DNA of 64,000 nt, from NCBI RefSeq assembly GCF_016403105.1, contig NZ_CP046155.1, forward strand, positions 3,191,906-3,255,905. The letters run 5' to 3'. The position numbers and the translations under genes were made by a program. Under the pieces are notes generated by a model, which searched no databases, was not told where the DNA came from, and saw only the letters and a list, made by a program, of their open reading frames with translations. Position 1 is the first letter of the stretch. Each line of letters opens with the position of its first letter. This DNA comes from Leptolyngbya sp. BL0902. GTDB lineage: Bacteria; Cyanobacteriota; Cyanobacteriia; Phormidesmidales; Phormidesmidaceae. This document shows positions 1-64,000 of this stretch, piece after piece.

Positions 1-688
1 GATCCACCGGGTTCATTACACTACCGCGCACCTCAGGACGACGGCCCAGCCAGCGCTTACGGCCCGCCTTACCCAGGCTGACGTTCCGCACATCGGCGTT
101 GCCCACTTGGCCAATGGTGGCGTAGCACTCGCGGCGCACCATCCGAACTTCCGTAGAAGGCAGCTTCAGGGTGACATAGTCCCCTTCCTTCGCCACCACC
201 TGAGCCCCGGCACCAGCGGAACGCACCATCTGACCGCCTTTTCCAGGCTGCATCTCGATGTTGTGAACGGTGGTACCCAGAGGAATCTTGTACAGGGGCA
301 GAGCATTCCCCACTTCCAGGGGAGACTCAGGACCAGACACCACGGTGCTACCCACAGTCAGACCAGCGGGGGCCAGGATGTAGCGCTTCTCGCCGTCTTC
401 GTAGTGAAGCAGGCAAATGCGAGCGTTGCGGTTGGGATCGTACTCAACGGAAGCGACTTTGGCGGGAACGCCGACTTTATCCCGGCGGAAGTCAATCACC
501 CGATAAAGACGCTTGTGGCCACCGCCGCGATGGCGACAGGTGATCACGCCGCGATTATTACGCCCCTTGGGACGGTGCTTGGATCGGGTCAGCGACTTTT
601 CAGGCTCACTGCGGGTGATTTCGGCAAACTCGGATACAGTTCGCTCACGCGTGCCCGGGGTATAAGGTCGGTAAGAACGGATGCCCAT
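1..688 (-). CDS. rplB: 50S ribosomal protein L2, 3' end outside window
   Basis: Large-subunit protein that binds 23S rRNA near the peptidyl-transferase centre. The reading frame starts at ATG 688 ([17 protein letters not shown]) and runs off the left edge, so about 229 residues are present of a family length near 280. The N-terminal RNA-binding half and much of the C-terminal half are visible, including the conserved GGGHKR stretch and the SAGAGAQ turn. It is the fourth gene of a minus-strand run rplC-rplD-rplW-rplB, the standard order of the S10 operon. Identity is certain; the C-terminus is simply not in view. Confidence 0.98.
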
Positions 689-744
689 GGAAATACTTGC
701 TGGCTACACGGCAAAAGTTGCGGAAGTCTCTAAGATCAAATTCC

Positions 745-1044
745 TTAGAGATCAGGGAAGAGGGGAATGGAATCCCCAGCGGCGAGGGTGACAATGGCCC
801 GCTTATAGTGAGCCCGGTTGCCGACAAAGCGACCATAGCGGCGCTTTTTCTTGGGAGGGTTGTAGGTGTTCACGGAGACCACCTTGACCTCAAACAGTTC
901 TTCGATGGCGGCTCCGATATCGAGCTTGGTGGCGCGGGGATCCACCTCGAAGACGTACTGGTTGTTTTCCAGCAGTAGGGTAGCCTTTTCAGTCACCAGG
1001 GGGCGACGAATGATGTCAGCCAGGGTTGGCGCAGTATTAGTCAC
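745..1044 (-). CDS. rplW: 50S ribosomal protein L23
   Basis: Protein at the ribosomal exit tunnel that docks trigger factor and SRP. I choose a GTG start at 1044 ([20 protein letters not shown]), giving 99 residues, because a strong AGGAGG lies just upstream and the family begins close to this point; a longer reading into rplD is unlikely. The typical L23 features are the [11 protein letters not shown] region and the [14 protein letters not shown] loop. The start codon sits inside the last codons of rplD (8-bp overlap), which indicates translational coupling. Confidence 0.97.
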
Positions 1045-1669
1045 AATAAACCTCCTGAATGGCCTCAAGGGCGGGGGATGTAATTACAATCTGGTCAGCG
1101 GCAAGCAAATCGTGGACGTTTAGGTTCGCCGCCGTCAGCAGCTTGACGTTTTCGATGTTGCGGGCAGAGAGGTAGACCAGTTCTTGCTTTTCAGAGATGA
1201 TCAGCAGAATTTTGCCCTCGATATCCGCTCCCCAACGCCCCAGAGCCTCCAGCAGCTCCTTGGTTTTGGGACGTTCAAACTTGTCGGCAAACGCCTCGAC
1301 CACAATCAGGTCATCGACCCGGCTTTGGAACGCGGTACGTAGAGCCAGACGCCGCTCTTTGCGGTTCATCTTGACACTGAAATCCCGAGGCTTGGGGCCG
1401 AAGGTGACACCACCGCCCCGCCACAGGGGAGAGCGATTAGAGCCAGCCCGGGCCCGACCCGTCCCTTTTTGCCGCCAGGGCTTACGACCACCCCCGCTCA
1501 CTTCGGCGCGGGTTTTGGTGGATACCGTTCCCTGCCGAGCGTTATGCATCTGCCGCACCAGGGCACGGTGGACGATGTGAGAGGCGGTTTCTTCGCTGGC
1601 GACTTTGAGATCTAAAGTCGCGCTACCAGCCTCTTGGCCCTCCCAGTTTTTTACGGCGCACTCAACCAT
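1037..1669 (-). CDS. rplD: 50S ribosomal protein L4
   Basis: Early assembly protein that lines the exit tunnel. It has 210 residues, the expected cyanobacterial length, beginning [15 protein letters not shown]. The tunnel-loop signature is seen as [19 protein letters not shown], followed by the conserved [17 protein letters not shown] segment. It lies between rplC and rplW in canonical order and overlaps the rplW start by 8 bp. Nothing unusual. Confidence 0.98.
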
Positions 1670-1734
1670 TGTCTTGACCTATCCCTACAACTCCGAAAGT
1701 CTCTCAAAAACGGCCCATCTCAATGCTTGAGGGA

Positions 1735-2370
1735 CTAGGCCTTCACCCATTTGGCCGGGGCAACGCTCAGCAGCGCACCGGGCTTACCCGGAACTGCGCC
1801 CTTAATCAGCAGCAGGTTGCGCTCGTTGTCTACCCGCACCACTTCCAGCTTGCGAACCGTCACCTGGGTGTTGCCCAACTGACCCGCCATCCGCTTGCCG
1901 GGATAGACACGACCAGGGGTGGTACCCGCTCCGGTGGAACCGGGCAGGCGGTGGTTCTTAGAACCGTGGGCCATGGGGCCACGGCGGAAGTTGTGGCGCT
2001 TTTGATAGCCCGCAAACCCACGACCAATGCTCTTGCCCGTGACGTCCACCAACTGACCAGCGGCGAAGGACTCGGCGGTGATTGCTTGGCCGAGTTCGTA
2101 GCCCTCTGCCGCATCCACCCGATACTCTTTCAGGTGGCGCAGGGGGGCGCTGCCAGATTTTGCCAGGTGGCCCAATTCAGGCTTGTTGAGGGCTTTTTCA
2201 GCCACTTCATCAAAGCCCAGTTGGATCGCCGCATAGCCATCGGTATCTGGAGTTTTCACCTGCGTTACCACGCAAGGCCCAGCCTGGACGACAGTGACCG
2301 GGACGGCGTTCCCCGCGTCATCAAATATTTGGGTCATGCCCAGCTTTTTGCCGAGAATACCGACTGCCAC
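1735..2370 (-). CDS. rplC: 50S ribosomal protein L3
   Basis: First gene of the S10-type operon here; L3 nucleates 50S assembly. I take the GTG at 2370 (read as [18 protein letters not shown]) as start because a GGGAGAAAG ribosome-binding site precedes it and homologues begin with the same VGILG.KLGMT block, giving 211 residues. A longer in-frame reading to 2412 adds a non-conserved leader and is rejected. The central signature [20 protein letters not shown] is present. The gene is divergent from ndhN across about 620 bp. Confidence 0.97.
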
Positions 2371-2654
2371 AGCCTTTCTCCCTAACTTACACACTACAAA
2401 ATGCGCTTTCACCTTCTCAGAAGGCTGATGCGCATCTCAACTACGTCAACTTTTGAACGTCACTCAGACGCAGAGGCTCTTAGAGCTTCCTTGACTCAAT
2501 CGGTCACTATTCAAAAGAAAGCTGGCTTCTGAAGGCTCAAGGAGAAGACCCTGTAAAGATCTCAGCCGTTATCTGGCCCTGAACCGAAACAGCCATTTGC
2601 CAGGACTTGAGCGGTGCGCTGACCCCTCAGTATCCTTTTCGGCGGCGATTTACT

Positions 2655-2683
2655 ATATTACATTCCTAAAATGGATATGTCTA
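2655..2683 (-). promoter_or_regulatory. predicted promoter of the rplC operon
   Basis: On the minus strand TAGACA is followed after exactly 17 bases by TAATAT, a reasonable SigA-type promoter in an AT-rich patch of the otherwise gene-free rplC-ndhN interval (2371-2990). It would leave a leader of roughly 280 nt before rplC, long enough for ribosomal-protein autoregulation, although I see no clear mimic structure. I found no convincing promoter for ndhN in the rest of this interval and no small gene. Confidence 0.45.
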
Positions 2684-2990
2684 TAGCCATGGCAAAAGTT
2701 TTTTGATCTGGCCATCGGGACGGCATCCAAAGGGCCTCAAGCACCCAGCAGGAGACCCTTTGGGGACAATTCAGGAAAAATTCAGCGATTAGCCCTGATT
2801 ATCACAGCCCTAGGGAATCCTGGGTGAATTGCCGCCCCTAGGCCGTCGATATACCGCCGCAATGGCATTACAATTTCTGTAGTCTTGGGACTGTCTCTTA
2901 GGAAAAATCGACCCTTGCGCTCCGCCTAGGGCTACTAGACACGGTTCTAAGTCTCGGAATCGACTACTAATCGACGACTTGAGGGCAAGT

Positions 2991-3458
2991 ATGGCGTTAT
3001 TGACCACTGGTAAAGGGTTCATTCGTGATGTCGAAACCCACCGGGCCATTGCGGTGCGAATGCCCTTGGAAGGAGGCTTTGAGGGCCGCTATGAGCGTCG
3101 GCTGAAGGCCAAGGGCTACGAAACCATGAACATCACGGCCCGAGGACTGGGCGATATTGCCGCCTATTTGACCGATGTTCACGGGGTGCGCCCCCCCCAC
3201 CTGGGCAAAAAGACCGTCGGCAATTCCGCTGCCGTGGGCTACACCTACTTTGTGCCACCCATGCTGACCTATCGCCTAGACACCTTGGCCCCCAAGGCAA
3301 AGGGGATGGTGCTGTGGCTGATCGAAGGACACATTCTCTCCCGTCAAGAACTCGCCTACCTGGTGAATTTGCCCCAGATCGAACCCCGTGTGCGCGTGGT
3401 CGTGGAAATGGGCGGAGAGCGCTACTTTAGCTGGGAACCACTGGCTAATTTGCTCTAG
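2991..3458 (+). CDS. ndhN: NAD(P)H-quinone oxidoreductase subunit N
   Basis: Peripheral subunit of the thylakoid NDH-1 complex, specific to oxygenic phototrophs, working in cyclic electron flow and respiration. It has 155 residues from ATG 2991 (MALLTTGKGFIRDVETHRA), the usual NdhN length; an upstream in-frame start would add only a few non-conserved residues. The conserved segments RRLKAKGYE, TYFVPP and GHILSRQELAYL are visible. It is divergent from rplC and is followed by ldpA, a neighbourhood I recall from other cyanobacteria. Confidence 0.95.
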   Translation: MALLTTGKGFIRDVETHRAIAVRMPLEGGFEGRYERRLKAKGYETMNITARGLGDIAAYLTDVHGVRPPHLGKKTVGNSAAVGYTYFVPPMLTYRLDTLAPKAKGMVLWLIEGHILSRQELAYLVNLPQIEPRVRVVVEMGGERYFSWEPLANLL

Positions 3459-3485
3459 TCCTGCACCGATTGCGTCTTCATCTTT

Positions 3486-4856
3486 GTGGCCTGTTCCCCA
3501 GCCTTGTCCGTTGCGTTTGAGCCTCAACCCACACCCTACCAGTCACTCCAGGCAGGGCAATGGGTGAAGCTAATTTGTGGCGCAAGCTATCAGGATATGC
3601 CCACCATCCGGCGGCTGGCGATGATCTACGCCCTGGCAGGTGTGGACTGTGTGGACGTGGCAGCGGATGTGGCGGTGGTGGCAGCGGCGCGGCAAGGGTT
3701 AGCAGATGCCCAGAGTTTGGTAAAGCGGTGGGCTAGGGACGAATCCCTGAACCAGACGAATACTTCAGCGACACCAGGCATATGGCACTATCTTGGTCAA
3801 GACTTACCCTGGCTGATGGTGAGCCTCAACGACAGCGAAGATCCTCATTTTCGGAAGGCTCACTTTGATCCGAATCGGTGTCCGCCGGATTGTCATCGCC
3901 CCTGTGAAACCCTTTGCCCCACCCAGGCGATTCAGTTTGCGGATGCATCCCTAGAACCTTCTGCGTCCCCCGACCTGTCGGGCGTGATCCCCAACCTCTG
4001 CTACGGCTGCGGGCGCTGCATTGCGGTTTGTCCGGTGCAGAATATTGTGGCGCAGTCTCACCAGGCGAGGCCCGAGGACTTTTCGGCGGAGGCGCTGAGT
4101 CTGGTGGATGCGGTGGAAATCCATACCCAGGCGGGGCGACAGCGGGAATTTGCAGCCCTGTGGCGGCGTCTAGAACCCTGGCGCAACCATCTCAAATTAG
4201 TGTCGATTAGTTGCCCAGACGATCCTCACCTTGAAGCTTACCTTCAGGATCTCTACGCGATCATGGCTCCCTTGGATATTCCCTTGATTTGGCAAACCGA
4301 TGGCCGACCGATGAGCGGCGATTTGGGCAAAGGCACCACCCACGCCACCATTCGCCTTGCCCAAAAGGTGTTAGCCACCAACTTGCCGGGATATGTCCAA
4401 CTGGCGGGGGGCACCAACGGCTACACAGCCTCCAAACTTCGGGAACTGGGCCTCGTGCGGCCTGATTCCTCTACCCAGATGGATTATTCAGATGGGCCAA
4501 CCACGGATCCTACTCCGGCCATAGGTCATCACCCTCAGCGGAGAATTGCCGGGATCGCCTACGGCAGCTACGCCCGTACGCTGGTGATGCCTATCCTGGA
4601 AAAGCTGGAGCCGACGTTGCCGGGACTGCTGGAGTTGGGAAAGGTAGAGATCGCCTCTCCATCGGGAGTCGTGAGGCATTTAGAGGACGCCCTAGACGCC
4701 ACCGATGACCTGGGCCGATCCCAAAAATCTGAATCTCTTTCTACAATAGACAGTACAGGCGATCTGAAGGTGGCCATTGACCAAGCCCGGCAGCTTGTCG
4801 GGGCATTGAAGGCAGGCGGTGAGGCTAAAGCCCCTGGCGATGTCAGAAACCCCTGA
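3486..4856 (+). CDS. ldpA: LdpA-like iron-sulfur protein (redox input to the circadian clock)
   Basis: LdpA binds Fe-S clusters and, in Synechococcus elongatus, relays redox or light state to the Kai clock. Two clusters are indicated by the cysteine-rich motifs CPPDCHRPCETLCP (around residue 133) and CYGCGRCIAVCP (around residue 172). The N-terminal block WVKLICGASYQDMPTIRRLA and the CVDVAAD motif are typical. The start is uncertain: GTG 3486 gives 456 residues, and an in-frame TTG a few codons later is possible. It sits 27 bp after ndhN and is probably co-transcribed. The C-terminal 70 residues look variable. Confidence 0.88.
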   Translation: MACSPALSVAFEPQPTPYQSLQAGQWVKLICGASYQDMPTIRRLAMIYALAGVDCVDVAADVAVVAAARQGLADAQSLVKRWARDESLNQTNTSATPGIWHYLGQDLPWLMVSLNDSEDPHFRKAHFDPNRCPPDCHRPCETLCPTQAIQFADASLEPSASPDLSGVIPNLCYGCGRCIAVCPVQNIVAQSHQARPEDFSAEALSLVDAVEIHTQAGRQREFAALWRRLEPWRNHLKLVSISCPDDPHLEAYLQDLYAIMAPLDIPLIWQTDGRPMSGDLGKGTTHATIRLAQKVLATNLPGYVQLAGGTNGYTASKLRELGLVRPDSSTQMDYSDGPTTDPTPAIGHHPQRRIAGIAYGSYARTLVMPILEKLEPTLPGLLELGKVEIASPSGVVRHLEDALDATDDLGRSQKSESLSTIDSTGDLKVAIDQARQLVGALKAGGEAKAPGDVRNP

Positions 4857-4916
4857 GGGATCAAGCCAATTCAAGCCGATTACTTTAAAATTGTGGGCAT
4901 TCGTCCCCAGCAATCT

Positions 4917-6785
4917 ATGGTTAGCGATCACAACGCCCAGTCCTTGGCTAACAATTCCCCAAAGGTTGAGTCGCCCTCTGCTAGCTCACCTGCCCCCGCT
5001 GCCCCGTCTACTGAACCCAACCCGTCTGCCACCGCTGCCCCACCCCAGGCCAACCTCCAAACCAGCACCGATATCACCGACGATTTAGGCCAACTTCTCA
5101 GCATTCTGCCCCCCAGCATTCGAGACAGCGTCACTCAGCATCCCCAGCGGGCTAGCCTGGTAGAAGTGGTGCTGGATTTAGGGCGCTTGCCCGAAGCCCG
5201 GTTTTTCAACGGTGTGGAGTACCTGTCGGAAACGCCTGTCACCCACGCAGATTTGGAACACTGCATTGAGCGGGTGGGCACCTTTGGCGGCGATAACCGA
5301 GCCGGAATTGAAAAAACCCTCCACCGCATCAGCGCTATTCGTAACCGTTCCGGCACCATCATTGGGCTGACCTGCCGGGTGGGTCGAGCCGTGTTTGGCA
5401 CCATCGGCATGATTCGCGACTTAGTGGAAACCGGGAAGTCGATCCTGATGCTGGGGCGTCCTGGGGTAGGGAAAACCACCGCCCTGCGCGAAATCGCCCG
5501 CGTTTTGGCCGATGATCTGCAAAAACGGGTCGTCATCATCGACACCTCCAACGAAATTGCGGGCGATGGCGATATTCCCCACCCCGCCATTGGCCGCGCC
5601 CGTCGGATGCAGGTGGCCCGTCCAGAGGAACAGCATCGGGTGATGATCGAGGCGGTGGAAAACCACATGCCAGAAGTGATCGTCATCGACGAAATCGGGA
5701 CAGAGCTAGAAGCTCTCGCGGCCCGCACCATTGCCGAACGGGGGGTGCAGCTCGTCGGCACGGCCCACGGCAATCGGCTGGAAAACCTGATCAAAAACCC
5801 CACTCTCTCCGACCTGATTGGCGGCATCCAGTCCGTTACCCTGGGCGATGAGGAAGCCCGCCGCCGAGGCAGTCAGAAAAGCGTGCTGGAACGCAAGGCC
5901 CCGCCCACCTTTGACATTGCGGTGGAAATGCTGGAGCGTCAGCGCTGGGTGGTTCATGACGACGTGACCGTCACCATCGACAACCTATTGCGGGGTCGCC
6001 AGCCCGGTCAGCAAATTCGCACCGTAGACGAAAACCAAAAGGTGATCATCACCCACGAACTCCCCGGTTCTGGGCGGGAAGTGTCCAAGCCTTCCCGGTC
6101 GGGTCTAGGTTGGCGGGCCGCTGGCCAAATGATGCCCCCCAACAGCCCATCTCGCCGCAGCCTAGACAACGGATCCTACCTGCGGGCCAGCCTCGGCAGC
6201 GATGCCCCCCTACCTCAGCCCCGGTCTGAGTGGATGGAGCTACTGGAGCCAGCGGACGACCGCGAAGATTTAGAGAATGCCCTAGGGGACAGCCTGCGTC
6301 TCTATCCCTATGGGGTCAGTCGCCATCAAATTGAGCGCGTCATCCAGACGATGGGAATGCCCGTCGTGATTACCAAGGATCTCGATAACGCCGATGCCGT
6401 GCTGGCGCTACGATCCCACAGCAAAACCCAGGCCAAACTCAAACACATGGCCCAGGGGCGCAACCTCCCGGTTCACCTGGTGAAGGCCAACAGCATTCCC
6501 CAAATTACCCGCGCCCTTCAGCGTCTCCTGCGCCTAGACGACGACCCTGAATCCGTCAACCTAGAGCTGTTTACCCACAGTGGTGGCGAAGATGAATTGG
6601 AAGCCCTAGAGGAAGCCCGCCTCGCCGTCGAGCAAATTGTGATTCCTAAAGGGCAACCCGTAGAACTTCTGCCCCGCTCCGCCCGCATCCGCAAAATGCA
6701 GCACGAACTCGCGGAACACTATCGCCTGAAGTCCCTCAGTTGCGGCGAGGAACCCAACCGACGCCTGCGTATCTACCCGGCCTAA
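4917..6785 (+). CDS. Ycf45-type AAA ATPase with R3H nucleic-acid-binding domain
   Basis: Conserved cyanobacterial and plastid ATPase related to SpoIIIAA, probably acting on nucleic acid; the true substrate is unknown. I use ATG 4917 (MVSDHNAQSLANN), 622 residues; a GTG 24 bp upstream is possible. After a Pro/Ala/Ser-rich leader of about 55 residues come a Walker A (GRPGVGKTTA, near residue 180), Walker B (VIVIDEIGTE), a sensor-like GTAHGN, and a C-terminal R3H motif (ELAEHYRLKSLSCGEEPNRR). It lies about 60 bp after ldpA on the same strand. Confidence 0.85.
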   Translation: MVSDHNAQSLANNSPKVESPSASSPAPAAPSTEPNPSATAAPPQANLQTSTDITDDLGQLLSILPPSIRDSVTQHPQRASLVEVVLDLGRLPEARFFNGVEYLSETPVTHADLEHCIERVGTFGGDNRAGIEKTLHRISAIRNRSGTIIGLTCRVGRAVFGTIGMIRDLVETGKSILMLGRPGVGKTTALREIARVLADDLQKRVVIIDTSNEIAGDGDIPHPAIGRARRMQVARPEEQHRVMIEAVENHMPEVIVIDEIGTELEALAARTIAERGVQLVGTAHGNRLENLIKNPTLSDLIGGIQSVTLGDEEARRRGSQKSVLERKAPPTFDIAVEMLERQRWVVHDDVTVTIDNLLRGRQPGQQIRTVDENQKVIITHELPGSGREVSKPSRSGLGWRAAGQMMPPNSPSRRSLDNGSYLRASLGSDAPLPQPRSEWMELLEPADDREDLENALGDSLRLYPYGVSRHQIERVIQTMGMPVVITKDLDNADAVLALRSHSKTQAKLKHMAQGRNLPVHLVKANSIPQITRALQRLLRLDDDPESVNLELFTHSGGEDELEALEEARLAVEQIVIPKGQPVELLPRSARIRKMQHELAEHYRLKSLSCGEEPNRRLRIYPA

Positions 6786-6792
6786 ACCACCC

Positions 6793-6828
6793 TAGCCCTG
6801 CCTCTCCATCGTCCTGAGGACAGGGCTA
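6793..6828. repeat. inverted repeat after ycf45-like gene
   Basis: TAGCCCTG (6793-6800) pairs perfectly with CAGGGCTA (6821-6828), and a smaller GTCCT/AGGAC hairpin sits within the loop. There is no T-tract, so this is not a textbook terminator. It may be an RNA processing or termination element between the ycf45-like gene and psb27. The rest of 6829-6973 shows nothing definite. Confidence 0.4.
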
Positions 6829-6973
6829 TGGCAGGGCGAGGACTTTGGCTAGGAAGCATTTTGAGGAAGAGAACGTCTTAGATCACCGCTCAATATAAAA
6901 TAGGAAGACCTGAATGACGCTTAATCGGCCTTGATCGCTGGTCGTTCGGCCTTGAAATTCTTCCAAGACGCCT

Positions 6974-7375
6974 ATGAAAACCCTACTTTCTCGCTTATTT
7001 GCGCTGATGCTCGTTGCAGTCATTGGCCTCACCGGGTGTAGCGCTGGCACCAGCGGCCTTCTCTCCGGGGACTACCGCCAGGATACCCTGATGCTCGTTG
7101 ATAGCCTCAGAACTGCCATCACGCTCCCTGACGATGATCCAGCCAAGGCCGAAGCCCAGGCCACCGCTAAAGTTGTGATCAGCGACTTTGCCTCCCGCTA
7201 CCGCCGGGATTCCTCCGTGGCGACCCTGAGCTCCTTCACCACCATGCGTACTGCCCTGAATGCCATCGCAGGGCACTACAGTTCCTACCCCAATCGGCCC
7301 CTGCCCGAAAAGCTCAAAACCCGAGTTGAGCAAGAACTGAAGCAAGTAGAGGCCGCACTCAAGCGAGAAGCCTAA
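6974..7375 (+). CDS. psb27: photosystem II assembly lipoprotein Psb27
   Basis: Lumenal lipoprotein that binds CP43 during assembly and repair of photosystem II and keeps the Mn cluster site unoccupied. It has 133 residues with a lipoprotein signal peptide (MKTLLSRLFALMLVAVIGLTGC; predicted lipidated Cys at residue 22). The mature part is a four-helix bundle with the family motifs SGDYRQDTLMLVDSLR, FASRYRRD and FTTMRTALNAIAGHY. It is the last gene of this plus-strand group and is followed by a strong terminator. Confidence 0.95.
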   Translation: MKTLLSRLFALMLVAVIGLTGCSAGTSGLLSGDYRQDTLMLVDSLRTAITLPDDDPAKAEAQATAKVVISDFASRYRRDSSVATLSSFTTMRTALNAIAGHYSSYPNRPLPEKLKTRVEQELKQVEAALKREA

Positions 7376-7413
7376 CCGTCTAAGACTTAGACTGAGGACA
7401 AATCGCTTACCAG

Positions 7414-7435
7414 AACCCGCCCCAGCGGGTTTTTT
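7414..7435 (+). terminator. intrinsic terminator of psb27
   Basis: AACCCGC (7414-7420), a four-base loop, then GCGGGTT (7425-7431) running into a T-tract. It is a textbook Rho-independent terminator that separates psb27 from the rpmJ operon. Confidence 0.9.
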
Positions 7436-7557
7436 AGATTAATTGGAAGATTGATTGGAAGTCTGATACTGAATCCCGACCCCTTCCCCCACCTTAAAGA
7501 CCAATCCCGCTCAGGCTGAGCTTATCGCAGCCAAGCAAGGAGAGATCAAACCGATGT

Positions 7558-7587
7558 TTGACGATATGGACATCCCTTTGCTAGGAT
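7558..7587 (+). promoter_or_regulatory. predicted promoter of the rpmJ-rpsM operon
   Basis: TTGACG and TAGGAT are separated by 18 bases, about 30 bp upstream of the rpmJ ATG. A dedicated promoter here fits the unusual situation that rpmJ follows psb27 and its terminator rather than infA. Confidence 0.5.
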
Positions 7588-7617
7588 AGCAATTCTGTAG
7601 TGAAGTGCGAGTTGGAC

Positions 7618-7731
7618 ATGAAAGTCCGTGCGTCTGTTCGCAAAATGTGCGACAAGTGTAGGGTGATTCGCCGTCGAGGGCGAGTCATGGTGATTTGCTC
7701 TAACCCTAAACACAAGCAACGCCAAGGTTAG
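7618..7731 (+). CDS. rpmJ: 50S ribosomal protein L36
   Basis: 37-residue zinc-binding protein of the 50S subunit starting [20 protein letters not shown]. The zinc ligands C11, C14, C27 and the following H (CDKC and CSNPKH) identify the cysteine-type L36. In most cyanobacteria it follows infA; here infA, adk and secY are absent upstream and the gene begins a new transcription unit. Confidence 0.96.
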
Positions 7732-7743
7732 CGAGGTTTGGGG

Positions 7744-7836
7744 GTAAGCCATCGGCTTGCTGAGTAAGTACAGGATTAGATAGGTTTCGGAATACCTCGG
7801 TCGCCTTCTTGGACTTGTGCCTTTGGCACTAGGCGA
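7744..7836 (+). promoter_or_regulatory. structured leader between rpmJ and rpsM
   Basis: The 179-bp gap before rpsM is unusually long for this operon. It holds a hairpin GTAAGCC/GGCTTGC (7744-7760) and a nested structure in which TCGCCT (7801-7806) pairs with AGGCGA (7831-7836) around an inner GTGCC/GGCAC hairpin. There is no T-tract. A translational control or RNA-processing role is inference only. Confidence 0.35.
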
Positions 7837-7910
7837 TTACGGGAAACACAGCCTTAGCCGTCAGCATCAATGCTCTGGGAATAAGCTCAATGTTTGGGGA
7901 GATAGTTTAG

Positions 7911-8294
7911 GTGGCACGGATAGCAGGCGTGGACTTGCCACGCGACAAACGAGTTGAAATTGGCCTGACCTACATCTACGGTATTGGCCTCACCCGCTCC
8001 AAGGAAATTCTAGCGAAGACTGGGGTCAGCCCTGACATCAGGGTCAAAGATCTGACGGATACGGATGTCGCTAAACTGCGGGATGCCGTTGAAAGCGACT
8101 ACCAGGTTGAAGGGGATCTGCGTCGTCTAGAGAGCATGAACATCAAGCGATTGATGGACATCGGCTCCTATCGGGGACGTCGTCATCGGGCTGGGCTACC
8201 TGTGCGCGGTCAACGGACTCGCACCAATTCTCGCACTCGCCGAGGCGGCACCCGTCGCACGGTGGCAGGCAAGAAGAAAGCACCCAAGAAGTAA
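7911..8294 (+). CDS. rpsM: 30S ribosomal protein S13
   Basis: Small-subunit head protein that contacts tRNA and L5. It has 127 residues with a GTG start (read [20 protein letters not shown]). The helix-turn region [14 protein letters not shown] and the basic C-terminal tail ([15 protein letters not shown]) are canonical. It belongs to the alpha operon order rpmJ-rpsM-rpsK-rpoA-rplQ. Confidence 0.98.
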
Positions 8295-8345
8295 ACCCTA
8301 GCCTCAGCTTTGAGCTAGTTCTCAAAGCACCTGTAATAGGTAACG

Positions 8346-8372
8346 CTCGCTGACATCAGTAGCGAGTTTTTT
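8346..8372 (+). terminator. terminator or attenuator between rpsM and rpsK
   Basis: CTCGCT (8346-8351) pairs with AGCGAG (8361-8366), with an extra AC/GT pair inside past a bulged G, followed directly by six T. The position inside a ribosomal operon suggests partial termination or attenuation rather than a true operon end. Confidence 0.6.
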
Positions 8373-8419
8373 GACTGTCTATTGATTGTCTATGTTCATT
8401 CTGATTTAGTGACAGCACC

Positions 8420-8812
8420 ATGGCCAAACCAACCCGAAAAACTGGTCCCCGTAAGAGTAAGAAAAACATTCCGAGCGGGGTTGCCCACATTCGCTCCACC
8501 TTTAACAACACGATTGTGACCATCACAGATCAGTCCGGTGAGGCGATTTCTTGGGCCTCAGCGGGATCAAGTGGTTTCAAGGGAGCCAAGAAGGGCACCC
8601 CCTTTGCCGCCCAAACCGCTGCTGACAGCGCTGCCCGCCGTGCAATGGATCAGGGGATGCGCCAGATCGAGGTCATGGTGAGTGGCCCAGGTGCAGGGCG
8701 TGAAACCGCCATCCGTGCTCTGCAAGGAGCAGGTCTAGAGATCACCCTAATTCGGGACGTGACCCCCATTCCTCACAATGGCTGCCGTCCTCCCAAACGG
8801 CGACGGGTCTAA
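8420..8812 (+). CDS. rpsK: 30S ribosomal protein S11
   Basis: Platform protein near the E-site that contacts the Shine-Dalgarno helix. It has 130 residues, [15 protein letters not shown] at the start, with the hallmark [18 protein letters not shown] and the C-terminal [15 protein letters not shown]. Length and sequence are typical. Confidence 0.98.
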
Positions 8813-8869
8813 GGTGCTGGAATTTTCTCTGTCCAGCTAGGTCTATCGAGGTTGAAGGAAGGCGGCACC

Positions 8870-9820
8870 GTGGCACAGTTTCATGTCGATTGTATCGAGT
8901 CAGTTGTAGAGCCCGACAAAGGGCAGTATGGGCGTTTTATCATTGAGCCCTTGGAGCGCAGTCAGGGCATTACCGTAGGCAATGCGCTACGGCGAGTTCT
9001 GCTCTCCAACCTAGAGGGTGTGGCAATCACCGCCGTACGAATTGCTGGGGCGACCCATGAATTTTCGACTATTACGGGGGTGCGGGAGGATGTGCTAGAC
9101 ATTCTCCTAAATATGAAGGCCATCACCCTCAAGAGCCACTCCAACCAGGCTCAAATTGGGCGTCTTCTCGTCCAAGGCCCAGCTCGCGTTACCGCTGATC
9201 ACTTTGACCTACCCTCCGAAGTTGAGGTGGTTAACCCTGGTCAGTACGTAGCGACCGTTGCTGAGGGGCACACCCTTGAAATGGAGTTTCGCATCGAGCG
9301 GGGCCAAGGCTACCGGGCGGTGGATCGCAGCAAAGACGATGCAACGGCCCTAGACTTCATTCAGATCGACTCCGTGTTTATGCCTGTCACTAAGGTGAAT
9401 TACACCGTCGATGAAGTGGTGATTTCTGGTTCTATGCAAAAAGACCAGCTCACCATGGATATTTGGACTAACGGCAGCATCACCCCTCAACAGGCGATGA
9501 GTCAGGCGGCGGATATCTTGGTCAACCTTTTTGTTCCTCTCAAAGACGTCACCCTTGAGCCCAAGCCAGACGCCGATCCAGAGGAAAACGACAATCCGCA
9601 CAACCAGATTCCCATTGAGGAACTACGGCTGTCGGTACGCGCCTACAACTGCCTCAAGCGGGCTCAGATCAACTCCGTTGCTGACCTGCTCGACTTCAGC
9701 CAAGAAGATCTTCTAGAGATCAAAAACTTTGGCCAGAAGTCGGCGGAAGAGGTCATTGAGGCCCTACAGGATCGCCTTGGGATTACCCTGCCCCTAGAGA
9801 AAGCGTCTAAGACCGCCTAG
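8870..9820 (+). CDS. rpoA: RNA polymerase alpha subunit
   Basis: Scaffold subunit of RNA polymerase whose C-terminal domain contacts UP elements and activators. I start it at GTG 8870 ([13 protein letters not shown]), 316 residues, because AGGAAGG lies just upstream and homologues begin here. The N-terminal dimerisation domain shows [21 protein letters not shown]. The C-terminal domain (about residues 240-310) shows [12 protein letters not shown] and [11 protein letters not shown]. It follows rpsK by 57 bp. Confidence 0.97.
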
Positions 9821-9896
9821 GGTTTGGCTGTGGTCTGAGACCCTGGCCCAACGACGTCCTTATTGTTTACCCTATTGTTCACCTGAGTTAAGAGTC

Positions 9897-10247
9897 ATGC
9901 GCCACCGTTGTCGCGTTCATCAATTGAGTAAGCCTGCTGATCAGCGCAAAGCCCTGCTGCGGGCCTTGACGACCGAGCTGATTCGCCATGGCCGCATCAC
10001 CACCACCAAAGCCCGTGCCCAAGCCGTTCGGGAAGAAGCCGACCGGATGATCACCCTGGCGAAGGATGGATCTCTGTCAGCGCGTCGTCGTGCCCTGGGC
10101 TACATCTACGACAAACAGCTTGTCCACGCCCTCTTCAATGAAGCGCCTCAGCGCTATGCGGATCGCCAAGGTGGCTATACCCGCATCCTGAAAACCATCA
10201 GCCGTCGGGGAGATAACTCCGAGATGGCGATCATTGAGCTCACCTAG
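9897..10247 (+). CDS. rplQ: 50S ribosomal protein L17
   Basis: 116-residue protein at the exit-tunnel side of the 50S subunit, beginning [20 protein letters not shown], with the family motifs [13 protein letters not shown] and GGYTRILK. It is placed between rpoA and truA as usual. Confidence 0.98.
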
Positions 10248-10268
10248 GGTCGCTCGTCGCCCGTCCTC

Positions 10269-11147
10269 ATGTCGGTCATGGAAAAGATTTCCCCCATCCA
10301 GCGCAGCCTAGCCCAAAACCCCGCCGAGTTTGGCCAGTCCACTCAGCGGGTGGCTTTGATTGTGCAGTATGTAGGAACCGATCTCCATGGGTGGCAGTGG
10401 CAGCCCAATGCCCGCACGGTGCAAGGGGAGCTGGAACAGGCTTTAGCTTCTGTGGTGGGTTATCCCATCCGGGTAAGTGGGGCAGGACGCACGGATACCG
10501 GAGTTCACGCGGCGGCTCAGGTCGCTCATTTTGATGCCCCGGCTTTTATCCCTGCCCATCGCTGGGCCGAGGTGTTGAACGCCAGACTGTCCCAGGATAT
10601 CTTGGTGCGTGCTTCGGCGCAGGTAGAGGAGGACTGGCACGCCCAGTTTTCCGCCCAGTGGCGGCGCTACCGTTACACCCTATACACCGGAGCCTGTCCT
10701 AACTTGTTTGTGCGACCCTTTGTGTGGCACTACCACCACCATGATCTAGATCAGGCTAGGATCCAGGCGGCCCTAGACGCGATGGTCGGCTACCACGACA
10801 TGACCGCCTTCCATCGGGCGAGATCGGGCAAGTCCCACTCCTGGGTGGACATGCAGGAGGCCCAGTGCCAGCGCCAGGGGGATTTTGTGACCGTGGAACT
10901 CCAGGCCAAGGGATTTCTCTACGGCATGGTCAGGCTAATCATGGGCCTGGTGGTGAAGGTGGGCCAAGGGGAGATGTCGCCCGGTGCTTTCCACCAGCTT
11001 TGGCAGAAACGCCAGCGGGATCGAGTTAAATACTCGGCCCCTGCCAAGGGCCTCTGCCTGCTCAGGGTTGGCTATGACCCGTCTCCCTTCCCCAGGGAGG
11101 TGTGGTTTGATGCCCAGCCTCAGTTTTATCTGGGTATGGCGGCCTAG
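10269..11147 (+). CDS. truA: tRNA pseudouridine(38-40) synthase
   Basis: Isomerises uridines 38, 39 and 40 in the anticodon arm of many tRNAs. It has 292 residues. The catalytic aspartate is in SGAGRTDTGVHA (around residue 75). FHRARSG and the FLYGMVRLIMG motif near the C-terminal third are also conserved. The N-terminus has about 25 non-conserved residues, so a start slightly further in is possible. It is co-oriented with rplQ and rplM, an arrangement common in cyanobacteria. Confidence 0.95.
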   Translation: MSVMEKISPIQRSLAQNPAEFGQSTQRVALIVQYVGTDLHGWQWQPNARTVQGELEQALASVVGYPIRVSGAGRTDTGVHAAAQVAHFDAPAFIPAHRWAEVLNARLSQDILVRASAQVEEDWHAQFSAQWRRYRYTLYTGACPNLFVRPFVWHYHHHDLDQARIQAALDAMVGYHDMTAFHRARSGKSHSWVDMQEAQCQRQGDFVTVELQAKGFLYGMVRLIMGLVVKVGQGEMSPGAFHQLWQKRQRDRVKYSAPAKGLCLLRVGYDPSPFPREVWFDAQPQFYLGMAA

Positions 11148-11212
11148 GCGGGCAAGCTCAGGTCTTGTGTGGATTCTCTCAAAATAATGCCTAAACAACG
11201 GATAACAGTGCT

Positions 11213-11671
11213 ATGACAACGAAAACCTACATCCCCTCCCAAGCGTCCATTGATCGGCAGTGGTACGTGGTTGACGCGGAAGGCCAGCGCCTCGGTCGTC
11301 TGGCGGCAGAGATTGCTTCCATCCTGCGGGGCAAAAACAAGCCGACCTTCACCCCGAATATGGACACCGGGGACTTTGTGATTGTGGTGAACGCGGACAA
11401 GGTCGTGGTGACGGGGCGCAAGTCTACCACCAAGCTCTATCGCCGTCACTCCGGTCGTCCGGGCGGGATGAAAACCGAGACCTTTGACAAGCTGCAAGCT
11501 CGCATTCCCAGCCGGATCATCGAGCAAGCGGTGAAGGGGATGCTGCCCAAGACCACCCTGGGCCGTCAGCAGTTCACCAAGCTCAAAGTGTACGCTGGGG
11601 CTGAGCATCCCCACCAAGCTCAGTCTCCCCAAACCCTTGTTATCAACACGATTCCTGGAGAAGTGAAGTAA
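11213..11671 (+). CDS. rplM: 50S ribosomal protein L13
   Basis: 152-residue early assembly protein starting [20 protein letters not shown]. The conserved [17 protein letters not shown] and the [13 protein letters not shown] segment are all present. Its stop codon overlaps the rpsI start (TAATG), indicating coupled translation. Confidence 0.98.
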
Positions 11672-12084
11672 TGCAGGCCACCGATCAATCTGACCGCGCA
11701 GTTTACTGGGGCACCGGACGCCGGAAGTCCGCCATTGCTCGGGTTCGTCTGGTTCCCGGCAGCGGACAACTGACCATCAACAAGCGCCCCGGCGAAGAAT
11801 ATCTGCAATTTAACCCCGCCTACCTGACGTCCACCAAAGCTCCCCTTGAGGTGCTGGGTCTGGAAAACGACTACGACATCCTGGTCAACGTCAAGGGCGG
11901 TGGCTTGACCGGACAAGCCGATGCAATTCGGCTGGGGGTGGCCCGCGCTCTGTGCGAACTGGCCCCTGAAAACCGCAAGCCCCTGAAGGTGGAAGGCTAT
12001 CTGACCCGTGACCCCCGCGCCAAAGAGCGGAAAAAGTACGGTCTCAAGAAAGCCCGCAAGGCACCTCAGTTCTCCAAGCGTTAA
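11671..12084 (+). CDS. rpsI: 30S ribosomal protein S9
   Basis: 137-residue protein whose basic C-terminus ([12 protein letters not shown]) reaches the P-site tRNA anticodon loop. The motif [16 protein letters not shown] opens the conserved domain; [19 protein letters not shown] follows. It overlaps rplM by one base and is followed by a terminator-like hairpin. Confidence 0.98.
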
Positions 12085-12093
12085 TTGTTCGTA

Positions 12094-12117
12094 CCTCTCC
12101 CCCTGGGGAGGGGTTTT
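12094..12117 (+). terminator. terminator-like hairpin between rpsI and rpmE
   Basis: CCTCTCCCC pairs with GGGGAGGGG over a very short loop and is followed by TTTTG. It probably attenuates read-through into rpmE rather than ending the operon completely. Confidence 0.6.
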
Positions 12118-12150
12118 GTTGGTTCATTTCTATTATTTTTGGCACGAGCT

Positions 12151-12387
12151 ATGGCGAAGTCTGACATCCACCCCACCTGGTATCCCGAAGCCAAGGTTTT
12201 TTGCGACGGTCAGGAAGTGATGACCGTGGGTTCTACCAAACCCGAACTCCACGTTGATGTGTGGTCGGGCAACCACCCCTTCTACACGGGCACCCAGAAG
12301 ATTATCGACACGGAAGGCCGTGTGGAGCGCTTCCTGCGGAAGTACGGCATGACCGATTCCACCGCCAAGCAAGACGACAAAGCCTAG
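12151..12387 (+). CDS. rpmE: 50S ribosomal protein L31
   Basis: 78-residue protein starting MAKSDIHPTWYPEAKVFCDG from ATG 12151; the longer reading upstream crosses the terminator hairpin and is rejected. It carries the THPxY-like core of L31 (SGNHPFYTGTQK) and a single Cys where C+ types have a CxxC, so it resembles the zinc-free cyanobacterial form. Confidence 0.96.
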   Translation: MAKSDIHPTWYPEAKVFCDGQEVMTVGSTKPELHVDVWSGNHPFYTGTQKIIDTEGRVERFLRKYGMTDSTAKQDDKA

Positions 12388-12447
12388 ACCTGTTTCTGCG
12401 GATTGTCGATCTTGGCATCGACCGTTTGAGAAACGTCCACTGGTTAG

Positions 12448-13581
<1,134 letters not shown>

Positions 13582-13615
13582 GTCGCGAGTCTAGGTCACA
13601 ACTAGAGGGCACCCC

Positions 13616-14887
13616 ATGGTTAAATTTCTGCACATCGCCGACATCCACCTGGGGTTTGACCGCTACAACAGTCCTGAGCGCACGAAGGACTTTTTTTACG
13701 CCCTGCAAACCACTCTAGATCGCCACGCTATTCAGCGCGAGGTAGACTTTGTGCTGATTGCGGGTGATCTATTCGAGCACCGCAACATCAAGCCCGCCAC
13801 CCTAAATCAGGCCCAGATTTGTCTCCAGGCGTTGCAGCAGGCGAATATCCCGGTTTTTGCCATTGAGGGCAACCACGACAACCGCCCCTACGGCACGACC
13901 ACAAGCTGGCTCAAGTACCTCTCGGAGTGGGGGCTGCTGATGCTGCTGGAACCCCAGGATCCCAAGCATGGCGATGAGTTTCTGGTGCCCTGGAATCCCC
14001 AGACCCGCAGCGGTAGCTACTACGACCTCGACTGCGGGGTGCGGGTGATTGGCTCCAACTGGTATGGTTCTACGGCCCCACGGGCGATTGAGCAACTGGC
14101 AGTGGCGATTGAGGCGCTTCCCCCCGGCCCTGACACCACGGTGCTGATGTTTCACCACGGTTTAGAAGGTCAAATTGCCCGCTACGAAGGGGCGCTGCGC
14201 TACACCGATCTGCTGCCCCTGAAGACAGCGGGGGTGGACTACCTGGCGTTGGGGCATATTCACCGCGAGTACCAGGCAGAGGGCTGGGTGTTTAATCCGG
14301 GTTCGTTGGAAGCCAATAACGTCGAGGAGAGCCTGCACCGTCGAGGAGCCTATCTAGTAGAAGTAACGGACGCAGGGTTGAGGGCTGAACTGCAAACCGA
14401 CTATTTTCAGCGGCCCATCCTGCGCCTAGAGGTCGCCGCTACGGGGGATGACAGCGTGGACAAGGTGCGGGCTCACTGCCACGAGGTAGTGGAATCGGCG
14501 GTTAAACGCTTGCCAGCGGATAGTGTCAGTCCGATTGTGGAGGTGCGGATTACGGGCCAGGTCGGGTTTGATCGCCTTGATCTGGATACTCGCAGCCTTC
14601 AGGAGGAACTGTGTCTGGGCAGTGGAGCTTTATTTGTGCTGCTGAAGTATGACGCCGAAGCCGTAGCCTACCAGTCTCCCATCATGGAAGGTCAGAACCG
14701 TCTCGCCATTGAGCAGGGCATTTTTATGGATATGCTGGTGGCCCACCGGGACTACAAAAGACAGGCCGAGGCCCTAGCCCTGGGGCTGACGGATTTAAAG
14801 GATCGCCAACTGGGGGGCGCAGACGAGGTGAGTCTTTATCAATTTGTGGGGACTCTGTTGAGCTTGGACTCACCACAGGGGGATTAA
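13616..14887 (+). CDS. DNA repair exonuclease of the SbcD/Mre11/YhaO metallophosphatase family
   Basis: Predicted metal-dependent DNA nuclease. The N-terminal calcineurin-like phosphoesterase domain shows all signature motifs: HIADIHLG, AGDLFEH, EGNHDN, MFHHGLEG and LGHIHR, so metal-binding residues are intact. It has 423 residues, with a C-terminal half resembling YhaO rather than classical SbcD. No SbcC-like ATPase follows; the next gene is convergent and overlaps its end by 18 bp. Confidence 0.85.
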   Translation: MVKFLHIADIHLGFDRYNSPERTKDFFYALQTTLDRHAIQREVDFVLIAGDLFEHRNIKPATLNQAQICLQALQQANIPVFAIEGNHDNRPYGTTTSWLKYLSEWGLLMLLEPQDPKHGDEFLVPWNPQTRSGSYYDLDCGVRVIGSNWYGSTAPRAIEQLAVAIEALPPGPDTTVLMFHHGLEGQIARYEGALRYTDLLPLKTAGVDYLALGHIHREYQAEGWVFNPGSLEANNVEESLHRRGAYLVEVTDAGLRAELQTDYFQRPILRLEVAATGDDSVDKVRAHCHEVVESAVKRLPADSVSPIVEVRITGQVGFDRLDLDTRSLQEELCLGSGALFVLLKYDAEAVAYQSPIMEGQNRLAIEQGIFMDMLVAHRDYKRQAEALALGLTDLKDRQLGGADEVSLYQFVGTLLSLDSPQGD

Positions 14888-15610
14888 GCTACGTTGCTGC
14901 CAGATCATCAGCAGCCCACTAAATGCCACAAAGGTGTAGACCATCTGCCGGAATTGCTGGGTCGATAGCTTGGCGAGGACGATTTTCCCTAGCCAGTTGG
15001 CCGGAATTGCCCCCAGACCGATAAACAGGCCGTAGGTAATGTACTTCAGATTGAGGGTACCTAGTCCGGCGTAGGCCATGATTTTGATGGTGTGGAGCGC
15101 AACTTTATGCACAGCCTTGGTAGCAACCAAGGATTCTTTTTCTAGGCCATAGCCAAAGTACAGCGGATTCATCACCGGGCCAGTGCTGCCAATTAACCCA
15201 GAACCAATGGCGTTAATTAGGGCATAGGGGAGAAAGTGCCAAGCTTTGACAGTCAGCCGGGTATCTTTGGGGCCAAAAATTTTGTGCAGCACCATGACAA
15301 CGAGACCCACGCCCAGCACCAGTTGCAGCCCCTCAGCATGGACATGGGTGAGCCCGTAACAGCCAATCAGCGCCCCTATCGCGGCCCCAGGCACGTACCA
15401 GCGGGTGAGCGACCAGTCCACATGGGATTGGAGCAGCAGGCCGCGCTGGGCATTGCCAATCAGCATCCCGATGGTAATCACCGGAGCCACAGCCTGGGCA
15501 CCCAGCAGCACCGACACCAGGGGAATCAGAATAAAAGGACTCCCACCGCCCGCCAACATACTAAAAAACCAGGCCACAGAGCTTGCACTGAACAGGTAGA
15601 AGGCGATCAT
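14870..15610 (-). CDS. TauE/SafE-family membrane permease
   Basis: Predicted anion or organosulfonate exporter in the plasma membrane; the substrate cannot be read from sequence. I use ATG 15610 (MIAFYLFSASSVAWFFS), 246 residues, with roughly eight hydrophobic segments. The N-terminal half has the family's GGGSPFILIPLVSVLLG stretch, and the second half has the NAIGSGLIGSTGPVMNP repeat-like motif. It is convergent with the SbcD-like gene; the two stop codons overlap by 18 bp, leaving no room for a terminator. Confidence 0.8.
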   Translation of the reverse strand: MIAFYLFSASSVAWFFSMLAGGGSPFILIPLVSVLLGAQAVAPVITIGMLIGNAQRGLLLQSHVDWSLTRWYVPGAAIGALIGCYGLTHVHAEGLQLVLGVGLVVMVLHKIFGPKDTRLTVKAWHFLPYALINAIGSGLIGSTGPVMNPLYFGYGLEKESLVATKAVHKVALHTIKIMAYAGLGTLNLKYITYGLFIGLGAIPANWLGKIVLAKLSTQQFRQMVYTFVAFSGLLMIWQQRSLIPLW

Positions 15611-15766
15611 GTTGGCAGGCGGCAAAGGTGATTGAGCTTTCTTTACCTATTCTTAAGTTTAGGGGGTTGACCTCGCCCCTGACTAGCGCCTTCCTGGGAT
15701 CCTAGGTCGAGATTTAGGCAAGATTGGCTAGAGTGGGTGCTGTGGGTATCTTGATCTCCGTGAGGT

Positions 15767-15836
15767 TGCGGGAGTGAGATGGCAGGAGTGAGATGGCAGG
15801 AGTGAGATGGCAGGAGTGAGATTATTGAAGTGAGAT
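15767..15836. repeat. 14-bp tandem repeat array, five units
   Basis: Three perfect copies of GGCAGGAGTGAGAT (15781-15822) are flanked by a variant copy on each side, giving five units of 14 bp. The array ends 26 bp before the start of the M48-like gene, so it lies in its leader or promoter. Each unit carries GGAGTGAG, which looks like a ribosome-binding site, and copy number may vary by slippage. Confidence 0.85.
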
Positions 15837-15862
15837 TGTTGTTGTAAACGGCTTAACCTCCT

Positions 15863-18391
15863 ATGGCTGATGTTTCGGAACCGCAACCCTCGCCCCGCCG
15901 CTCTGGGAATGGGCAAACGTCAGGTCATGGGGCCTTGGCAACTACCCTCTATCGTCAGGGAGAACTGGCATTCAAGCAGGGGCAGTACCCCATTGCCCTA
16001 GAGCGGTTCCAGCAGATCCTCGACAGCCCCGACACCGATCCGTCATGGCGACTGAAGGGCCAAATGGGCCTGATTCTGACACAGCAAAAGCTGGGACAAC
16101 TAGAACAAGCCCGTCAAGGGTGCCAGCGGGTGATGGCGAGTGATATTCCCGAAGCTCGCCGCTGGGCTGCATCGCTCTTAGCCAAATGGCCGGAGTTGCC
16201 GTCGCCAGAGTCACCTCCGGCACCAGCGCCCTCCCCTAGCAATTCACGACCATCGCCAAACTCCTCAACACCCGCCGACCCCATCGGCTTTGTACCGCTA
16301 GAGCCTGCCCATGCCGCCAGCCCCACCACGGTTCCAGATCCACCGCTATCAACCAGCCCTACTACCGACCCCATCGGCTTTACCCCCTTAGTCTCAGACT
16401 CTACCCAGGCGGCATCCCTAGGGCCATCGCCACCGCCCCCGCCAGACAGCGCTGAACCCATTACCCCAGCCTCTCTGTTCCACTATCAGCACCTGAACCA
16501 GGAGACGAGGGATCTTGCCCCAGAAGAGGCTGGCCCTCCGGCAGCGGCAGCGGCAGCGGCAGCGGCTCAGCGGCCCAGCCCTGCCCCCTCCAAGCCTCCG
16601 ACGGTGGTAAAGTCTGCCCCTAGCCCCGCGCCCCCGGTCGCCAGGGCTCCTCAACGGCGGCAACCGATACGCCCCCTTCCCAAGCCCTATGACCTGTGGG
16701 GAGCGCAAGTTATTACCTTAGTAGCGGTGCTATGGGTCGCCATTACGGGGCTCCACTGGGGACTTCGCAGTCTCAACGCGCTGGTGCGCCAGGTGACTTG
16801 GCCCATCCGCCTAGGCGGTTTTTCCTGGATGGATCAAGCCTACACAATCCCCATGATTGTCCTCATGCTGGGGCTGATCTTTGCTAGTCCGTGGTGGATG
16901 GATCTGCTGCTAGCCCAAGTCTATGGCCAGCGACCCTTGACCCCGCGCCAACTCCAAAGCCAACACCCCGAAGCCCTGAAGCGCCTGCGGCAACAGTGCC
17001 AAAAGCAGGGGTGGAGTCTGCCTGAACTGCGAGTCTTACCCGATCCAGTGCCCCTGTGTTTTAGCTATGGCTGGCAACCGCGCTATCTTCGGATTGCGGT
17101 AAGTCAGGGGCTAATCGAGAGCAGTGACGACGAAACCTTAGGCCTTTTCCTCACCTACGAGCTGGCCCACATGGCAAACCAGGCTACGGCTCTGATCTCC
17201 GGCCTCGGTGGTCTGTTGCTCGTTCTCCATACGGCTTACCGAATCCTGTCCCACTGGGCCGATGGCCAGCCGTCAGGATTTTTGAGGATTCTCCTAGGCC
17301 TAGTTGCCCAAGGCTTCTATGGCCTGTTTTGGAGCCTGCGGCGGGGGCTGCTGTGGCTCTCCAGGCTCCGCAGTCGGTGGGCGGATCGGCGGCTAGAAGC
17401 CCTCTTGCAACGTCCCGATTTGCAGCAAACCAGCCTGATCTGGCTGACCCAACAGCTTCCGGCCCACGCCAATCAGCGCCAAACCTTCTCGCCCCTGTGG
17501 TGGAGTTTAGACCTGTTGATGCCCCTCAGCCCCCAAGCCGCTCTCAGCCCCGGCAGCTTCCTCCCCGCCCTGGGAGAGGTCGCCACCGTCCTCAACGACT
17601 GGGCCAATCCCTATCGGCAATGGCTCCTGGGTGGAGCTTCCCACCCGCCCCTGGGGGATCGTCTACGCTGGCTGAACCAACGGGCAGCCCAGCGACAACA
17701 GCCCATCCTCGACCTTGCGGAACCCATGACGGCGGCACCGCCCTTCTCCATTGGTCGATTACTGCGCCAAAAGAGCCCGATAGTGGGGCTGCTGGCGGGT
17801 GGAGGGCTGGCCTTCGGGTTCTGGTTTGTGGGGGGGCTGGTGATGCGGTTTGGCTGGCAGCGCCTGAGCTGGTGGTATCAGGATGAAAGCCTGCTGTACG
17901 GCGGGATTCTGCTGGGGTTGGGGGTTGGGCTGCTGCTTCGCATTAATGCCCTATATCCCGATATTGCCGCCAACCAGCCCATCGTTGACAACCCCAGTTT
18001 CTTCCTGGGCTCCCCGGATCAGCTTCCCGTAGAAGGAGAACCCTGCCGCCTGTCGGGCACCCTACTCGGCCCCCTAGGCATAGCGCAGGGCATGGGCCAA
18101 GACCTCTATCTCGCCACCCTCGGCGGCATCGTCAAAATCGGAGTGTCTTCCCCAAACCTGGGCCTTCAGACCCTCCGCCGGGGAACCTTTCCCCTCAGCG
18201 GGTGGGTGGGGCGGGCCGTGACCGTATCTGGATGGCGGCGGCGCAGCGATGGCGTGGTCTGGATCGATTTAGAAACCATCCGCCTCACGGCCCAATCTCG
18301 GGTAATCAGTGTAGCTACTCCCCTCTGGAGCACCCTCATCAGCCTAGGGCTTTGCCTATGGGGCATTGTCATCCTGTGGACAGGCGGCTAA
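15863..18391 (+). CDS. M48-like membrane protein with degenerate zinc site and N-terminal TPR-like region
   Basis: 842 residues. Residues 30-115 look like tetratricopeptide helices (ATTLYRQGELAFKQGQYPIA). Residues 115-270 are a Pro/Ser/Ala-rich linker with two DPIGFxPL repeats and an 11-alanine run. After several membrane segments comes a region aligned to HtpX-type M48 proteases: DDETLGLFLTYELAHMANQ. The HExxH first His is Tyr (YELAH). The later SRxREYxAD motif reads SRLRSRWAD, replacing the third ligand Glu by Ser. The C-terminus has further membrane segments and a beta-rich domain. I infer a non-proteolytic M48 relative; function unknown. Confidence 0.7.
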   Translation: MADVSEPQPSPRRSGNGQTSGHGALATTLYRQGELAFKQGQYPIALERFQQILDSPDTDPSWRLKGQMGLILTQQKLGQLEQARQGCQRVMASDIPEARRWAASLLAKWPELPSPESPPAPAPSPSNSRPSPNSSTPADPIGFVPLEPAHAASPTTVPDPPLSTSPTTDPIGFTPLVSDSTQAASLGPSPPPPPDSAEPITPASLFHYQHLNQETRDLAPEEAGPPAAAAAAAAAQRPSPAPSKPPTVVKSAPSPAPPVARAPQRRQPIRPLPKPYDLWGAQVITLVAVLWVAITGLHWGLRSLNALVRQVTWPIRLGGFSWMDQAYTIPMIVLMLGLIFASPWWMDLLLAQVYGQRPLTPRQLQSQHPEALKRLRQQCQKQGWSLPELRVLPDPVPLCFSYGWQPRYLRIAVSQGLIESSDDETLGLFLTYELAHMANQATALISGLGGLLLVLHTAYRILSHWADGQPSGFLRILLGLVAQGFYGLFWSLRRGLLWLSRLRSRWADRRLEALLQRPDLQQTSLIWLTQQLPAHANQRQTFSPLWWSLDLLMPLSPQAALSPGSFLPALGEVATVLNDWANPYRQWLLGGASHPPLGDRLRWLNQRAAQRQQPILDLAEPMTAAPPFSIGRLLRQKSPIVGLLAGGGLAFGFWFVGGLVMRFGWQRLSWWYQDESLLYGGILLGLGVGLLLRINALYPDIAANQPIVDNPSFFLGSPDQLPVEGEPCRLSGTLLGPLGIAQGMGQDLYLATLGGIVKIGVSSPNLGLQTLRRGTFPLSGWVGRAVTVSGWRRRSDGVVWIDLETIRLTAQSRVISVATPLWSTLISLGLCLWGIVILWTGG

Positions 18392-18529
18392 CCCCTGGCC
18401 ATTGTCCTCGATAGTGACACGGGGCAACAGGATAAAAAGCCGCACTTTAGAGCAGTTTCTAGGGCCAGGTTGCGAAACACGCGAGTCAATGTTACATTTG
18501 TTTACGAAATCCGATGCCTTCGTATGCTT

Positions 18530-18634
18530 AGCTCGTTCAGAGTTGGACTGGACGACGGTTTAGAGTTCGTAGGTATCAGGTTCTCCTACTCTCAACACAG
18601 CAAATGAACCAGCCCGCAACGGCTGGTTTTTATT
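18530..18634 (+). ncRNA. possible small RNA ending in a strong terminator
   Basis: No gene precedes the intrinsic terminator at 18607-18634 (AACCAGCC, six-base loop, GGCTGGTT, T-tract); the nearest upstream plus-strand stop is 220 bp away. A weak promoter (TTTACG near 18500, TATGCT 16 bases later) would give a transcript of about 100 nt with a GTAGG/CCTAC hairpin and a CU-rich single-stranded stretch. Identity with a known cyanobacterial small RNA was not established. The remainder of 18392-18717 shows nothing else. Confidence 0.35.
18607..18634 (+). terminator. intrinsic terminator
   Basis: AACCAGCC (18607-18614) and GGCTGGTT (18621-18628) form a perfect 8-bp stem followed by a T-rich tail. 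It ends either a small RNA or the M48-like transcript. Confidence 0.85.
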
Positions 18635-18717
18635 TAGATAAGCTGGGTTGACACCAGAATCAAAAAACAGCGTCAAGTTTTTGGGCATTCTCGTACAACC
18701 CCTAATCCCGTGCTACC

Positions 18718-18966
18718 TTAATGAATGGTTCTCCTGAGGGGATCAGCAACATCCATCAGCATCGGATGAGTCATCATCCACCGCTGGGGATCAACGATTT
18801 TGCCGAAGGCAACGTTTGGGCAGAGAGGCGACATGGCACTGAAAGCAATGGTGACATTGTTAGCTAAGTCGTAGACTTCGAGCAGGACATTCCTGGCAGA
18901 AAGCAGCGGCTGATTTTTATTTAGCCCTCTTTTCAAAGTCACAAGTACGCCTTGTTTTAAACCCAT
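18718..18966 (-). CDS. small hypothetical protein
   Basis: 82 residues from ATG 18966 with a good AAGGGA ribosome-binding site 3 bases upstream. The sequence (MGLKQGVLVTLKRGLNKNQ...) mixes hydrophobic and polar residues evenly, with no signal peptide or membrane segment, and ends in a plain stop at 18718. I do not recognise the family. The ribosome-binding site and natural codon use favour a real gene, but short length keeps confidence moderate. Confidence 0.5.
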   Translation of the reverse strand: MGLKQGVLVTLKRGLNKNQPLLSARNVLLEVYDLANNVTIAFSAMSPLCPNVAFGKIVDPQRWMMTHPMLMDVADPLRRTIH

Positions 18967-19093
18967 TTCCCTTAAGAAAATCAAATTTTAGGTATCAGGT
19001 TAGCAATGTTGATGATTTGGCCTAGCCGCCAGCCATCCCATTCTCCGGTATAGATGCAGGCTTAGATTGTTGGAACACGAGAGGTATCTTAAG

Positions 19094-19543
19094 ATGTCAA
19101 TCCGTCTTTATGTTGGCAATCTCTCTAGAGATTTGCAGCGTCCAGATTTTGAAAACGTTTTTGCGCCCTACAACGATGATCTGGTCTCTGTAAAACTTAT
19201 TTCCGACAAAAAAACAGGCAAATGTCGGGGTTTTGGGTTTGTGACGGTGAAGACCGAAGAGAAAGCCGACGAGATTGTGGCCCAACTCAATGGCCACGTC
19301 TTGGAAGAACTTCCCCTCAAAATTGAGAAAGCCCTACCCCGCACGAAGGCCGAGCCCGAAGCCGAGGCGCGGGAAACCAGCAGCAATAGCGGCGGCAAGC
19401 GTGCTCGTAGCAATAACCGTAAGACCAATAATGCGGCGACCACCGTTTCTTCAGCTAGTACGACCGCACAACCGGATCCTCGCTGGGCCAATCAGTTGGA
19501 GCAACTGAAAGCCATGCTAGCCGCCCAAACGACGGCATCCTAG
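19094..19543 (+). CDS. RRM-type RNA-binding protein
   Basis: 149 residues from ATG 19094 (MSIRLYVGNLSRDLQRPDF). One RNA recognition motif covers residues 1-80, with RNP2 as LYVGNL and RNP1 as KCRGFGFVTV. The remaining 70 residues are a low-complexity tail rich in Ala, Ser, Thr and charged residues ending in WANQLEQLKAML. Cyanobacterial Rbp proteins with this layout are often cold-regulated and bind mRNA; the tail here is longer than the glycine-rich tails of typical Rbp. It is followed by a strong terminator. Confidence 0.9.
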   Translation: MSIRLYVGNLSRDLQRPDFENVFAPYNDDLVSVKLISDKKTGKCRGFGFVTVKTEEKADEIVAQLNGHVLEELPLKIEKALPRTKAEPEAEARETSSNSGGKRARSNNRKTNNAATTVSSASTTAQPDPRWANQLEQLKAMLAAQTTAS

Positions 19544-19606
19544 CATCACCCCTCAGGGGATCTAGCTAAAAGCGGGTTCTTTTGGAGTCCCATCATTGTT
19601 CAAACG

Positions 19607-19636
19607 CCGTCAGGCTAAAAACCCTGACGGTTTTTT
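19607..19636 (+). terminator. intrinsic terminator of the RRM gene
   Basis: CCGTCAGG (19607-19614) pairs with CCTGACGG (19623-19630) across an eight-base A-rich loop, followed by six T. Confidence 0.92.
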
Positions 19637-19699
19637 GTTGGGCTGTTGGCCCATCCTGGGTTGGCTGGTCATGGGTTGCCCTATCCCACAACGGCGGCG

Positions 19700-20146
19700 C
19701 TAGCTCTGGCCCTCGGCGAGGGTTTTGAGGCGTTGCAACTGGGCTTGCATATCGCGCTGAGTCCAGGGGGCCGCTACCTGGTGAAAGCCCCAGGCCACTA
19801 GGGGATTGGGAATCTCAAACTCAAAGCGATTCAGCAGAATGGTGCCCTGGGGGGTGGGGTCGTACTGCCAACGGTCTTGGCCGTGGAAAAAGCCCTCAAA
19901 GGCCCAGACAATTAGCCCCGGTGCTCGATCCACCACGGTGCAGCGAAGACTGGGCTGCCACAGAGGAATTTGTAGCTGAAATCGACAGCGGCTTCCCGGT
20001 TGGATATCCCATGGGTCAATGGGTTCGCACCGCAGGGCGGGGTTGAGCCAGCGATGCATCCAGTCCAAATCGGTGAAGCAACGATCCACCCTGGCGGGAT
20101 CTGCTCGGATAGTGATCGACTGTTGGAATACGGTGGCGGTGGACAT
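19700..20146 (-). CDS. SRPBCC (START-like) family protein
   Basis: 148 residues of the helix-grip fold that binds hydrophobic ligands. The pattern is typical of polyketide-cyclase/dehydrase-like members: an N-terminal beta strand QQSITIRADPARVDRCFTD, a central RCRFQLQIP, and a long C-terminal helix. No catalytic residues can be assigned and the ligand is unknown. It stands alone, divergent from the MscS-like gene; 20147-20403 between them shows no further feature. Confidence 0.75.
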   Translation of the reverse strand: MSTATVFQQSITIRADPARVDRCFTDLDWMHRWLNPALRCEPIDPWDIQPGSRCRFQLQIPLWQPSLRCTVVDRAPGLIVWAFEGFFHGQDRWQYDPTPQGTILLNRFEFEIPNPLVAWGFHQVAAPWTQRDMQAQLQRLKTLAEGQS

Positions 20147-20403
20147 AGTGAACCCAAGGAATTTGGCCTAAATTCGGCTAGTTTTTCCAATTTCCGTCTA
20201 GGGACGTAGAAAAGCAAGACCCTGGGGGGACGTCTGGAGAAATTGGAACAGGGATGATACCGTTACGGGGTAACGGCGCAGGATTCCCCCATCCCTAAGA
20301 CAATGGTACGGGCCTCCGGGCCTAGGGTAGCCAAGTCAGAGCCTAGGATGGAGGGTCATCGCGCCAAAGGTCCCCTTCGAGCTGTTTTAAGCCCCCATTG
20401 TGT

Positions 20404-22149
20404 ATGCTGTTCACCTATCTTATATCGCGCCTATCGCCGTCGATGGGCGTTTCCCTGATCGCCCAAGTTGTTCCTGTTCCACCCACCGACCCAGTGCCCG
20501 CCGATCCAGTTCCCATAGAGATTCCCTCCCTGGATGCGGCACCGACCCCAGCGCCCCTTTCGGTGGATCCCGTCACATCCCCCAGTCGCTTTTTGGAGGA
20601 GGTTTCGGTGCAGTTGGGCCAGTTTTTGCCCAGTTTGGTATGGGCTATTGTGCTGCTGGTGCTGGGCTGGCTGTTGGCGACGGTGGTAGCCCTTGCCATT
20701 AAAAACCTGCTGAAGCGAATCCGTGTCAATGATCGCCTTACCCAGTGGGCCGGGGGCGGGCCAGAGGCTCAGCGGTTGCCCGTCGAGCAATGGGTGTCCA
20801 CCGTGGTGTATTGGCTGATCTTTTTGTTCGCCATCATCGCCTCCCTCAATGCCCTAAACCTAACGGCGGTTTCTACACCCCTCAACAACTTTTTGGATCA
20901 AATTTTTGCCTACCTGCCTAGGGTGGGTGGCGCGGCCCTGTTGTTGGGCATCGCTTGGATCGTAGCAACGTTGGTACGCGCCCTCGTGGTCAGCGGCCTG
21001 GGGCGGTTTAACTTGGATGACCGCCTCGCTCAGCAAGCCGGACTGGAGGGCGGCAGCAGCCCCGTAGTGCTGAATGAAACCATTGGCAACGTGCTGTTTT
21101 GGTTCATTTTGCTGCTGTTCATTCCCCTTGTCCTCAGCGCCCTTCAGTTGCCGGGGCTGCTGGCTCCGGTGGAGGAACTGATCAATGCCTTCCTCCAGGC
21201 CATTCCCCGGTTGATTACGGCGGGCCTGATTTTGGCCCTAGGTTGGATCATTGCCCGCATTGTGCGCGGCGTTGCCACCAACCTGCTGATTGCCATTGGG
21301 GCCGACCAGATTGGCCCCCGCATGGGTTTGAAGGCCGACGCTCGCCAGGGGCTTTCCCTCTCCGGGCTGGTGGGTACCTTGGCCTATATCCTGGTGCTGA
21401 TTCCAACGGTGGTCGCTGCCCTCAATGAGCTGGCCATCGACGCCATTTCGGCCCCGGCCATTGTCATGCTAGAGCAGGTGATGACGGCCATTCCCCAGGT
21501 GATTATGGCGGGGGTGGTGCTGGCTGCGGCTTACTTTGTGGGTCAGTTTGTGGCCAATCTGGTCACGGAGCTGCTGCGTAGCGCCGGGTTTGACAACATC
21601 TTGACGGTTTTGGGCTTGCCAGAACTCCACCCAGACACCCAACCCACCGTTCCCCCCGGTTTAGAGGACGCGGAGTTACCTCCGGTGCCTGCGGCCCCTG
21701 CAAACCGGACACCCTCGGAGTTAGTGGGTATTGTTGCCCTGGTGGCCATTGTGCTGTTTGGGGCCGTCACCGCCACCGAAATTCTCAACTTTGCCGGATT
21801 GACCGACATTGTGCGGGCCGTTCTGCGGGTTGGGGTGCGGGTGCTTAGCGGCTTGGTGGTGTTTGCGGTGGGGTTGTATTTGGCAAACCTGGCCTTCCGG
21901 CTCGTCCGCGCCATGGGCACAGGCCAAGCCAAAATTTTGGCCCAGGCCACCCGCATCGTCATTTTGATTTTTGTGGGAGCGATGGCCCTTCAGCAGATGG
22001 GCGTGGCTCCCGATATTGTGAACCTGGCCTTTGGGCTGCTCTTGGGTGCCGTGGCGGTGGCGATTGCCATTGCCTTTGGCCTGGGCGGACGGGAAGTGGC
22101 CACCGAGCAACTGCGCGAATGGATTGCTGACTTCAAGCAGCGCCGCTAG
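20404..22149 (+). CDS. MscS-related conserved transmembrane-helix protein
   Basis: 581 residues from ATG 20404 (a later ATG at 20443 is also possible). After a Pro-rich leader come repeated membrane blocks of the conserved TM-helix type seen in CmpX-like small-conductance mechanosensitive channel relatives: LVWAIVLLVLGWLLATVVA, then three or four similar segments, each followed by an amphipathic RLxxWAG/RLAQQAG stretch. The C-terminal block (FGLGGREVATEQLREWIADF) resembles the pore-lining end. No large cytoplasmic MscS beta domain is present. Role in osmotic relief is inferred from family only. Confidence 0.75.
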   Translation: MLFTYLISRLSPSMGVSLIAQVVPVPPTDPVPADPVPIEIPSLDAAPTPAPLSVDPVTSPSRFLEEVSVQLGQFLPSLVWAIVLLVLGWLLATVVALAIKNLLKRIRVNDRLTQWAGGGPEAQRLPVEQWVSTVVYWLIFLFAIIASLNALNLTAVSTPLNNFLDQIFAYLPRVGGAALLLGIAWIVATLVRALVVSGLGRFNLDDRLAQQAGLEGGSSPVVLNETIGNVLFWFILLLFIPLVLSALQLPGLLAPVEELINAFLQAIPRLITAGLILALGWIIARIVRGVATNLLIAIGADQIGPRMGLKADARQGLSLSGLVGTLAYILVLIPTVVAALNELAIDAISAPAIVMLEQVMTAIPQVIMAGVVLAAAYFVGQFVANLVTELLRSAGFDNILTVLGLPELHPDTQPTVPPGLEDAELPPVPAAPANRTPSELVGIVALVAIVLFGAVTATEILNFAGLTDIVRAVLRVGVRVLSGLVVFAVGLYLANLAFRLVRAMGTGQAKILAQATRIVILIFVGAMALQQMGVAPDIVNLAFGLLLGAVAVAIAIAFGLGGREVATEQLREWIADFKQRR

Positions 22150-22180
22150 TCCAGCCGTATTAACTCATCATCGAGTTGTT

Positions 22181-22207
22181 GGGGCGAGATAGTCTCGCCC
22201 CATTTTT
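22181..22207. terminator. bidirectional terminator between MscS-like gene and cpcT
   Basis: GGGGCGAGA (22181-22189) and TCTCGCCCC (22193-22201) form a perfect 9-bp stem with a three-base loop, followed by ATTTTTG on the plus strand. It lies between two convergent genes. Confidence 0.85.
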
Positions 22208-22260
22208 GTTGAATCTGATTTATTGAATCTGACGAACTCAGCCCGGAAGCCAGAGGCAGG

Positions 22261-22851
22261 CTAGGCCGCAACTTCCTCGGCAAAGCTGGCCCGTCGCTTA
22301 AACTGAAACGGCCCCGCCAAGGCACCCCAAAGGTGTTCATCGGTTTCGGGGTCGCGGCCTCTATCCCAGCTAATAAACTGGTCGGCGTCAATTTCAAATT
22401 CGCTGTCGAGATAAGTAAGCCTGCCGTTGCGCTCCACCATGCAGGCTTTGCCCGGTTCCACCGCGCCCCGAAAACTGCGCCCCGTCCAGTGAACCAGTAG
22501 GTTACAACCCGGCGTACGCTGAAAATGGTCGGAGGTAAACTGAGCCAGCCGCTCTGGATTTCGGGACGCCCCGTAGAAGGTTTCGGGATCCTTGACCGAG
22601 TAGTTTTCAATCACGATGTGATCGCCGTCGGCCACCAGCTTCATGCCTCGGGCACGGTAGGGGCGATCTAGCATATAGTCGTAGGCTTGTTCGATGTAGA
22701 ACCCGTAGCCATCCAGGATGGTCTTGGGCAAAGGCCGCATACACACCCGAATGTGGGCAAACAGGGGCGGATTGTCAAAGGCTTGCTGCTGATTGCTAAA
22801 GTCGGCGGCCATCCAGCGGGCCAGAGTCTGCACATCGGTGGCGTGGGTCAT
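22261..22851 (-). CDS. cpcT: phycobiliprotein chromophore lyase, CpcT/CpeT family
   Basis: Attaches a bilin to the beta-subunit Cys-153-type site of phycocyanin or phycoerythrocyanin (CpeT for phycoerythrin). It has 196 residues starting MTHATDVQTLARWMAADFSN. Family landmarks are the ARWMAADFSNQQQAF start, FYIEQAYDYMLDRPYRAR and the PGCNLLVHWTGRSFRGA segment. Assignment between CpcT and CpeT cannot be made from one sequence. It is monocistronic and convergent with the MscS-like gene. Confidence 0.9.
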   Translation of the reverse strand: MTHATDVQTLARWMAADFSNQQQAFDNPPLFAHIRVCMRPLPKTILDGYGFYIEQAYDYMLDRPYRARGMKLVADGDHIVIENYSVKDPETFYGASRNPERLAQFTSDHFQRTPGCNLLVHWTGRSFRGAVEPGKACMVERNGRLTYLDSEFEIDADQFISWDRGRDPETDEHLWGALAGPFQFKRRASFAEEVAA

Positions 22852-23149
22852 GGCGTTGGGCTACAGAAGTCATCCATCTTTCTCAGTTTACAGGGTGGAA
22901 GCCCCCACCCCCAGCCCCTCTCCCACGAGGAAAGACACGCCAGACAGTCCCCCAGTCCCGTTTCCTGTGGAAGCCCTCTCCCACAAGGAGAGGGGAGCAA
23001 GACAGTTTTCAAAGTCCCTCTCCTGTGAGAGCTACCGTGTATATCCATCTCGGCCCTCACCCCCTCAGTCCCCCTCTCCCAAAAATGGGCGAGGGGGAGG
23101 CCAGACAAAGATTGTAAGAATTTTCTAGCTCCCCTTCTCCCGCCCTGGG

Positions 23150-24635
23150 CTACTAAGTACACACAACTGAGCTTTGGGCGAGTGACCATCCCTCAAAGAT
23201 GGCCTCAAATTTTCTAAGTCCTTGGCTCAAGGTACGAATGCCGGGTGGCGGTTGGGAGCGATAGCCCGACCATCCCCCCAGGCGTGCAATGAGCCAAGTG
23301 GCCCAAGGTAGGGAGCCTGGGGAGAAGGGATTCTGCTGTTTTCGGGTTCGCCCCTGCAACGTCGGCATCAACTGCTCCAGGCATTGCTGTTGCGGTTCGC
23401 TAAAGGTCACCGAGGCGGAGAGAGATTCATCGGCTCGACCGGTTTTCAGTTGGAGCAGCCTCAAGGTCACCATTAAGGCCAGGATGGTGAGGCGTTCAAT
23501 GGCCTTAACCGACTCCAGGCGGGTGGATTCAAGGTCAAGGCCGACTCGCTTAAGCAACGCAAAGAACTGTTCAATCTGCCAGCGCCACCGATACCACTGA
23601 ATCACTTGTAACGCTTGCTCCACGGTCGTGACGGGATGGGTCGTCAGTAAGCGCCAATGAATGGGCTTGACTCCGGCAGGTGGCGTGACCTCTTTGGCCT
23701 CCACGGCATAGAGGGAAACCAATTCGGGATAGTCGTGGGCATCGACCTTCCGGGGGCGGCGAAGGGTAACGGGCGTAAAGCGCACCGCTAGCCAAGCTTC
23801 ACGGGACTCTCGGTGACCACGAGGGTCGGCCAGCACCTCAACGGCATAGGTGCCCTCAACGGGTTGCTGAGCCAGTGTCTCGTAGAGCATCGTGGACTTA
23901 TCGTGCAGTCGTCGGTTACGGCAAGCGCGCACTAACAGGTGCGTGTGGGCATCAGGCACCCGAACCCACTCTTCGTAGATATCGCTCTCACGGTCACCCA
24001 CATGGGTCACACACACAGCATCCCCAGCCATCAAGGGGACTCGACTGTCCTCGGCAGAGCGCAGCCACTTATAGGATTCTTTCTCCTCAATCGGCAACTG
24101 AGGATAGTGCCGCTGATGTTTGTCGGGTCGTTTCGGGTCACGATGCCATCGTTGAATCGCACTCAAGCCCAAGGGAAAGCCACTCTCCGCATCGGCCACT
24201 AGGGTCGGATGGACGAAAAACCCGATATCACGATGATTGCCGACCACCCCGACGTCCTCAGGCTTGAGATGCTTCGCCTGAGCCTGCAAGTTAATTTCGC
24301 TACTGTCGCTGATAGCCAACACATGACGCCCCGCCACCTGTTGCTGGCAGTGGTCTGCGGCACTCCTGACCAGTTCTGAGACGCTCACATTCTGATTCTC
24401 CAGAAAGCGATAGTACCCTACCTGTTCCGCTCGGTTGCGGCTCATCGCCCGGATGTTCACCGATAGCGACTCACGCATAGAGTCATACAGCGCCGCCCCC
24501 TTTTTTCCAGGCGGCGATCCCCAAAAGCACTGCCCTGTGATACTTCAGCGTGAATTAGGATAGGATTTTCCACCGCAATTCCCCCACGATTACTAACCGC
24601 ATCCTACTCCAACCTGACTTGTGTGTACTTAGTAG
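23150..24635 (-). mobile_element. IS4-family insertion sequence with 11-bp target duplication
   Basis: The ends are CTACTAAGTACACACAA (23150-23166) and its exact inverse (24619-24635), extending imperfectly for a few more bases. Both sides carry the direct repeat CCCGCCCTGGG (23139-23149 and 24636-24646), an 11-bp target-site duplication, within the range known for IS4 elements. Length is 1486 bp. Perfect ends and perfect duplication indicate a recent insertion. Confidence 0.95.
23153..24573 (-). pseudogene. IS4-family transposase, frame interrupted at a homopolymer
   Basis: The main frame (ATG 24478 to stop 23153, 441 residues) carries the DDE fold and the IS4 signature Y-x2-R-x3-E-x6-K as YRWRWQIEQFFALLK. 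Its apparent N-terminus starts inside the conserved region. In another frame, GTG 24573 encodes a typical IS4 start, ENPILIHAEVSQGSAFGDRRLEKRG, which then runs into the body only if one base is added at the A6G5 run (24496-24506). So the element either has a one-base deletion or relies on frameshifting or slippage there. The stop codon lies in the terminal inverted repeat. Confidence 0.85.
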
Positions 24636-24842
24636 CCCGCCCTGGGAGAAGGGGCTGGGGGATGAGGGCTAGAGCCACTGGGCAATCTACCCAGCCTACC
24701 CAAGTTAAGAATTCTCTCGCGACGATCCAATCTCCCAGACCATTACCGACAATAGAACCCATGCCAACGGTTGATGGGTCTGGCCAGTTCAGGGTGTTTC
24801 GGCAAACTCACGCTGACCACTGCCACCCAGGAGACTCACGGT

Positions 24843-26369
24843 ATGAAACTGGCCTATTGGATGTACGCTGGCCCCGCCCACATTGGCACCCTGCGTATCG
24901 CCAGTTCCTTCAAAAATGTGCATGCCATCATGCACGCCCCCCTTGGGGACGACTACTTTAATGTGATGCGTTCCATGCTAGAGCGGGAGCGGGACTTTAC
25001 CCCCGTCACCGCCAGCATTGTAGATCGCAACGTGTTGGCGCGAGGCTCCCAGGAAAAGGTGGTCGATAACATCGTCCGCAAAGACCAGGAGGAACGCCCC
25101 GACCTGATCGTGCTGACCCCCACCTGCACCTCCAGCATTTTGCAGGAGGACTTGGCCAACTTTGTGCAGCGGGCCAGTATCGAAGCTAAGGGCGACGTAC
25201 TGCTGGCGGATGTGAACCACTACCGCGTCAACGAACTGCAAGCGGCGGATCGCACCCTGCAACAGATCGTCCAGTTTTACACCGAAAAAGCCCGCAAACA
25301 GGGCACCCTACCCCAGGGCAAAACCGAAAAGCCCTCGGTCAACATCATCGGCCTGACGACCCTAGGCTTCCACAACAACCACGACTGCCGCGAACTGCGT
25401 ACCCTGATGGCGCAGCTCGGCATTGAGGTGAACCTCGTCATGCCCGATGGCGCGTCCGTCCACGACATCCAAACCATGTCCCGCGCCTGGTTTAACCTGG
25501 TGCCCTACCGAGAAGTGGGCCACCTCACGGCCGAATATCTGCACACCGAGTTTGGGATGCCCTGCGTCGATATCACTCCCATGGGCATTGTGGAAACCGC
25601 CCGCTGCATCCGCGCCATCCAGCACGTCCTCAACCAGCAGGGGGCCGAGGTAGATTACGAAGGCTTCATCGACGAGCAAACCCGCTTTGTCTCCCAAGCG
25701 GCCTGGTTTTCCCGCTCCATCGACTGCCAAAACCTCACCGGAAAGCGAGCCGTCGTCTTTGGCGACAGCACCCACGCCGCCGCCATGACCAAAATTCTGG
25801 CGCGGGAAATGGGTATCAAAGTCGTCCTCGCAGGCACCTACTGCAAATACGATGCCGACTGGTTCACCGAGCAGGTGGGCGATTTCTGCGATGAAATCCT
25901 GGTCAGCGAAGACAATGGAGCCATCGCCGACCGCATCGCCCAACTGGAACCCGCCGCCATCTTTGGCACCCAAATGGAACGCCACGTCGGCAAACGGCTG
26001 GATATTCCCTGCGGAGTCATCGCCGCCCCCATCCACATCCAAAACTTCCCGGTGGGCTATCGGCCTTTCCTCGGCTATGAAGGTGCCAATCAGATCGTCG
26101 ATCTGGTCTACAACTCCTTCACCCTGGGGATGGAAGACCACCTGCTAGAGTTCTTCGGCGGCCACGACACCAAGGAAATTCTCACCACCACCCTCTCCGC
26201 CAATGATGAGATGGGCTGGAGTGCCGATGGCATGGCGGAACTGCAAAAAATCCCCGGCTTTGTGCGCGGCAAGGTGAAACGCAACACCGAAACGTTTGCC
26301 CGCGAGCAGGGCATCGGCCAAATTACTGCCGAGGTGCTCTATGCTGCGAAGGAGGCTGTGGGGGCGTAG
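24843..26369 (+). CDS. chlB: light-independent protochlorophyllide reductase subunit B
   Basis: Subunit of DPOR, which with ChlN and the ChlL reductase converts protochlorophyllide to chlorophyllide in the dark. It has 508 residues from ATG 24843 ([20 protein letters not shown]), exactly the family length; upstream in-frame extension is not conserved. Cluster and substrate region motifs [26 protein letters not shown] and [16 protein letters not shown] are intact. chlL and chlN are not adjacent here. The IS lies about 200 bp upstream of its start and could affect expression. Confidence 0.97.
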
Positions 26370-26467
26370 GGGTTGCCTAGGGTTTGGGCGTACTGCGGTG
26401 CGCCCTTACTGGGAGAAGCTAAATTATTTCTAGAAGGTTTTCGTGTAATGGTCTGACCCAGTGTACC

Positions 26468-26531
26468 TATGCGGAAATTATTGATATAACTACCCTGTAG
26501 GGGGCAGTTATACGGAAATCATCAGTATAAT
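26468..26531 (+). promoter_or_regulatory. operator-like direct and inverted repeats upstream of the PRTase/NADAR operon
   Basis: Two related 23-bp boxes (26468-26490 and 26509-26531), about 17 of 23 positions identical, share TATxCGGAAAT and TATAA and are spaced 41 bp, close to four helical turns. Between them TATAACT (26485-26491) is the inverse of AGTTATA (26506-26512), around a CCC/GGG core. The sites lie 130-190 bp before the PRTase start in an AT-rich gap (26370-26661). Binding by the NADAR protein's winged-helix-like tail is a testable guess. Confidence 0.45.
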
Positions 26532-26661
26532 GATAAGTTGCTAGCCCTTCTTTAGCCATTGGCAGGAAGATTACAGAAAAGTCATGGTTGAGAAGGAATA
26601 CTATGGAGTAGTTAGGTTATTACATTCATAGATTTTCACTGCTTCAACCTGTTGTGTAAGT

Positions 26662-27735
26662 ATGACTAATCAGCGCCAGACTTTACTTCAGTCTATTGCA
26701 ACGATAGTTGCCGATTACAGGCAAGGCGAAATCGCTGCAATTGATCCAAATCATATAGATAGATGGGTAAGGCAATTCAGTGAATTTGGTTTTGATGATG
26801 AAGCACAGATCATTATTCTCGGCGAGATGGAGCGCATCTTAAAGTCTTACTATATCTCTCGGATCTGTGCTCAAAGCTTTCTCACCAATGTCTTGACTTC
26901 CCAAAAACTGTTTGGAGATAATCCCGCTGCAACGATACGGAACGCTCAATTCCTACAAATTCAGAGGAAGGGAAACAGTCAGCACGACTTACTGGCTCTT
27001 TGCGAACCAATTCTGCAATCTAAGTATGGATTGAGTTTGAGAGATTGTGGAAGCTCCCCAGCTATATACATTTACTTTGATGATTGTCTTTACTCTGGAA
27101 ATACGGCATGGCGTGATGTTAATGCATGGATGCCTAATGCTGCAAAAGGGACAACTTTACACTTGATATTTTTTGCTTTTCATACTGAAGGGCTTAGATA
27201 CTCACGAAGACAAATTGAATCAGAAGCCCAAAAGTATGACGTTAATATCAAATTTTGGCGGCTTCACAAATTTCATAATTCACGATGGAATCCATCACAA
27301 TTCGACTGCTTCTGGGCATTGCAAACTTCTGGAGATGAATTTATTGATAGATATCTGAAAGAAATAGATGAACGCCGTCAAAATTCTAATCGAAGCTTGC
27401 CAGATCTATTTCGTCCCGCCAATATGCCGAAACAGGATAAAATTTTTTCCTCGGCTGTTGCCCGTAATCTGATCGAATACGCTTTTCTAAAAGTTGGTGC
27501 GTACATTGTTTCACTCCCCAGAAATCCAAATGCGAGTATGAAACCTTTGGGGTACGACTATTTTGACTCTTTAGGTTTTGGCGCAATTTTTATAACATAT
27601 CGTAATATCGCAAACAATTGTCCATTGGCACTATGGTGGGGTGATCCCCACAAGGCTTATCCGCTAAATACTTGGTATCCGCTTTTTCCTCGGACAGTTA
27701 ATACTACGCAAGCCCCAGGGTGGGAGGGATTCTGA
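26662..27735 (+). CDS. phosphoribosyltransferase-like protein (PRTase-CE type), first gene of a putative conflict operon
   Basis: 357 residues from ATG 26662. The key element is YIYFDDCLYSGNTAW (around residues 136-150), matching the PRPP-binding loop of type I phosphoribosyltransferases (DDxxxTGxT with Ser for Thr). The all-helical N-terminus (residues 1-120) and the C-terminal 100 residues are not familiar. Related PRTase domains have been described in bacterial conflict systems. The gene is visibly AT-richer than its neighbours, with different codon use, suggesting transfer. Its stop is two bases before the NADAR start. No metabolic partner genes are near. Confidence 0.7.
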   Translation: MTNQRQTLLQSIATIVADYRQGEIAAIDPNHIDRWVRQFSEFGFDDEAQIIILGEMERILKSYYISRICAQSFLTNVLTSQKLFGDNPAATIRNAQFLQIQRKGNSQHDLLALCEPILQSKYGLSLRDCGSSPAIYIYFDDCLYSGNTAWRDVNAWMPNAAKGTTLHLIFFAFHTEGLRYSRRQIESEAQKYDVNIKFWRLHKFHNSRWNPSQFDCFWALQTSGDEFIDRYLKEIDERRQNSNRSLPDLFRPANMPKQDKIFSSAVARNLIEYAFLKVGAYIVSLPRNPNASMKPLGYDYFDSLGFGAIFITYRNIANNCPLALWWGDPHKAYPLNTWYPLFPRTVNTTQAPGWEGF

Positions 27736-27737
27736 CG

Positions 27738-28703
27738 ATGGTATCAGTAATGAAGTTTCCTGAGACAAGAACTTATACTAGGCAGGAGTCCATTACTTTC
27801 CGCAAGACCGCTGAAAGATTCGGCGGTTTGTCGAATATGGCGGGAGGCTACCTGCTGAATGTCAATGGTGTAAAAATTTTGACCTCAGAGGCATTATATC
27901 AAGCCTGTCGTTTTCCCCATCTACCTGAAGTTCAGCGTCAAATTATTGCTGAACGCAGTCCAATGACGGCAAAGATGAGAAGTAAGCCTTACCGTGACAA
28001 CTCTCGTTCTGATTGGGACATAGTCCGAACAAAGATCATGCGTTGGTGTTTACAAGTAAAGCTTGTTCAAAACTGGGAGAAGTTTAGCAAGCTTTTACTC
28101 GAAACAGGAGACTTGCCAATTGTTGAAGACTCTCGAAAAGATTCTTTTTGGGGTGCCAAACCAGAAGACGAGGAAATTCTTGTTGGCGCTAATGTCCTTG
28201 GACGCTTATTAATGCAACTAAGAGAACAGATGAAAAATGAGGAAATTACTCCTCAAACCATCATAAATCCTCTTCCTATTTCAGATTTTTTGTTGTACGG
28301 ACGAGAAATTAACTCAATCTCAAAAGATGGCGAATATTACTTAGCTAAATACAGCAATTTCTTAGAAGATGAAGCAACATCTAGTCATTTGAATTTAAGC
28401 TCAAGTGGAAATGAGGCTCATTCTTGTGACGAAAGAAATTTGGCTTTCAACTTAGAGGAAGATCTGGTTAATCAATCTCGACTTGAATTTGATGAGTATG
28501 ACAGTTTGCAGTTTATTCTGCCACATATAGTAGAGAGTTTGCAAAAAGCTGAACGCACTGACAAAGAGCTAGCCGAACTCTTTAAAACCAATCTAGCGCA
28601 GATGCGTGAGTGGCTGAAGAGAGCTGTGCAGCTACGTAAGATTAGAAAAATTTCTAAGCCTGTTAGGTACGTTGCAGAATCTCAATTACCTTTAATCCGT
28701 TAG
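27738..28703 (+). CDS. NADAR-family protein with C-terminal winged-helix-like tail
   Basis: 321 residues from ATG 27738, with GGGAGGGA upstream. Residues 15-165 match the NADAR/YbiA fold: FGGLSNMAGG, SEALYQACRF, AKMRSKPY, MRWCLQVKLVQN and DSFWGAKP. NADAR proteins act on ADP-ribosyl or NAD-derived substrates; some remove ADP-ribose from guanine in toxin-antitoxin pairs. After a variable stretch, residues 255-321 form a helix-turn-helix pattern (TDKELAELFKTNLAQMREWL, then LRKIRKISKPVRYV) resembling DprA-type winged helices. It is tightly coupled to the PRTase gene and equally AT-rich. Role as antitoxin, repressor or effector is inference. Confidence 0.8.
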   Translation: MVSVMKFPETRTYTRQESITFRKTAERFGGLSNMAGGYLLNVNGVKILTSEALYQACRFPHLPEVQRQIIAERSPMTAKMRSKPYRDNSRSDWDIVRTKIMRWCLQVKLVQNWEKFSKLLLETGDLPIVEDSRKDSFWGAKPEDEEILVGANVLGRLLMQLREQMKNEEITPQTIINPLPISDFLLYGREINSISKDGEYYLAKYSNFLEDEATSSHLNLSSSGNEAHSCDERNLAFNLEEDLVNQSRLEFDEYDSLQFILPHIVESLQKAERTDKELAELFKTNLAQMREWLKRAVQLRKIRKISKPVRYVAESQLPLIR

Positions 28704-28781
28704 CCTATAGAGTGGACATGGCCAACCATTATGCCCATATAGTTTTACTACTTTGCTGTGTTGGCTAAGCCCGCCCTACTT

Positions 28782-28931
28782 ACTAATTAAGCCAATGAGC
28801 CTGAGATAGGATAGAAGCAAGTCATCATGGGGCTAAACTATGACTCCAAAACTTGAAGTCGCCCTTGCCGCCATCCAGCCGCTTTCACCCGCAGAGCGCC
28901 AGCAACTCCTGCAAATTCTTACCCAAGACGA
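28782..28931. repeat. direct repeat, left copy
   Basis: About 150 bp, from ACTAATTAAGCCAATG through the first 30 codons of an antitoxin-like gene, repeated at 29668-29817 with high identity. The two copies bracket the two-gene module at 29010-29589. Confidence 0.85.
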
Positions 28932-28944
28932 GCCCGTAGGATAG
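28840..28944 (+). pseudogene. truncated copy of the antitoxin-like gene at 29726
   Basis: ATG 28840 opens MTPKLEVALAAIQPLSPAER, nearly identical to the start of the gene at 29726, but the similarity ends after LTQDE and a stop follows at residue 35. It includes the same upstream 55 bp. It is therefore a duplicated 5' fragment, not an independent gene. The surrounding 28704-29009 has no other coding potential. Confidence 0.75.
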
Positions 28945-29009
28945 GTATTGCCCACCATTCTTCCCTTAATTACAATAACGGTTCTGAGGAAACTGAAATC
29001 GCTTAACTC

Positions 29010-29369
29010 ATGAGCGGAATTGACCGAGACATCATCCCCGATCCCCGCCCAAGCTTAGTTGATCGTCACTTGCCAAATACCCCTCAAGTCCAACGGCTAC
29101 TCCGAAGAGAAGGCAGAGCGCATGTCTTCAATAATCTCGAAACCCTAAAACGAGTCACGCAGGCGATCATTGAGGGCGGAGAGCGAACCGGAATCGAGGA
29201 TGAGAACGATGATTACGAACGATATGGCCTCTACTTCTCAGAGCCAATCGGATACATAATTAGAGCAGACGGGAGCCAAACGCCTCTTTACTACGGCGAG
29301 ATCAAAATTGTGAAGACAACAGGTGAGTATCATGCAATCCCACGCACCAGCCCTCGCAGAACAAGCTAA
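29010..29369 (+). CDS. cyanobacterial small conserved protein, possible toxin of a two-gene module
   Basis: 119 residues starting MSGIDRDIIPDPRPSLVDRH. The blocks HLPNTPQVQRLLRREGRAHVFNN, ERYGLYFSEPIGYIIRADGS and YYGEIKIV belong to a family I recall only from cyanobacteria and a few other bacteria (a DUF; I am not certain of its number). The last strand and turn (TTGEYHAIPRTSP) look like the end of a small enzyme or nuclease fold. It overlaps the next gene by 38 bp in a different frame, as in toxin-antitoxin pairs. Toxin function is inference from layout. Confidence 0.65.
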   Translation: MSGIDRDIIPDPRPSLVDRHLPNTPQVQRLLRREGRAHVFNNLETLKRVTQAIIEGGERTGIEDENDDYERYGLYFSEPIGYIIRADGSQTPLYYGEIKIVKTTGEYHAIPRTSPRRTS

Positions 29370-29589
29370 AACCTGGAAATTCCTGGAACTTTGGGTTGAT
29401 CCATTTATTTTTCCACCCAAGATTCTAATGCTAGTGGGTAATCAGGACGGTACTTGTCATATTTTCAACCCTGCGCTGAATTACAAGCTTGTCGTCACTC
29501 ACTCCAACTATGAAGCCGCCCAAGATTGGCTTCTTGAAGATGAATATGAACGGGTCAAGGGTCAACTTTTAGCTGAAGAGGTTACGTAA
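29332..29589 (+). CDS. small partner protein overlapping the preceding gene, possible antitoxin or immunity protein
   Basis: 85 residues from ATG 29332 (a GTG three codons upstream is possible). The protein is acidic towards its end (WLLEDEYERVKGQLLAEEV) and otherwise aromatic-rich (TWKFLELWVDPFIFPPK), without signal or membrane segment. It starts inside the preceding gene and is co-oriented, so the two are translated together. I recall similar small proteins next to homologues of the upstream gene; that they neutralise it is not shown. Confidence 0.6.
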   Translation: MQSHAPALAEQAKTWKFLELWVDPFIFPPKILMLVGNQDGTCHIFNPALNYKLVVTHSNYEAAQDWLLEDEYERVKGQLLAEEVT

Positions 29590-29667
29590 GCCCGCAGGGT
29601 AAACATTGCCCACTATTACTCCTGTAGAGGTCTATTACTTGGCTATGTGGGTCCTACTCTCCTAATC

Positions 29668-29817
29668 ACTAATTAAGCCAATGTGTCTGAGATAGGAGAG
29701 AAGCAAGTCATTATAGGGCTGAACGATGACACCACAACTTGAAGCCGCCCTCGCCGCCCTCCAGCCGCTTTCACCCGCCGAGCGCCAGCAACTCCTGCAA
29801 ATTCTTACCCAAGACGA
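29668..29817. repeat. direct repeat, right copy
   Basis: Partner of 28782-28931. Recombination between the copies would delete the 29010-29589 module and one repeat. Confidence 0.85.
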
Positions 29818-30019
29818 ACTAGCTGAAAACCCCTTAACAGAACTCAGAAATCTCAGCATACAGTTTTGGCAAGGCATTTCGCTCCAACAGCTACGCACAA
29901 CCCAAACCCCAGCAACCGTCCATAACCTCCAAGATCTTTCTGCCGACTTTTGGCCTCAAGAAGACTCCATCGAAGAATTCCTCGCATTCCTGCAACAGCA
30001 GCGCCAAGAGGTAAGTTAG
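29726..30019 (+). CDS. antitoxin-like small protein
   Basis: 97 residues, MTPQLEAALAALQPLSPAER at the start. The first 40 residues are helical and acidic, the centre has FWQGISLQQLR, and the end is charged (EEFLAFLQQQRQEVS). This arrangement resembles cyanobacterial VapB-like antitoxins, which normally precede a PIN-domain toxin. Here no toxin follows: 30020-30095 holds no reading frame longer than 28 codons. It is probably an orphaned antitoxin. Its 5' part is duplicated at 28840. Confidence 0.6.
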   Translation: MTPQLEAALAALQPLSPAERQQLLQILTQDELAENPLTELRNLSIQFWQGISLQQLRTTQTPATVHNLQDLSADFWPQEDSIEEFLAFLQQQRQEVS

Positions 30020-30095
30020 TCCACAAAGACAAACTTAATTCTTCACGGTATTATTGGGACTGAACGTTTAGACGACTTCACCGCTGCATCTTTGT

Positions 30096-30296
30096 ATGAA
30101 TAGCCTGCAAGAAATTGAAAGTGCTATCAGTAAGCTATTCGCCGATGAGCTTGCTGCTTTCCGGGTCTGGTTTGCAGAGTTCGATGCTGAGCTATGGGAT
30201 CGGCAGTTTGAAGAAGATGTTGCTGCTAGTTGCCTCGATGAATTAGCAGCGCGGGCGCGGCAGCACTTGCAAGAAGGGCGCTGTACCGATCTGTGA
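30096..30296 (+). CDS. antitoxin of a RelE/ParE-type pair
   Basis: 66 residues starting MNSLQEIESAISKLFADELA, with FRVWFAEFDAELWDRQFEEDV, a pattern I know from antitoxins preceding small RelE-like toxins in cyanobacteria. The last codons overlap the toxin's GTG start (GTGA). The toxin carries an in-frame stop, so this gene may now act alone, or it may regulate nothing. Confidence 0.75.
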   Translation: MNSLQEIESAISKLFADELAAFRVWFAEFDAELWDRQFEEDVAASCLDELAARARQHLQEGRCTDL

Positions 30297-30553
30297 GACA
30301 TCGCGCAACGCCTGACTTCTGGTATCACTATCGGCAATTACCCGATGAAATTCAAGAACTAGCAGATCGATGCTACGAGCTACTCAAGCAAGATTCTCGA
30401 TATCCGTCATTGCATTTCAAAAAAGCGGGCCAATTTTGGTCAGTTCGGATTGGGATTCACTATCGCGCTCTGGCCATAGAGGAAGGCGACAATATCGCAT
30501 AGTTTTGGATTGGAACCCATGCAGAATATGACCAATTGTTACGACGTGGATAG
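30293..30553 (+). pseudogene. RelE/ParE-type toxin truncated by an amber codon
   Basis: The GTG-started frame encodes RHRATPDFWYHYRQLPDEIQ and continues to SVRIGIHYRALAIEEGDNIA, then TAG at 30500-30502. Reading on in the same frame gives FWIGTHAEYDQLLRRG and a natural stop at 30551-30553. Family members have Trp where the TAG stands (the segment before FWIGTHAEYD). A single TGG to TAG change has thus removed the C-terminal strand and catalytic-region residues. The protein would be 69 instead of 86 residues, probably inactive, or the TAG may be read through rarely. Confidence 0.85.
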
Positions 30554-30633
30554 CACAAATTCGTAGTAGGCATCATCCACCATTCTTCCTGCTCAGGGTT
30601 TTACAATAAGACAACCTATGTAACGAGCGGCCT

Positions 30634-30807
30634 ATGCTGAACTCATCGGATACGCGGGAACAGATTTATCGCTATGTTGATCAACTGTCCCAAGAGCGAT
30701 TGGCCGTGGTGCTAGATTTCTTGGCTTACCTCGTAGAGCGCGACAATAGCGATGCCACAGAAGATCTGTTGGCCATTCTCCCCAAGCCCAACCCCGCACG
30801 ATTGTGA
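30634..30807 (+). CDS. small antitoxin-like protein without toxin
   Basis: 57 residues from ATG 30634: MLNSSDTREQIYRYVDQLSQ, then ERLAVVLDFLAYLVERD and an acidic and Pro-rich end. The helical, acidic character is that of DUF2281-like or AbrB-less antitoxins found before VapC or RelE toxins. Nothing follows for 60 bp except the end of tsaD on the other strand. It is an orphan antitoxin or a remnant. Confidence 0.5.
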   Translation: MLNSSDTREQIYRYVDQLSQERLAVVLDFLAYLVERDNSDATEDLLAILPKPNPARL

Positions 30808-30868
30808 TTGCCCTCATCACCGACTCAGGTGGGCGGGGGAGGCGGAGCTTCATCTAGGCGGGGACAGG

Positions 30869-31927
30869 TTAGGCCCTAGGGTGATCGGGGTAGAGTTCCA
30901 TCACTCGGCTGAGGTCTAGGCGAGATTGGGCGCTGAGGCTAAAGGTGGATCGGTGGCCTCGGTTAAAGTGATCGGCAGCGGCGCAGGCAATCATGGCAGC
31001 GTTGTCGGTGCAGAGGCTGAGGGGCGGAAAGAGGACACGCAGGCTGTGGGCCTCTGCGGCAGTCTGTAAATGGTGCCGCAGGGCGCTATTGGCCGCAACG
31101 CCACCGCCGACCGCGATGGTGGTAAAGCCGTGGTCGCGGGCGCAGTTGATTGCTCGTTTGGTCAGGCTTTTGGCCACGGTCGCTTGGAAACTTGCCGCTA
31201 AATCGGCTACGGGTAAAGGATCGACGCCCTCCGCCCTGAGTTTTTCCACCAGGCGCAGCACCGCCGTTTTTAGACCGCTAAAGCTGGAGTCATAGGGATG
31301 GAAGCCACCCTCTGGTAACGAAATGTTGCCTTCTGGCAGGGGAAAAGCCTTATCGTTACCTTCCTTGGCAAGGCGATCAATCACTGGCCCGCCGGGATAG
31401 CCCAGTCCTAGGAGCCTCGCTACTTTATCGAAGGCTTCCCCCGCTGCATCGTCGCGGGTTTGGCCCAGGGTTTTGTAGTTGCCGCAGTCGTTGACGCCGA
31501 TCAGGCTAGTGTGTCCGCCAGAAACCAGCAGACAGAGGTAGGGCGGCTGGAGGTCGGGCTGGGCGAGATAGTTGGCGTAGATGTGCCCTTCTAGGTGGTG
31601 GACGCCCAAAAATGGCTTGTTGTGAACCATGGCCAAGGTTTTTCCCGCTGTTAGGCCCACCATCAGCGCACCGACCAGGCCGGGGGCACTGGTGGCGGCG
31701 ATGCCGTCGATCTCTCCCCAATCCAGCCCTGCCTTGTCCAAAGCCGCCTCTAGCTCCGTCCCCAGGGTGAGGACGTGCTGGCGGGAAGCCACTTCGGGCA
31801 CAATGCCGCCGTAGCGTTGGTGGATGTCGATCTGGGTGGAAACGACGCTACTGAGGACGGTGCGGTCGCGGACAATTGCCACCGCCGTTTCGTCACAACT
31901 GGTTTCAAGCGCTAAAATCGTGGCCAT
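30869..31927 (-). CDS. tsaD: tRNA threonylcarbamoyladenosine synthase subunit TsaD
   Basis: Transfers threonylcarbamoyl to A37 of ANN-decoding tRNAs with TsaB and TsaE. It has 352 residues from ATG 31927 ([19 protein letters not shown]); a longer frame upstream is not conserved and would cross the psaF promoter. Metal ligands H111/H115 are in [12 protein letters not shown]. Other motifs are [28 protein letters not shown] and [12 protein letters not shown]. It is divergent from psaF, a pairing also seen in other cyanobacteria. Confidence 0.97.
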
Positions 31928-31990
31928 TGGGTTAAGGGACGTAACGTTTGAGGAAATTTGTAGAGATGTAAACACCCTACCGATCTTAGC

Positions 31991-32019
31991 TTTACGCTGT
32001 TTCGGCGGCGGGGTATTAT
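31991..32019 (+). promoter_or_regulatory. predicted promoter of psaF-psaJ
   Basis: TTTACG and TATTAT with a 17-base spacer, about 90 bp upstream of the psaF ATG, leaving an 80-nt leader that contains an AT-rich stretch. I looked for paired high-light (HLR1) direct repeats and saw only a single GTAAAC near 31963. Confidence 0.55.
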
Positions 32020-32107
32020 GGCCTCCAAGTTGGGTGAATTTTTGTACAAAAAACTTAACGTTCGTTTGAATCGCCCCAGTTTCTTCGGTCATTAAAAGGA
32101 ACAGTTT

Positions 32108-32608
32108 ATGCGACGGTTTTTTGCTGTAGCTCTGGTCATTTGTCTCTGGTTCGGGATTGCGGCCCCGGCCTCCGCTAGCATTGCTGGCGATAACGTCTCT
32201 GGCCTCACCCCCTGTGGCCAAAACGAAGCCTTCCTGAAGCGGGCCGCTGCGGCCAAGACGGAACAGGCCAAGGCTCGCTTCGATTTCTATGGAAACTCTA
32301 GCCTGCTGTGCGGCACCGACGGTCTACCCCACCTGGTGGTAGATGGTGATCTGGCCCACGCCGGGGAATTCCTAATTCCTAGCCTGCTCTTCCTGTACAT
32401 CGCGGGTTGGATTGGCTGGGTGGGTCGCTCCTACCTGATCGCCGTGCGTGGCGAGAAGAGCCCCGAAGAGAAGGAAATCATCATCGACGTGCCCCTGGCC
32501 GTCAAGTGCTCTCTGACTGGTTTTGCATGGCCTCTCGCGGCGTTCAAGGACATCGCCAGCGGTGCCATGTTTGCCAAAGACGACGAGATCACCGTTTCCC
32601 CTCGCTAG
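32108..32608 (+). CDS. psaF: photosystem I reaction centre subunit III
   Basis: Lumen-facing docking subunit of photosystem I. It has 166 residues with a cleavable signal peptide ([20 protein letters not shown], then ASA). The conserved [13 protein letters not shown], two cysteines (LTPC and LLCG) and the C-terminal membrane helix ([20 protein letters not shown]) are present. It is followed 48 bp later by psaJ. Confidence 0.97.
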
Positions 32609-32656
32609 GCAACCCTAGCCCCCTGATGTATTCCTTGCTGTTCAGGAGAAAATTCC

Positions 32657-32779
32657 ATGGATAACCTGCTCAAGTATCTGTCTACCGCTCCGGTGTTGGC
32701 CACCGTTTGGATGGTCATCACCGCTGGCATCATCATCGAATTCAACCGCTTCTTCCCCGACCTGCTGCTCCATCCCTAG
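32657..32779 (+). CDS. psaJ: photosystem I subunit IX
   Basis: 40-residue single-helix subunit beside Psa[21 protein letters not shown], then [20 protein letters not shown]. Length and the INRFxPDxLFHP-like end are diagnostic. AGGAGAA lies upstream of the ATG. It is too short for usual gene callers. Confidence 0.97.
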
Positions 32780-33002
32780 GGAAACCCTAGGGGTTAAGGG
32801 AACCCATCCTGCTTTGAAGTCCTTTGAAGTCAGGAGAAGGTTCATCTTTTCTAAGCTGTTCCAAGGTCTGAGTGACTGTTTTATGAGGTTCAAGACTGTC
32901 CCTATCGCCTAGCGATCCCCTCGCCCAGCGATACCGACCAGAGCTACATAAGCAGTCACTTTTATTGCTGTGATACCTGTTTGAGTTGGAGAACGACATC
33001 CT

Positions 33003-33488
33003 ATGTCCGACATGATTAAGCCCGCCTTTGGCGATCCCCAAATCGGCAACCTCGAAACCCCCGTCAACTCATCGGCCTTTACCAAAGCCTTCATTGGCAA
33101 CCTGCCCGCCTACCGGGCTGGTCTGTCTCCCCAGCGTCGTGGCCTAGAAATTGGCATGGCCCACGGCTACCTGCTCTATGGCCCCTTCGCCCTGCTTGGC
33201 CCCCTGCGGGATTCTGATATCCCTGGTCTGGCTGGTCTGCTTGGCGCTGCTGCCCTGGTGGTGATCCTCACCGCTTGCCTGTCCATCTACTCTGGGGCTG
33301 GCATCAACTCCGCCGTTACCAAGGCCACCGCGCCCTTCACCCCGCCCTCTGGTTTTGATACCAACGAAGGCTGGAGCGAATTTGCCGGAAGCTTCCTCAT
33401 CGGCGGCATCGGCGGGGCCACCTTTGCCTACCTGCTGGCGGCGAATATGCCCATGTTGACCGGACTGGTGAGCGGTGGCCACAGCTAA
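33003..33488 (+). CDS. psaL: photosystem I reaction centre subunit XI
   Basis: 161-residue subunit at the trimer or tetramer interface of photosystem I. The motifs are GNLETPVNSS near the start, NLPAYRAGLSPQRRGLEIG, AHGYLLYGPF, and helices ending in FAGSFLIGGIGGATFAYLL. It follows psaJ by 223 bp that contain no psaI. The psaF-psaJ-psaL order, rather than psaL-psaI, is associated with tetrameric photosystem I in some lineages. Confidence 0.97.
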   Translation: MSDMIKPAFGDPQIGNLETPVNSSAFTKAFIGNLPAYRAGLSPQRRGLEIGMAHGYLLYGPFALLGPLRDSDIPGLAGLLGAAALVVILTACLSIYSGAGINSAVTKATAPFTPPSGFDTNEGWSEFAGSFLIGGIGGATFAYLLAANMPMLTGLVSGGHS

Positions 33489-33499
33489 AAGCGGAACTG

Positions 33500-33533
33500 T
33501 CCCTCACCCCCAGCCCCTTTCCTGGGGGTGAGC
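33500..33533. repeat. short copy of the CCCTCACCCCCAG palindromic repeat
   Basis: CTCACCCCCAG and CTGGGGGTGAG flank a CCCCTTTC loop, a hairpin of the same family as the repeats at 23053, 51107 and 52543. It is directly downstream of psaL. Confidence 0.65.
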
Positions 33534-33557
33534 GCTAACCCCGCTGCCCCCTCAACA

Positions 33558-33594
33558 AAAGCCGCCCGGAGTTCTAGATTCTGGGCGGCTTTGT
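33558..33594. terminator. terminator downstream of psaL
   Basis: AAAGCCGCCC (33558-33567) pairs perfectly with GGGCGGCTTT (33583-33592). The A-run on one side and T-run on the other suit both strands, serving psaL and the convergent gene at 33653. Confidence 0.85.
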
Positions 33595-33652
33595 GTTGCG
33601 ATGGAGGATGGGGGGATTGCTTGGCGTCCATGTACCCGCCGGGGCCGTGGGG

Positions 33653-34117
33653 CTAACGACGTTTTTTCCACCACGTCCAGCCAAGGCCGCTGACGACGGC
33701 CATCAGCCAGGGCATGAGGGTGGCGGCGGCGATGATGTAATGGCGATCTAGGCTGTCGTCTAGGCTAATGGCGTCGTAGATGATGCCCTTTGCACCCACG
33801 GGCACAACCCAATAGTCGGCGTGGCTCACGTCTTCGGATTCGATGGCGACTTCCCAGTTGCCGGGAATAGCTTCGTCGGGGAGAAAGGCAAAACGGCCTT
33901 CATCATCGGTCATCAGGGTTTGCCAAGGGCGGCTGGGCTGGTTGGGGGCATGGATGGTAACGGTGGCCCCAGCGAAGGGTTCCTCTCCCCCCAAAACAGA
34001 TTGAAACTCTAGCTGATCGCCAAGGGTGAAGAAGGTTTCTACTTGGTGTGCCCAGGCGGCACTGGGCAGGCCCACCAAGGCAAGACAGGCAACCAGCGCC
34101 ACAAGTAAGCTTTTCAT
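33653..34117 (-). CDS. secreted or membrane-anchored protein with carboxypeptidase-regulatory-like domain
   Basis: 154 residues from ATG 34117. There is a signal peptide (MKSLLVALVACLALVGLPSA), a beta-rich middle of the transthyretin/carboxypeptidase regulatory type (GATVTIHAPNQPSRPWQTLM, then DDEGRFAFLPDE), a C-terminal membrane helix (AATLMPWLMAVVSGLGWTWW) and a basic end. Similar proteins occur near nickel or cobalt uptake genes, but none are here. Function unknown. Confidence 0.65.
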   Translation of the reverse strand: MKSLLVALVACLALVGLPSAAWAHQVETFFTLGDQLEFQSVLGGEEPFAGATVTIHAPNQPSRPWQTLMTDDEGRFAFLPDEAIPGNWEVAIESEDVSHADYWVVPVGAKGIIYDAISLDDSLDRHYIIAAATLMPWLMAVVSGLGWTWWKKRR

Positions 34118-34415
34118 GACAGGGAAATCGTGAGGGACAGTGCCCATTGTAGCGATTGGTTCAGCTATCGCCCTACCCCTGGGGGAGATTAGAACCGCAG
34201 CCCTGGGGAATGAACGCCATCGCTATTTTGCCCAATTCAAGGATTTGTCATAATAGTCTTAGTGGCAGCCCTAGCCTCCTAGCGCTGGTCTGTCACACTT
34301 TGGTCTTAATGTTGTCCTTGTCCCGCCGTTGTTGCCCTGGGGTGCTGCCCTGCTAGCGGTGGGAACATCTTTCCGTGGCCGTTATCTTTCGTCAACCCTC
34401 GTTCTGTCAAATCCT

Positions 34416-35624
34416 ATGGCAACCACAATTTTAGACTCCAGTGCTGATGTCTCTGTTCCGGTGGAGTCTGCCAACGGAAGGGGGACGATTGTGTTGGCGA
34501 ATATCGACCAAGAATCCGACTGTCCGGTTCCGGCGGTGCGGAAGCTGCTGGAAGCCCACCGAGGGGAACGGCAGATTATTTTGCTGCAAGATTTTCCAGA
34601 CCCCGATGCCCTGTCGTCGGCCTGGGCCTATAAGCTGATTGCCGCCACCTACGGCATCGAGTGCGACATTTTCTATGGCGGCACCCTCAGCCACCAAGAA
34701 AACATCGCCCTCGTGAAGCTGACGGGGTTGCCCGCCCGCCGCTGGACGCTGACCAACAACGACGGCCCCAACCTGTCCCAGTATCAGGGCATTGTGCTGG
34801 TGGATAACCAAGGCACCACCAGCCAGCTCTACCACACCGTCCGCAAGGCCGGAGTTCCGCTGACTCTGGTGATTGACCACCACGCGCCCCAGGATGACCT
34901 AGACGCCGAATACATTGATCTGCGGCCCCACATTCGCGCCACCGCCACCATTCTGACGCAATACCTCCAGCAAGGCTTGTTGCGCCTAGACCGCAGCAAC
35001 ACCAAGCACAGCAAATGTGCCACCGCCCTAATGCACGGCCTGCGGGCAGACACCAACCAACTGATGAACGCCGCCGCCGATGACTTTTTGGCCGCCGCCT
35101 ACCTCAGCCAGTTCTACGATGGCCAACTCCTCAACGCTGTCCTCCAAGCCTCCCGATCCAAGCGGGTGATGGATGTAATTGAACGATCCCTCCGCAACCG
35201 CAAGGTGCAAAACAACGTCTCCATTGCTGGGGTGGGCTACCTGCGCTACGAAGACCGGGACGCCATTCCCCAAGCCGCCGATTTCCTTGTCACCGAAGAA
35301 AATATCCACACCGCTGTGGTCTACGGCATCGTCCACGATGAAGACGAAGAACGGGAGGTGGTGATCGGCTCTCTTCGTACCAGCAAAATTACCCTAGACC
35401 CCGATGAATTTATCAAAGAAGCCTTTGGCCAAGATGGGGCAGGGCGTTTTTTTGGTGGAGGCCGTTCCATGGCCGGAGGCTTTGAAATTCCCGTTGGTTT
35501 CCTCTCTGGTTTCTACGAAAACCCCGACTATAACCGCCTGAAGTGGGATGTCTTTGATATGCAAATCAAACAAAAACTCTGGCGTTTGGTGAACCCCGAA
35601 GAGGGCATTATCACGACGGACTAG
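34416..35624 (+). CDS. DHH-DHHA1 family phosphoesterase
   Basis: 402 residues from ATG 34416 (MATTILDSSADVSV). Motifs of DHH phosphoesterases are seen in order: QDFPDPDALSSAWA, GIVLVDNQ and VIDHHAPQD, so the Mn-binding residues are intact. The C-terminal domain ends with FFGGGRSMAGGFEIPVGF, the GGG-type substrate motif of DHHA1. It is probably a nanoRNase or cyclic-dinucleotide phosphodiesterase; which one cannot be told. The 34148-34415 gap shows no other feature. Confidence 0.85.
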   Translation: MATTILDSSADVSVPVESANGRGTIVLANIDQESDCPVPAVRKLLEAHRGERQIILLQDFPDPDALSSAWAYKLIAATYGIECDIFYGGTLSHQENIALVKLTGLPARRWTLTNNDGPNLSQYQGIVLVDNQGTTSQLYHTVRKAGVPLTLVIDHHAPQDDLDAEYIDLRPHIRATATILTQYLQQGLLRLDRSNTKHSKCATALMHGLRADTNQLMNAAADDFLAAAYLSQFYDGQLLNAVLQASRSKRVMDVIERSLRNRKVQNNVSIAGVGYLRYEDRDAIPQAADFLVTEENIHTAVVYGIVHDEDEEREVVIGSLRTSKITLDPDEFIKEAFGQDGAGRFFGGGRSMAGGFEIPVGFLSGFYENPDYNRLKWDVFDMQIKQKLWRLVNPEEGIITTD

Positions 35625-35775
35625 ATTTCTCCTCACCAGAGTACCAAGAGGTTCCGTCAGATGAACAGATTACAAGGTAGATTCGAGGCGCAGAAGCGAA
35701 TCGTCAGCAAGGATATGGGTAAGCCATGGAACGTTTGGGCTAAGATGGCCAATAACGAGGTTTGGTAAAGCCGCC

Positions 35776-36231
35776 TTGGTCAGTTTCCTAGCTCTCCTTC
35801 CCCGGACGTTAACCACCTTTCTTTTCGCCCTTGCAGCGCTTCTCCGGTTCTATGGCAACACCGAAAGCAAATTCCTCCACCTCACCTCCCTCCAGTGGAG
35901 CCTCCTGGCGTTCAGTCTGGGGTCAGCGGCTCTCGTGGTTAATCTCGGCCTTGAGTGGCACACTGGAAGCCGAAGCCGAACACAGGCAAACGATGAACGA
36001 TTACGAGCAGAGAGAGAAAGACTACGAGCAGAGGAAGAAAGACGACGAGCAAGAGAACGCGAAACTCGACGCGATGATCTTGCAGACGAGGAGCGAGAAC
36101 GCGCGGCTCGCCGAGCTAGAATCCAAAATCGATGGATTGTTCTCCAAGTACAATATCAACTCGATCCCAGAGACGAAACCCGATCAGCCATAGCCGATTT
36201 TGTCGCTTTTTTGCAGGAGTATGGGGAGTAG
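35776..36231 (+). CDS. small membrane protein with charged coiled-coil tail
   Basis: 151 residues with a TTG start (no better start found in frame). Two hydrophobic segments (LLPRTLTTFLFALAALLRFY and WSLLAFSLGSAALVVNLGLE) are followed by an Arg/Glu repeat region (about residues 75-120) and a final helix. The HLTSLQWSLLAFSLG block resembles a cyanobacterial hypothetical family. The repeat region has a 21-bp periodicity (about 36000-36062), and a second frame through it also gives a charged coiled coil. I favour this frame because of the membrane segments. Confidence 0.55.
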   Translation: MVSFLALLPRTLTTFLFALAALLRFYGNTESKFLHLTSLQWSLLAFSLGSAALVVNLGLEWHTGSRSRTQANDERLRAERERLRAEEERRRARERETRRDDLADEERERAARRARIQNRWIVLQVQYQLDPRDETRSAIADFVAFLQEYGE

Positions 36232-36344
36232 AAAATGGCCTAACAAAAGGTGCTCTATCCCAAAAACCTCGCGACGGAACCTACAGTGTCCTGTCCTTAA
36301 CACGGGATATGAAGTCCACAAAGGTAATGGTTATAAATCCTTCA

Positions 36345-36569
36345 ATGTCTAGCCTGCTTAGCCGCATTACCCAAACGCCTGGGCAGTGTGGCGGTAAGCC
36401 GTGTATTCGTGGCATGCGAATCCGAGTGGCTGATATTTTAGAAATGCTGGCTGAAAATGTGAGCAGCACCGAAATTCTGGAGAATTTTCCTGATTTAGAA
36501 TTGGCTGATATTCAAGCCTGTCTGATTTTCGCCGCACGACGCACTGATTTTCCACGATTGACGGCATGA
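36345..36569 (+). CDS. DUF433-family antitoxin
   Basis: 74 residues from ATG 36345 (starts at 36309 or 36327 are possible). The family core is clear: RITQTPGQCGGKPCIRGMRI, then VADILEMLAE and the repeat-like FPDLELADIQACL, a winged-helix-like DNA-binding protein. The gene overlaps the toxin start (ATGA). Such DUF433-DUF5615 pairs are known VapBC-like toxin-antitoxin modules. Confidence 0.85.
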   Translation: MSSLLSRITQTPGQCGGKPCIRGMRIRVADILEMLAENVSSTEILENFPDLELADIQACLIFAARRTDFPRLTA

Positions 36570-36910
36570 AGATTTGGGTTGATGCTCAACCGCCGCCAAC
36601 TTTGGCAAATTGGCTATCTGATACTTTTAGCGTAGAAGCCTACGCGCTGCGAGAACTATCGCTACGAGATGCCAAAGATATTGAAATTTTTGAGGCTGCT
36701 AGATCTGAAGGCGCAATAATTTTGACTAAGGATAGCGATTTTATTGACTTGGTTTGTCGATTAGGAATTCCGCCGCAAATTTTATGGCTGACCTGCGGAA
36801 ATGTAACCAATCGAAACTTGCGTCAATTACTGATGCTGACGCTACCTGAAGCCCTAGAACAACTGAATCAGGAAATGATGATGATTGAAATTGGCAATAT
36901 CAATAGCTAG
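36566..36910 (+). CDS. DUF5615 PIN-like toxin
   Basis: 114 residues, predicted Mg-dependent ribonuclease. The acidic residues are in WVDAQPPPTLANWL and LTKDSDFIDL, and the conserved IPPQILWLTCGNVTNRNLR follows, so the active site looks complete. It is translationally coupled to the DUF433 antitoxin. It is AT-richer than surrounding core genes. Confidence 0.88.
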   Translation: MKIWVDAQPPPTLANWLSDTFSVEAYALRELSLRDAKDIEIFEAARSEGAIILTKDSDFIDLVCRLGIPPQILWLTCGNVTNRNLRQLLMLTLPEALEQLNQEMMMIEIGNINS

Positions 36911-36940
36911 CCCCCACCGCCACCATTCCCATTTTCTTCA

Positions 36941-36972
36941 CAAAAAACCACCCAGCAAAACCGCTAGGTGGT
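36941..36972 (-). terminator. terminator of the pil operon
   Basis: On the minus strand ACCACCTAGC and GCTGGGTGGT form a ten-pair stem (one wobble) around a six-base loop, followed by six T. It lies just downstream of pilQ. Confidence 0.9.
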
Positions 36973-37001
36973 CTTCAAAACGTACTCAATACAGCCCGTT
37001 G

Positions 37002-39161
37002 CTAACGCCGGGGATTCTCTAGGATTTCCTGCACTTGCTCGCTGGGAGTATAACGATAGCCCCAAATCGCTTGGTCAGAGTCATCTAGAACTTGAGGCGT
37101 TACCATTACCAACACCTCATTCCTGCTGCTAGTTGTGGTTTCGCTCCTGAATAAAGCACCCAGGATGGGAATATCCCCTAAGATTGGTACCTTGCTGACG
37201 TCTGTACGTTCAGATTCTTGAATGATCCCGGTAAGCAGCAAGGTTTGTCCATCCCGTAGACGGATGGAACCAGATGACACCTCACGGGTTGATAAGAGGC
37301 CAATCACGTTAGCCCCTGCCGCCGTATTAATCGTTTGTGAACCTGTCAATGATGTAACTCGCGGCGCTACGTTGAGCGTGACGAAGCCATTATCATCGAT
37401 TCTTTCTACCTGAAGGTTCAAGGTTAAGCCAGCAGGCGTTCGATCAACTGTTGTAGTAATGACAGGTGGTGTGCTGGTAGATACCGTTGACGTGATATCA
37501 GTGACGACATCCTGGGTCAGGTTGACAGAAGCAGCTTGACCTTCCTGGACAATTAAGGTAGGGTCAGTCAGAATTTTGCCGTTTCCGCTGCTAACTTGAG
37601 CTTGAATTTGGACTAGAATTTGCGACGGAATTGAGAAGAGAGAAGCACCAGGATTGACTGAAGTAATACCTCCTGGCGCAATCGGTGAAGGTACTCCAGC
37701 AGGAGACCTGCCTCCAAAATTAATTACCCCAGCACCACCTGTATTGATGATACCCAGATCTCCAACCGCTGTTGAGAAACTGGTGCCAAATCGATCAATG
37801 GCGCTGAGATTAATGTCAATAATTTTGACATTAACAGCAACTTGACGACGGCGTAAATCTAATCGAGTAACGTACTCACTTGCTAGGTTAACTAACGCAG
37901 TTTCGCCGATTAGAGTAATGGAGTTGAGTCGATCATCAGTGACAACTTGTAGTCCACGAAGAGGTGTTGCCACCTGACTATCATCAGGAGGACTAAAGGT
38001 GAGAGGCACAATTTGTGTGGAATCAAATTCAAGAACTCTTGTGATAGGAAGTGTATTTTCATCACTTCCTTCAATAGATACAGTTTCAATTTGGGGACGA
38101 GTCACCAACTGCGTAGCTTCAGCACCCAAAGATGCCAAAAAACCAGCCGCTTGAACAGCTCCAGCTTGATTTAAGCGAAGTGTTCGACTGACAAGGCTTC
38201 GGGCACCATCGGGTAATCTTGGTCCAACATAGATTGAGCGGCCCACCCTGTTAGCCTGTAGGCCAGAAATACGGAGGACGTGGTTAAACACATCCTGCAC
38301 CGATTCATTTTCAATATCGAGGCTGACCAATGTATCTGAATTGCCTTCTCCCGGAGCACTACTGCCAGCCGTACCAGGGGCGAAGACCAAATTCATGCCA
38401 GCGGCCCGTGCCAGAAGGCCCAGAACTTCGCGGGCAGGGGCATCACGCAACAGTAGGCGAGGGATGCGCTCATTGGTACCGAGGTCAATGGTGAATGGAA
38501 TAATCGTGGTTTCCGCAAAGGACATATCGCCCACCGGGGGAGCCACAGCACGGGGCAAGAAAGGGGGAGCCTGTTGCAGTTGGGGCCGGGGCACGGGCAC
38601 ACCGTCGATTACCACTTCGGGGTTAGGCACCAGCACATCGGGCTGGGCCGGGGGCGGCATAACGGGGATAGGTTCAGCGGCCTGGGCTAGGGCGGGGGGC
38701 GTTTCGGGGCCGGGTACCGTCACCAGGGTATCGGGGACGGGGGTGGGCGCTTGGCGGGTTTCGCCATCGGGCCGCAGGGAGAGGACGACCCGGTTGCGGC
38801 GGGAATTGATTTGGCTGACGGGGGCTTGGTCGGTGCCTTCAATGGTGACACGGACACTGTTGGCATCGAGGGGCACCACCGAAACACTGGCAATGCCGGG
38901 AGCGGGGTTCTCCTGTTGGAAAAGCTCGCCTTCGGGCAAATTGAGCTGGGTGCGGGTAAGGTCGGCCCGCAGGGTATTGCCCTGGTGGACGGTAAAGACA
39001 TCGCCATTGCCGCCCTCGGTGTCAAACACGAGGTCTAGGCCCTGGGCAGTGGGGTTGAGGCGGACATTGGTGATGCTAGCTGCCGCCGTGGCCGGAGATG
39101 CCACCAGGGCAAGGAGCGCACCACTCATCAACAGGGGGGATAAACGGGTTAAAGGGTTCAC
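37002..39161 (-). CDS. pilQ: type IV pilus secretin
   Basis: Forms the outer-membrane ring through which the pilus passes. It has 719 residues. After the signal peptide, an AMIN domain (about 28-130, ITNVRLNPTAQGLDLVFDTE) is followed by a long Pro-rich linker, STN and N0/N1 domains, and the secretin domain with VPILGDIPILGALFRSET, the family hallmark. Codons 1-260 or so are very GC-rich, while the rest is visibly AT-rich (change near 38340-38390), as if the C-terminal part came from another source. Last gene of pilM-N-O-Q. Confidence 0.95.
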   Translation of the reverse strand: MNPLTRLSPLLMSGALLALVASPATAAASITNVRLNPTAQGLDLVFDTEGGNGDVFTVHQGNTLRADLTRTQLNLPEGELFQQENPAPGIASVSVVPLDANSVRVTIEGTDQAPVSQINSRRNRVVLSLRPDGETRQAPTPVPDTLVTVPGPETPPALAQAAEPIPVMPPPAQPDVLVPNPEVVIDGVPVPRPQLQQAPPFLPRAVAPPVGDMSFAETTIIPFTIDLGTNERIPRLLLRDAPAREVLGLLARAAGMNLVFAPGTAGSSAPGEGNSDTLVSLDIENESVQDVFNHVLRISGLQANRVGRSIYVGPRLPDGARSLVSRTLRLNQAGAVQAAGFLASLGAEATQLVTRPQIETVSIEGSDENTLPITRVLEFDSTQIVPLTFSPPDDSQVATPLRGLQVVTDDRLNSITLIGETALVNLASEYVTRLDLRRRQVAVNVKIIDINLSAIDRFGTSFSTAVGDLGIINTGGAGVINFGGRSPAGVPSPIAPGGITSVNPGASLFSIPSQILVQIQAQVSSGNGKILTDPTLIVQEGQAASVNLTQDVVTDITSTVSTSTPPVITTTVDRTPAGLTLNLQVERIDDNGFVTLNVAPRVTSLTGSQTINTAAGANVIGLLSTREVSSGSIRLRDGQTLLLTGIIQESERTDVSKVPILGDIPILGALFRSETTTSSRNEVLVMVTPQVLDDSDQAIWGYRYTPSEQVQEILENPRR

Positions 39162-39247
39162 AGGTCACTCCTCATTCACGGTTGCGGTGGCAGGTTTTCA
39201 GGATGTTCAGCGATGCAGGATCAGGGCTGTGGTAGATGGAATTAGCG

Positions 39248-40147
39248 TTAGCCACCCTCCGGCGGCGGCGCACCTTCGGCTCCAGCTTCGGCCTCCGGCG
39301 GGGGCGGCGGCGGGGGTGGTTCGGTGGGATCAATGGCAGGCACCAAGACCTCTAGGGTGAAGGTGGTATTCAGTGGACGGGTAATGCCCTGCACCTGCTC
39401 CTCGGAAATGCCTGCCCGCAGGGGGGCCTGCTCCTGTTCAAGGTCACGGATTACAATCAGGGGTTCTAGCCGCTCGATGTTGCGGAGAATATTCAGGGTT
39501 TGGGGAAACAACGCCTGCATACTCACGGACACAGACTGGGAATTGATTTTGCCCTCCAGTTCTACCGGGGCAGCGGCCCAGGGGATCACTTCCGTGGGGG
39601 TAAACTCCCAAAGCTCAGAGGCATAGAGCACCCGCTGAATGACTGGATCTCCAGCAAATTCGGCCCGAATCCGGGCAATTTGGGCCTGATTTAGCCCCAG
39701 CCCCGCCAGTTGCCCTTGGTCGATGCGGTCAAAGTCAGAGCGCAGCACGTCTTCAATGGCGGCATTGCTGTTCTGAATCTGTTGGTTGATGTCAATCAGC
39801 AGAGTTTCGAGGCTGGTGCTAGTGCCCAACAGACCATAGACCGCCACCCGTTGCTGAATGACCTCATCCAACTGGGCTTGGAGCACCGCCAAATCTTGCA
39901 GACTGGCCCGCTGCTGATCTACCTGGGCCTGGACGGTGTTAACTTCGGTCTGGACAGCGGTAATTTGCTGTCGCACAGGCCGCACCAGGAAGTTATACAG
40001 CGCAAAGGACGCCGCCACCCCCAGCAGCACAATGGCCAAAGCCTGCACCGGAGGGGTAAGCTGCATCCCAAACACCGTGGGATAGGCGGGGCCAAGGTCA
40101 AACTCTTGGCCCTCCTCAACGGGCATAAAATCGCCAGATGCCGTCAT
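39248..40147 (-). CDS. pilO: type IV pilus inner-membrane protein PilO
   Basis: Alignment-complex protein paired with PilN. It has 299 residues: a short cytoplasmic start (MTASGDFMPVEEGQEFDLGP), one membrane helix (VQALAIVLLGVAASFALYNF), a coiled coil, and a ferredoxin-like periplasmic part. The end is a proline and glycine tail (PPPPPPPPEAEAGAEGAPP) not required in the family. Its start overlaps the pilN stop. Confidence 0.9.
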   Translation of the reverse strand: MTASGDFMPVEEGQEFDLGPAYPTVFGMQLTPPVQALAIVLLGVAASFALYNFLVRPVRQQITAVQTEVNTVQAQVDQQRASLQDLAVLQAQLDEVIQQRVAVYGLLGTSTSLETLLIDINQQIQNSNAAIEDVLRSDFDRIDQGQLAGLGLNQAQIARIRAEFAGDPVIQRVLYASELWEFTPTEVIPWAAAPVELEGKINSQSVSVSMQALFPQTLNILRNIERLEPLIVIRDLEQEQAPLRAGISEEQVQGITRPLNTTFTLEVLVPAIDPTEPPPPPPPPEAEAGAEGAPPPEGG

Positions 40148-40929
40148 TACTCGATCACTCCTGTTTCTCTGAGGGCACGTAACCGGGCTACGAGACCGAC
40201 CGCTCCCTGCCGCTCTAGTTCATCAATTAACTCGGCAGAGGGGGTGCTGGTAATGTTGGCGCGGAGGGTGTAGTCCACTAGGTAGCTGGGCACATTGGGC
40301 GGCGTCCCAGGGCAGCGGCCCTGAACCTGGGGATCCAAGAGTTCATCCTGCTGATCCGCCTCGGTAATAGCCACAGTACCCGCCTCCAGCAGGGGCGACC
40401 GTTGCAGCACCAGGGCAAAGTCGTTGATGTCCTCAAAGGAGCAGGCTACCCCCTCAATGGTGAGCCCCCCCGCTGAGGCAACGGTGGCCTCTGGGGTAAT
40501 GGCTGGGATCAGGCCGCCATCCTGGGTAATGGTAGTGATTTGAATGCGGCTGGGGGTGCGGTCGCGAATATCCTCCAGCAAGGCCGACCAAGGCACAATC
40601 TCGTTAAAAATAGAGACAAAGGCGCTGTTTTCGGCCCGCACGGCATCAATTTGCCCCTGAATGTTGCCAGCCTCGGCAAGCTGAGCCTGAATTTGAGCAA
40701 GTTCGTTGTCTAGCGACACCTTGCGGGCCTGGAGCTGCCGGAGCTGCCCCTGGCTGACAATCCAGTAGACCCCAGCCAAACCAATGGGCACCAAGGCCCC
40801 CAGCAAGCCATAGATGAGCGGTCGCCGATCCGCCGGAGCTGCGCCGCCACCGCCGCCCTTGGCCCTTGGTTTAGCGTCATAGACGCGAACTTCACGATCC
40901 TTGAGAAAGTTAATATCGAGGCTATACAT
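40147..40929 (-). CDS. pilN: type IV pilus inner-membrane protein PilN
   Basis: 260 residues beginning MYSLDINFLKDREVRVYDAK; the INFL motif is the PilM-binding segment, here as DINFLKDRE. It has one membrane helix (IYGLLGALVPIGLAGVYWIV), a coiled coil and a periplasmic domain. The overlap with pilO (TAATG) shows coupling. The last 50 residues are more variable. Confidence 0.92.
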   Translation of the reverse strand: MYSLDINFLKDREVRVYDAKPRAKGGGGGAAPADRRPLIYGLLGALVPIGLAGVYWIVSQGQLRQLQARKVSLDNELAQIQAQLAEAGNIQGQIDAVRAENSAFVSIFNEIVPWSALLEDIRDRTPSRIQITTITQDGGLIPAITPEATVASAGGLTIEGVACSFEDINDFALVLQRSPLLEAGTVAITEADQQDELLDPQVQGRCPGTPPNVPSYLVDYTLRANITSTPSAELIDELERQGAVGLVARLRALRETGVIE

Positions 40930-40931
40930 GG

Positions 40932-42038
40932 CTACATCACCTCCCGTAGGCCCAACCCAATCACCGTGGCCAGCCCCGCCCGCTGACTTTCGGGGATGTC
41001 CTCGGTTAGCTCTAAGGACAGGGCCGAAATCGGGTCAATCTGGCTGGTGGGAATGCTCAACCGCTGGGCCAAGAACTCATCCAGTTGGCCAATGGAGGCC
41101 CCCGGCCCCGCCAGCAATAACTGGGCCACCTCCATGTCTTCCTCTTGGTTGAGGTAGAAGTCGATGGATCGACGCAGTTCGTCGGATAACTCGCCCAGCA
41201 CCCGCAGCATGGCGGTCGTCCCCGGATTGGTGCCGCCCCCCACCTGCATCGCCCCCACCGTATCCATACTCTGAACGGGGACGGTCATCCCCTGAAGCAG
41301 CTCCGTATTGCGGGAGGGAGGCAGGTTCATGGCCCGACTGAGGGCGCTTTGGATCTGAAATGTTCCGGTGGGCACCGTGCGGGAAAAGTGGGGCACCCCA
41401 TCCACCACAATGGAAATTTCGGTGCTTTCAAACTCAATATCCACCACGGCGGCGGCTTCCTGGGGTGTGAACTGCCGTAGCTGTTCGCGAATGGTGCGAA
41501 TCAGGGCAAAGCTAGAGGTTTCTAGCACATTCAGCCCCAGCCCTGCTTGGGCAAACACATCAATGTAGGGGTCGGTCAAATCCTTGCGTACCCCCACCAG
41601 CAGCACCTTCACCTTCTCGATGCCGTCCTCATCCACAAAGTAGCCCAGCTTTTGGTAGTCCACGTCGGCCTCTTCGCGGGGGAAGGGCAGGTAGAGGCTG
41701 GCCTCCTGGTTCAGCACCATCTCCCGCAGTTCCTCGTCATCCAACTCCGAGGGCACCGGGATAATCTTGGCAATGGCCCGCCCAGGAATGGCTGTGGTGG
41801 CCCGCTTCACCTTCACCTTGCTCTGGGTCAGCAAAGCCTGAATGGCGTCGGCCATGGCGGCGGAGTCAATGATTTGACCTTCCTCGTAGACCCCCTCCGG
41901 CAACTCCACCGACTCTAGGGCGGCCAGCTTCAGGCTGTTGCCCTGTTTCTTGAGCTGGGCCAGGGTGACTTTATCGGGGGCCAGTTCGATACCCACACCC
42001 CGAGGTTTGCGACTAAAAAGAGCTTTTAAACTATCCAC
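40932..42038 (-). CDS. pilM: type IV pilus assembly ATPase-like PilM
   Basis: Cytoplasmic actin-like protein binding PilN. I choose GTG 42038 (MDSLKALFSRKPRGVGIELA), 368 residues; an upstream TTG would add 21 non-conserved residues. Motifs are the N-terminal GVGIELAPDKVTLAQLKK, the VVDIEFESTEISIVVDGVPHF phosphate loop and LLLAGPGASIGQLDEFLAQR. First gene of the operon; the 460-bp gap to divergent purT shows no other feature. Confidence 0.93.
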   Translation of the reverse strand: MDSLKALFSRKPRGVGIELAPDKVTLAQLKKQGNSLKLAALESVELPEGVYEEGQIIDSAAMADAIQALLTQSKVKVKRATTAIPGRAIAKIIPVPSELDDEELREMVLNQEASLYLPFPREEADVDYQKLGYFVDEDGIEKVKVLLVGVRKDLTDPYIDVFAQAGLGLNVLETSSFALIRTIREQLRQFTPQEAAAVVDIEFESTEISIVVDGVPHFSRTVPTGTFQIQSALSRAMNLPPSRNTELLQGMTVPVQSMDTVGAMQVGGGTNPGTTAMLRVLGELSDELRRSIDFYLNQEEDMEVAQLLLAGPGASIGQLDEFLAQRLSIPTSQIDPISALSLELTEDIPESQRAGLATVIGLGLREVM

Positions 42039-42498
42039 GACAGTATCCGCCAAGTGGGTAAATGAACGCCAGTTCGTCCCATGGCCCCAAAGCCACGACA
42101 ACCCTTAAACCAAATCCTCAAAACCCTTGCAGATAGGGGATTTAGTGATGCTAAGGAGAGCTGAAGAATACCCCGGCCCCCCAAGCGCTAACGAATGGTA
42201 CACAATTTGTTTGAGAATTTCCACTGTGATCTAGAGGCTCAAAATGGTGGTGATATCCTTCGCAAAAAAGATAGAGATGCGCCCTGCCGTTAGAGACGTC
42301 ACCGGAGCAACGACCCTGCCGCCTAGACCCCAGCAATGGTCATAACGTCTAGCCTTATCAGCGATACTAGCGAGATTTCCGGAAACTGAGCCATTAATAT
42401 TGAGAAACGTCATGGCAATGGGGATCAGGCCCCGTTGCCCCGTTCGCCTCCCCCGGTTTGACCCACCGCCCCACCGTTGTTTATTCCCCGTAGATCCT

Positions 42499-43698
42499 AT
42501 GACCCTCTCCCTTGGCACCCCCCTCACCGAATTGGCCCAGCGTTTGCTTTTGCTGGGGTCGGGCGAGTTGGGGCGCGAGGTAGCCCTGGAGGCTATCCGC
42601 CTGGGGCTGGAGGTGATTGCGGTGGATCGCTACGACCACGCCCCCGCCATGGCCCTGGCCCATCGCCGCCACGTCATTGACATGCTGGACGGGGAGGCCC
42701 TGCGGCGGGTGATCACCCAAGAGCAGCCCAGCCTGATTGTGCCAGAGGTCGAAGCCATCGCCACCGATACCCTAGTGGCCCTAGAGGCCGAGGGCTGGCG
42801 CGTCATCCCCACCGCCCGCGCCACCCAACTCACTATGAACCGCGAGGGCATCCGCCGCCTAGCCGCCGAGGAACTGGGCCTGAAAACTTCCCCCTACCGC
42901 TTTGCCGCCACCGAAGCCGAGTACCTGGCCGCCGTGGATGCGGTGGGTCTGCCCTGCGTGGTAAAGCCGATCATGAGCTCCTCCGGCAAGGGCCAAAGCA
43001 CCGTGCGGTCGGAGGCCGACGTGAAAGCCGCCTGGGCCTATGCCCGCGAAGCCGGACGAGGCAAAAGCGACCGGGTGATCGTGGAAGGGTTCATCCCCTT
43101 CGACACCGAAATTACCCTGCTGACGGTGCGGGCCAGCGACGGCACCCACTTCTGCCCCCCCATCGGCCACCGCCAAGAGTCCGGCGACTATCGCGAATCC
43201 TGGCAACCCTGTCCCCTCCACCCTGATACCCTGGCCACCTGCCAAGCCATCGCCCGCCAAATCACCGACGCCCTCGGCGGCTGGGGGCTCTTCGGCGTGG
43301 AACTGTTCATCGCTGGAGCCCCTAACCAGCCCCAAACCGTCTACTTTAGCGAAGTTAGCCCCCGCCCCCACGACACGGGCATGGTAACGCTGGTCAGCCA
43401 ACACCAGTCGGAATTTGAACTGCACGTTCGGGCCATCCTGGGCCTACCCATCGGCGAGATCACCCAAATCCAGCCCGGTGCCTCGGCGGTGATCCTCGCC
43501 CCCGGCCCCAGCAATGCTCCCCGCTACGAAGGCTTAGAAGCTGCCCTGCAAGTGCCAACCAGCAAAGTTCGCCTCTTTGGCAAACCCACCGCCAGCCCCA
43601 ACCGCCGCCTCGGCGTGGCCCTTGCCCTGGGCGACACCGTAGAACAGGCCAAGGAACGCGCCATCGCCTGCGCCCAAGAGGTTAAGGTCATCCTATAA
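42499..43698 (+). CDS. purT: formate-dependent phosphoribosylglycinamide formyltransferase
   Basis: Catalyses formylation of GAR with formate and ATP, an alternative to PurN. It has 399 residues from ATG 42499 ([20 protein letters not shown]). The ATP-grasp fold is shown by [13 protein letters not shown], the lysine in [14 protein letters not shown], and the metal-binding [14 protein letters not shown]. Upstream in-frame extension to 42400 is not conserved. Monocistronic. Confidence 0.96.
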
Positions 43699-43847
43699 AT
43701 CCAACCCGCCACCGTTGGGGCAAAGAAACCTCGCCCCAAATGCCCTTGAGCCGATGCCACCTGGCATTTTGGCGCACCTTTAACCAGACTTCTGGGCCTT
43801 GGGATCGTGTTGTTGTTGAGGAATGGATAGCAATGAAGCGCTAGACA

Positions 43848-44372
43848 TTAGCGATTCATGTCCTGAAACACTTCACTTCTAGCTCGACGGATGGCCTGGT
43901 GGCTGGGGTCATTGCGGATTTGCTGGCGCAACGCATCCCGCTGACGAGTGAGGGATCGCCGCTGGGCCTCGTTGGTGGTGTTGCGTAATTGTTGTCGCAG
44001 GGCACTGTCTCGCTCTTGCAGTTGGCGCACCCGGTCGGAATAGGGCAACCGTTCTTCAAATTGCCGCCGCAAAGCGTTACGTTCCTGCTCGGTGCGAGCC
44101 GAGTCTATCGCCGCCTGTAAGTTTTGCATTTCTCTTAGCAGTTGGTCATTCCCCCGCCGCAGGTTGATGATTCCGTTATCAACCGAGGTAGATCGACGAC
44201 GATTATTCGGGGCACAAAGGTGTTCTAGGTTGAGTACCGACCCACCCGGCAATTCTGCGTAACACACATAATCCACATTGCCTGTTAGGCTAGCCATTGC
44301 CCCAGGGACGACCACCGACCACCCCACCAGACTGACCAAACCGCTCACGACAAACTTTCGCATACTAGACAT
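43848..44372 (-). CDS. secreted coiled-coil protein A2
   Basis: 174 residues from ATG 44372, which has GAGGGAGG at proper spacing. There is a signal peptide (MRKFVVSGLVSLVGWSVVVP, ending GAMAS), a short N-terminal domain with two cysteines (YVCYAELPGGSVLNLEHLCA), and then an Arg/Gln/Glu-rich coiled coil (about residues 65-165). The CYxxxxxGxxxxLxxLC pattern is seen in secreted cyanobacterial proteins of unknown role. It is the last gene of the B2-C-A2 unit. Its copy at 46065 differs at one residue (Asn for Thr at about 127). Confidence 0.8.
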   Translation of the reverse strand: MSSMRKFVVSGLVSLVGWSVVVPGAMASLTGNVDYVCYAELPGGSVLNLEHLCAPNNRRRSTSVDNGIINLRRGNDQLLREMQNLQAAIDSARTEQERNALRRQFEERLPYSDRVRQLQERDSALRQQLRNTTNEAQRRSLTRQRDALRQQIRNDPSHQAIRRARSEVFQDMNR

Positions 44373-44373
44373 A

Positions 44374-44550
44374 TCACACCTCCCTCAATGAAGAAATTAA
44401 AATAAGTAAGATAGAGAACTCGATCAGTATCAATAGAAGTGCCCATATATCCGCTCTAAACTTAGCCCATTGGGCAAGGATTCCATCGCCCCAAGAGCTT
44501 GCTGATTGACTCTTAGGACGACGGAAAAACCGATATTGAGATCTATCCAT
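44374..44550 (-). CDS. 58-residue single-span membrane protein (gene C)
   Basis: ATG 44550 to TGA 44374: MDRSQYRFFRRPKSQSASSW, a basic start, then GILAQWAKFRADIW and a hydrophobic span (ALLLILIEFSILLILISSL) ending REV. Its last codons supply the Shine-Dalgarno of A2 and its stop is one base before the A2 start codon, so they should be coupled. No homologue recognised. In the second copy (46591-46766) one T is missing and the frame is broken, so either C is dispensable or it is not translated. Confidence 0.6.
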   Translation of the reverse strand: MDRSQYRFFRRPKSQSASSWGDGILAQWAKFRADIWALLLILIEFSILLILISSLREV

Positions 44551-44599
44551 GGGCTGTAAAGTCAGTGCTAAATTCACCTTACAGCCGTAGGACATAGGC

Positions 44600-45373
44600 T
44601 TAGTTCAGGGGGCAGCTATCTTCCACCCGTTCCCCGTTAAAGTTCACATCAGGATGAGCATAGCTAAGCAGATCGCCAACTGCGTTGAAGGCATCGCCAC
44701 CATAGTACTGAGGATTATTCAACACATAGCCCAGACTAGGAGTAGTGGTTGCCCCAGCCCGTTGCCCTTGCCGACTCAGGCTAGGTGAGTAACCTATTGC
44801 GGTAACGAAAGAATCCGTGGGAGCGTAGTTTACCCAAGAATCATAGTGGTGCGCCTGACGCCAGTAGCCCGGAGAGCACCATTCGCTACTGACTACCACG
44901 TCATCTTTGTTCCAGCAAAAGGTAACGTGGCTGATGTCCTTATTATCAAACCCAAACAGCCCGGTATCCGAGGCCGTCTGAGGGGTGTACACCCAAACAT
45001 TAGCTCCCTGCCCAGCTTTAACAATCACAGCACCAATGGTGTTGCCGGAAGCACTCCAGTTAAAGACCTTGCCGTCACTGCCAGAAATCGTAAGGGTATT
45101 GCTATGAACTAGGGTGCCGTCCACATCATAGAAGTTGGCCGTTTCAGTGATATTGGGTGCACCTTCCGCACCACCGTCATCGATTTTCCAACCATAGGTG
45201 TAATCACCCTCGAGTTGTGCACATTCAGCACCAGCATTGCCAGAGCTCCAGTTGCTATAAACAACTGGATTAGTAGCGGCTTGAGCCGGACTCACCAGGG
45301 GAACTGTGGAGAACACCCCCAAGCCCAGCGCTAAGCCTAGAGCTACACCTTTTTTAGCATGAGACATTTGCAT
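44600..45373 (-). CDS. secreted protein B2 with CSPGYWRQ motif
   Basis: 257 residues. Signal peptide (KGVALGLALGLGVFSTVPLV, then SPAQAA); an N-terminal beta-rich domain with GAVIVKAGQGANVWVYTPQT, then VTFCWN; and a C-terminal region starting EWCSPGYWRQAHHYDSW and ending GERVEDSCPLN. CxPGYW motifs followed by a Trp occur in extracellular bacterial proteins of unknown function. It is paralogous to B1 (46816) with the same ends but far lower identity than the A pair. No anchor is seen, so it may be released or held by partners. Confidence 0.75.
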   Translation of the reverse strand: MQMSHAKKGVALGLALGLGVFSTVPLVSPAQAATNPVVYSNWSSGNAGAECAQLEGDYTYGWKIDDGGAEGAPNITETANFYDVDGTLVHSNTLTISGSDGKVFNWSASGNTIGAVIVKAGQGANVWVYTPQTASDTGLFGFDNKDISHVTFCWNKDDVVVSSEWCSPGYWRQAHHYDSWVNYAPTDSFVTAIGYSPSLSRQGQRAGATTTPSLGYVLNNPQYYGGDAFNAVGDLLSYAHPDVNFNGERVEDSCPLN

Positions 45374-45983
45374 TGTTTTTATTCACTCAAAAATTCGAGA
45401 ACATAGATACAAGCACAAAACATTGAAACCACGTGTGATCGCTGACGATGAACTATGTTGTGCACGCGCCTAAATATAGACAACTCCAGCCCAAGGCAGA
45501 ATCATCTAAATCTATATCTTGGTTGATGCAGAAACTCTGAAAGCTAGTTTGGAACGACCAAGCGCAAAGCCAAAACTACCTATCTCGATCTCTAGGACTC
45601 CTCGGCAAGTTACTGAGAAGGCTAGTCATTACAACCCACGAAGCGACTACTCATGTTGTTGCGTTTGTTATCTTGGGTACAAAACATAGCACCTACGTAT
45701 TCTCCCTGACAACTTATCTGTGGTGATTACGGACTTATATTACCTAAATTCGTATAGGTGCATATTTTCAGCTCTTATGGAAGTCTTTTTATAGGTTTTT
45801 TGGTCCTATCCTTCCCCTGCGCATTGAGGACATAACGGACAAAAAAGACTATAGCGAGCACTTGAGGCTCATGACATTACTCTGTAGCATCACCCCCAAG
45901 AAGGGCTAAAGCAGGTATGGGAATACTTAGAAGAGCATCCATATAATTCATGAAAATCCCAGGAGCCTTAAGGCTTTGAGCCG
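45374..45983. other. gene-free AT-rich interval upstream of B2
   Basis: About 610 bp without a supported gene. It contains an inverted pair AGTCTTTTT (45782-45790) / AAAAAGACT near 45840-45850 and otherwise no clear terminator or promoter. Since B2-C-A2 are on the minus strand, its promoter should be here. Confidence 0.6.
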
Positions 45984-46064
45984 TGCATTTCGGCATACCC
46001 TTAGCCAGACTTCTGGGCCTTGAAATCGTGTTGTTGTTGGGAAATAGTCATGAAGCGCTAGGCA

Positions 46065-46589
46065 TTAGCGATTCATGTCCTGAAACACTTCACTTCTAGC
46101 TCGACGGATAGCCTGGTGGCTGGGGTCATTGCGGATTTGCTGGCGCAACGCATCCCGCTGACGAGTGAGGGATCGCCGCTGGGCCTCGTTGGTGGTAGTG
46201 CGTAATTGTTGTCGCAGGGCACTGTCTCGCTCTTGCAGTTGGCGCACCCGGTCGGAATAGGGCAAGCGTTCTTCAAATTGCCGCCGCAAAGCGTTACGTT
46301 CCTGCTCAGTGCGAGCCGAGTCTATCGCCGCCTGCAAGTTTTGCATTTCTCTTAGCAGTTGGTCATTCCCCCGCCGCAGGTTGATGATTCCGTTATCAAC
46401 CGAGGTAGATCGACGACGATTATTCGGGGCACAAAGGTGTTCTAGATTTAGCACCGACCCACCCGGCAATTCTGCATAACACACATAATCCACATTGCCT
46501 GTTAGGCTAGCCATTGCCCCAGGGACAACCACCGACCACCCCACCAGGCTAACCAAACCGCTCACGACAAACTTTCGCATACTAGACAT
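46065..46589 (-). CDS. secreted coiled-coil protein A1
   Basis: 174 residues, the same as A2 except for Thr instead of Asn at one coiled-coil position. Same signal peptide, cysteine pair (YVCYAEL...LEHLCA) and Arg/Gln-rich helix. Its ribosome-binding site GAGGGAGG is conserved. It follows the frameshifted copy of gene C. Confidence 0.8.
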   Translation of the reverse strand: MSSMRKFVVSGLVSLVGWSVVVPGAMASLTGNVDYVCYAELPGGSVLNLEHLCAPNNRRRSTSVDNGIINLRRGNDQLLREMQNLQAAIDSARTEQERNALRRQFEERLPYSDRVRQLQERDSALRQQLRTTTNEAQRRSLTRQRDALRQQIRNDPSHQAIRRARSEVFQDMNR

Positions 46590-46590
46590 A

Positions 46591-46766
46591 TCACACCTCC
46601 CTCAATGGAAAAATTAAAATAAGTAAGATAGAGAACTCGATCAGTATCAATAGAAGTGCTCACATATCCGCTCTAAACTTAGCCCATTAGGCAAGGATTC
46701 CATCGTCCCAAGAGCTTGCTGATTGACTCTTAGGACGACGGAAAACTGATGTTGAGATCTATCCAT
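46591..46766 (-). pseudogene. frameshifted copy of gene C
   Basis: The segment aligns base for base with 44374-44550 but has four instead of five T after the first 10 codons, plus a few substitutions. The frame after MDRSQHQF changes, and it stops after about 40 codons, losing the membrane span. The SD for A1 is retained. Confidence 0.7.
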
Positions 46767-46815
46767 GGGCTGTAAAGTCAGCGCTAAATTCACCTTACAG
46801 CCGTAGGATATAGCC

Positions 46816-47538
46816 TTAGTCCAGGGGGCAGCTATCTTCTACCCGTTCACCAGTGAAATTCACATCAGGGTGAGCCGCGCTAAGCAGATCGCCAACTGCG
46901 TTAAATGCCTCGCCACCGTACACTTGAGGAAGCTGCAACACTTGCAATAGCGTTGGATCAGTAGGAGCATCAACAGTAGTTCTATTGACGGTACGCGGAG
47001 GGACATAACCTACTTTTTCGCTGAACAAATCATCTGGGCTAAACCCGGTTGCATCCCAAGAATCAAGATGTTGCGGCTGACGCCAGTAGCCAGGAGAACA
47101 CCATTCATCACCAACTTCTTCCTCCGGGTTCCAGCAGAAAGTCAGGTTGCTTAAGCCAGCAGGTTTTCCACTAGCATTGATTGGTGATGCTAAGCCAGAA
47201 TCACCTCTTGTTTGCGGGGTGTACTCATAAACATTGGCAGCATTGCCACCTTTAACAATCACAGCCCCAATGCCAAATGTTGAACTGAAAGCAACAAACT
47301 TACCCTCCGTCACTGTAACTTCAATTCCTGACGGGAAGGAAGCATCAAACCCATCATTATAGTTAGCCCTGGCACTAGAAAACTCATATCCTAGTTGCTC
47401 ACAAGTGACGTTACCACCCGTATCGCCTGAAAATTCTGTAGGCGTAACGCCGCTTGATGATACGGCAGCTAGTGCCGCCGTGGGGCTAGCCAGCATTAAG
47501 GCGGCTCCGGCTAATCCTGCAAGTCTTGTTTTTTTCAT
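46816..47538 (-). CDS. secreted protein B1 with CSPGYWRQ motif
   Basis: 240 residues. Signal peptide MKKTRLAGLAGAALMLASPT ending AALAA; an N-terminal domain with GAVIVKGGNAANVYEYTPQT and LSNLTFCWN; then EWCSPGYWRQPQHLDSW and the ending GERVEDSCPLD. Four conserved cysteines (CEQLG, FCW, WCSPG, SCPL) shared with B2 suggest disulfides outside the membrane. The N-terminal domain resembles bacterial extracellular modules of the KGG...GLSHxTFC kind. Function unknown. Confidence 0.75.
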   Translation of the reverse strand: MKKTRLAGLAGAALMLASPTAALAAVSSSGVTPTEFSGDTGGNVTCEQLGYEFSSARANYNDGFDASFPSGIEVTVTEGKFVAFSSTFGIGAVIVKGGNAANVYEYTPQTRGDSGLASPINASGKPAGLSNLTFCWNPEEEVGDEWCSPGYWRQPQHLDSWDATGFSPDDLFSEKVGYVPPRTVNRTTVDAPTDPTLLQVLQLPQVYGGEAFNAVGDLLSAAHPDVNFTGERVEDSCPLD

Positions 47539-48235
47539 AGCTCTAAAGGCTCCAAAAATGAGTTTTTACCGAAACGGATTTATCCAACTTCAAACGCCTC
47601 TGAAACCTTAGCTAGGAGCCAAGGCTAATCAGTGATCTTAAAAACTGAACATCACTAAGGTGATGATCAAAAACGAACGTAAATCTGCCGATGCTTTCCA
47701 TTCAAGACAATGGAGAGATCAGCCATCGTGTATTCAACCTGTGTATTGCAAACCCTGAGATATCTTGAGGAACCGCCCAGGGAAGTAGTGATTTAACCCA
47801 GAAGATTGGACGGCACCTCAACCGTTGCATGACATTTATTCTATAAGTAGTTTCCCTGAAGACACAAGCCCATGAATTACCATTTTTGGGTGAGCCAGCG
47901 TCTCCACCAATCTCGACCCAGCCTAAAAAGCTTGTTGCATAAAGGTTTCAGCTCTTTGGGTAGACACTTAAGAAAGCAAAAAATAGCATAATAATTCGCA
48001 ACAAAATGCAGGGTACTTAAGTAGAAATACGCTTTCATCTCCCTCTGGGCAAAATTTTCAGGCATTAACCGGGTAATTTGATAGCTATTTAGAATGGCCC
48101 CTCAAAAGGCAAGAAAAGTCCAAAAAGTAATCAAGGTATGAAGTGTCTGTGAGCTTGCTGTCCTGCGATCAGCGGGGCAGGCATGACTTGACAAGGATCA
48201 TGGGAAGTGGTGGGATCGGATATTATGGGTGAAAG
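47539..48235. other. gene-free interval upstream of B1
   Basis: About 700 bp with no supported gene. A 62-codon minus-strand frame at 47877-48065 (MPENFAQREMKAYFYLSTLH) has no ribosome-binding site or recognised family and is left out. The B1 promoter should be near 47540-47700; no clear match seen. Confidence 0.55.
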
Positions 48236-48430
48236 TACGTAGGCTTCTCTAGGTTCATGGCCTCAAGGCTTCAGTCAGTAGGATCTGAGGTCATCCTTGC
48301 GAACGGAATAGGCCGCTATCCAGGCTCACGCGCTGATGCGGCCTAGGAAATGGGGAATCTGTACGGGAGGATTTGGGGCGGACGCGGCTTTGAGGAGCGT
48401 CCGATCAATTATGGAATTTGCCCCTTTTTA
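48236..48430 (+). ncRNA. structured RNA candidate with terminator upstream of pilB-like gene
   Basis: Three hairpins in a row: ATGGCCTCA (48257-48265) with TGAGGTCAT (48286-48294); TAGGCCGC (48309-48316) with GCGGCCTA (48338-48345), perfect; and a nested one, GGGGC/GCCCC (48375-48379, 48420-48424) around GGACGC/GCGTCC (48380-48385, 48397-48402), followed by five T. A TATTAT lies at 48221-48226. There is no reading frame of note. It is either a small RNA or a terminating 5' leader (riboswitch-like) of the gene at 48604. It matches no family I know. Confidence 0.55.
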
Positions 48431-48603
48431 TCCTAAAAAGCTCGATATAGATCTTAATATATGAACTGGTAAGCTGGAAGCAGCGTTCTGGATTATGGCT
48501 ACAGAAATGGGCTGAGATGAAGGCTATCTCAAGGTTAAGTCAAATTAATCTTTGATTAACCTTTTGGTTTAAGTAAAATCATTTTTTAAGCGGTTATTAT
48601 CCA

Positions 48604-50277
48604 ATGAGTGATTCCCTGCAAAAGCAGCTTCGGCATCGTGAAATTTCCCTGGAAGATGCGCTCAAGCAATTTCAGGGCACGACCGATGATTGGTCGGTGA
48701 CTTGGGTAGATCGGGCGCTGTGCAAGCAGTTTCTTCGGAAAACGAAAAACACCCCTGGATTGCCGCCCATCGTTCCCCTAATTCTTTGGCAGAATTGCTA
48801 TTATTTGGGGTCGATTTCCCCGCTTAACCAAGAACAACGTCTCAGCCTGGGAGATTGTCTGGGGGCCGACATTAAGGTACTGCCCATTACGGCGGATCAC
48901 TACCGTCAATGGTTCCGCTACTACAATTCCGAGCACCATCGCAACAGTGCTGAAACCCAGCGCGATCCGCTGACCGGGGAAATTCTACCGGAAAATTTGC
49001 AGGAAACCGCCCAACTCCATCTATCCCAGGTGGATGACCAGATTGAGCGGATTAAAACATTGATTTTGAGTGCGTTGCGGAACCGGGCCAGCGATATTCA
49101 CCTAGAGCCGACGGTGGATGGGCTGCGGGTGCGCTACCGCATTGATGGGATGCTGCGCCAGGTGACGACCTTTCCGGCGGATGTGGGGCGGCGCATGGTG
49201 GTGGCCCTGAAGGTGATGTCGGAGATGGACATTGCCGATAGTCGTCGGCCCCAGGATGGCCGCATTGGCGAAAAGTATCAGCTTGGCCAGATGGATTATG
49301 GCCTAGACTTGCGGGTGAACACCCTGCCCTGCGTCAGCAGCGTGAAGGGTAAGGCCAGCGAAAAGGCGGTGCTGCGGTTGCTGAAGCAGGATAATTCCTG
49401 CACGCCGCTTCAGGAGATTGGCTTTACCCCCACCACCTTTCCGGTGTACCAAAGCTGGCTAGAGCAGCCCCAGGGCATGATTATCCTCACCGGGCCAACG
49501 GGGTCGGGCAAAACCAGCACCCTCTACGCCAGCCTGAAGGAAATCGCCACCGATTCGGTGAATGTGGTGACGGTGGAAGACCCGGTGGAATACGTGCTTC
49601 CCGGCATTACCCAAACCCAGGTGAACGAGGCGGCGGGGATGACCTTTGCGGCGGGGTTGCGATCCATCCTGCGCCAGGATCCAGACATTATTATGATCGG
49701 TGAAATCCGCGATAGTGAAACTGCCGAAACCGCCGTCCGGGCTGCTCTCACCGGGCACCTGGTCTTTACTACCCTGCACACCAACGACGCCATCGGGGCC
49801 ATCCCTCGCCTGAAGGACATCGGCCCCGACCCCGGCCTGATTAGCGATGCCCTGCTGGGGGTGGTGGCCCAGCGCTTGGTGCGGCGGGTGTGCCCCCACT
49901 GTGCCGAACCCTATACCCCTACGGCCCAGGAGCTAGCGATTTTGGGCCTCTCGGTCAGCGAAACCAACACCGAGTCCTTCCGCAAAGGGCGGGGCTGCAC
50001 CCAATGTTTTGACACGGGCTACCTAGGCCGCGAAGCCCTGATTGAACTGCTGAATGTGGACGACCGAGTCCGCCAAATTATCTACGAAGGCTCCCTCACC
50101 CAACTCAACCACTACCTCCACAGCATCGACTATCCCTGCTTCCGGGTGGCGGCCATTGCCAAAGTTGCTGCGGGGGCTACCACCATCGAGGAAATTAAGC
50201 GGGTGATTCCCTCCAGCGCGTTGATTCAACGGACGGGCAAATCCCCCCGCGAAGATGTGGGTCTGCGGGCCATTTAG
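48604..50277 (+). CDS. GspE/PilB-type secretion or pilus ATPase
   Basis: 557 residues. The N-terminal 130 residues are a shortened N1-like region. The ATPase part has GPTGSGKTSTLYA (Walker A, about 298), VTVEDPVEY (Asp box), DIIMIGEIRDSETAE (Walker B), TTLHTNDA (His box) and a zinc-binding CPHCAEPY...CTQCFDTGYLGR. PilB1 proteins are about 100 residues longer, so this is a shorter PilB2-like ATPase. Extension ATPase for pili is likely by family. It lies between the secreted-protein cassettes and ordinary genes, with no pilC or pilT beside it. Confidence 0.88.
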   Translation: MSDSLQKQLRHREISLEDALKQFQGTTDDWSVTWVDRALCKQFLRKTKNTPGLPPIVPLILWQNCYYLGSISPLNQEQRLSLGDCLGADIKVLPITADHYRQWFRYYNSEHHRNSAETQRDPLTGEILPENLQETAQLHLSQVDDQIERIKTLILSALRNRASDIHLEPTVDGLRVRYRIDGMLRQVTTFPADVGRRMVVALKVMSEMDIADSRRPQDGRIGEKYQLGQMDYGLDLRVNTLPCVSSVKGKASEKAVLRLLKQDNSCTPLQEIGFTPTTFPVYQSWLEQPQGMIILTGPTGSGKTSTLYASLKEIATDSVNVVTVEDPVEYVLPGITQTQVNEAAGMTFAAGLRSILRQDPDIIMIGEIRDSETAETAVRAALTGHLVFTTLHTNDAIGAIPRLKDIGPDPGLISDALLGVVAQRLVRRVCPHCAEPYTPTAQELAILGLSVSETNTESFRKGRGCTQCFDTGYLGREALIELLNVDDRVRQIIYEGSLTQLNHYLHSIDYPCFRVAAIAKVAAGATTIEEIKRVIPSSALIQRTGKSPREDVGLRAI

Positions 50278-50391
50278 GGGCTTTCCATTGGGGGATTTCT
50301 CTGCGGGAGAGTTCTATTCCTATGGGGGGCTTTCTGTTGAGTATTTCATAATGGATCTCAGCGCCCCCGCGTCTGGAGATCATCCATTACC

Positions 50392-50997
50392 ATGGCGACT
50401 ACATCCGAAGAAGTTTGGCGAATTTTAGGCGAACTGGCAGAGGCCCAAAAGGAGACGGAGCGACGTTTCCAGGAAACCGAGCAACGCTTCCAGAAAACCG
50501 ATGAGCTATTGAAACAACGCTTTCAGGAAACCGAACGCTTGATGCGTCGCCAAAACCAGCAGTTCAACGAACAGTTGGGCAAACTGGGCAACCGCCTAGG
50601 GGAATTTGTGGAATGGCAGGTGCGTCCGGTGGTGGTGCGCTTGTTTCAGGAACGGGGCATTGCCGTCCATGAGTTTTACCCTGGAGCCTCGGCCCAGCGT
50701 GATGGAGAGGGCATCGAAATCGACCTGCTGGTTGTAAATTCCACGGAAGCCATCCTGGTGGAAGTGAAAAGCAAACTTACCCAGACCGATGTGGATGAAC
50801 ATTTGGAACGGCTGAGCAAATTTAAGCGGCTGATGCCCCGCTACGGCGATGTCCATGCCATGGGAGCCGTGGCCGGAATGGTGGTGCCCGACGAGGTGGC
50901 CCGCTACGCCTATCGACAAGGGCTGTTTGTGATGGCGCAATCGGGGGATAGCGTTGTTATCCTCAACGATGCCACCTTTCAACCCCGTCGTTGGTAA
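50392..50997 (+). CDS. DUF3782-type protein with PD-(D/E)XK nuclease fold
   Basis: 201 residues. The N-terminal 85 are coiled coil built from repeats ERRFQETEQRFQKTDELLKQ and similar. The C-terminal part has GEGIEIDLLVVN and ILVEVKSKL, i.e. D-(x)n-ExK, with E-V-K typical of the restriction-endonuclease-like fold. These proteins are common in cyanobacteria and of unknown role, and are often mobile. Active-site residues appear complete. Confidence 0.75.
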   Translation: MATTSEEVWRILGELAEAQKETERRFQETEQRFQKTDELLKQRFQETERLMRRQNQQFNEQLGKLGNRLGEFVEWQVRPVVVRLFQERGIAVHEFYPGASAQRDGEGIEIDLLVVNSTEAILVEVKSKLTQTDVDEHLERLSKFKRLMPRYGDVHAMGAVAGMVVPDEVARYAYRQGLFVMAQSGDSVVILNDATFQPRRW

Positions 50998-51106
50998 TCA
51001 CACCTAGCGGTAGGATAGGGTAGATCAATGCCAACCCTGCTAGGCAGGGCTTTGATGCGTGGTAGCCATGGCTCGGATATTCCGAGTGGATCGCACAGTC
51101 CCCCTA

Positions 51107-51202
51107 GCCCTCACCCCCAACCCCTCTCCCATACAGGAGAGGGGAGCCGGAAATGCTTCAAAGTCCCTCTCCCAAAGTGGAAGAGGGATTTAGGGTGAGG
51201 GC
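51107..51202. repeat. 96-bp palindromic repeat with 10-bp inverted ends (MITE-like)
   Basis: Perfect terminal inverted repeat GCCCTCACCC (51107-51116) / GGGTGAGGGC (51193-51202). Inside, CCCCTCTCC pairs with GGAGAGGGG. No reading frame. A related copy with degenerate right end is at 52543-52632. It lies 30 bp upstream of the sugar-binding lipoprotein gene. Confidence 0.8.
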
Positions 51203-51231
51203 CAACTACATTCAAATTGACCCAACCTCCT

Positions 51232-52521
51232 ATGAAACGACGTTCCTGGTTCCGTTACACCCTGCTTGCCTTCACCGGACTCCTGCTGAGTTGGCTGGTG
51301 GCCTGTGGTGGAGGACAACCGAGCGGGTCGGGAACCGGGGCCGATGGCACCCAGGAAGTCGAGTTCTGGACGATGCAGCTCCAGCCAGACTTTACCGATT
51401 ATTTCAATGAGTTGATCGCCCAGTACGAGAGCGAAAATCCCGGTGTTACCGTGCGCTGGGTGGATGTGCCCTGGGCCGATATGCAGAGCAAAATCCTCAC
51501 CGCCGTTACTGCTGGCACCGCGCCGGATGTGGTGAACCTCAACCCCGACTTTGCCGCCCAACTGGCTAGCCGCAATGCCTGGTTGCCCCTCGATGACAAA
51601 GTGAGCGAGGCAGATCGGGCGGTGTATTTACCCAACATTTGGCAGGCCAATACGCTAAACGGCCAAAGCTTCGGCATTCCCTGGTACCTCACCACCAACG
51701 TTACCCTCTACAACCAAACCCTGCTAGAGCAAGCCGGGGTAGAGCCGCCCACCACCTATGCCGAACTGGCGGACGTGGCCCAGGCGGTGAGGGAGAAAAC
51801 CGGGAAATACGCCTACTTCACCACCTTTGTGCCGGAGGATTCCGCCGATGTGCTGCAATCCTTCGTGCAGATGGGGGTCGAACTGGTGGACGACCAAGGC
51901 AAGGCCGCGTTTAATACCCCCGAAGGCAAGGCTGTGTTCCAATACTGGACGGACTTGTACACCAACGACCTACTCCCCAGGGAAGTGCTGACCCAGGGCC
52001 ACCGTCGCGCCATTGAACTGTTTCAGGCCGGAGAAGTGGCGCTGCTATCTACCGGGGCCGAGTTTTTCCCCACCATCGAAACCAACGCCCCTGATATTGC
52101 TGCCGTCACCAGCAGCGCCCCCCAAATTAGCGGCGACACGGGCAAAAAGAACGTGGCCGTGATGAACCTGGTCATCCCCGCCAGCAGCGATGTACCGGAA
52201 GCGGCGATTAACTTTGCCCTTTACGTGACCAACGACGCTAACCAACTTGCCTTTGCCCAAGCCGCCAACGTGCTGCCCTCCACCACCGCCGCCCTGCAAG
52301 ACGACTACTTCCAAGTCAACGACAATGCCGCCCCAGGGGTAGAGCAGGCCCGCTCCGTCAGTGCCGCCCAGATGGGCCAAGCCGAAGTGCTGATTCCCGC
52401 CATGGACGGCATCAAACAACTCCAAGCCATCCTCTATGACAACCTGCAAGCCGCCATGCTGGGCCAAAAAACCGTAGACCAAGCCATCACCGATGCCGCC
52501 GCCGAGTGGGATGCTCGGTAG
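51232..52521 (+). CDS. ABC transporter sugar-binding lipoprotein
   Basis: 429 residues from ATG 51232 (MKRRSWFRYTLLAFTGLLLS), with a lipobox WLVAC at the signal end. The mature protein is an extracellular solute-binding protein of family 1: EFWTMQLQPDFTDYF, TAVTAGTAPDVVNL and IPWYLTTNVTLYNQTLL. The ligand is probably a sugar but unspecified. No permease or ATPase genes are adjacent. Confidence 0.88.
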   Translation: MKRRSWFRYTLLAFTGLLLSWLVACGGGQPSGSGTGADGTQEVEFWTMQLQPDFTDYFNELIAQYESENPGVTVRWVDVPWADMQSKILTAVTAGTAPDVVNLNPDFAAQLASRNAWLPLDDKVSEADRAVYLPNIWQANTLNGQSFGIPWYLTTNVTLYNQTLLEQAGVEPPTTYAELADVAQAVREKTGKYAYFTTFVPEDSADVLQSFVQMGVELVDDQGKAAFNTPEGKAVFQYWTDLYTNDLLPREVLTQGHRRAIELFQAGEVALLSTGAEFFPTIETNAPDIAAVTSSAPQISGDTGKKNVAVMNLVIPASSDVPEAAINFALYVTNDANQLAFAQAANVLPSTTAALQDDYFQVNDNAAPGVEQARSVSAAQMGQAEVLIPAMDGIKQLQAILYDNLQAAMLGQKTVDQAITDAAAEWDAR

Positions 52522-52542
52522 GCACGCGCCTTCAGCCCATCG

Positions 52543-52632
52543 GCCCTCACCCCCAGCCCCTCTCCCACGGGGAGAGGGGGGCCAGAAGGACGCAAAGTTT
52601 TTTCCACAGGGCGAGGGATTTAGGATAAGGGC
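52543..52632. repeat. 90-bp palindromic repeat, second MITE-like copy
   Basis: Begins GCCCTCACCC, contains CCCCTCTCCC...GGGAGAGGGG and ends GGATAAGGGC, a degenerate version of the inverted terminus. It lies between the convergent SBP gene and folC. Confidence 0.75.
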
Positions 52633-52684
52633 AACTAGGGCAAGCCGGAAGCTAGGCTTGTTTTATCCCGAACTCAGGTTAGCC

Positions 52685-54055
52685 TCATGCTTTTTCGAGT
52701 CTGCTGTAGGACTCTGTGACCTGACTTTCTGTGGCAAAGAAATGGCCAATCAAATACAGCGACCCGCAAAATACTTTGAGCGATGCCGCATCCCTCACCA
52801 TAGCCGTTAGCCCCTGACGCAGATCAGCGTAGGTGCCACAGTGGGACAGATCGGGACAGACCGCTTTAGCTATCGCCGCCAGTTCTGACGGATCCGCTGA
52901 CAGGTGTTCCGGCACAGGCACCAAGTACAGGCTGTCCCCCGGTCGCAGCAGGGCTTCAAACACCTCGCGATGATCCTTGGTAGTCAGCATCCCCATCAGC
53001 CATGCCACGCCCTGAGTTGCCGTTGGGGTCGTCGTTGGAGACAGCCCATCGGACTTGGCCAACTGAGCATCCACATAGCGGCGCAATACCTGGGCCGCAG
53101 CGGGGTTATGGGCACCGTCAATCAGCAGCGGGTGAGCCTGTCCAGCGTCGTCCTGCCAGCGGATCCACTGCAACCGCCCAGGCCATCGAGCCGCCCCCAT
53201 CCCCTGCACAATCGCCGCATCGGAGATGTCCCACCCCTGCCGCCGCAGTTCCAGCAGCGCCGCCACCGCCAGGGCCGAATTGGTGAGTTGGTGCTCCCCC
53301 GGAAAGGGCAGCGGGTAGGTGAGGCTGTCCTGGGTCAGGCTGTCCTGAGCCATTTCGTAGCGGGCCCGATGTTCACCCACGGGCTGGGCTGGATGGGGCC
53401 ACACCACCGGACAATCCAACTCCGCCAGCCGCGCCTTCACCACTGCCTCCGCCTCTGGGGGCAGCGGCCCAACCACCGCAGGCCGTCCGGGCTTGAGGAT
53501 ACCCGCCTTTTCCCGCGCAATGTCTGCCAGGGTGGGGCCAAGGCGCTGCCAATGCTCCCGGCTGAGGGAGGTAATCACGCTCACCAGGGGCGTTTCGACT
53601 ACGTTGGTGGCATCCAGCCGCCCGCCTAGGCCCACCTCAATCACCGCCACATCCACCTCAGACTCGGCAAAATACAGCCACGCCGCCGCCGTAAACACCT
53701 CAAACTGGGTGGGCGAAGGTTGATCGGGGTCAATGGCAGCAATCACCCGATCCAGCACTCGGCGCAGATCCTCGGCGGCAATGGGCTGATCGTTAATGCA
53801 AATACGCTCTCGCCAGCTCACCAAATGGGGCGAGGTATAGCGTCCCACTCGGTAGCCCGCCGCCCCCAGTACCGAAGACAAATAGGCGCAGACCGAACCC
53901 TTGCCGTTGCTGCCCGCCACATGGATCATCGGCACCCGCCGCTGGGGATAGCCCAAGGTCCCCAGCAATACCTCGATACGTTCTAAGCCCAGATCCACCC
54001 CAAAGCGACCAAAGCCATCGAGGAGTGCCGTAATTTGAGAATCGGCGGTTGTCAC
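52685..54055 (-). CDS. folC: bifunctional folylpolyglutamate/dihydrofolate synthase
   Basis: Adds glutamate to folates. It has 456 residues with a GTG start at 54055 (read MTTADSQITALLDGFGRFG). The P-loop is HVAGSNGKGSVCAYL; other motifs are RYTSPHLVSWRERI, EVGLGGRLDATNVV, and LIDGAHNPAAAQVLRRY. A short QDSLTQDSLT direct repeat in the middle is a peculiarity. Convergent with the SBP gene. Confidence 0.94.
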   Translation of the reverse strand: MTTADSQITALLDGFGRFGVDLGLERIEVLLGTLGYPQRRVPMIHVAGSNGKGSVCAYLSSVLGAAGYRVGRYTSPHLVSWRERICINDQPIAAEDLRRVLDRVIAAIDPDQPSPTQFEVFTAAAWLYFAESEVDVAVIEVGLGGRLDATNVVETPLVSVITSLSREHWQRLGPTLADIAREKAGILKPGRPAVVGPLPPEAEAVVKARLAELDCPVVWPHPAQPVGEHRARYEMAQDSLTQDSLTYPLPFPGEHQLTNSALAVAALLELRRQGWDISDAAIVQGMGAARWPGRLQWIRWQDDAGQAHPLLIDGAHNPAAAQVLRRYVDAQLAKSDGLSPTTTPTATQGVAWLMGMLTTKDHREVFEALLRPGDSLYLVPVPEHLSADPSELAAIAKAVCPDLSHCGTYADLRQGLTAMVRDAASLKVFCGSLYLIGHFFATESQVTESYSRLEKA

Positions 54056-54134
54056 GGGCTAGACCTATCCTGTTTAATGCTCAACGGTTTGATCCTACAT
54101 GGGGCTAATCACCGTTGGAAGCTGAACTGAAGAT

Positions 54135-54165
54135 AAAAAAGACGCAACTCTGGGCTGCGTCTTTT
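54135..54165. terminator. bidirectional terminator downstream of glnB
   Basis: AAAAGACGCA and TGCGTCTTTT form a 10-bp stem with a nine-base loop, with A-run on the left and T-run on the right, suitable for glnB (minus strand). Confidence 0.9.
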
Positions 54166-54252
54166 AGTCCACCATGAAAGCCTCAGATCAGATAGCAGAT
54201 AAAAGCCATTGTGGTTGAGGAAACCCTAGGCCCTGGTTCTTCTGACAATGAC

Positions 54253-54663
<411 letters not shown>

Positions 54664-54673
54664 TCAGAATACT

Positions 54674-54687
54674 GTATCAAAGGATAC
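54674..54687 (-). promoter_or_regulatory. NtcA binding site of glnB
   Basis: Minus-strand GTATCCTTTGATAC is a perfect GTA-N8-TAC box. It is followed after 22-23 bases by TAAACA, the expected spacing for an NtcA class II promoter with the start about 60 bp before the ATG. glnB is a known NtcA target in cyanobacteria. Confidence 0.85.
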
Positions 54688-54725
54688 TTTTTCAGGAAGT
54701 TGGGTTGGGGAACCGATGATTTTCG

Positions 54726-55418
54726 CTAGCGGGAGGTATTCAACAGCGGTCTCATAATCAAGAATCCAGCCCCGAAAGCGCTTACCACAATCAGCAAAAT
54801 CGTCGCGGCTAGCCACAGACCGCTCACGTCTGCGTTTCGGCCCTGGCTTTGACCAGGACGAGAAGGCTCTAGGCGTTCCTCGGTGTAGAGCATACGGGGC
54901 GGAGGAACGGGCTGTGGACGCTTGGCCTTGGGCTTCATCGCCTTGTTTGGCCCCCGTGCTGCCGGAGCTTTGGCTCCCAGCATTTGCGTAACCTGACTGG
55001 TCAGTTGCGAGACACCTCCTAGGGCAAAGCCTGGGCTGCTGCCTTGGGGATCGGGGCGTTCTACCCCTGACGGCGACTCAAAGGCAGGGGTGGGGGGTGG
55101 CTCAATGGCAATGGGTTGGAGGGGATAGGTTTTCCCCGATGCAGTATCCCCCGTAACCACCGGGCGACCATCCACCACCTGTTTGAGTTGGGCCGCTGAT
55201 TCAGCGAACTTCATCATTTCCTGGCGCAGAAATAGATTTTGCTGGCCAAGCTGCTGATTCTGCTGAGTTAGGGAGTCCACGAGGGCCTGGGTAGCCTTAA
55301 GTTCCGTGGCCAACTCGCGATAGACCGAGATGGGCACCGAGGGAGCCTGTCGTGAGCCATGACTCCAATCCGCCGCTGCGGCTGGAACCATGGATTCTGA
55401 AGAGTAGGAGGCGTTCAT
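54726..55418 (-). CDS. conserved cyanobacterial coiled-coil membrane protein
   Basis: 230 residues. A helical N-terminal segment (VPISVYRELATELKATQALV, DSLTQQNQQLGQQNLFLRQE) forms a coiled coil at about 30-80, then a long Pro/Ala-rich disordered stretch, and one C-terminal membrane helix (LWLAATILLIVVSAFGAGFL). I recall similar cyanobacterial hypothetical proteins. No function known. It is upstream of and co-oriented with glnB but separated by the NtcA box. The interval 55419-55758 holds nothing clear. Confidence 0.7.
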   Translation of the reverse strand: MNASYSSESMVPAAAADWSHGSRQAPSVPISVYRELATELKATQALVDSLTQQNQQLGQQNLFLRQEMMKFAESAAQLKQVVDGRPVVTGDTASGKTYPLQPIAIEPPPTPAFESPSGVERPDPQGSSPGFALGGVSQLTSQVTQMLGAKAPAARGPNKAMKPKAKRPQPVPPPRMLYTEERLEPSRPGQSQGRNADVSGLWLAATILLIVVSAFGAGFLIMRPLLNTSR

Positions 55419-55758
55419 AACGGTATCGGCAGCAAGTAACGACAGAGGGTGAAGGGATTAAAATTGGTCTGCCCAAGGGTAAAACAGATCGGAAAAACTG
55501 AACCAGTTTTTGTTAGGAATTTCGTGAAGAAAATTATAGGACGCCCTCTCTTCCACAACCTTAGATCGACCGCTTGACCCTAGGCTGACGATCCGGTTCC
55601 CAGAGGCACCCACACCTCCACCGACTATCCTAGGGCAGGGGTGAGTGATAGCTATGGCCATAGTGTAGCCCTTTTCCTTCGTCCACAGAAAAGAGCCAAT
55701 CGTGATGATGACAGTCAAGGACTTCGCGCAACGAGGCCGGGAGTCTTTCCCCAAGGCC

Positions 55759-56853
55759 CTAGCCCCAGATAGCAGCCAGCGCGACCAAAATAGCTGTGAT
55801 CCCATAGGCGGCCCCCACTACCTGGGTTTCTGACCATCCGGACAGCTCAAAGTGGTGGTGTAGAGGAGCCATTTTGAATAGACGCTTGCCGATCCCATCG
55901 GGGCCTTTCGTGGCCTTGAAGTAGCCCACCTGAAGAATGACAGACATCGTCTCGGCGAAAAAGAGCAGGGTCAGCAGCAGCAGGGCAAAAAGGTTGTGGC
56001 TGAGGATTCCCACCGCCCCCAAGGCAGCGCCCAGGGCCAGCGATCCGGTGTCGCCCATGAAGACTTTGGCTGGGTTGCGATTGTGCAGCAGGAAGCCCAG
56101 GCAAGCACCGCTCATTGCGGCACAAAACACCATCAGGTCGGGGTGAGTCGGGGCTGTTACCAGGGCCAAACCCCAAAAGGCGATGGCTCCGGTGCCGCCC
56201 ATGAGCCCATCTAGGCCATCGGTTAGGTTGGTGGCGTTACTTTCGGCCACTAGCACAAACCCGGCCAAGGGCCAAAACAGCAGTCCTAGGGGCAGCGCTA
56301 AACCTAGGGGTAAGGCGACCGTCGTCACCGAGGCGGGCTGACTGGTCATCACCCATAGGCAAAACAGCACGGCCAGGGCAATTTGTAGAAAGAGTTTAGT
56401 TTTGGGTGTGATGCCTTGGTTAGACCGCAGCCGCAGCACTTGCCAGTCATCCAACCAGCCAATGGCACCGTAGGCTAGGGTGAGGGCCGAGACCGCCAGC
56501 ACGGCCTGAGAAAAACCCGTAGCCAGTAGCGCCACCGCCACCGCCACAGGAACAAAGAAAATACCCCCCATCGTAGGGGTTCCGGCTTTCTTTAGGTGTC
56601 CCTGGGGGCCTTCTTGACGAATAAACTGCCCCGTTTTGAAGGCGCGTAGCAGGGGCACCACCCAGTAGCCCAGCAGGCCGCTAGCTGCCGCCGCTAGAAG
56701 CAAAGGAACGGTTATCGATGCCCCCAAGCCGTAGCCATGACCAAGGCTGGCATCAACCACAATGGAGGCGGATCCTAGGCTAGCTATGAGAATCCACAGC
56801 ATGGCCTTGCCATTGAGGCCAGCCCCCCCTGAGGCGAAAAATTTCGCGTCCAC
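55759..56853 (-). CDS. mraY: phospho-N-acetylmuramoyl-pentapeptide-transferase
   Basis: Makes lipid I of peptidoglycan synthesis in the cytoplasmic membrane. It has 364 residues from GTG 56853 with about ten membrane segments. The active-site motifs are GTPTMGGI, ATNLTDGLDGLMGG, FMGDTGSLALG and the final APLHHHFEL. It stands apart from other mur genes. Confidence 0.96.
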   Translation of the reverse strand: MDAKFFASGGAGLNGKAMLWILIASLGSASIVVDASLGHGYGLGASITVPLLLAAAASGLLGYWVVPLLRAFKTGQFIRQEGPQGHLKKAGTPTMGGIFFVPVAVAVALLATGFSQAVLAVSALTLAYGAIGWLDDWQVLRLRSNQGITPKTKLFLQIALAVLFCLWVMTSQPASVTTVALPLGLALPLGLLFWPLAGFVLVAESNATNLTDGLDGLMGGTGAIAFWGLALVTAPTHPDLMVFCAAMSGACLGFLLHNRNPAKVFMGDTGSLALGAALGAVGILSHNLFALLLLTLLFFAETMSVILQVGYFKATKGPDGIGKRLFKMAPLHHHFELSGWSETQVVGAAYGITAILVALAAIWG

Positions 56854-57026
56854 GATAATTCCTCAACATTGCGTCACACCACACACCACAGGAGTCTACT
56901 GGAGAATCTTCCCCTTGGCTAGTCATGGGCGGTGGAAATTAGTCAGGAAGTGTAGGGGATAATAGCCGACTGGCGCTTAACCGTTACAAGACTTAATGGG
57001 CTAGAGGGGTCTCAGGAACCTCAAGG

Positions 57027-57278
57027 TTAGTCGTCATCATCGAGGGCCAGATCGCTGTCGTCGTCGTCATCCTCGAAGCTGTCATCACCACCCATAAGAT
57101 CTGAGATCTCTTCACTCTCAGCCTCATCCGGGAAGTTTTCGATGGGTTCGCGAGTGCGAAGGCGGCCAATGCCCTCTAGCCAAGCCAAAATCGATGACTC
57201 GCCAGAGGAGGGCAGAATCGGAGCCTTAGCGCTGCGAGGCACCTGCCGGAGAGATGGGTTGTAATTCGGGTTGGACAT
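57027..57278 (-). CDS. DUF3134 family protein
   Basis: 83 residues from ATG 57278. The conserved core is NPSLRQVPRSAKAPILPSSG, then ESSILAWLEGIGRL and EEISDLMG, as in the cyanobacterial DUF3134 family. The C-terminus is an acidic run (DDDSFEDDDDDSDLALDDDD), longer than usual. Function unknown. Confidence 0.85.
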   Translation of the reverse strand: MSNPNYNPSLRQVPRSAKAPILPSSGESSILAWLEGIGRLRTREPIENFPDEAESEEISDLMGGDDSFEDDDDDSDLALDDDD

Positions 57279-57477
57279 GGGCAAGCCAAATAGATAGGAG
57301 TTGGGCGGGTTGTGGGAACAACTGTCAGCCTTTCATTATAGCAGGGCATTCCCGGTGCAATAGGGGTCAGGCGGGTGAGCCGATCTCCCCGACTCGCCCA
57401 GAGGGTCTAGAATCCTCCAGGGAGGAAGGCTGGGTCGTTTTCGCCTATGATGCGGAGGACGGTTCACGACGAACACC

Positions 57478-58071
57478 ATGCTGGGCAAAGCTGAATTACT
57501 CGAAGCTATCGCTCCCCTCAATCGGGGGATTCGCGCCACCGCTGCGGATCGCCTCATGGTGGAAGCAGCGGCGGTTCGCCTAGAGGAGCGCAACCCAACT
57601 GCTCACCCCCTCACGGCAACACCTCGTCTGGAGGGCGACTGGCGCTTGCTCTACACCACCAGCCGGGAATTACTCAACCTTGACCGCCTGCCCTTGGCGT
57701 CCCTAGGCTCCATCTATCAGTGCATTCGCCTTCAGGAAGGCCGGATTTACAACGTGGCCGAGGTGGCTGGCCCGCCGCTGCTATCTGGGCTAGTGGCGGT
57801 GGCGGCCCGTCTAGAGCCCGTGTCGGATCGGCGGGTGAACGTCCGATTTGAGCGCGGTGTGTTGGGGCTTCAAAATCGGCTGAATTACCAATCTCCCAGC
57901 CAATTTATTGCCACCCTAACCACCACTCGTCGATTCTCCCTGCTCCAGGGCATTGACTTTCCTATCCAGGCTGAGCGCCAGTCTGGCTGGCTCGAAGTTA
58001 CCTACCTCGACGACGACCTACGGATTAGTCGCGGCAACCAAGGCAGTCTTTTTATTCTCAGGAAGGGCTAA
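57478..58071 (+). CDS. PAP/fibrillin family protein
   Basis: 197 residues starting MLGKAELLEAIAPLNRGIRA. Members of this lipid-binding lipocalin-like family sit on thylakoids and plastoglobules. Motifs are GDWRLLYTTSRELLNL, YQCIRLQEGRIYNVAEV and the end DLRISRGNQGSLFILRK. It is a single gene divergent from DUF3134. The following 58072-58298 shows no feature. Confidence 0.88.
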   Translation: MLGKAELLEAIAPLNRGIRATAADRLMVEAAAVRLEERNPTAHPLTATPRLEGDWRLLYTTSRELLNLDRLPLASLGSIYQCIRLQEGRIYNVAEVAGPPLLSGLVAVAARLEPVSDRRVNVRFERGVLGLQNRLNYQSPSQFIATLTTTRRFSLLQGIDFPIQAERQSGWLEVTYLDDDLRISRGNQGSLFILRKG

Positions 58072-58298
58072 CGTCCGGTCTCGTATCCCATCCAACCCCA
58101 TACCCCCGATTTGCAAACGGTAGAACCTAGGGTGCATTCGTGGCCAATGCAATCAGCCTAATTATCCCTAAAAACTACGAAGGGGAAGGCTTAGTGAACC
58201 TACCCCTTGCTGTGCCGTGACTTTGGGCCATCAATCATCCCTAGAACTGGATCAACCAGGGACGAGGTAAGACCGTCTCTCGGTAAAACCGCGTTGGC

Positions 58299-58853
58299 TT
58301 AGCCCTGGAGAACGCTGGCAACGATCTGGGTTTGGTCGCCTGCAACGATGGCCCCTTCAGGCAGGTTGAGGTCAGCCACCGTGAGGTTATCGCCGACCCG
58401 AAGCCCAGAGACATCAACGTTGATCACCTCAGGGATATCAACCGCCTTACACTTGACGGTGACTTCATTCACCTCAGTGTTGAGAACGCCGCCGTCGTCC
58501 TTGACCCCGATGGGCTCACCGACAAAGTTCAGGGTAACGCCGACTTCCACGGCATCCTGGGCTTGGACAGCAAAAAAGCTGAGGTGATACACCAACTGCT
58601 TCCAAGGGTGGGATTGAACTTCCCGCAGCAGGGCTTTGCCGCTCCAGGGGAGGTCGGGCACATTGATGTCGATCATGGTGTTGTTGATCGCCACCTTCCG
58701 CAGCAGTAGATCAGCGGACTTCTGATCTAGGGTCAGCCCCACCGATTCGGTGCCGTTGTGGCCGTAGAGAACAGCCGGGAGCAGCCCTTCACGCCGCAGA
58801 GCATTGGGCTTTGCCTTGGGATCCCGTGCCTTACATTCAATCGTCAGTTCCAT
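58299..58853 (-). CDS. rplY: 50S ribosomal protein L25/general stress protein Ctc
   Basis: 184 residues from ATG 58853 (MELTIECKARDPKAKPNALR). The N-terminal 5S rRNA-binding domain and the C-terminal TL5-type beta domain (VNEVTVKCKAVDIPEVINVD) are both present, so this is the long CTC form. It precedes purA-convergent spacing of about 60 bp and is probably co-transcribed from the purA side. Confidence 0.95.
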   Translation of the reverse strand: MELTIECKARDPKAKPNALRREGLLPAVLYGHNGTESVGLTLDQKSADLLLRKVAINNTMIDINVPDLPWSGKALLREVQSHPWKQLVYHLSFFAVQAQDAVEVGVTLNFVGEPIGVKDDGGVLNTEVNEVTVKCKAVDIPEVINVDVSGLRVGDNLTVADLNLPEGAIVAGDQTQIVASVLQG

Positions 58854-58916
58854 AGCCAATCTCCCCCGTAGGTAATCTAGATAATGAACAAAAGGTACAA
58901 AACAGGCGGCGCAACC

Positions 58917-60254
<1,338 letters not shown>

Positions 60255-60410
60255 CTAGACTCTTAAGTTCACACAAATTCCCATTATCGTTAGCGGCCCC
60301 CACCTGTGTCAAGATTTTCGTGGAGAAGTTTCAGAATCTAGGCATTCTAAGGGTCGGCTAGACCGTCCAGGCATTCCAGCCCCGAACGGATCCAGCTAGC
60401 CCAGTTCTCC

Positions 60411-60812
60411 CTAGCCTGCGGTAGCGGCTTTGTAAGCGGCCCAGCCGCCGTACTCCGAAATGTCGGGCCAGCCATGCTCATCAATCAGCGCCTTGGGGTA
60501 CAAAAAGGCCGTGGCGGTGCCCCCATCAGCGAGCTGCACGGTTTGGGGATACATGTGGGGCGGTTCGTTATCTTTCAGGTAGGTGTACTGATCGGGGGTC
60601 ATGGCGTAGAGTTCGCCGGGGATGGAAATGCCCCCATCGCCAATTTCGTAGATACCAGGGTGCCAGCCGTCTTTCACAGCGTGCAGGCGGTAGATGGGAG
60701 CGGTCTGAGCTTCTCCCAAGAAGGTGGCGTCCTGAAGATTTTGGTTGTCGGGTTGTCCGCGCAGGGCGGATCCGCAGATAAAAACAGTAATGGATTCGGA
60801 TGGCTGGGTCAT
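60411..60812 (-). CDS. gamma-glutamylcyclotransferase-like (allophanate-hydrolase-related) protein
   Basis: 133 residues from ATG 60812; an in-frame extension upstream is not conserved. The blocks VFICGSALRGQPDNQNLQDA, PIYRLHAVKDGWHPGIYEI, GISIPGELYAMT and NEPPHMYP match a cyanobacterial AIG2/GGCT-like family sometimes linked to the AtzF C-terminal domain. The catalytic Glu is plausibly in NEPPHMYP. Substrate unknown. Confidence 0.75.
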   Translation of the reverse strand: MTQPSESITVFICGSALRGQPDNQNLQDATFLGEAQTAPIYRLHAVKDGWHPGIYEIGDGGISIPGELYAMTPDQYTYLKDNEPPHMYPQTVQLADGGTATAFLYPKALIDEHGWPDISEYGGWAAYKAATAG

Positions 60813-60957
60813 GGCAACCTCGTAACTCGTAATAGGTGTTCCTGCTGGGTCGTGTTGGCGGGGTTTGGGCGCACAGGCAGGCTTCACCGGAAACGTCCCC
60901 CGTATCCAAACAGGGCCCAGCTTAAACCTATCACTTAAACCGAAGCTCCCTGCCTAC

Positions 60958-61590
60958 CTAAATCACTCGACCACTGGGCTCTAGGAGCCCTAGGCGATAG
61001 GTGCTGTCCGTTAGCGTCAGCAGGGTGTCGTCGCCCCGACGGGCCAGCTTAGCGGTAATGTCTAGCAGTCTAGCCGCGTCTTGATCCTGTTTAAAGATGC
61101 TGTAGTAGCGGTTGCGGTAGGCGATGGCGTCAAGGGGCTTAGCCACATCCGGTACCTGGATTTGGCAGAGTTGGTAAGCCTGGGGGTCGATGAGCAGCAG
61201 GCAGTTCTTCGGGCCAAAGACAGGGTAGATCCGGTGGCCGGGCTGGCGAGCAGGAGGGGCATACTGGGCCTGGGGCTCGTAGGCCCAAATGGCATAGCCC
61301 TGCTTGGTGAGGGTAATGGCAACTTTGTCGTCCCGCTTGCCCAGGCGGGCCACGATGTCGAGGAGCTTGTTGGGGTCGCCTACCACCTTAAAGAAGCTAT
61401 AGAACTGGTTGTCTACGTACACCGCTGAAAGTCGATGGTCCACATCGGCCGCCCAGATATGGCAAGGCGTATAGAGATCCCGTTCAAAGAGGAACTTACA
61501 TTCGATGGCATGGGCTGGAGAATCGGCAAGAGCCGTGAGGGAGTCAAGGGGAGAGGGCACGGGCGTAGGGAAGGTAGAGCGATAGATCAC
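60958..61590 (-). CDS. conserved protein with two tandem repeats
   Basis: 210 residues with a GTG start. Residues about 30-108 and 129-207 are homologous: AVYVDNQFYSFFKVV parallels AIAYRNRYYSIFKQD, LLDIVARLGKRDDKVAITLT parallels LLDITAKLARRGDDTLLTLT, and AIWAYEPQA parallels RLGLLEPSG. Each unit begins with C...C spacing of about 12. The family looks cyanobacterial; function unknown. No signal peptide. Confidence 0.7.
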   Translation of the reverse strand: MIYRSTFPTPVPSPLDSLTALADSPAHAIECKFLFERDLYTPCHIWAADVDHRLSAVYVDNQFYSFFKVVGDPNKLLDIVARLGKRDDKVAITLTKQGYAIWAYEPQAQYAPPARQPGHRIYPVFGPKNCLLLIDPQAYQLCQIQVPDVAKPLDAIAYRNRYYSIFKQDQDAARLLDITAKLARRGDDTLLTLTDSTYRLGLLEPSGRVI

Positions 61591-61901
61591 GATCAGAACC
61601 GAGGCTGAGCCCCAGATGCGGGGTGGATCGCCCCTACCATGGAAGAGGCAGCGGGATTTTCCAACCCTGAAATAACGGATTTTCGTCTCGCGAAGAAATA
61701 ACGCGTCGGGAAAAATTACTGAGATCGCTAGCGTCTAGTGTACTGACTTTATTTTCTATGGAGAGTGCGGATCCACACCTTTTTTGTCCTTTCTGTCTGG
61801 CTGAGGCCACAGTCCGGCTAAAACCCGGTTTCCCCTCGGTGCCGCCGCCCTGAGGCGAGTCAATTCCTGATATGGTGGGAGTAAACGCCCTTACAGTCCC
61901 T

Positions 61902-63953
61902 ATGGTTGCCACGGTAGATTCTCCGATTCCAGTTGTGTTTCCCCTCGCGGCGGTGGTTGAGCAGGGGGCGATCAAAATGGCGCTGCTCCTGGCGGCGGTG
62001 GATCCAACCTTGGGAGGAGTAGTCATCGCTGGGCGACGGGGAACGGCCAAGTCGGTGATGGCGCGGGCACTCCACCAGCTCTTGCCCCCCATTGAAGTGG
62101 TGGATGGATCCTGCTGCAACGCTGACCCCACCGATGCCCGCCTGTGGGACGACCAAACCCAGGCCCGCTTTCCGGCTGGGGAGGCCACCGTTGACCTGCC
62201 CACGCGGGTGGTTCCGGCTCCCTTCATCCAGGTGCCCCTGGGTGTCACCGAAGACCGACTGCTGGGGTCTGTGGACGTGGCTAAGTCCATTCAGGCGGGA
62301 GAAAGTGTGTTCTTGCCCGGTCTGTTGGCAGAGGCTAACCGGGGCGTGTTGTATGTGGACGAAATCAATCTTCTCGACGACCAGATTGCCAACCTGCTCC
62401 TCGCCGCCCTGACGGATCGGCGCAACCAGCTTGAGCGGGAGGGTATGAGTTTTCAGCACCCCTGCGCCCCTCTGCTGATTGCCACCTACAACCCCGAAGA
62501 AGGGCCGCTGCGGGAGCACTTGCTGGATCGCATTGCCATTGCCCTGTCGGCGGACGGCGCGATGACCCTCGACAATCGGGTGACGGTGGTCGATCAAACC
62601 AGCCGCTATGCCTCAGATGCCCAAGCTTTCTTGGCCGAGTACGCCGACGAAATTGATGCCCTCAGAACCCAGATCATCCTGGCACGGGAGTGGCTGAAGG
62701 AAGTCACCATCAGCCGCGAGCAGGTGCAATACCTGGTGACAGAAGCCCTGCGTGGCGGCATTCAGGGCCATCGAGCCGAAATCTTCGCGGTGCGGGTGGC
62801 CAAGGCCCACGCAGCCCTAGAGGGGCGGGCGGAGGTGAACGCCGATGACCTACGGGTGGCCGTAGAGCTGGTGATTGTACCCCGTTCTCAGATGCCCCAA
62901 GATTTACCGCCAGAGGAAGCGCCGCCGCCGCCGCCACCACCCCAAACCAATCCAGAGGATAACGATCCCCAGGATCAGCAGGAGGATCAGGACAATCAGG
63001 AAGACGAAGACGAGGACGAGCCCGACAACGACGAGGAAGAGGCTCCTCCCAGCATCCCCGAAGAGTTTGTGTTTGATCCAGAGGGGGTGATCCTCGATCC
63101 CTCCATGCTGGTGTTTGCCCAAACCATGAGCCGTCAGGGCAAGTCGGGTCGCCAAAGTTTAGTGTTTTCCGATGAGCGGGGGCGCTACATCAAGCCCTTT
63201 CTGCCCCAAGGCCCGGTGCGCCGCATTGCCGTCGATGCCACCCTGCGGGCCGCTGCCCCCTACCAAAAGTCGCGGCGGGAGCGCCAGCCCCATCGGCGGG
63301 TGGTGGTGGAATCGGGCGATATTCGAGCCAAGCGTTTGGCACGGCGGGCGGGTTCGCTGATTATCTTTGTGGTGGATGCTTCGGGGTCTATGGCCCTCAA
63401 CCGGATGCAGTCGGCCAAGGGTGCGGTGCTGAATTTGCTCACCGAAGCCTACCAAAACCGCGACCAGGTGGCCCTAATTCCCTTTCGGGGGGAGCAGGCG
63501 GAGGTCTTGCTGCCCCCCACCCGATCCATCGCCATGGCCCGCCGTCGCCTAGAGCGCATGCCCTGCGGGGGTGGATCGCCCCTGGCCCACGGCCTCACCC
63601 AGGCGGTGCGGGTGGGCACCAATGCCCAGCAGTCGGGCGATATCGGCAACGTCGTTATTGTTGCCATCACCGATGGTCGAGGCAATATTCCCCTGGCCCG
63701 CTCCCTCGGTGAGACCCTCGATGCGGAGGAAAAACCGGACATCAAGCAGGAGTTGCTAGATATCGCCGCCCGGATTCGCAGTATTGGCCACCAGCTTTTA
63801 ATTATTGATACCGAACGTAAGTTTGTGTCTACGGGCTTTGGCAAGGAATTGGCTAGAACCGCTGGTGGACGCTACTATCAATTACCAAAGGCTACCGATC
63901 AGGCGATTGCCGCCATGGCGCGGGGGGCCATCGCTGATATGAAGACTGGGTAA
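61902..63953 (+). CDS. chlD: magnesium chelatase subunit D
   Basis: Part of the ChlI-ChlD-ChlH complex inserting Mg into protoporphyrin IX. I use ATG 61902 ([20 protein letters not shown]), 683 residues; an ATG ten codons upstream is also possible. The AAA+ domain has a P-loop-like [14 protein letters not shown] and [13 protein letters not shown] Pro/acidic hinge ([20 protein letters not shown] and beyond, about 345-400) follows, then an integrin I domain with [15 protein letters not shown]. Stop at 63953, leaving 47 bp to the window end. Confidence 0.96.
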
Positions 63954-64000
63954 ATTCCGGTAACTTTGGGGGGTTCCATGGCACTTCTCCTGGCGTATCC

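Follow-up and report, generated by a model that had tools for sequence, protein, structure and literature searches.

A cyanobacterial DS-32 antiphage gene pair with a winged-helix NADAR protein, and exchangeable DNA-linked modules on the NADARs of its family

The window, i.e., the whole stretch of 64,000 nucleotides from Leptolyngbya sp. BL0902 that was analyzed, carries two neighboring genes, here referred to as gene A and gene B, which together with their surroundings present the following features:

26468..26530, + strand: pair of direct repeats of 22 nt, 77% alike, overlapped by an inverted repeat of 11 nt, 5' of gene A; candidate operator
26662..27735, + strand: gene A, PRTase-CE protein of 357 aa, DS-32 component 1 (PF24390; NF053875; AlphaFold2 model)
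27070..27108, + strand: PRPP-loop-like segment IYFDDCLYSGNTA of gene A (alignments, loop variants in 89 clusters)
27722..27728, + strand: putative ribosome binding site of gene B, GGGAGGG, inside the 3' end of gene A (read from the sequence)
27738..28703, + strand: gene B, NADAR and winged-helix protein of 321 aa counted from the ATG at 27738, DS-32 component 2 (PF08719, NF053876)
27798..28232, + strand: NADAR domain of gene B (Pfam match, fold match to YbiA 2b3w)
28338..28502, + strand: low-confidence linker, approximately residues 201-255 of gene B (block pLDDT 41-63)
28503..28682, + strand: predicted winged helix, approximately residues 256-315 of gene B, similar to the PsyrA C-terminus (model, fold matches, PADLOC PsyrA)
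28683..28697, + strand: C-terminal QLPLI of gene B, loosely resembling a sliding-clamp peptide (sequence, tail statistics)

Both open reading frames were confirmed at these coordinates on the plus strand, and with them the description of two tightly spaced AT-rich genes given in an earlier note on this DNA: the gap between them amounts to 2 nt and the GC content is 0.41-0.42 across the pair (27-29 kb in the GC profile of the window), with values of 0.56-0.60 over the 3 kb preceding 26 kb, 0.49-0.51 in the 2 kb downstream, and 0.53-0.63 in most of the window. Judged from the sequence, translation of gene B most likely starts at the ATG at 27738, whereby a GTG at 27720 presents an alternative. 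The 532-aa frame directly upstream of the pair we take to be ChlB. The pair had also been placed at the edge of a toxin-antitoxin island, and this held in part: there are small frames 3' of the pair, with a DUF6972 protein among them (Pfam), but the ParE-like match in one small downstream frame stays with 19.9 bits below its cut-off of 24.4. Promoter and terminator scans yielded fewer sites than the shuffle means, and no tandem repeats were found.

Gene A scores 379 bits against the NCBIfam model NF053875 (cut-off 250) and gene B 292 bits against NF053876 (cut-off 240), and the two genes show the DS-32 arrangement, i.e., location on the same strand with the PRTase gene first and the 2-nt gap to the ATG of gene B. 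It is practically certain that they are a cyanobacterial representative of the DS-32 antiphage pair. Since both proteins exceed the DS-32 cut-offs, the pair has to be regarded as already described. The proposal that the genes form one unit of a conflict system thus agrees with the antiphage models, whereas its reading as a candidate new system was rejected, as DS32_1_antiphage and DS32_2_antiphage are both matched. According to the parts of PMC13092281 used here, the DS numbers stem from DefensePredictor, with 42 of 94 tested E. coli units protecting against phage, and NADAR and PRTase domains are mentioned in the main text. DS-32 was not found by name in the searched main text of that paper, so that its identity with the present pair is taken from the NCBIfam names, and the parts examined hold no mechanism or biochemical result for DS-32. 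Like the window pair, the E. coli type (L133, 313/257 bits) and a second type from a viral contig (L136, 273/263 bits) consist of a PRTase-like gene that is directly followed by a NADAR gene. The E. coli-type NADAR, however, comprises about 205 aa and ends with GQSLSLF, whereas gene B of the window carries the linker, the PsyrA-like winged helix, and the QLPLI end.

In gene A, the Pfam domain PRTase-CE (PF24390) covers residues 32-344 (E 7e-56), and an AlphaFold2 model built from 62 sequences reached a mean pLDDT of 94 and a pTM of 0.91. Sorted by E-value, the Foldseek matches start with a plant GRAS protein that is unrelated (TM 0.18, rmsd 21), followed by uracil and orotate PRTases as partial matches with probabilities of up to 1.00. 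A second fold search against the PDB gave UPRT first (Z 9.7, rmsd 2.5 over 119 residues) and thereafter PyrR, OPRT, PRPP synthetase, HGPRT, and APRT; among the matches listed, nearly all are phosphoribosyltransferases or PRPP-binding relatives and one, at rank 33, is clearly unrelated. On the basis of model and fold search, gene A is predicted to fold as a type I PRTase core, and the PRPP loop YFDDCLYSGNTA, which had been noticed from the sequence, sits within this fold. Both loop aspartates and the glycine are invariant in the 62 aligned PRTase sequences. The last loop residue is Thr in the window and Arg in most members of the 89 clusters of related loci described below, and therefore the use of PRPP by these PRTases is not certain. 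Gene A is also matched weakly by the PADLOC profile of the retron type III-A PRTase (E 2e-4); no reverse transcriptase was found among the nine window proteins scanned.

Gene B matches the Pfam NADAR domain (PF08719) with an E-value of 4e-25 and reaches 73.6 bits with TIGR02464, whose cut-off is 73.7. The NADAR core is modeled with a pLDDT of about 97, and its fold is closer to YbiA (2b3w; Z 15.5, rmsd 2.2 over 147 residues) than to the other solved NADAR that was matched, the one from Phytophthora (Z 14.9). Within the NADAR alignment, E51 and E130 are invariant and R58 is conserved in at least 90% of the sequences, whereby R58 faces a lysine in the aligned YbiA and is taken as the same site as K95 of the C7 NADAR. 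In the sections of PMC11543638 used here, the K95R variant of C7 NADAR still hydrolyzed guanine-ADPr in vitro, which favors the eraser role proposed below, and failed to rescue cells from DarT1, which speaks against it. I128, located two residues before E130, is invariant as well; residue offset relates these two positions to D171 and E173 of C7 as given in the same sections, so that the Asp which is important in DarT1-type NADARs appears to be an Ile in gene B. Behind the linker, the block of residues 261-310 has a pLDDT of 91-97, and fold matches of the C-terminus comprise winged helices of the MarR, ArsR, and Z-alpha types, many of them at Z values of about 10. The suggested fusion of a NADAR domain to a helix-turn-helix-like segment is thus borne out by model and fold matches. 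Furthermore, positions 328-395 of the PADLOC PsyrA profile match the C-terminus of gene B (E 2.9e-7), and the profile gave matches (E 4e-5 to 7e-9) to all eight other NADARs from cyanobacteria that were checked.

Among 386 genomes of the phylum (that of the window included), a PRTase above the cut-off is found in six, in each case with an adjacent NADAR gene. A NADAR above the cut-off occurs in seven genomes, one of which (G118) lacks PRTase-CE, and a further genome (G035) harbors an orphan NADAR that lies slightly below the threshold (224 bits); in total, the PRTase is missing beside two of eight NF053876-like genes. A class-level genome draw, which partly holds the same genomes, gave nine of 388 genomes above the cut-off and no match in the 20 same-genus genomes listed in it. 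It yielded four new intact NADARs (three distinct), all with a C-terminal extension, whereby three end with QLPLI or QLTLI and the fourth has QLKLL further inside. All three plasmid records in which the PRTase was detected hold the pair, and only the same records came up again in two additional searches of plasmids. Two further viral-contig scans added one contig (L194) to those known, and phage records gave no match. Of 5,426 E. coli genomes, 62 have a match to the L133 type, 19 of them over at least 80% of the length; 19 records match at 99% or more, and in the record examined the pair lies within a group of lambdoid phage genes, after that of replication protein P.

A search of genome contigs with the window PRTase alone gave no match, and an alignment-based search was successful. 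The PRTase-pattern scan contributed 80 of 103 relatives from genome contigs (84,980 species) and 34 loci from IMG/VR, which together with eight earlier loci make up a set of 122 loci, two of which hold a PRTase that is cut by the contig end. The set excludes the locus of the window itself, the weak hits L007-L010, the duplicate stretches L014-L037, and orphan NADARs, the latter because the loci were chosen by their PRTase. Relative to the PRTase stop codon, the start of the NADAR match ranges from 7 nt upstream to 79 nt downstream in 121 of the 122 loci, so that the two genes are co-localized elsewhere as well; the sole exception is L044, in which both genes are interrupted. For this count, the distance was taken between the stop codon of the PRTase gene and the first position of the NADAR profile match; a simple adjacency rule had given 106 of 114. 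No intact PRTase without a NADAR was observed among the loci examined. Orphan NADARs were observed and orphan intact PRTases were not, an asymmetry that is, with regard to the small numbers, what would be expected of a poison and its antidote.

Near copies were merged at 80% identity, which reduced the 122 loci to 89 clusters; the broken L044 was kept in the cluster and tail counts and left out of the tree. Classified by phmmer against a few examples per module, the C-terminus of the NADAR is a short tail only in 39 of the 89 clusters, a fusion to HsdS, the specificity subunit of type I restriction-modification (R-M) systems, in 28, a linker with a PsyrA-like winged helix as in the window in nine (all cyanobacterial), a fusion to the HmaB adenine methylase (DUF1156) in eight, a helix-hairpin-helix domain in three, and other sequence to which no class was given in two. 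Profile libraries were run on two HsdS fusions, five HmaB fusions, and all three helix-hairpin-helix NADARs. The HsdS, HmaB, and helix-hairpin-helix types belong to the same family, because the examples of these types that were scored (L049, L066, and L106) exceed both DS-32 cut-offs. The fusions belong to operons of type I R-M or Hma systems. All 28 HsdS clusters have HsdM and all eight HmaB clusters have HmaA encoded upstream on the same strand, which means that the partner gene is present in all 36 fusion clusters, in some of them with an intervening gene. Downstream, HsdR follows in 25 of the HsdS clusters and HmaC in six of the HmaB clusters, and four of the five loci without a downstream gene of this kind end early. 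Such neighbors (HsdM, HsdR, HmaA, or HmaC) occur in none of the 39 short-tail loci, and the window differs from these operons in that none of its scanned proteins matches HsdM, HsdR, HmaA, or HmaC. One winged-helix cluster has an HmaA-like helicase in its locus.

When the module label was mapped onto the best PRTase tree, 20 changes were counted, compared to 42.6 with shuffled labels (tree from a quick method; 28 of its 86 inner branches are weak). Even if only the well supported branches are counted, no fewer than five changes for HsdS, four for HmaB, and nine for the short tail are required. The module has therefore been exchanged repeatedly, while the PRTase-NADAR core was kept together. 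Among the matches listed in literature searches that covered mainly open-access journal papers, and in a term search of PMC12839542, fusions of the DS-32 NADAR to HsdS, HmaB, helix-hairpin-helix, or winged-helix parts were not found in print. The pair itself is known; the interchangeable DNA-linked modules on its NADAR are the part not found there.

Many of the short NADAR tails end with Q-x-x-hydrophobic-hydrophobic, e.g., QGDLF, QPALF, or QINMF. This resembles sliding-clamp clients, for which the consulted part of PMC13254535 gives QL[S/D]LF or Q[aliphatic]x[L/M][F/L] as well as a six-residue form. Gene B ends with QLPLIR and has an Ile instead of Phe or Leu as fifth motif residue, so that it does not fit the strict consensus from that source, whose five-residue form is present in two of 39 short tails and two of nine cyanobacterial tails. 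A tail form that had been stated before the large search was found in none of 36 new short tails and in three of five new cyanobacterial ones (the broken L044 included). A looser form, Q..[LMIF][FLI], which was chosen after the tails were inspected, is present in 19 of 39 short tails, compared to a shuffled mean of 1.1 (maximum six in 1,000 and seven in 2,000 shuffles). It also occurs in seven of the nine cyanobacterial winged-helix NADARs, in none of the 28 HsdS, two of the eight HmaB, and one of the three helix-hairpin-helix types, and, as controls, in none of 89 PRTase tails and three of 384 other frames with a length of 150 aa or more; a slightly wider form is found in one of 20 generic cyanobacterial NADARs. 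With the form extended by Q.[LM].LF, 27 of 49 clusters without a large module have the tail, versus three of 39 with one (Fisher 3e-6), but this exclusion loses its significance when relatedness is taken into account (median p 0.125). Outside the cyanobacteria the motif is without a clean hold-out set. Clamp binding as an established fact was thus rejected, given that the strict motif fails in the window and the looser form is post hoc, and clamp docking by NADAR tails may serve as a lead rather than a finding. A clamp-like tail of the DS-32 NADAR was not found in print among the matches listed either, within the same literature scope.

Two further known systems share parts with this pair. PsyrTA/RqlHI, in which RqlH is presumably PsyrT, likewise has a PRTase partner and a second protein with a C-terminal helix-turn-helix. 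Its PRTase is fused to a RecQ-like helicase, whereas gene A with its 357 aa holds PRTase-CE only, and the body of its antitoxin RqlI, the PsyrA orthologue, is DprA/MoCo-like and not a NADAR (these and the following statements are limited to the consulted sections of PMC4670107). RqlH without RqlI causes SOS induction, filamentation, and growth loss, for which the PRTase domain is required; mutants of the PRPP pocket lose most of the SOS induction and filamentation, and the isolated PRTase domain is not toxic. RqlI, which ends in a helix-turn-helix, counters these effects, and according to the model of the authors, the change that the PRTase makes to a nucleotide of the DNA is resolved by RqlI (PMC4670107). 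According to the same sections rqlH occurs without rqlI in many bacteria, and therefore a PRTase toxin can exist without a neighboring antidote. In DarTG1 (DarT1-NADAR), a NADAR is the antidote against a DNA-modifying partner, as in the reading proposed here, and NADARs strip ADP-ribose from guanine (PMC11543638 and PMC11125620, as far as consulted). The partner there is an ADP-ribosyltransferase; a DarT1-type pair was rejected for the window, as gene A matches PRTase-CE only and no ADP-ribosyltransferase.

We suggest, with a probability of roughly 0.45, that DS-32 consists of a writer PRTase and an eraser NADAR that is tethered to DNA. The PRTase would be the harmful partner and would use PRPP or a relative to place a ribosyl-type adduct on DNA bases, which would block the replication of invading DNA. 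The NADAR with its N-glycosidase fold would be the antidote that erases the mark, being held on DNA by its C-terminal module, i.e., by the winged helix and perhaps also the QLPLI tail in the window and by HsdS, HmaB, a helix-hairpin-helix domain, or a clamp-like tail elsewhere. The mark would be removed from host DNA but not from phage DNA. Family membership, the predicted folds, the linkage of the two genes, and the exchange of modules are results of the analysis; the substrate, the direction of the poison-antidote relation, and the self/non-self logic are what we infer here. The repeated fusion of the NADAR to R-M and DNA-binding parts makes DNA the probable site of action. For the roles of the two enzymes, the RqlH-RqlI precedent and the removal of guanine-ADPr by NADARs, as far as described in the sources consulted, make a writing PRTase and an erasing NADAR the assignment that we think most likely, albeit a tentative one. 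The NADAR had been regarded as a plausible reversal enzyme before, which we judge to be right, with the chemistry being deduced. The DNA modules could also serve for sensing instead of erasing.

Among the other explanations, a small-molecule system fares best, although we regard it as unlikely. Here, the PRTase would make or destroy a nucleotide-type metabolite (PRPP, a nucleobase, or a signal), the NADAR would hydrolyze the product, and the modules would only sense or localize on foreign DNA. It would be in line with the action of PRTases and of YbiA on small molecules, the latter cleaving riboflavin intermediates (PMC11543638, as far as consulted), with the TIGR02464 score close to its cut-off, and with the nucleotide-salvage PRTases as best fold matches of gene A, but the repeated HsdS, HmaB, helix-hairpin-helix, and winged-helix fusions are difficult to account for if DNA is contacted by neither of the two enzymes. 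It is also conceivable that the winged helix of gene B is an autorepressor. That it would be a mere autorepressor of a toxin-antitoxin operon, so that the DNA link tells nothing about the substrate, appears quite improbable to us. In favor of this, there are the fold itself and the direct and inverted repeats 5' of gene A, of which the 22-nt direct repeats have only two copies genome-wide at up to three mismatches of the degenerate pattern. Visual inspection of 13 related sequences from the same upstream position, near copies included, did not reveal the repeats, however, and other lineages carry HsdS, a methylase, or a helix-hairpin-helix domain in the same place, none of which is a typical autorepressor. 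As this position of the NADAR elsewhere holds DNA-recognition and methylation modules, an action on DNA is suggested and not gene regulation only. Slightly less probable still is a NADAR effector, a base remover that is guided by HsdS, HmaB, the winged helix, or the clamp to modified phage DNA, with the PRTase regulating it or supplying a cofactor; an N-glycosidase fold joined to DNA-targeting modules would suit this role, but orphan NADARs exist while the loci examined include no intact PRTase without its NADAR, generic NADARs are common (a match in 100 of 386 genomes), and the toxic part of RqlH is the PRTase (PMC4670107, sections consulted). A metabolic damage-control operon without a defense role, to which the YbiA-like NADAR could point, is hardly credible given the antiphage names of the DS-32 models, the operons shared with type I R-M and Hma genes, the E. 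coli copy among phage genes, and the sporadic distribution (nine of 388 genomes).

The reading of a writer PRTase and a DNA-tethered eraser NADAR could be extended further, to an idea that we put forward as speculative and rather doubtful. DS-32 might be the visible part of an unfamiliar DNA chemistry, a reversible (phospho)ribosyl base mark with PRTase-CE proteins as writers and NADARs as erasers, which would be brought to self DNA by interchangeable means, namely HsdS, HmaB, the winged helix, the helix-hairpin-helix domain, or the replication clamp. Systems with clamp tails might then distinguish self from phage according to the origin of the clamp at the replication fork, and those with HsdS or HmaB by methylation.

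The cyanobacterial form with the winged helix is a variant of an already known pair. For this system, for which the examined text of PMC13092281 gives no mechanism, the fusions to R-M and DNA-binding parts point to an action on DNA. Because the pair resembles PsyrTA, it could also be used to address whether PRTase domains modify DNA, a question from 2015 (PMC4670107, sections consulted). Should they do so, immunity would include a reversible DNA modification of a new kind, and operons of the type I R-M and Hma systems would carry a second weapon that is not a nuclease.

The pair of gene A (PRTase-CE protein, component 1 of DS-32) and gene B (NADAR with a C-terminal winged helix, component 2) is accompanied in the window by the following elements:

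window 23153-24478, minus strand, DDE transposase (PF01609, E 5e-8)
window 26468-26530, two 22-nt direct repeats with an overlapping inverted repeat, 5' of gene A
window 28775-28931 and 29661-29817, two copies of a direct repeat (157 nt, matching at 90%) in the group of small genes 3' of the pair

The repeat pair 5' of gene A may serve as an operator. A genome-wide search allowing up to 3 mismatches yielded no further copies of the 22-nt repeats, and visual inspection of 13 related stretches 5' of the gene revealed none either. The transposase gene lies 5' of the gene pair, farther out than the 532-aa reading frame just upstream of gene A.

Related genes were found at further loci (L numbers, own coordinates):

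L014 4861-8019, minus strand, second PRTase-CE protein (PF24390, E 8e-58; PADLOC PRTase_III-A, E 8e-41)
L175 6001-7633, E. coli copy of the DS-32 pair among lambdoid phage genes
L044 5971-9164, and also L244, disrupted DS-32 locus of Gloeomargaritales
L032 7562-8320, minus strand, orphan DS-32-type NADAR (genome G118)
L174 3971-4600, NADAR gene in a Vibrio parahaemolyticus plasmid record

The L014 protein is encoded in the same Leptolyngbya sp. BL0902 genome as gene A; it comprises 1,053 aa, with an AAA/STAND-like NTPase and PRTase-CE as C-terminal domain, and a long frame resembling it, also with a PRTase-CE match, occurs in genome G262.

The E. coli copy is flanked by genes for replication protein P and a disrupted MT-A70 methyltransferase on one side and by ybcN/ninE on the opposite side. 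At the Gloeomargaritales locus the PRTase frame is broken and the NADAR start is disrupted; unbroken copies occur elsewhere.

The orphan NADAR of G118 stops short of the winged helix, and no PRTase-CE was found in that genome. The annotation of the plasmid record lists no PRTase adjoining the L174 NADAR, which shares ~40% identity with the core of gene B. Immediately 5' of this plasmid NADAR gene lies a gene for a Dam-type DNA adenine methyltransferase; perhaps this constitutes another NADAR-methylase pairing. C-terminal NADAR extensions of ~300 aa (L058) and ~160 aa (L127), which both gave zero matches in a Pfam search, possibly represent further types of the interchangeable C-terminal modules of DS-32 NADARs.
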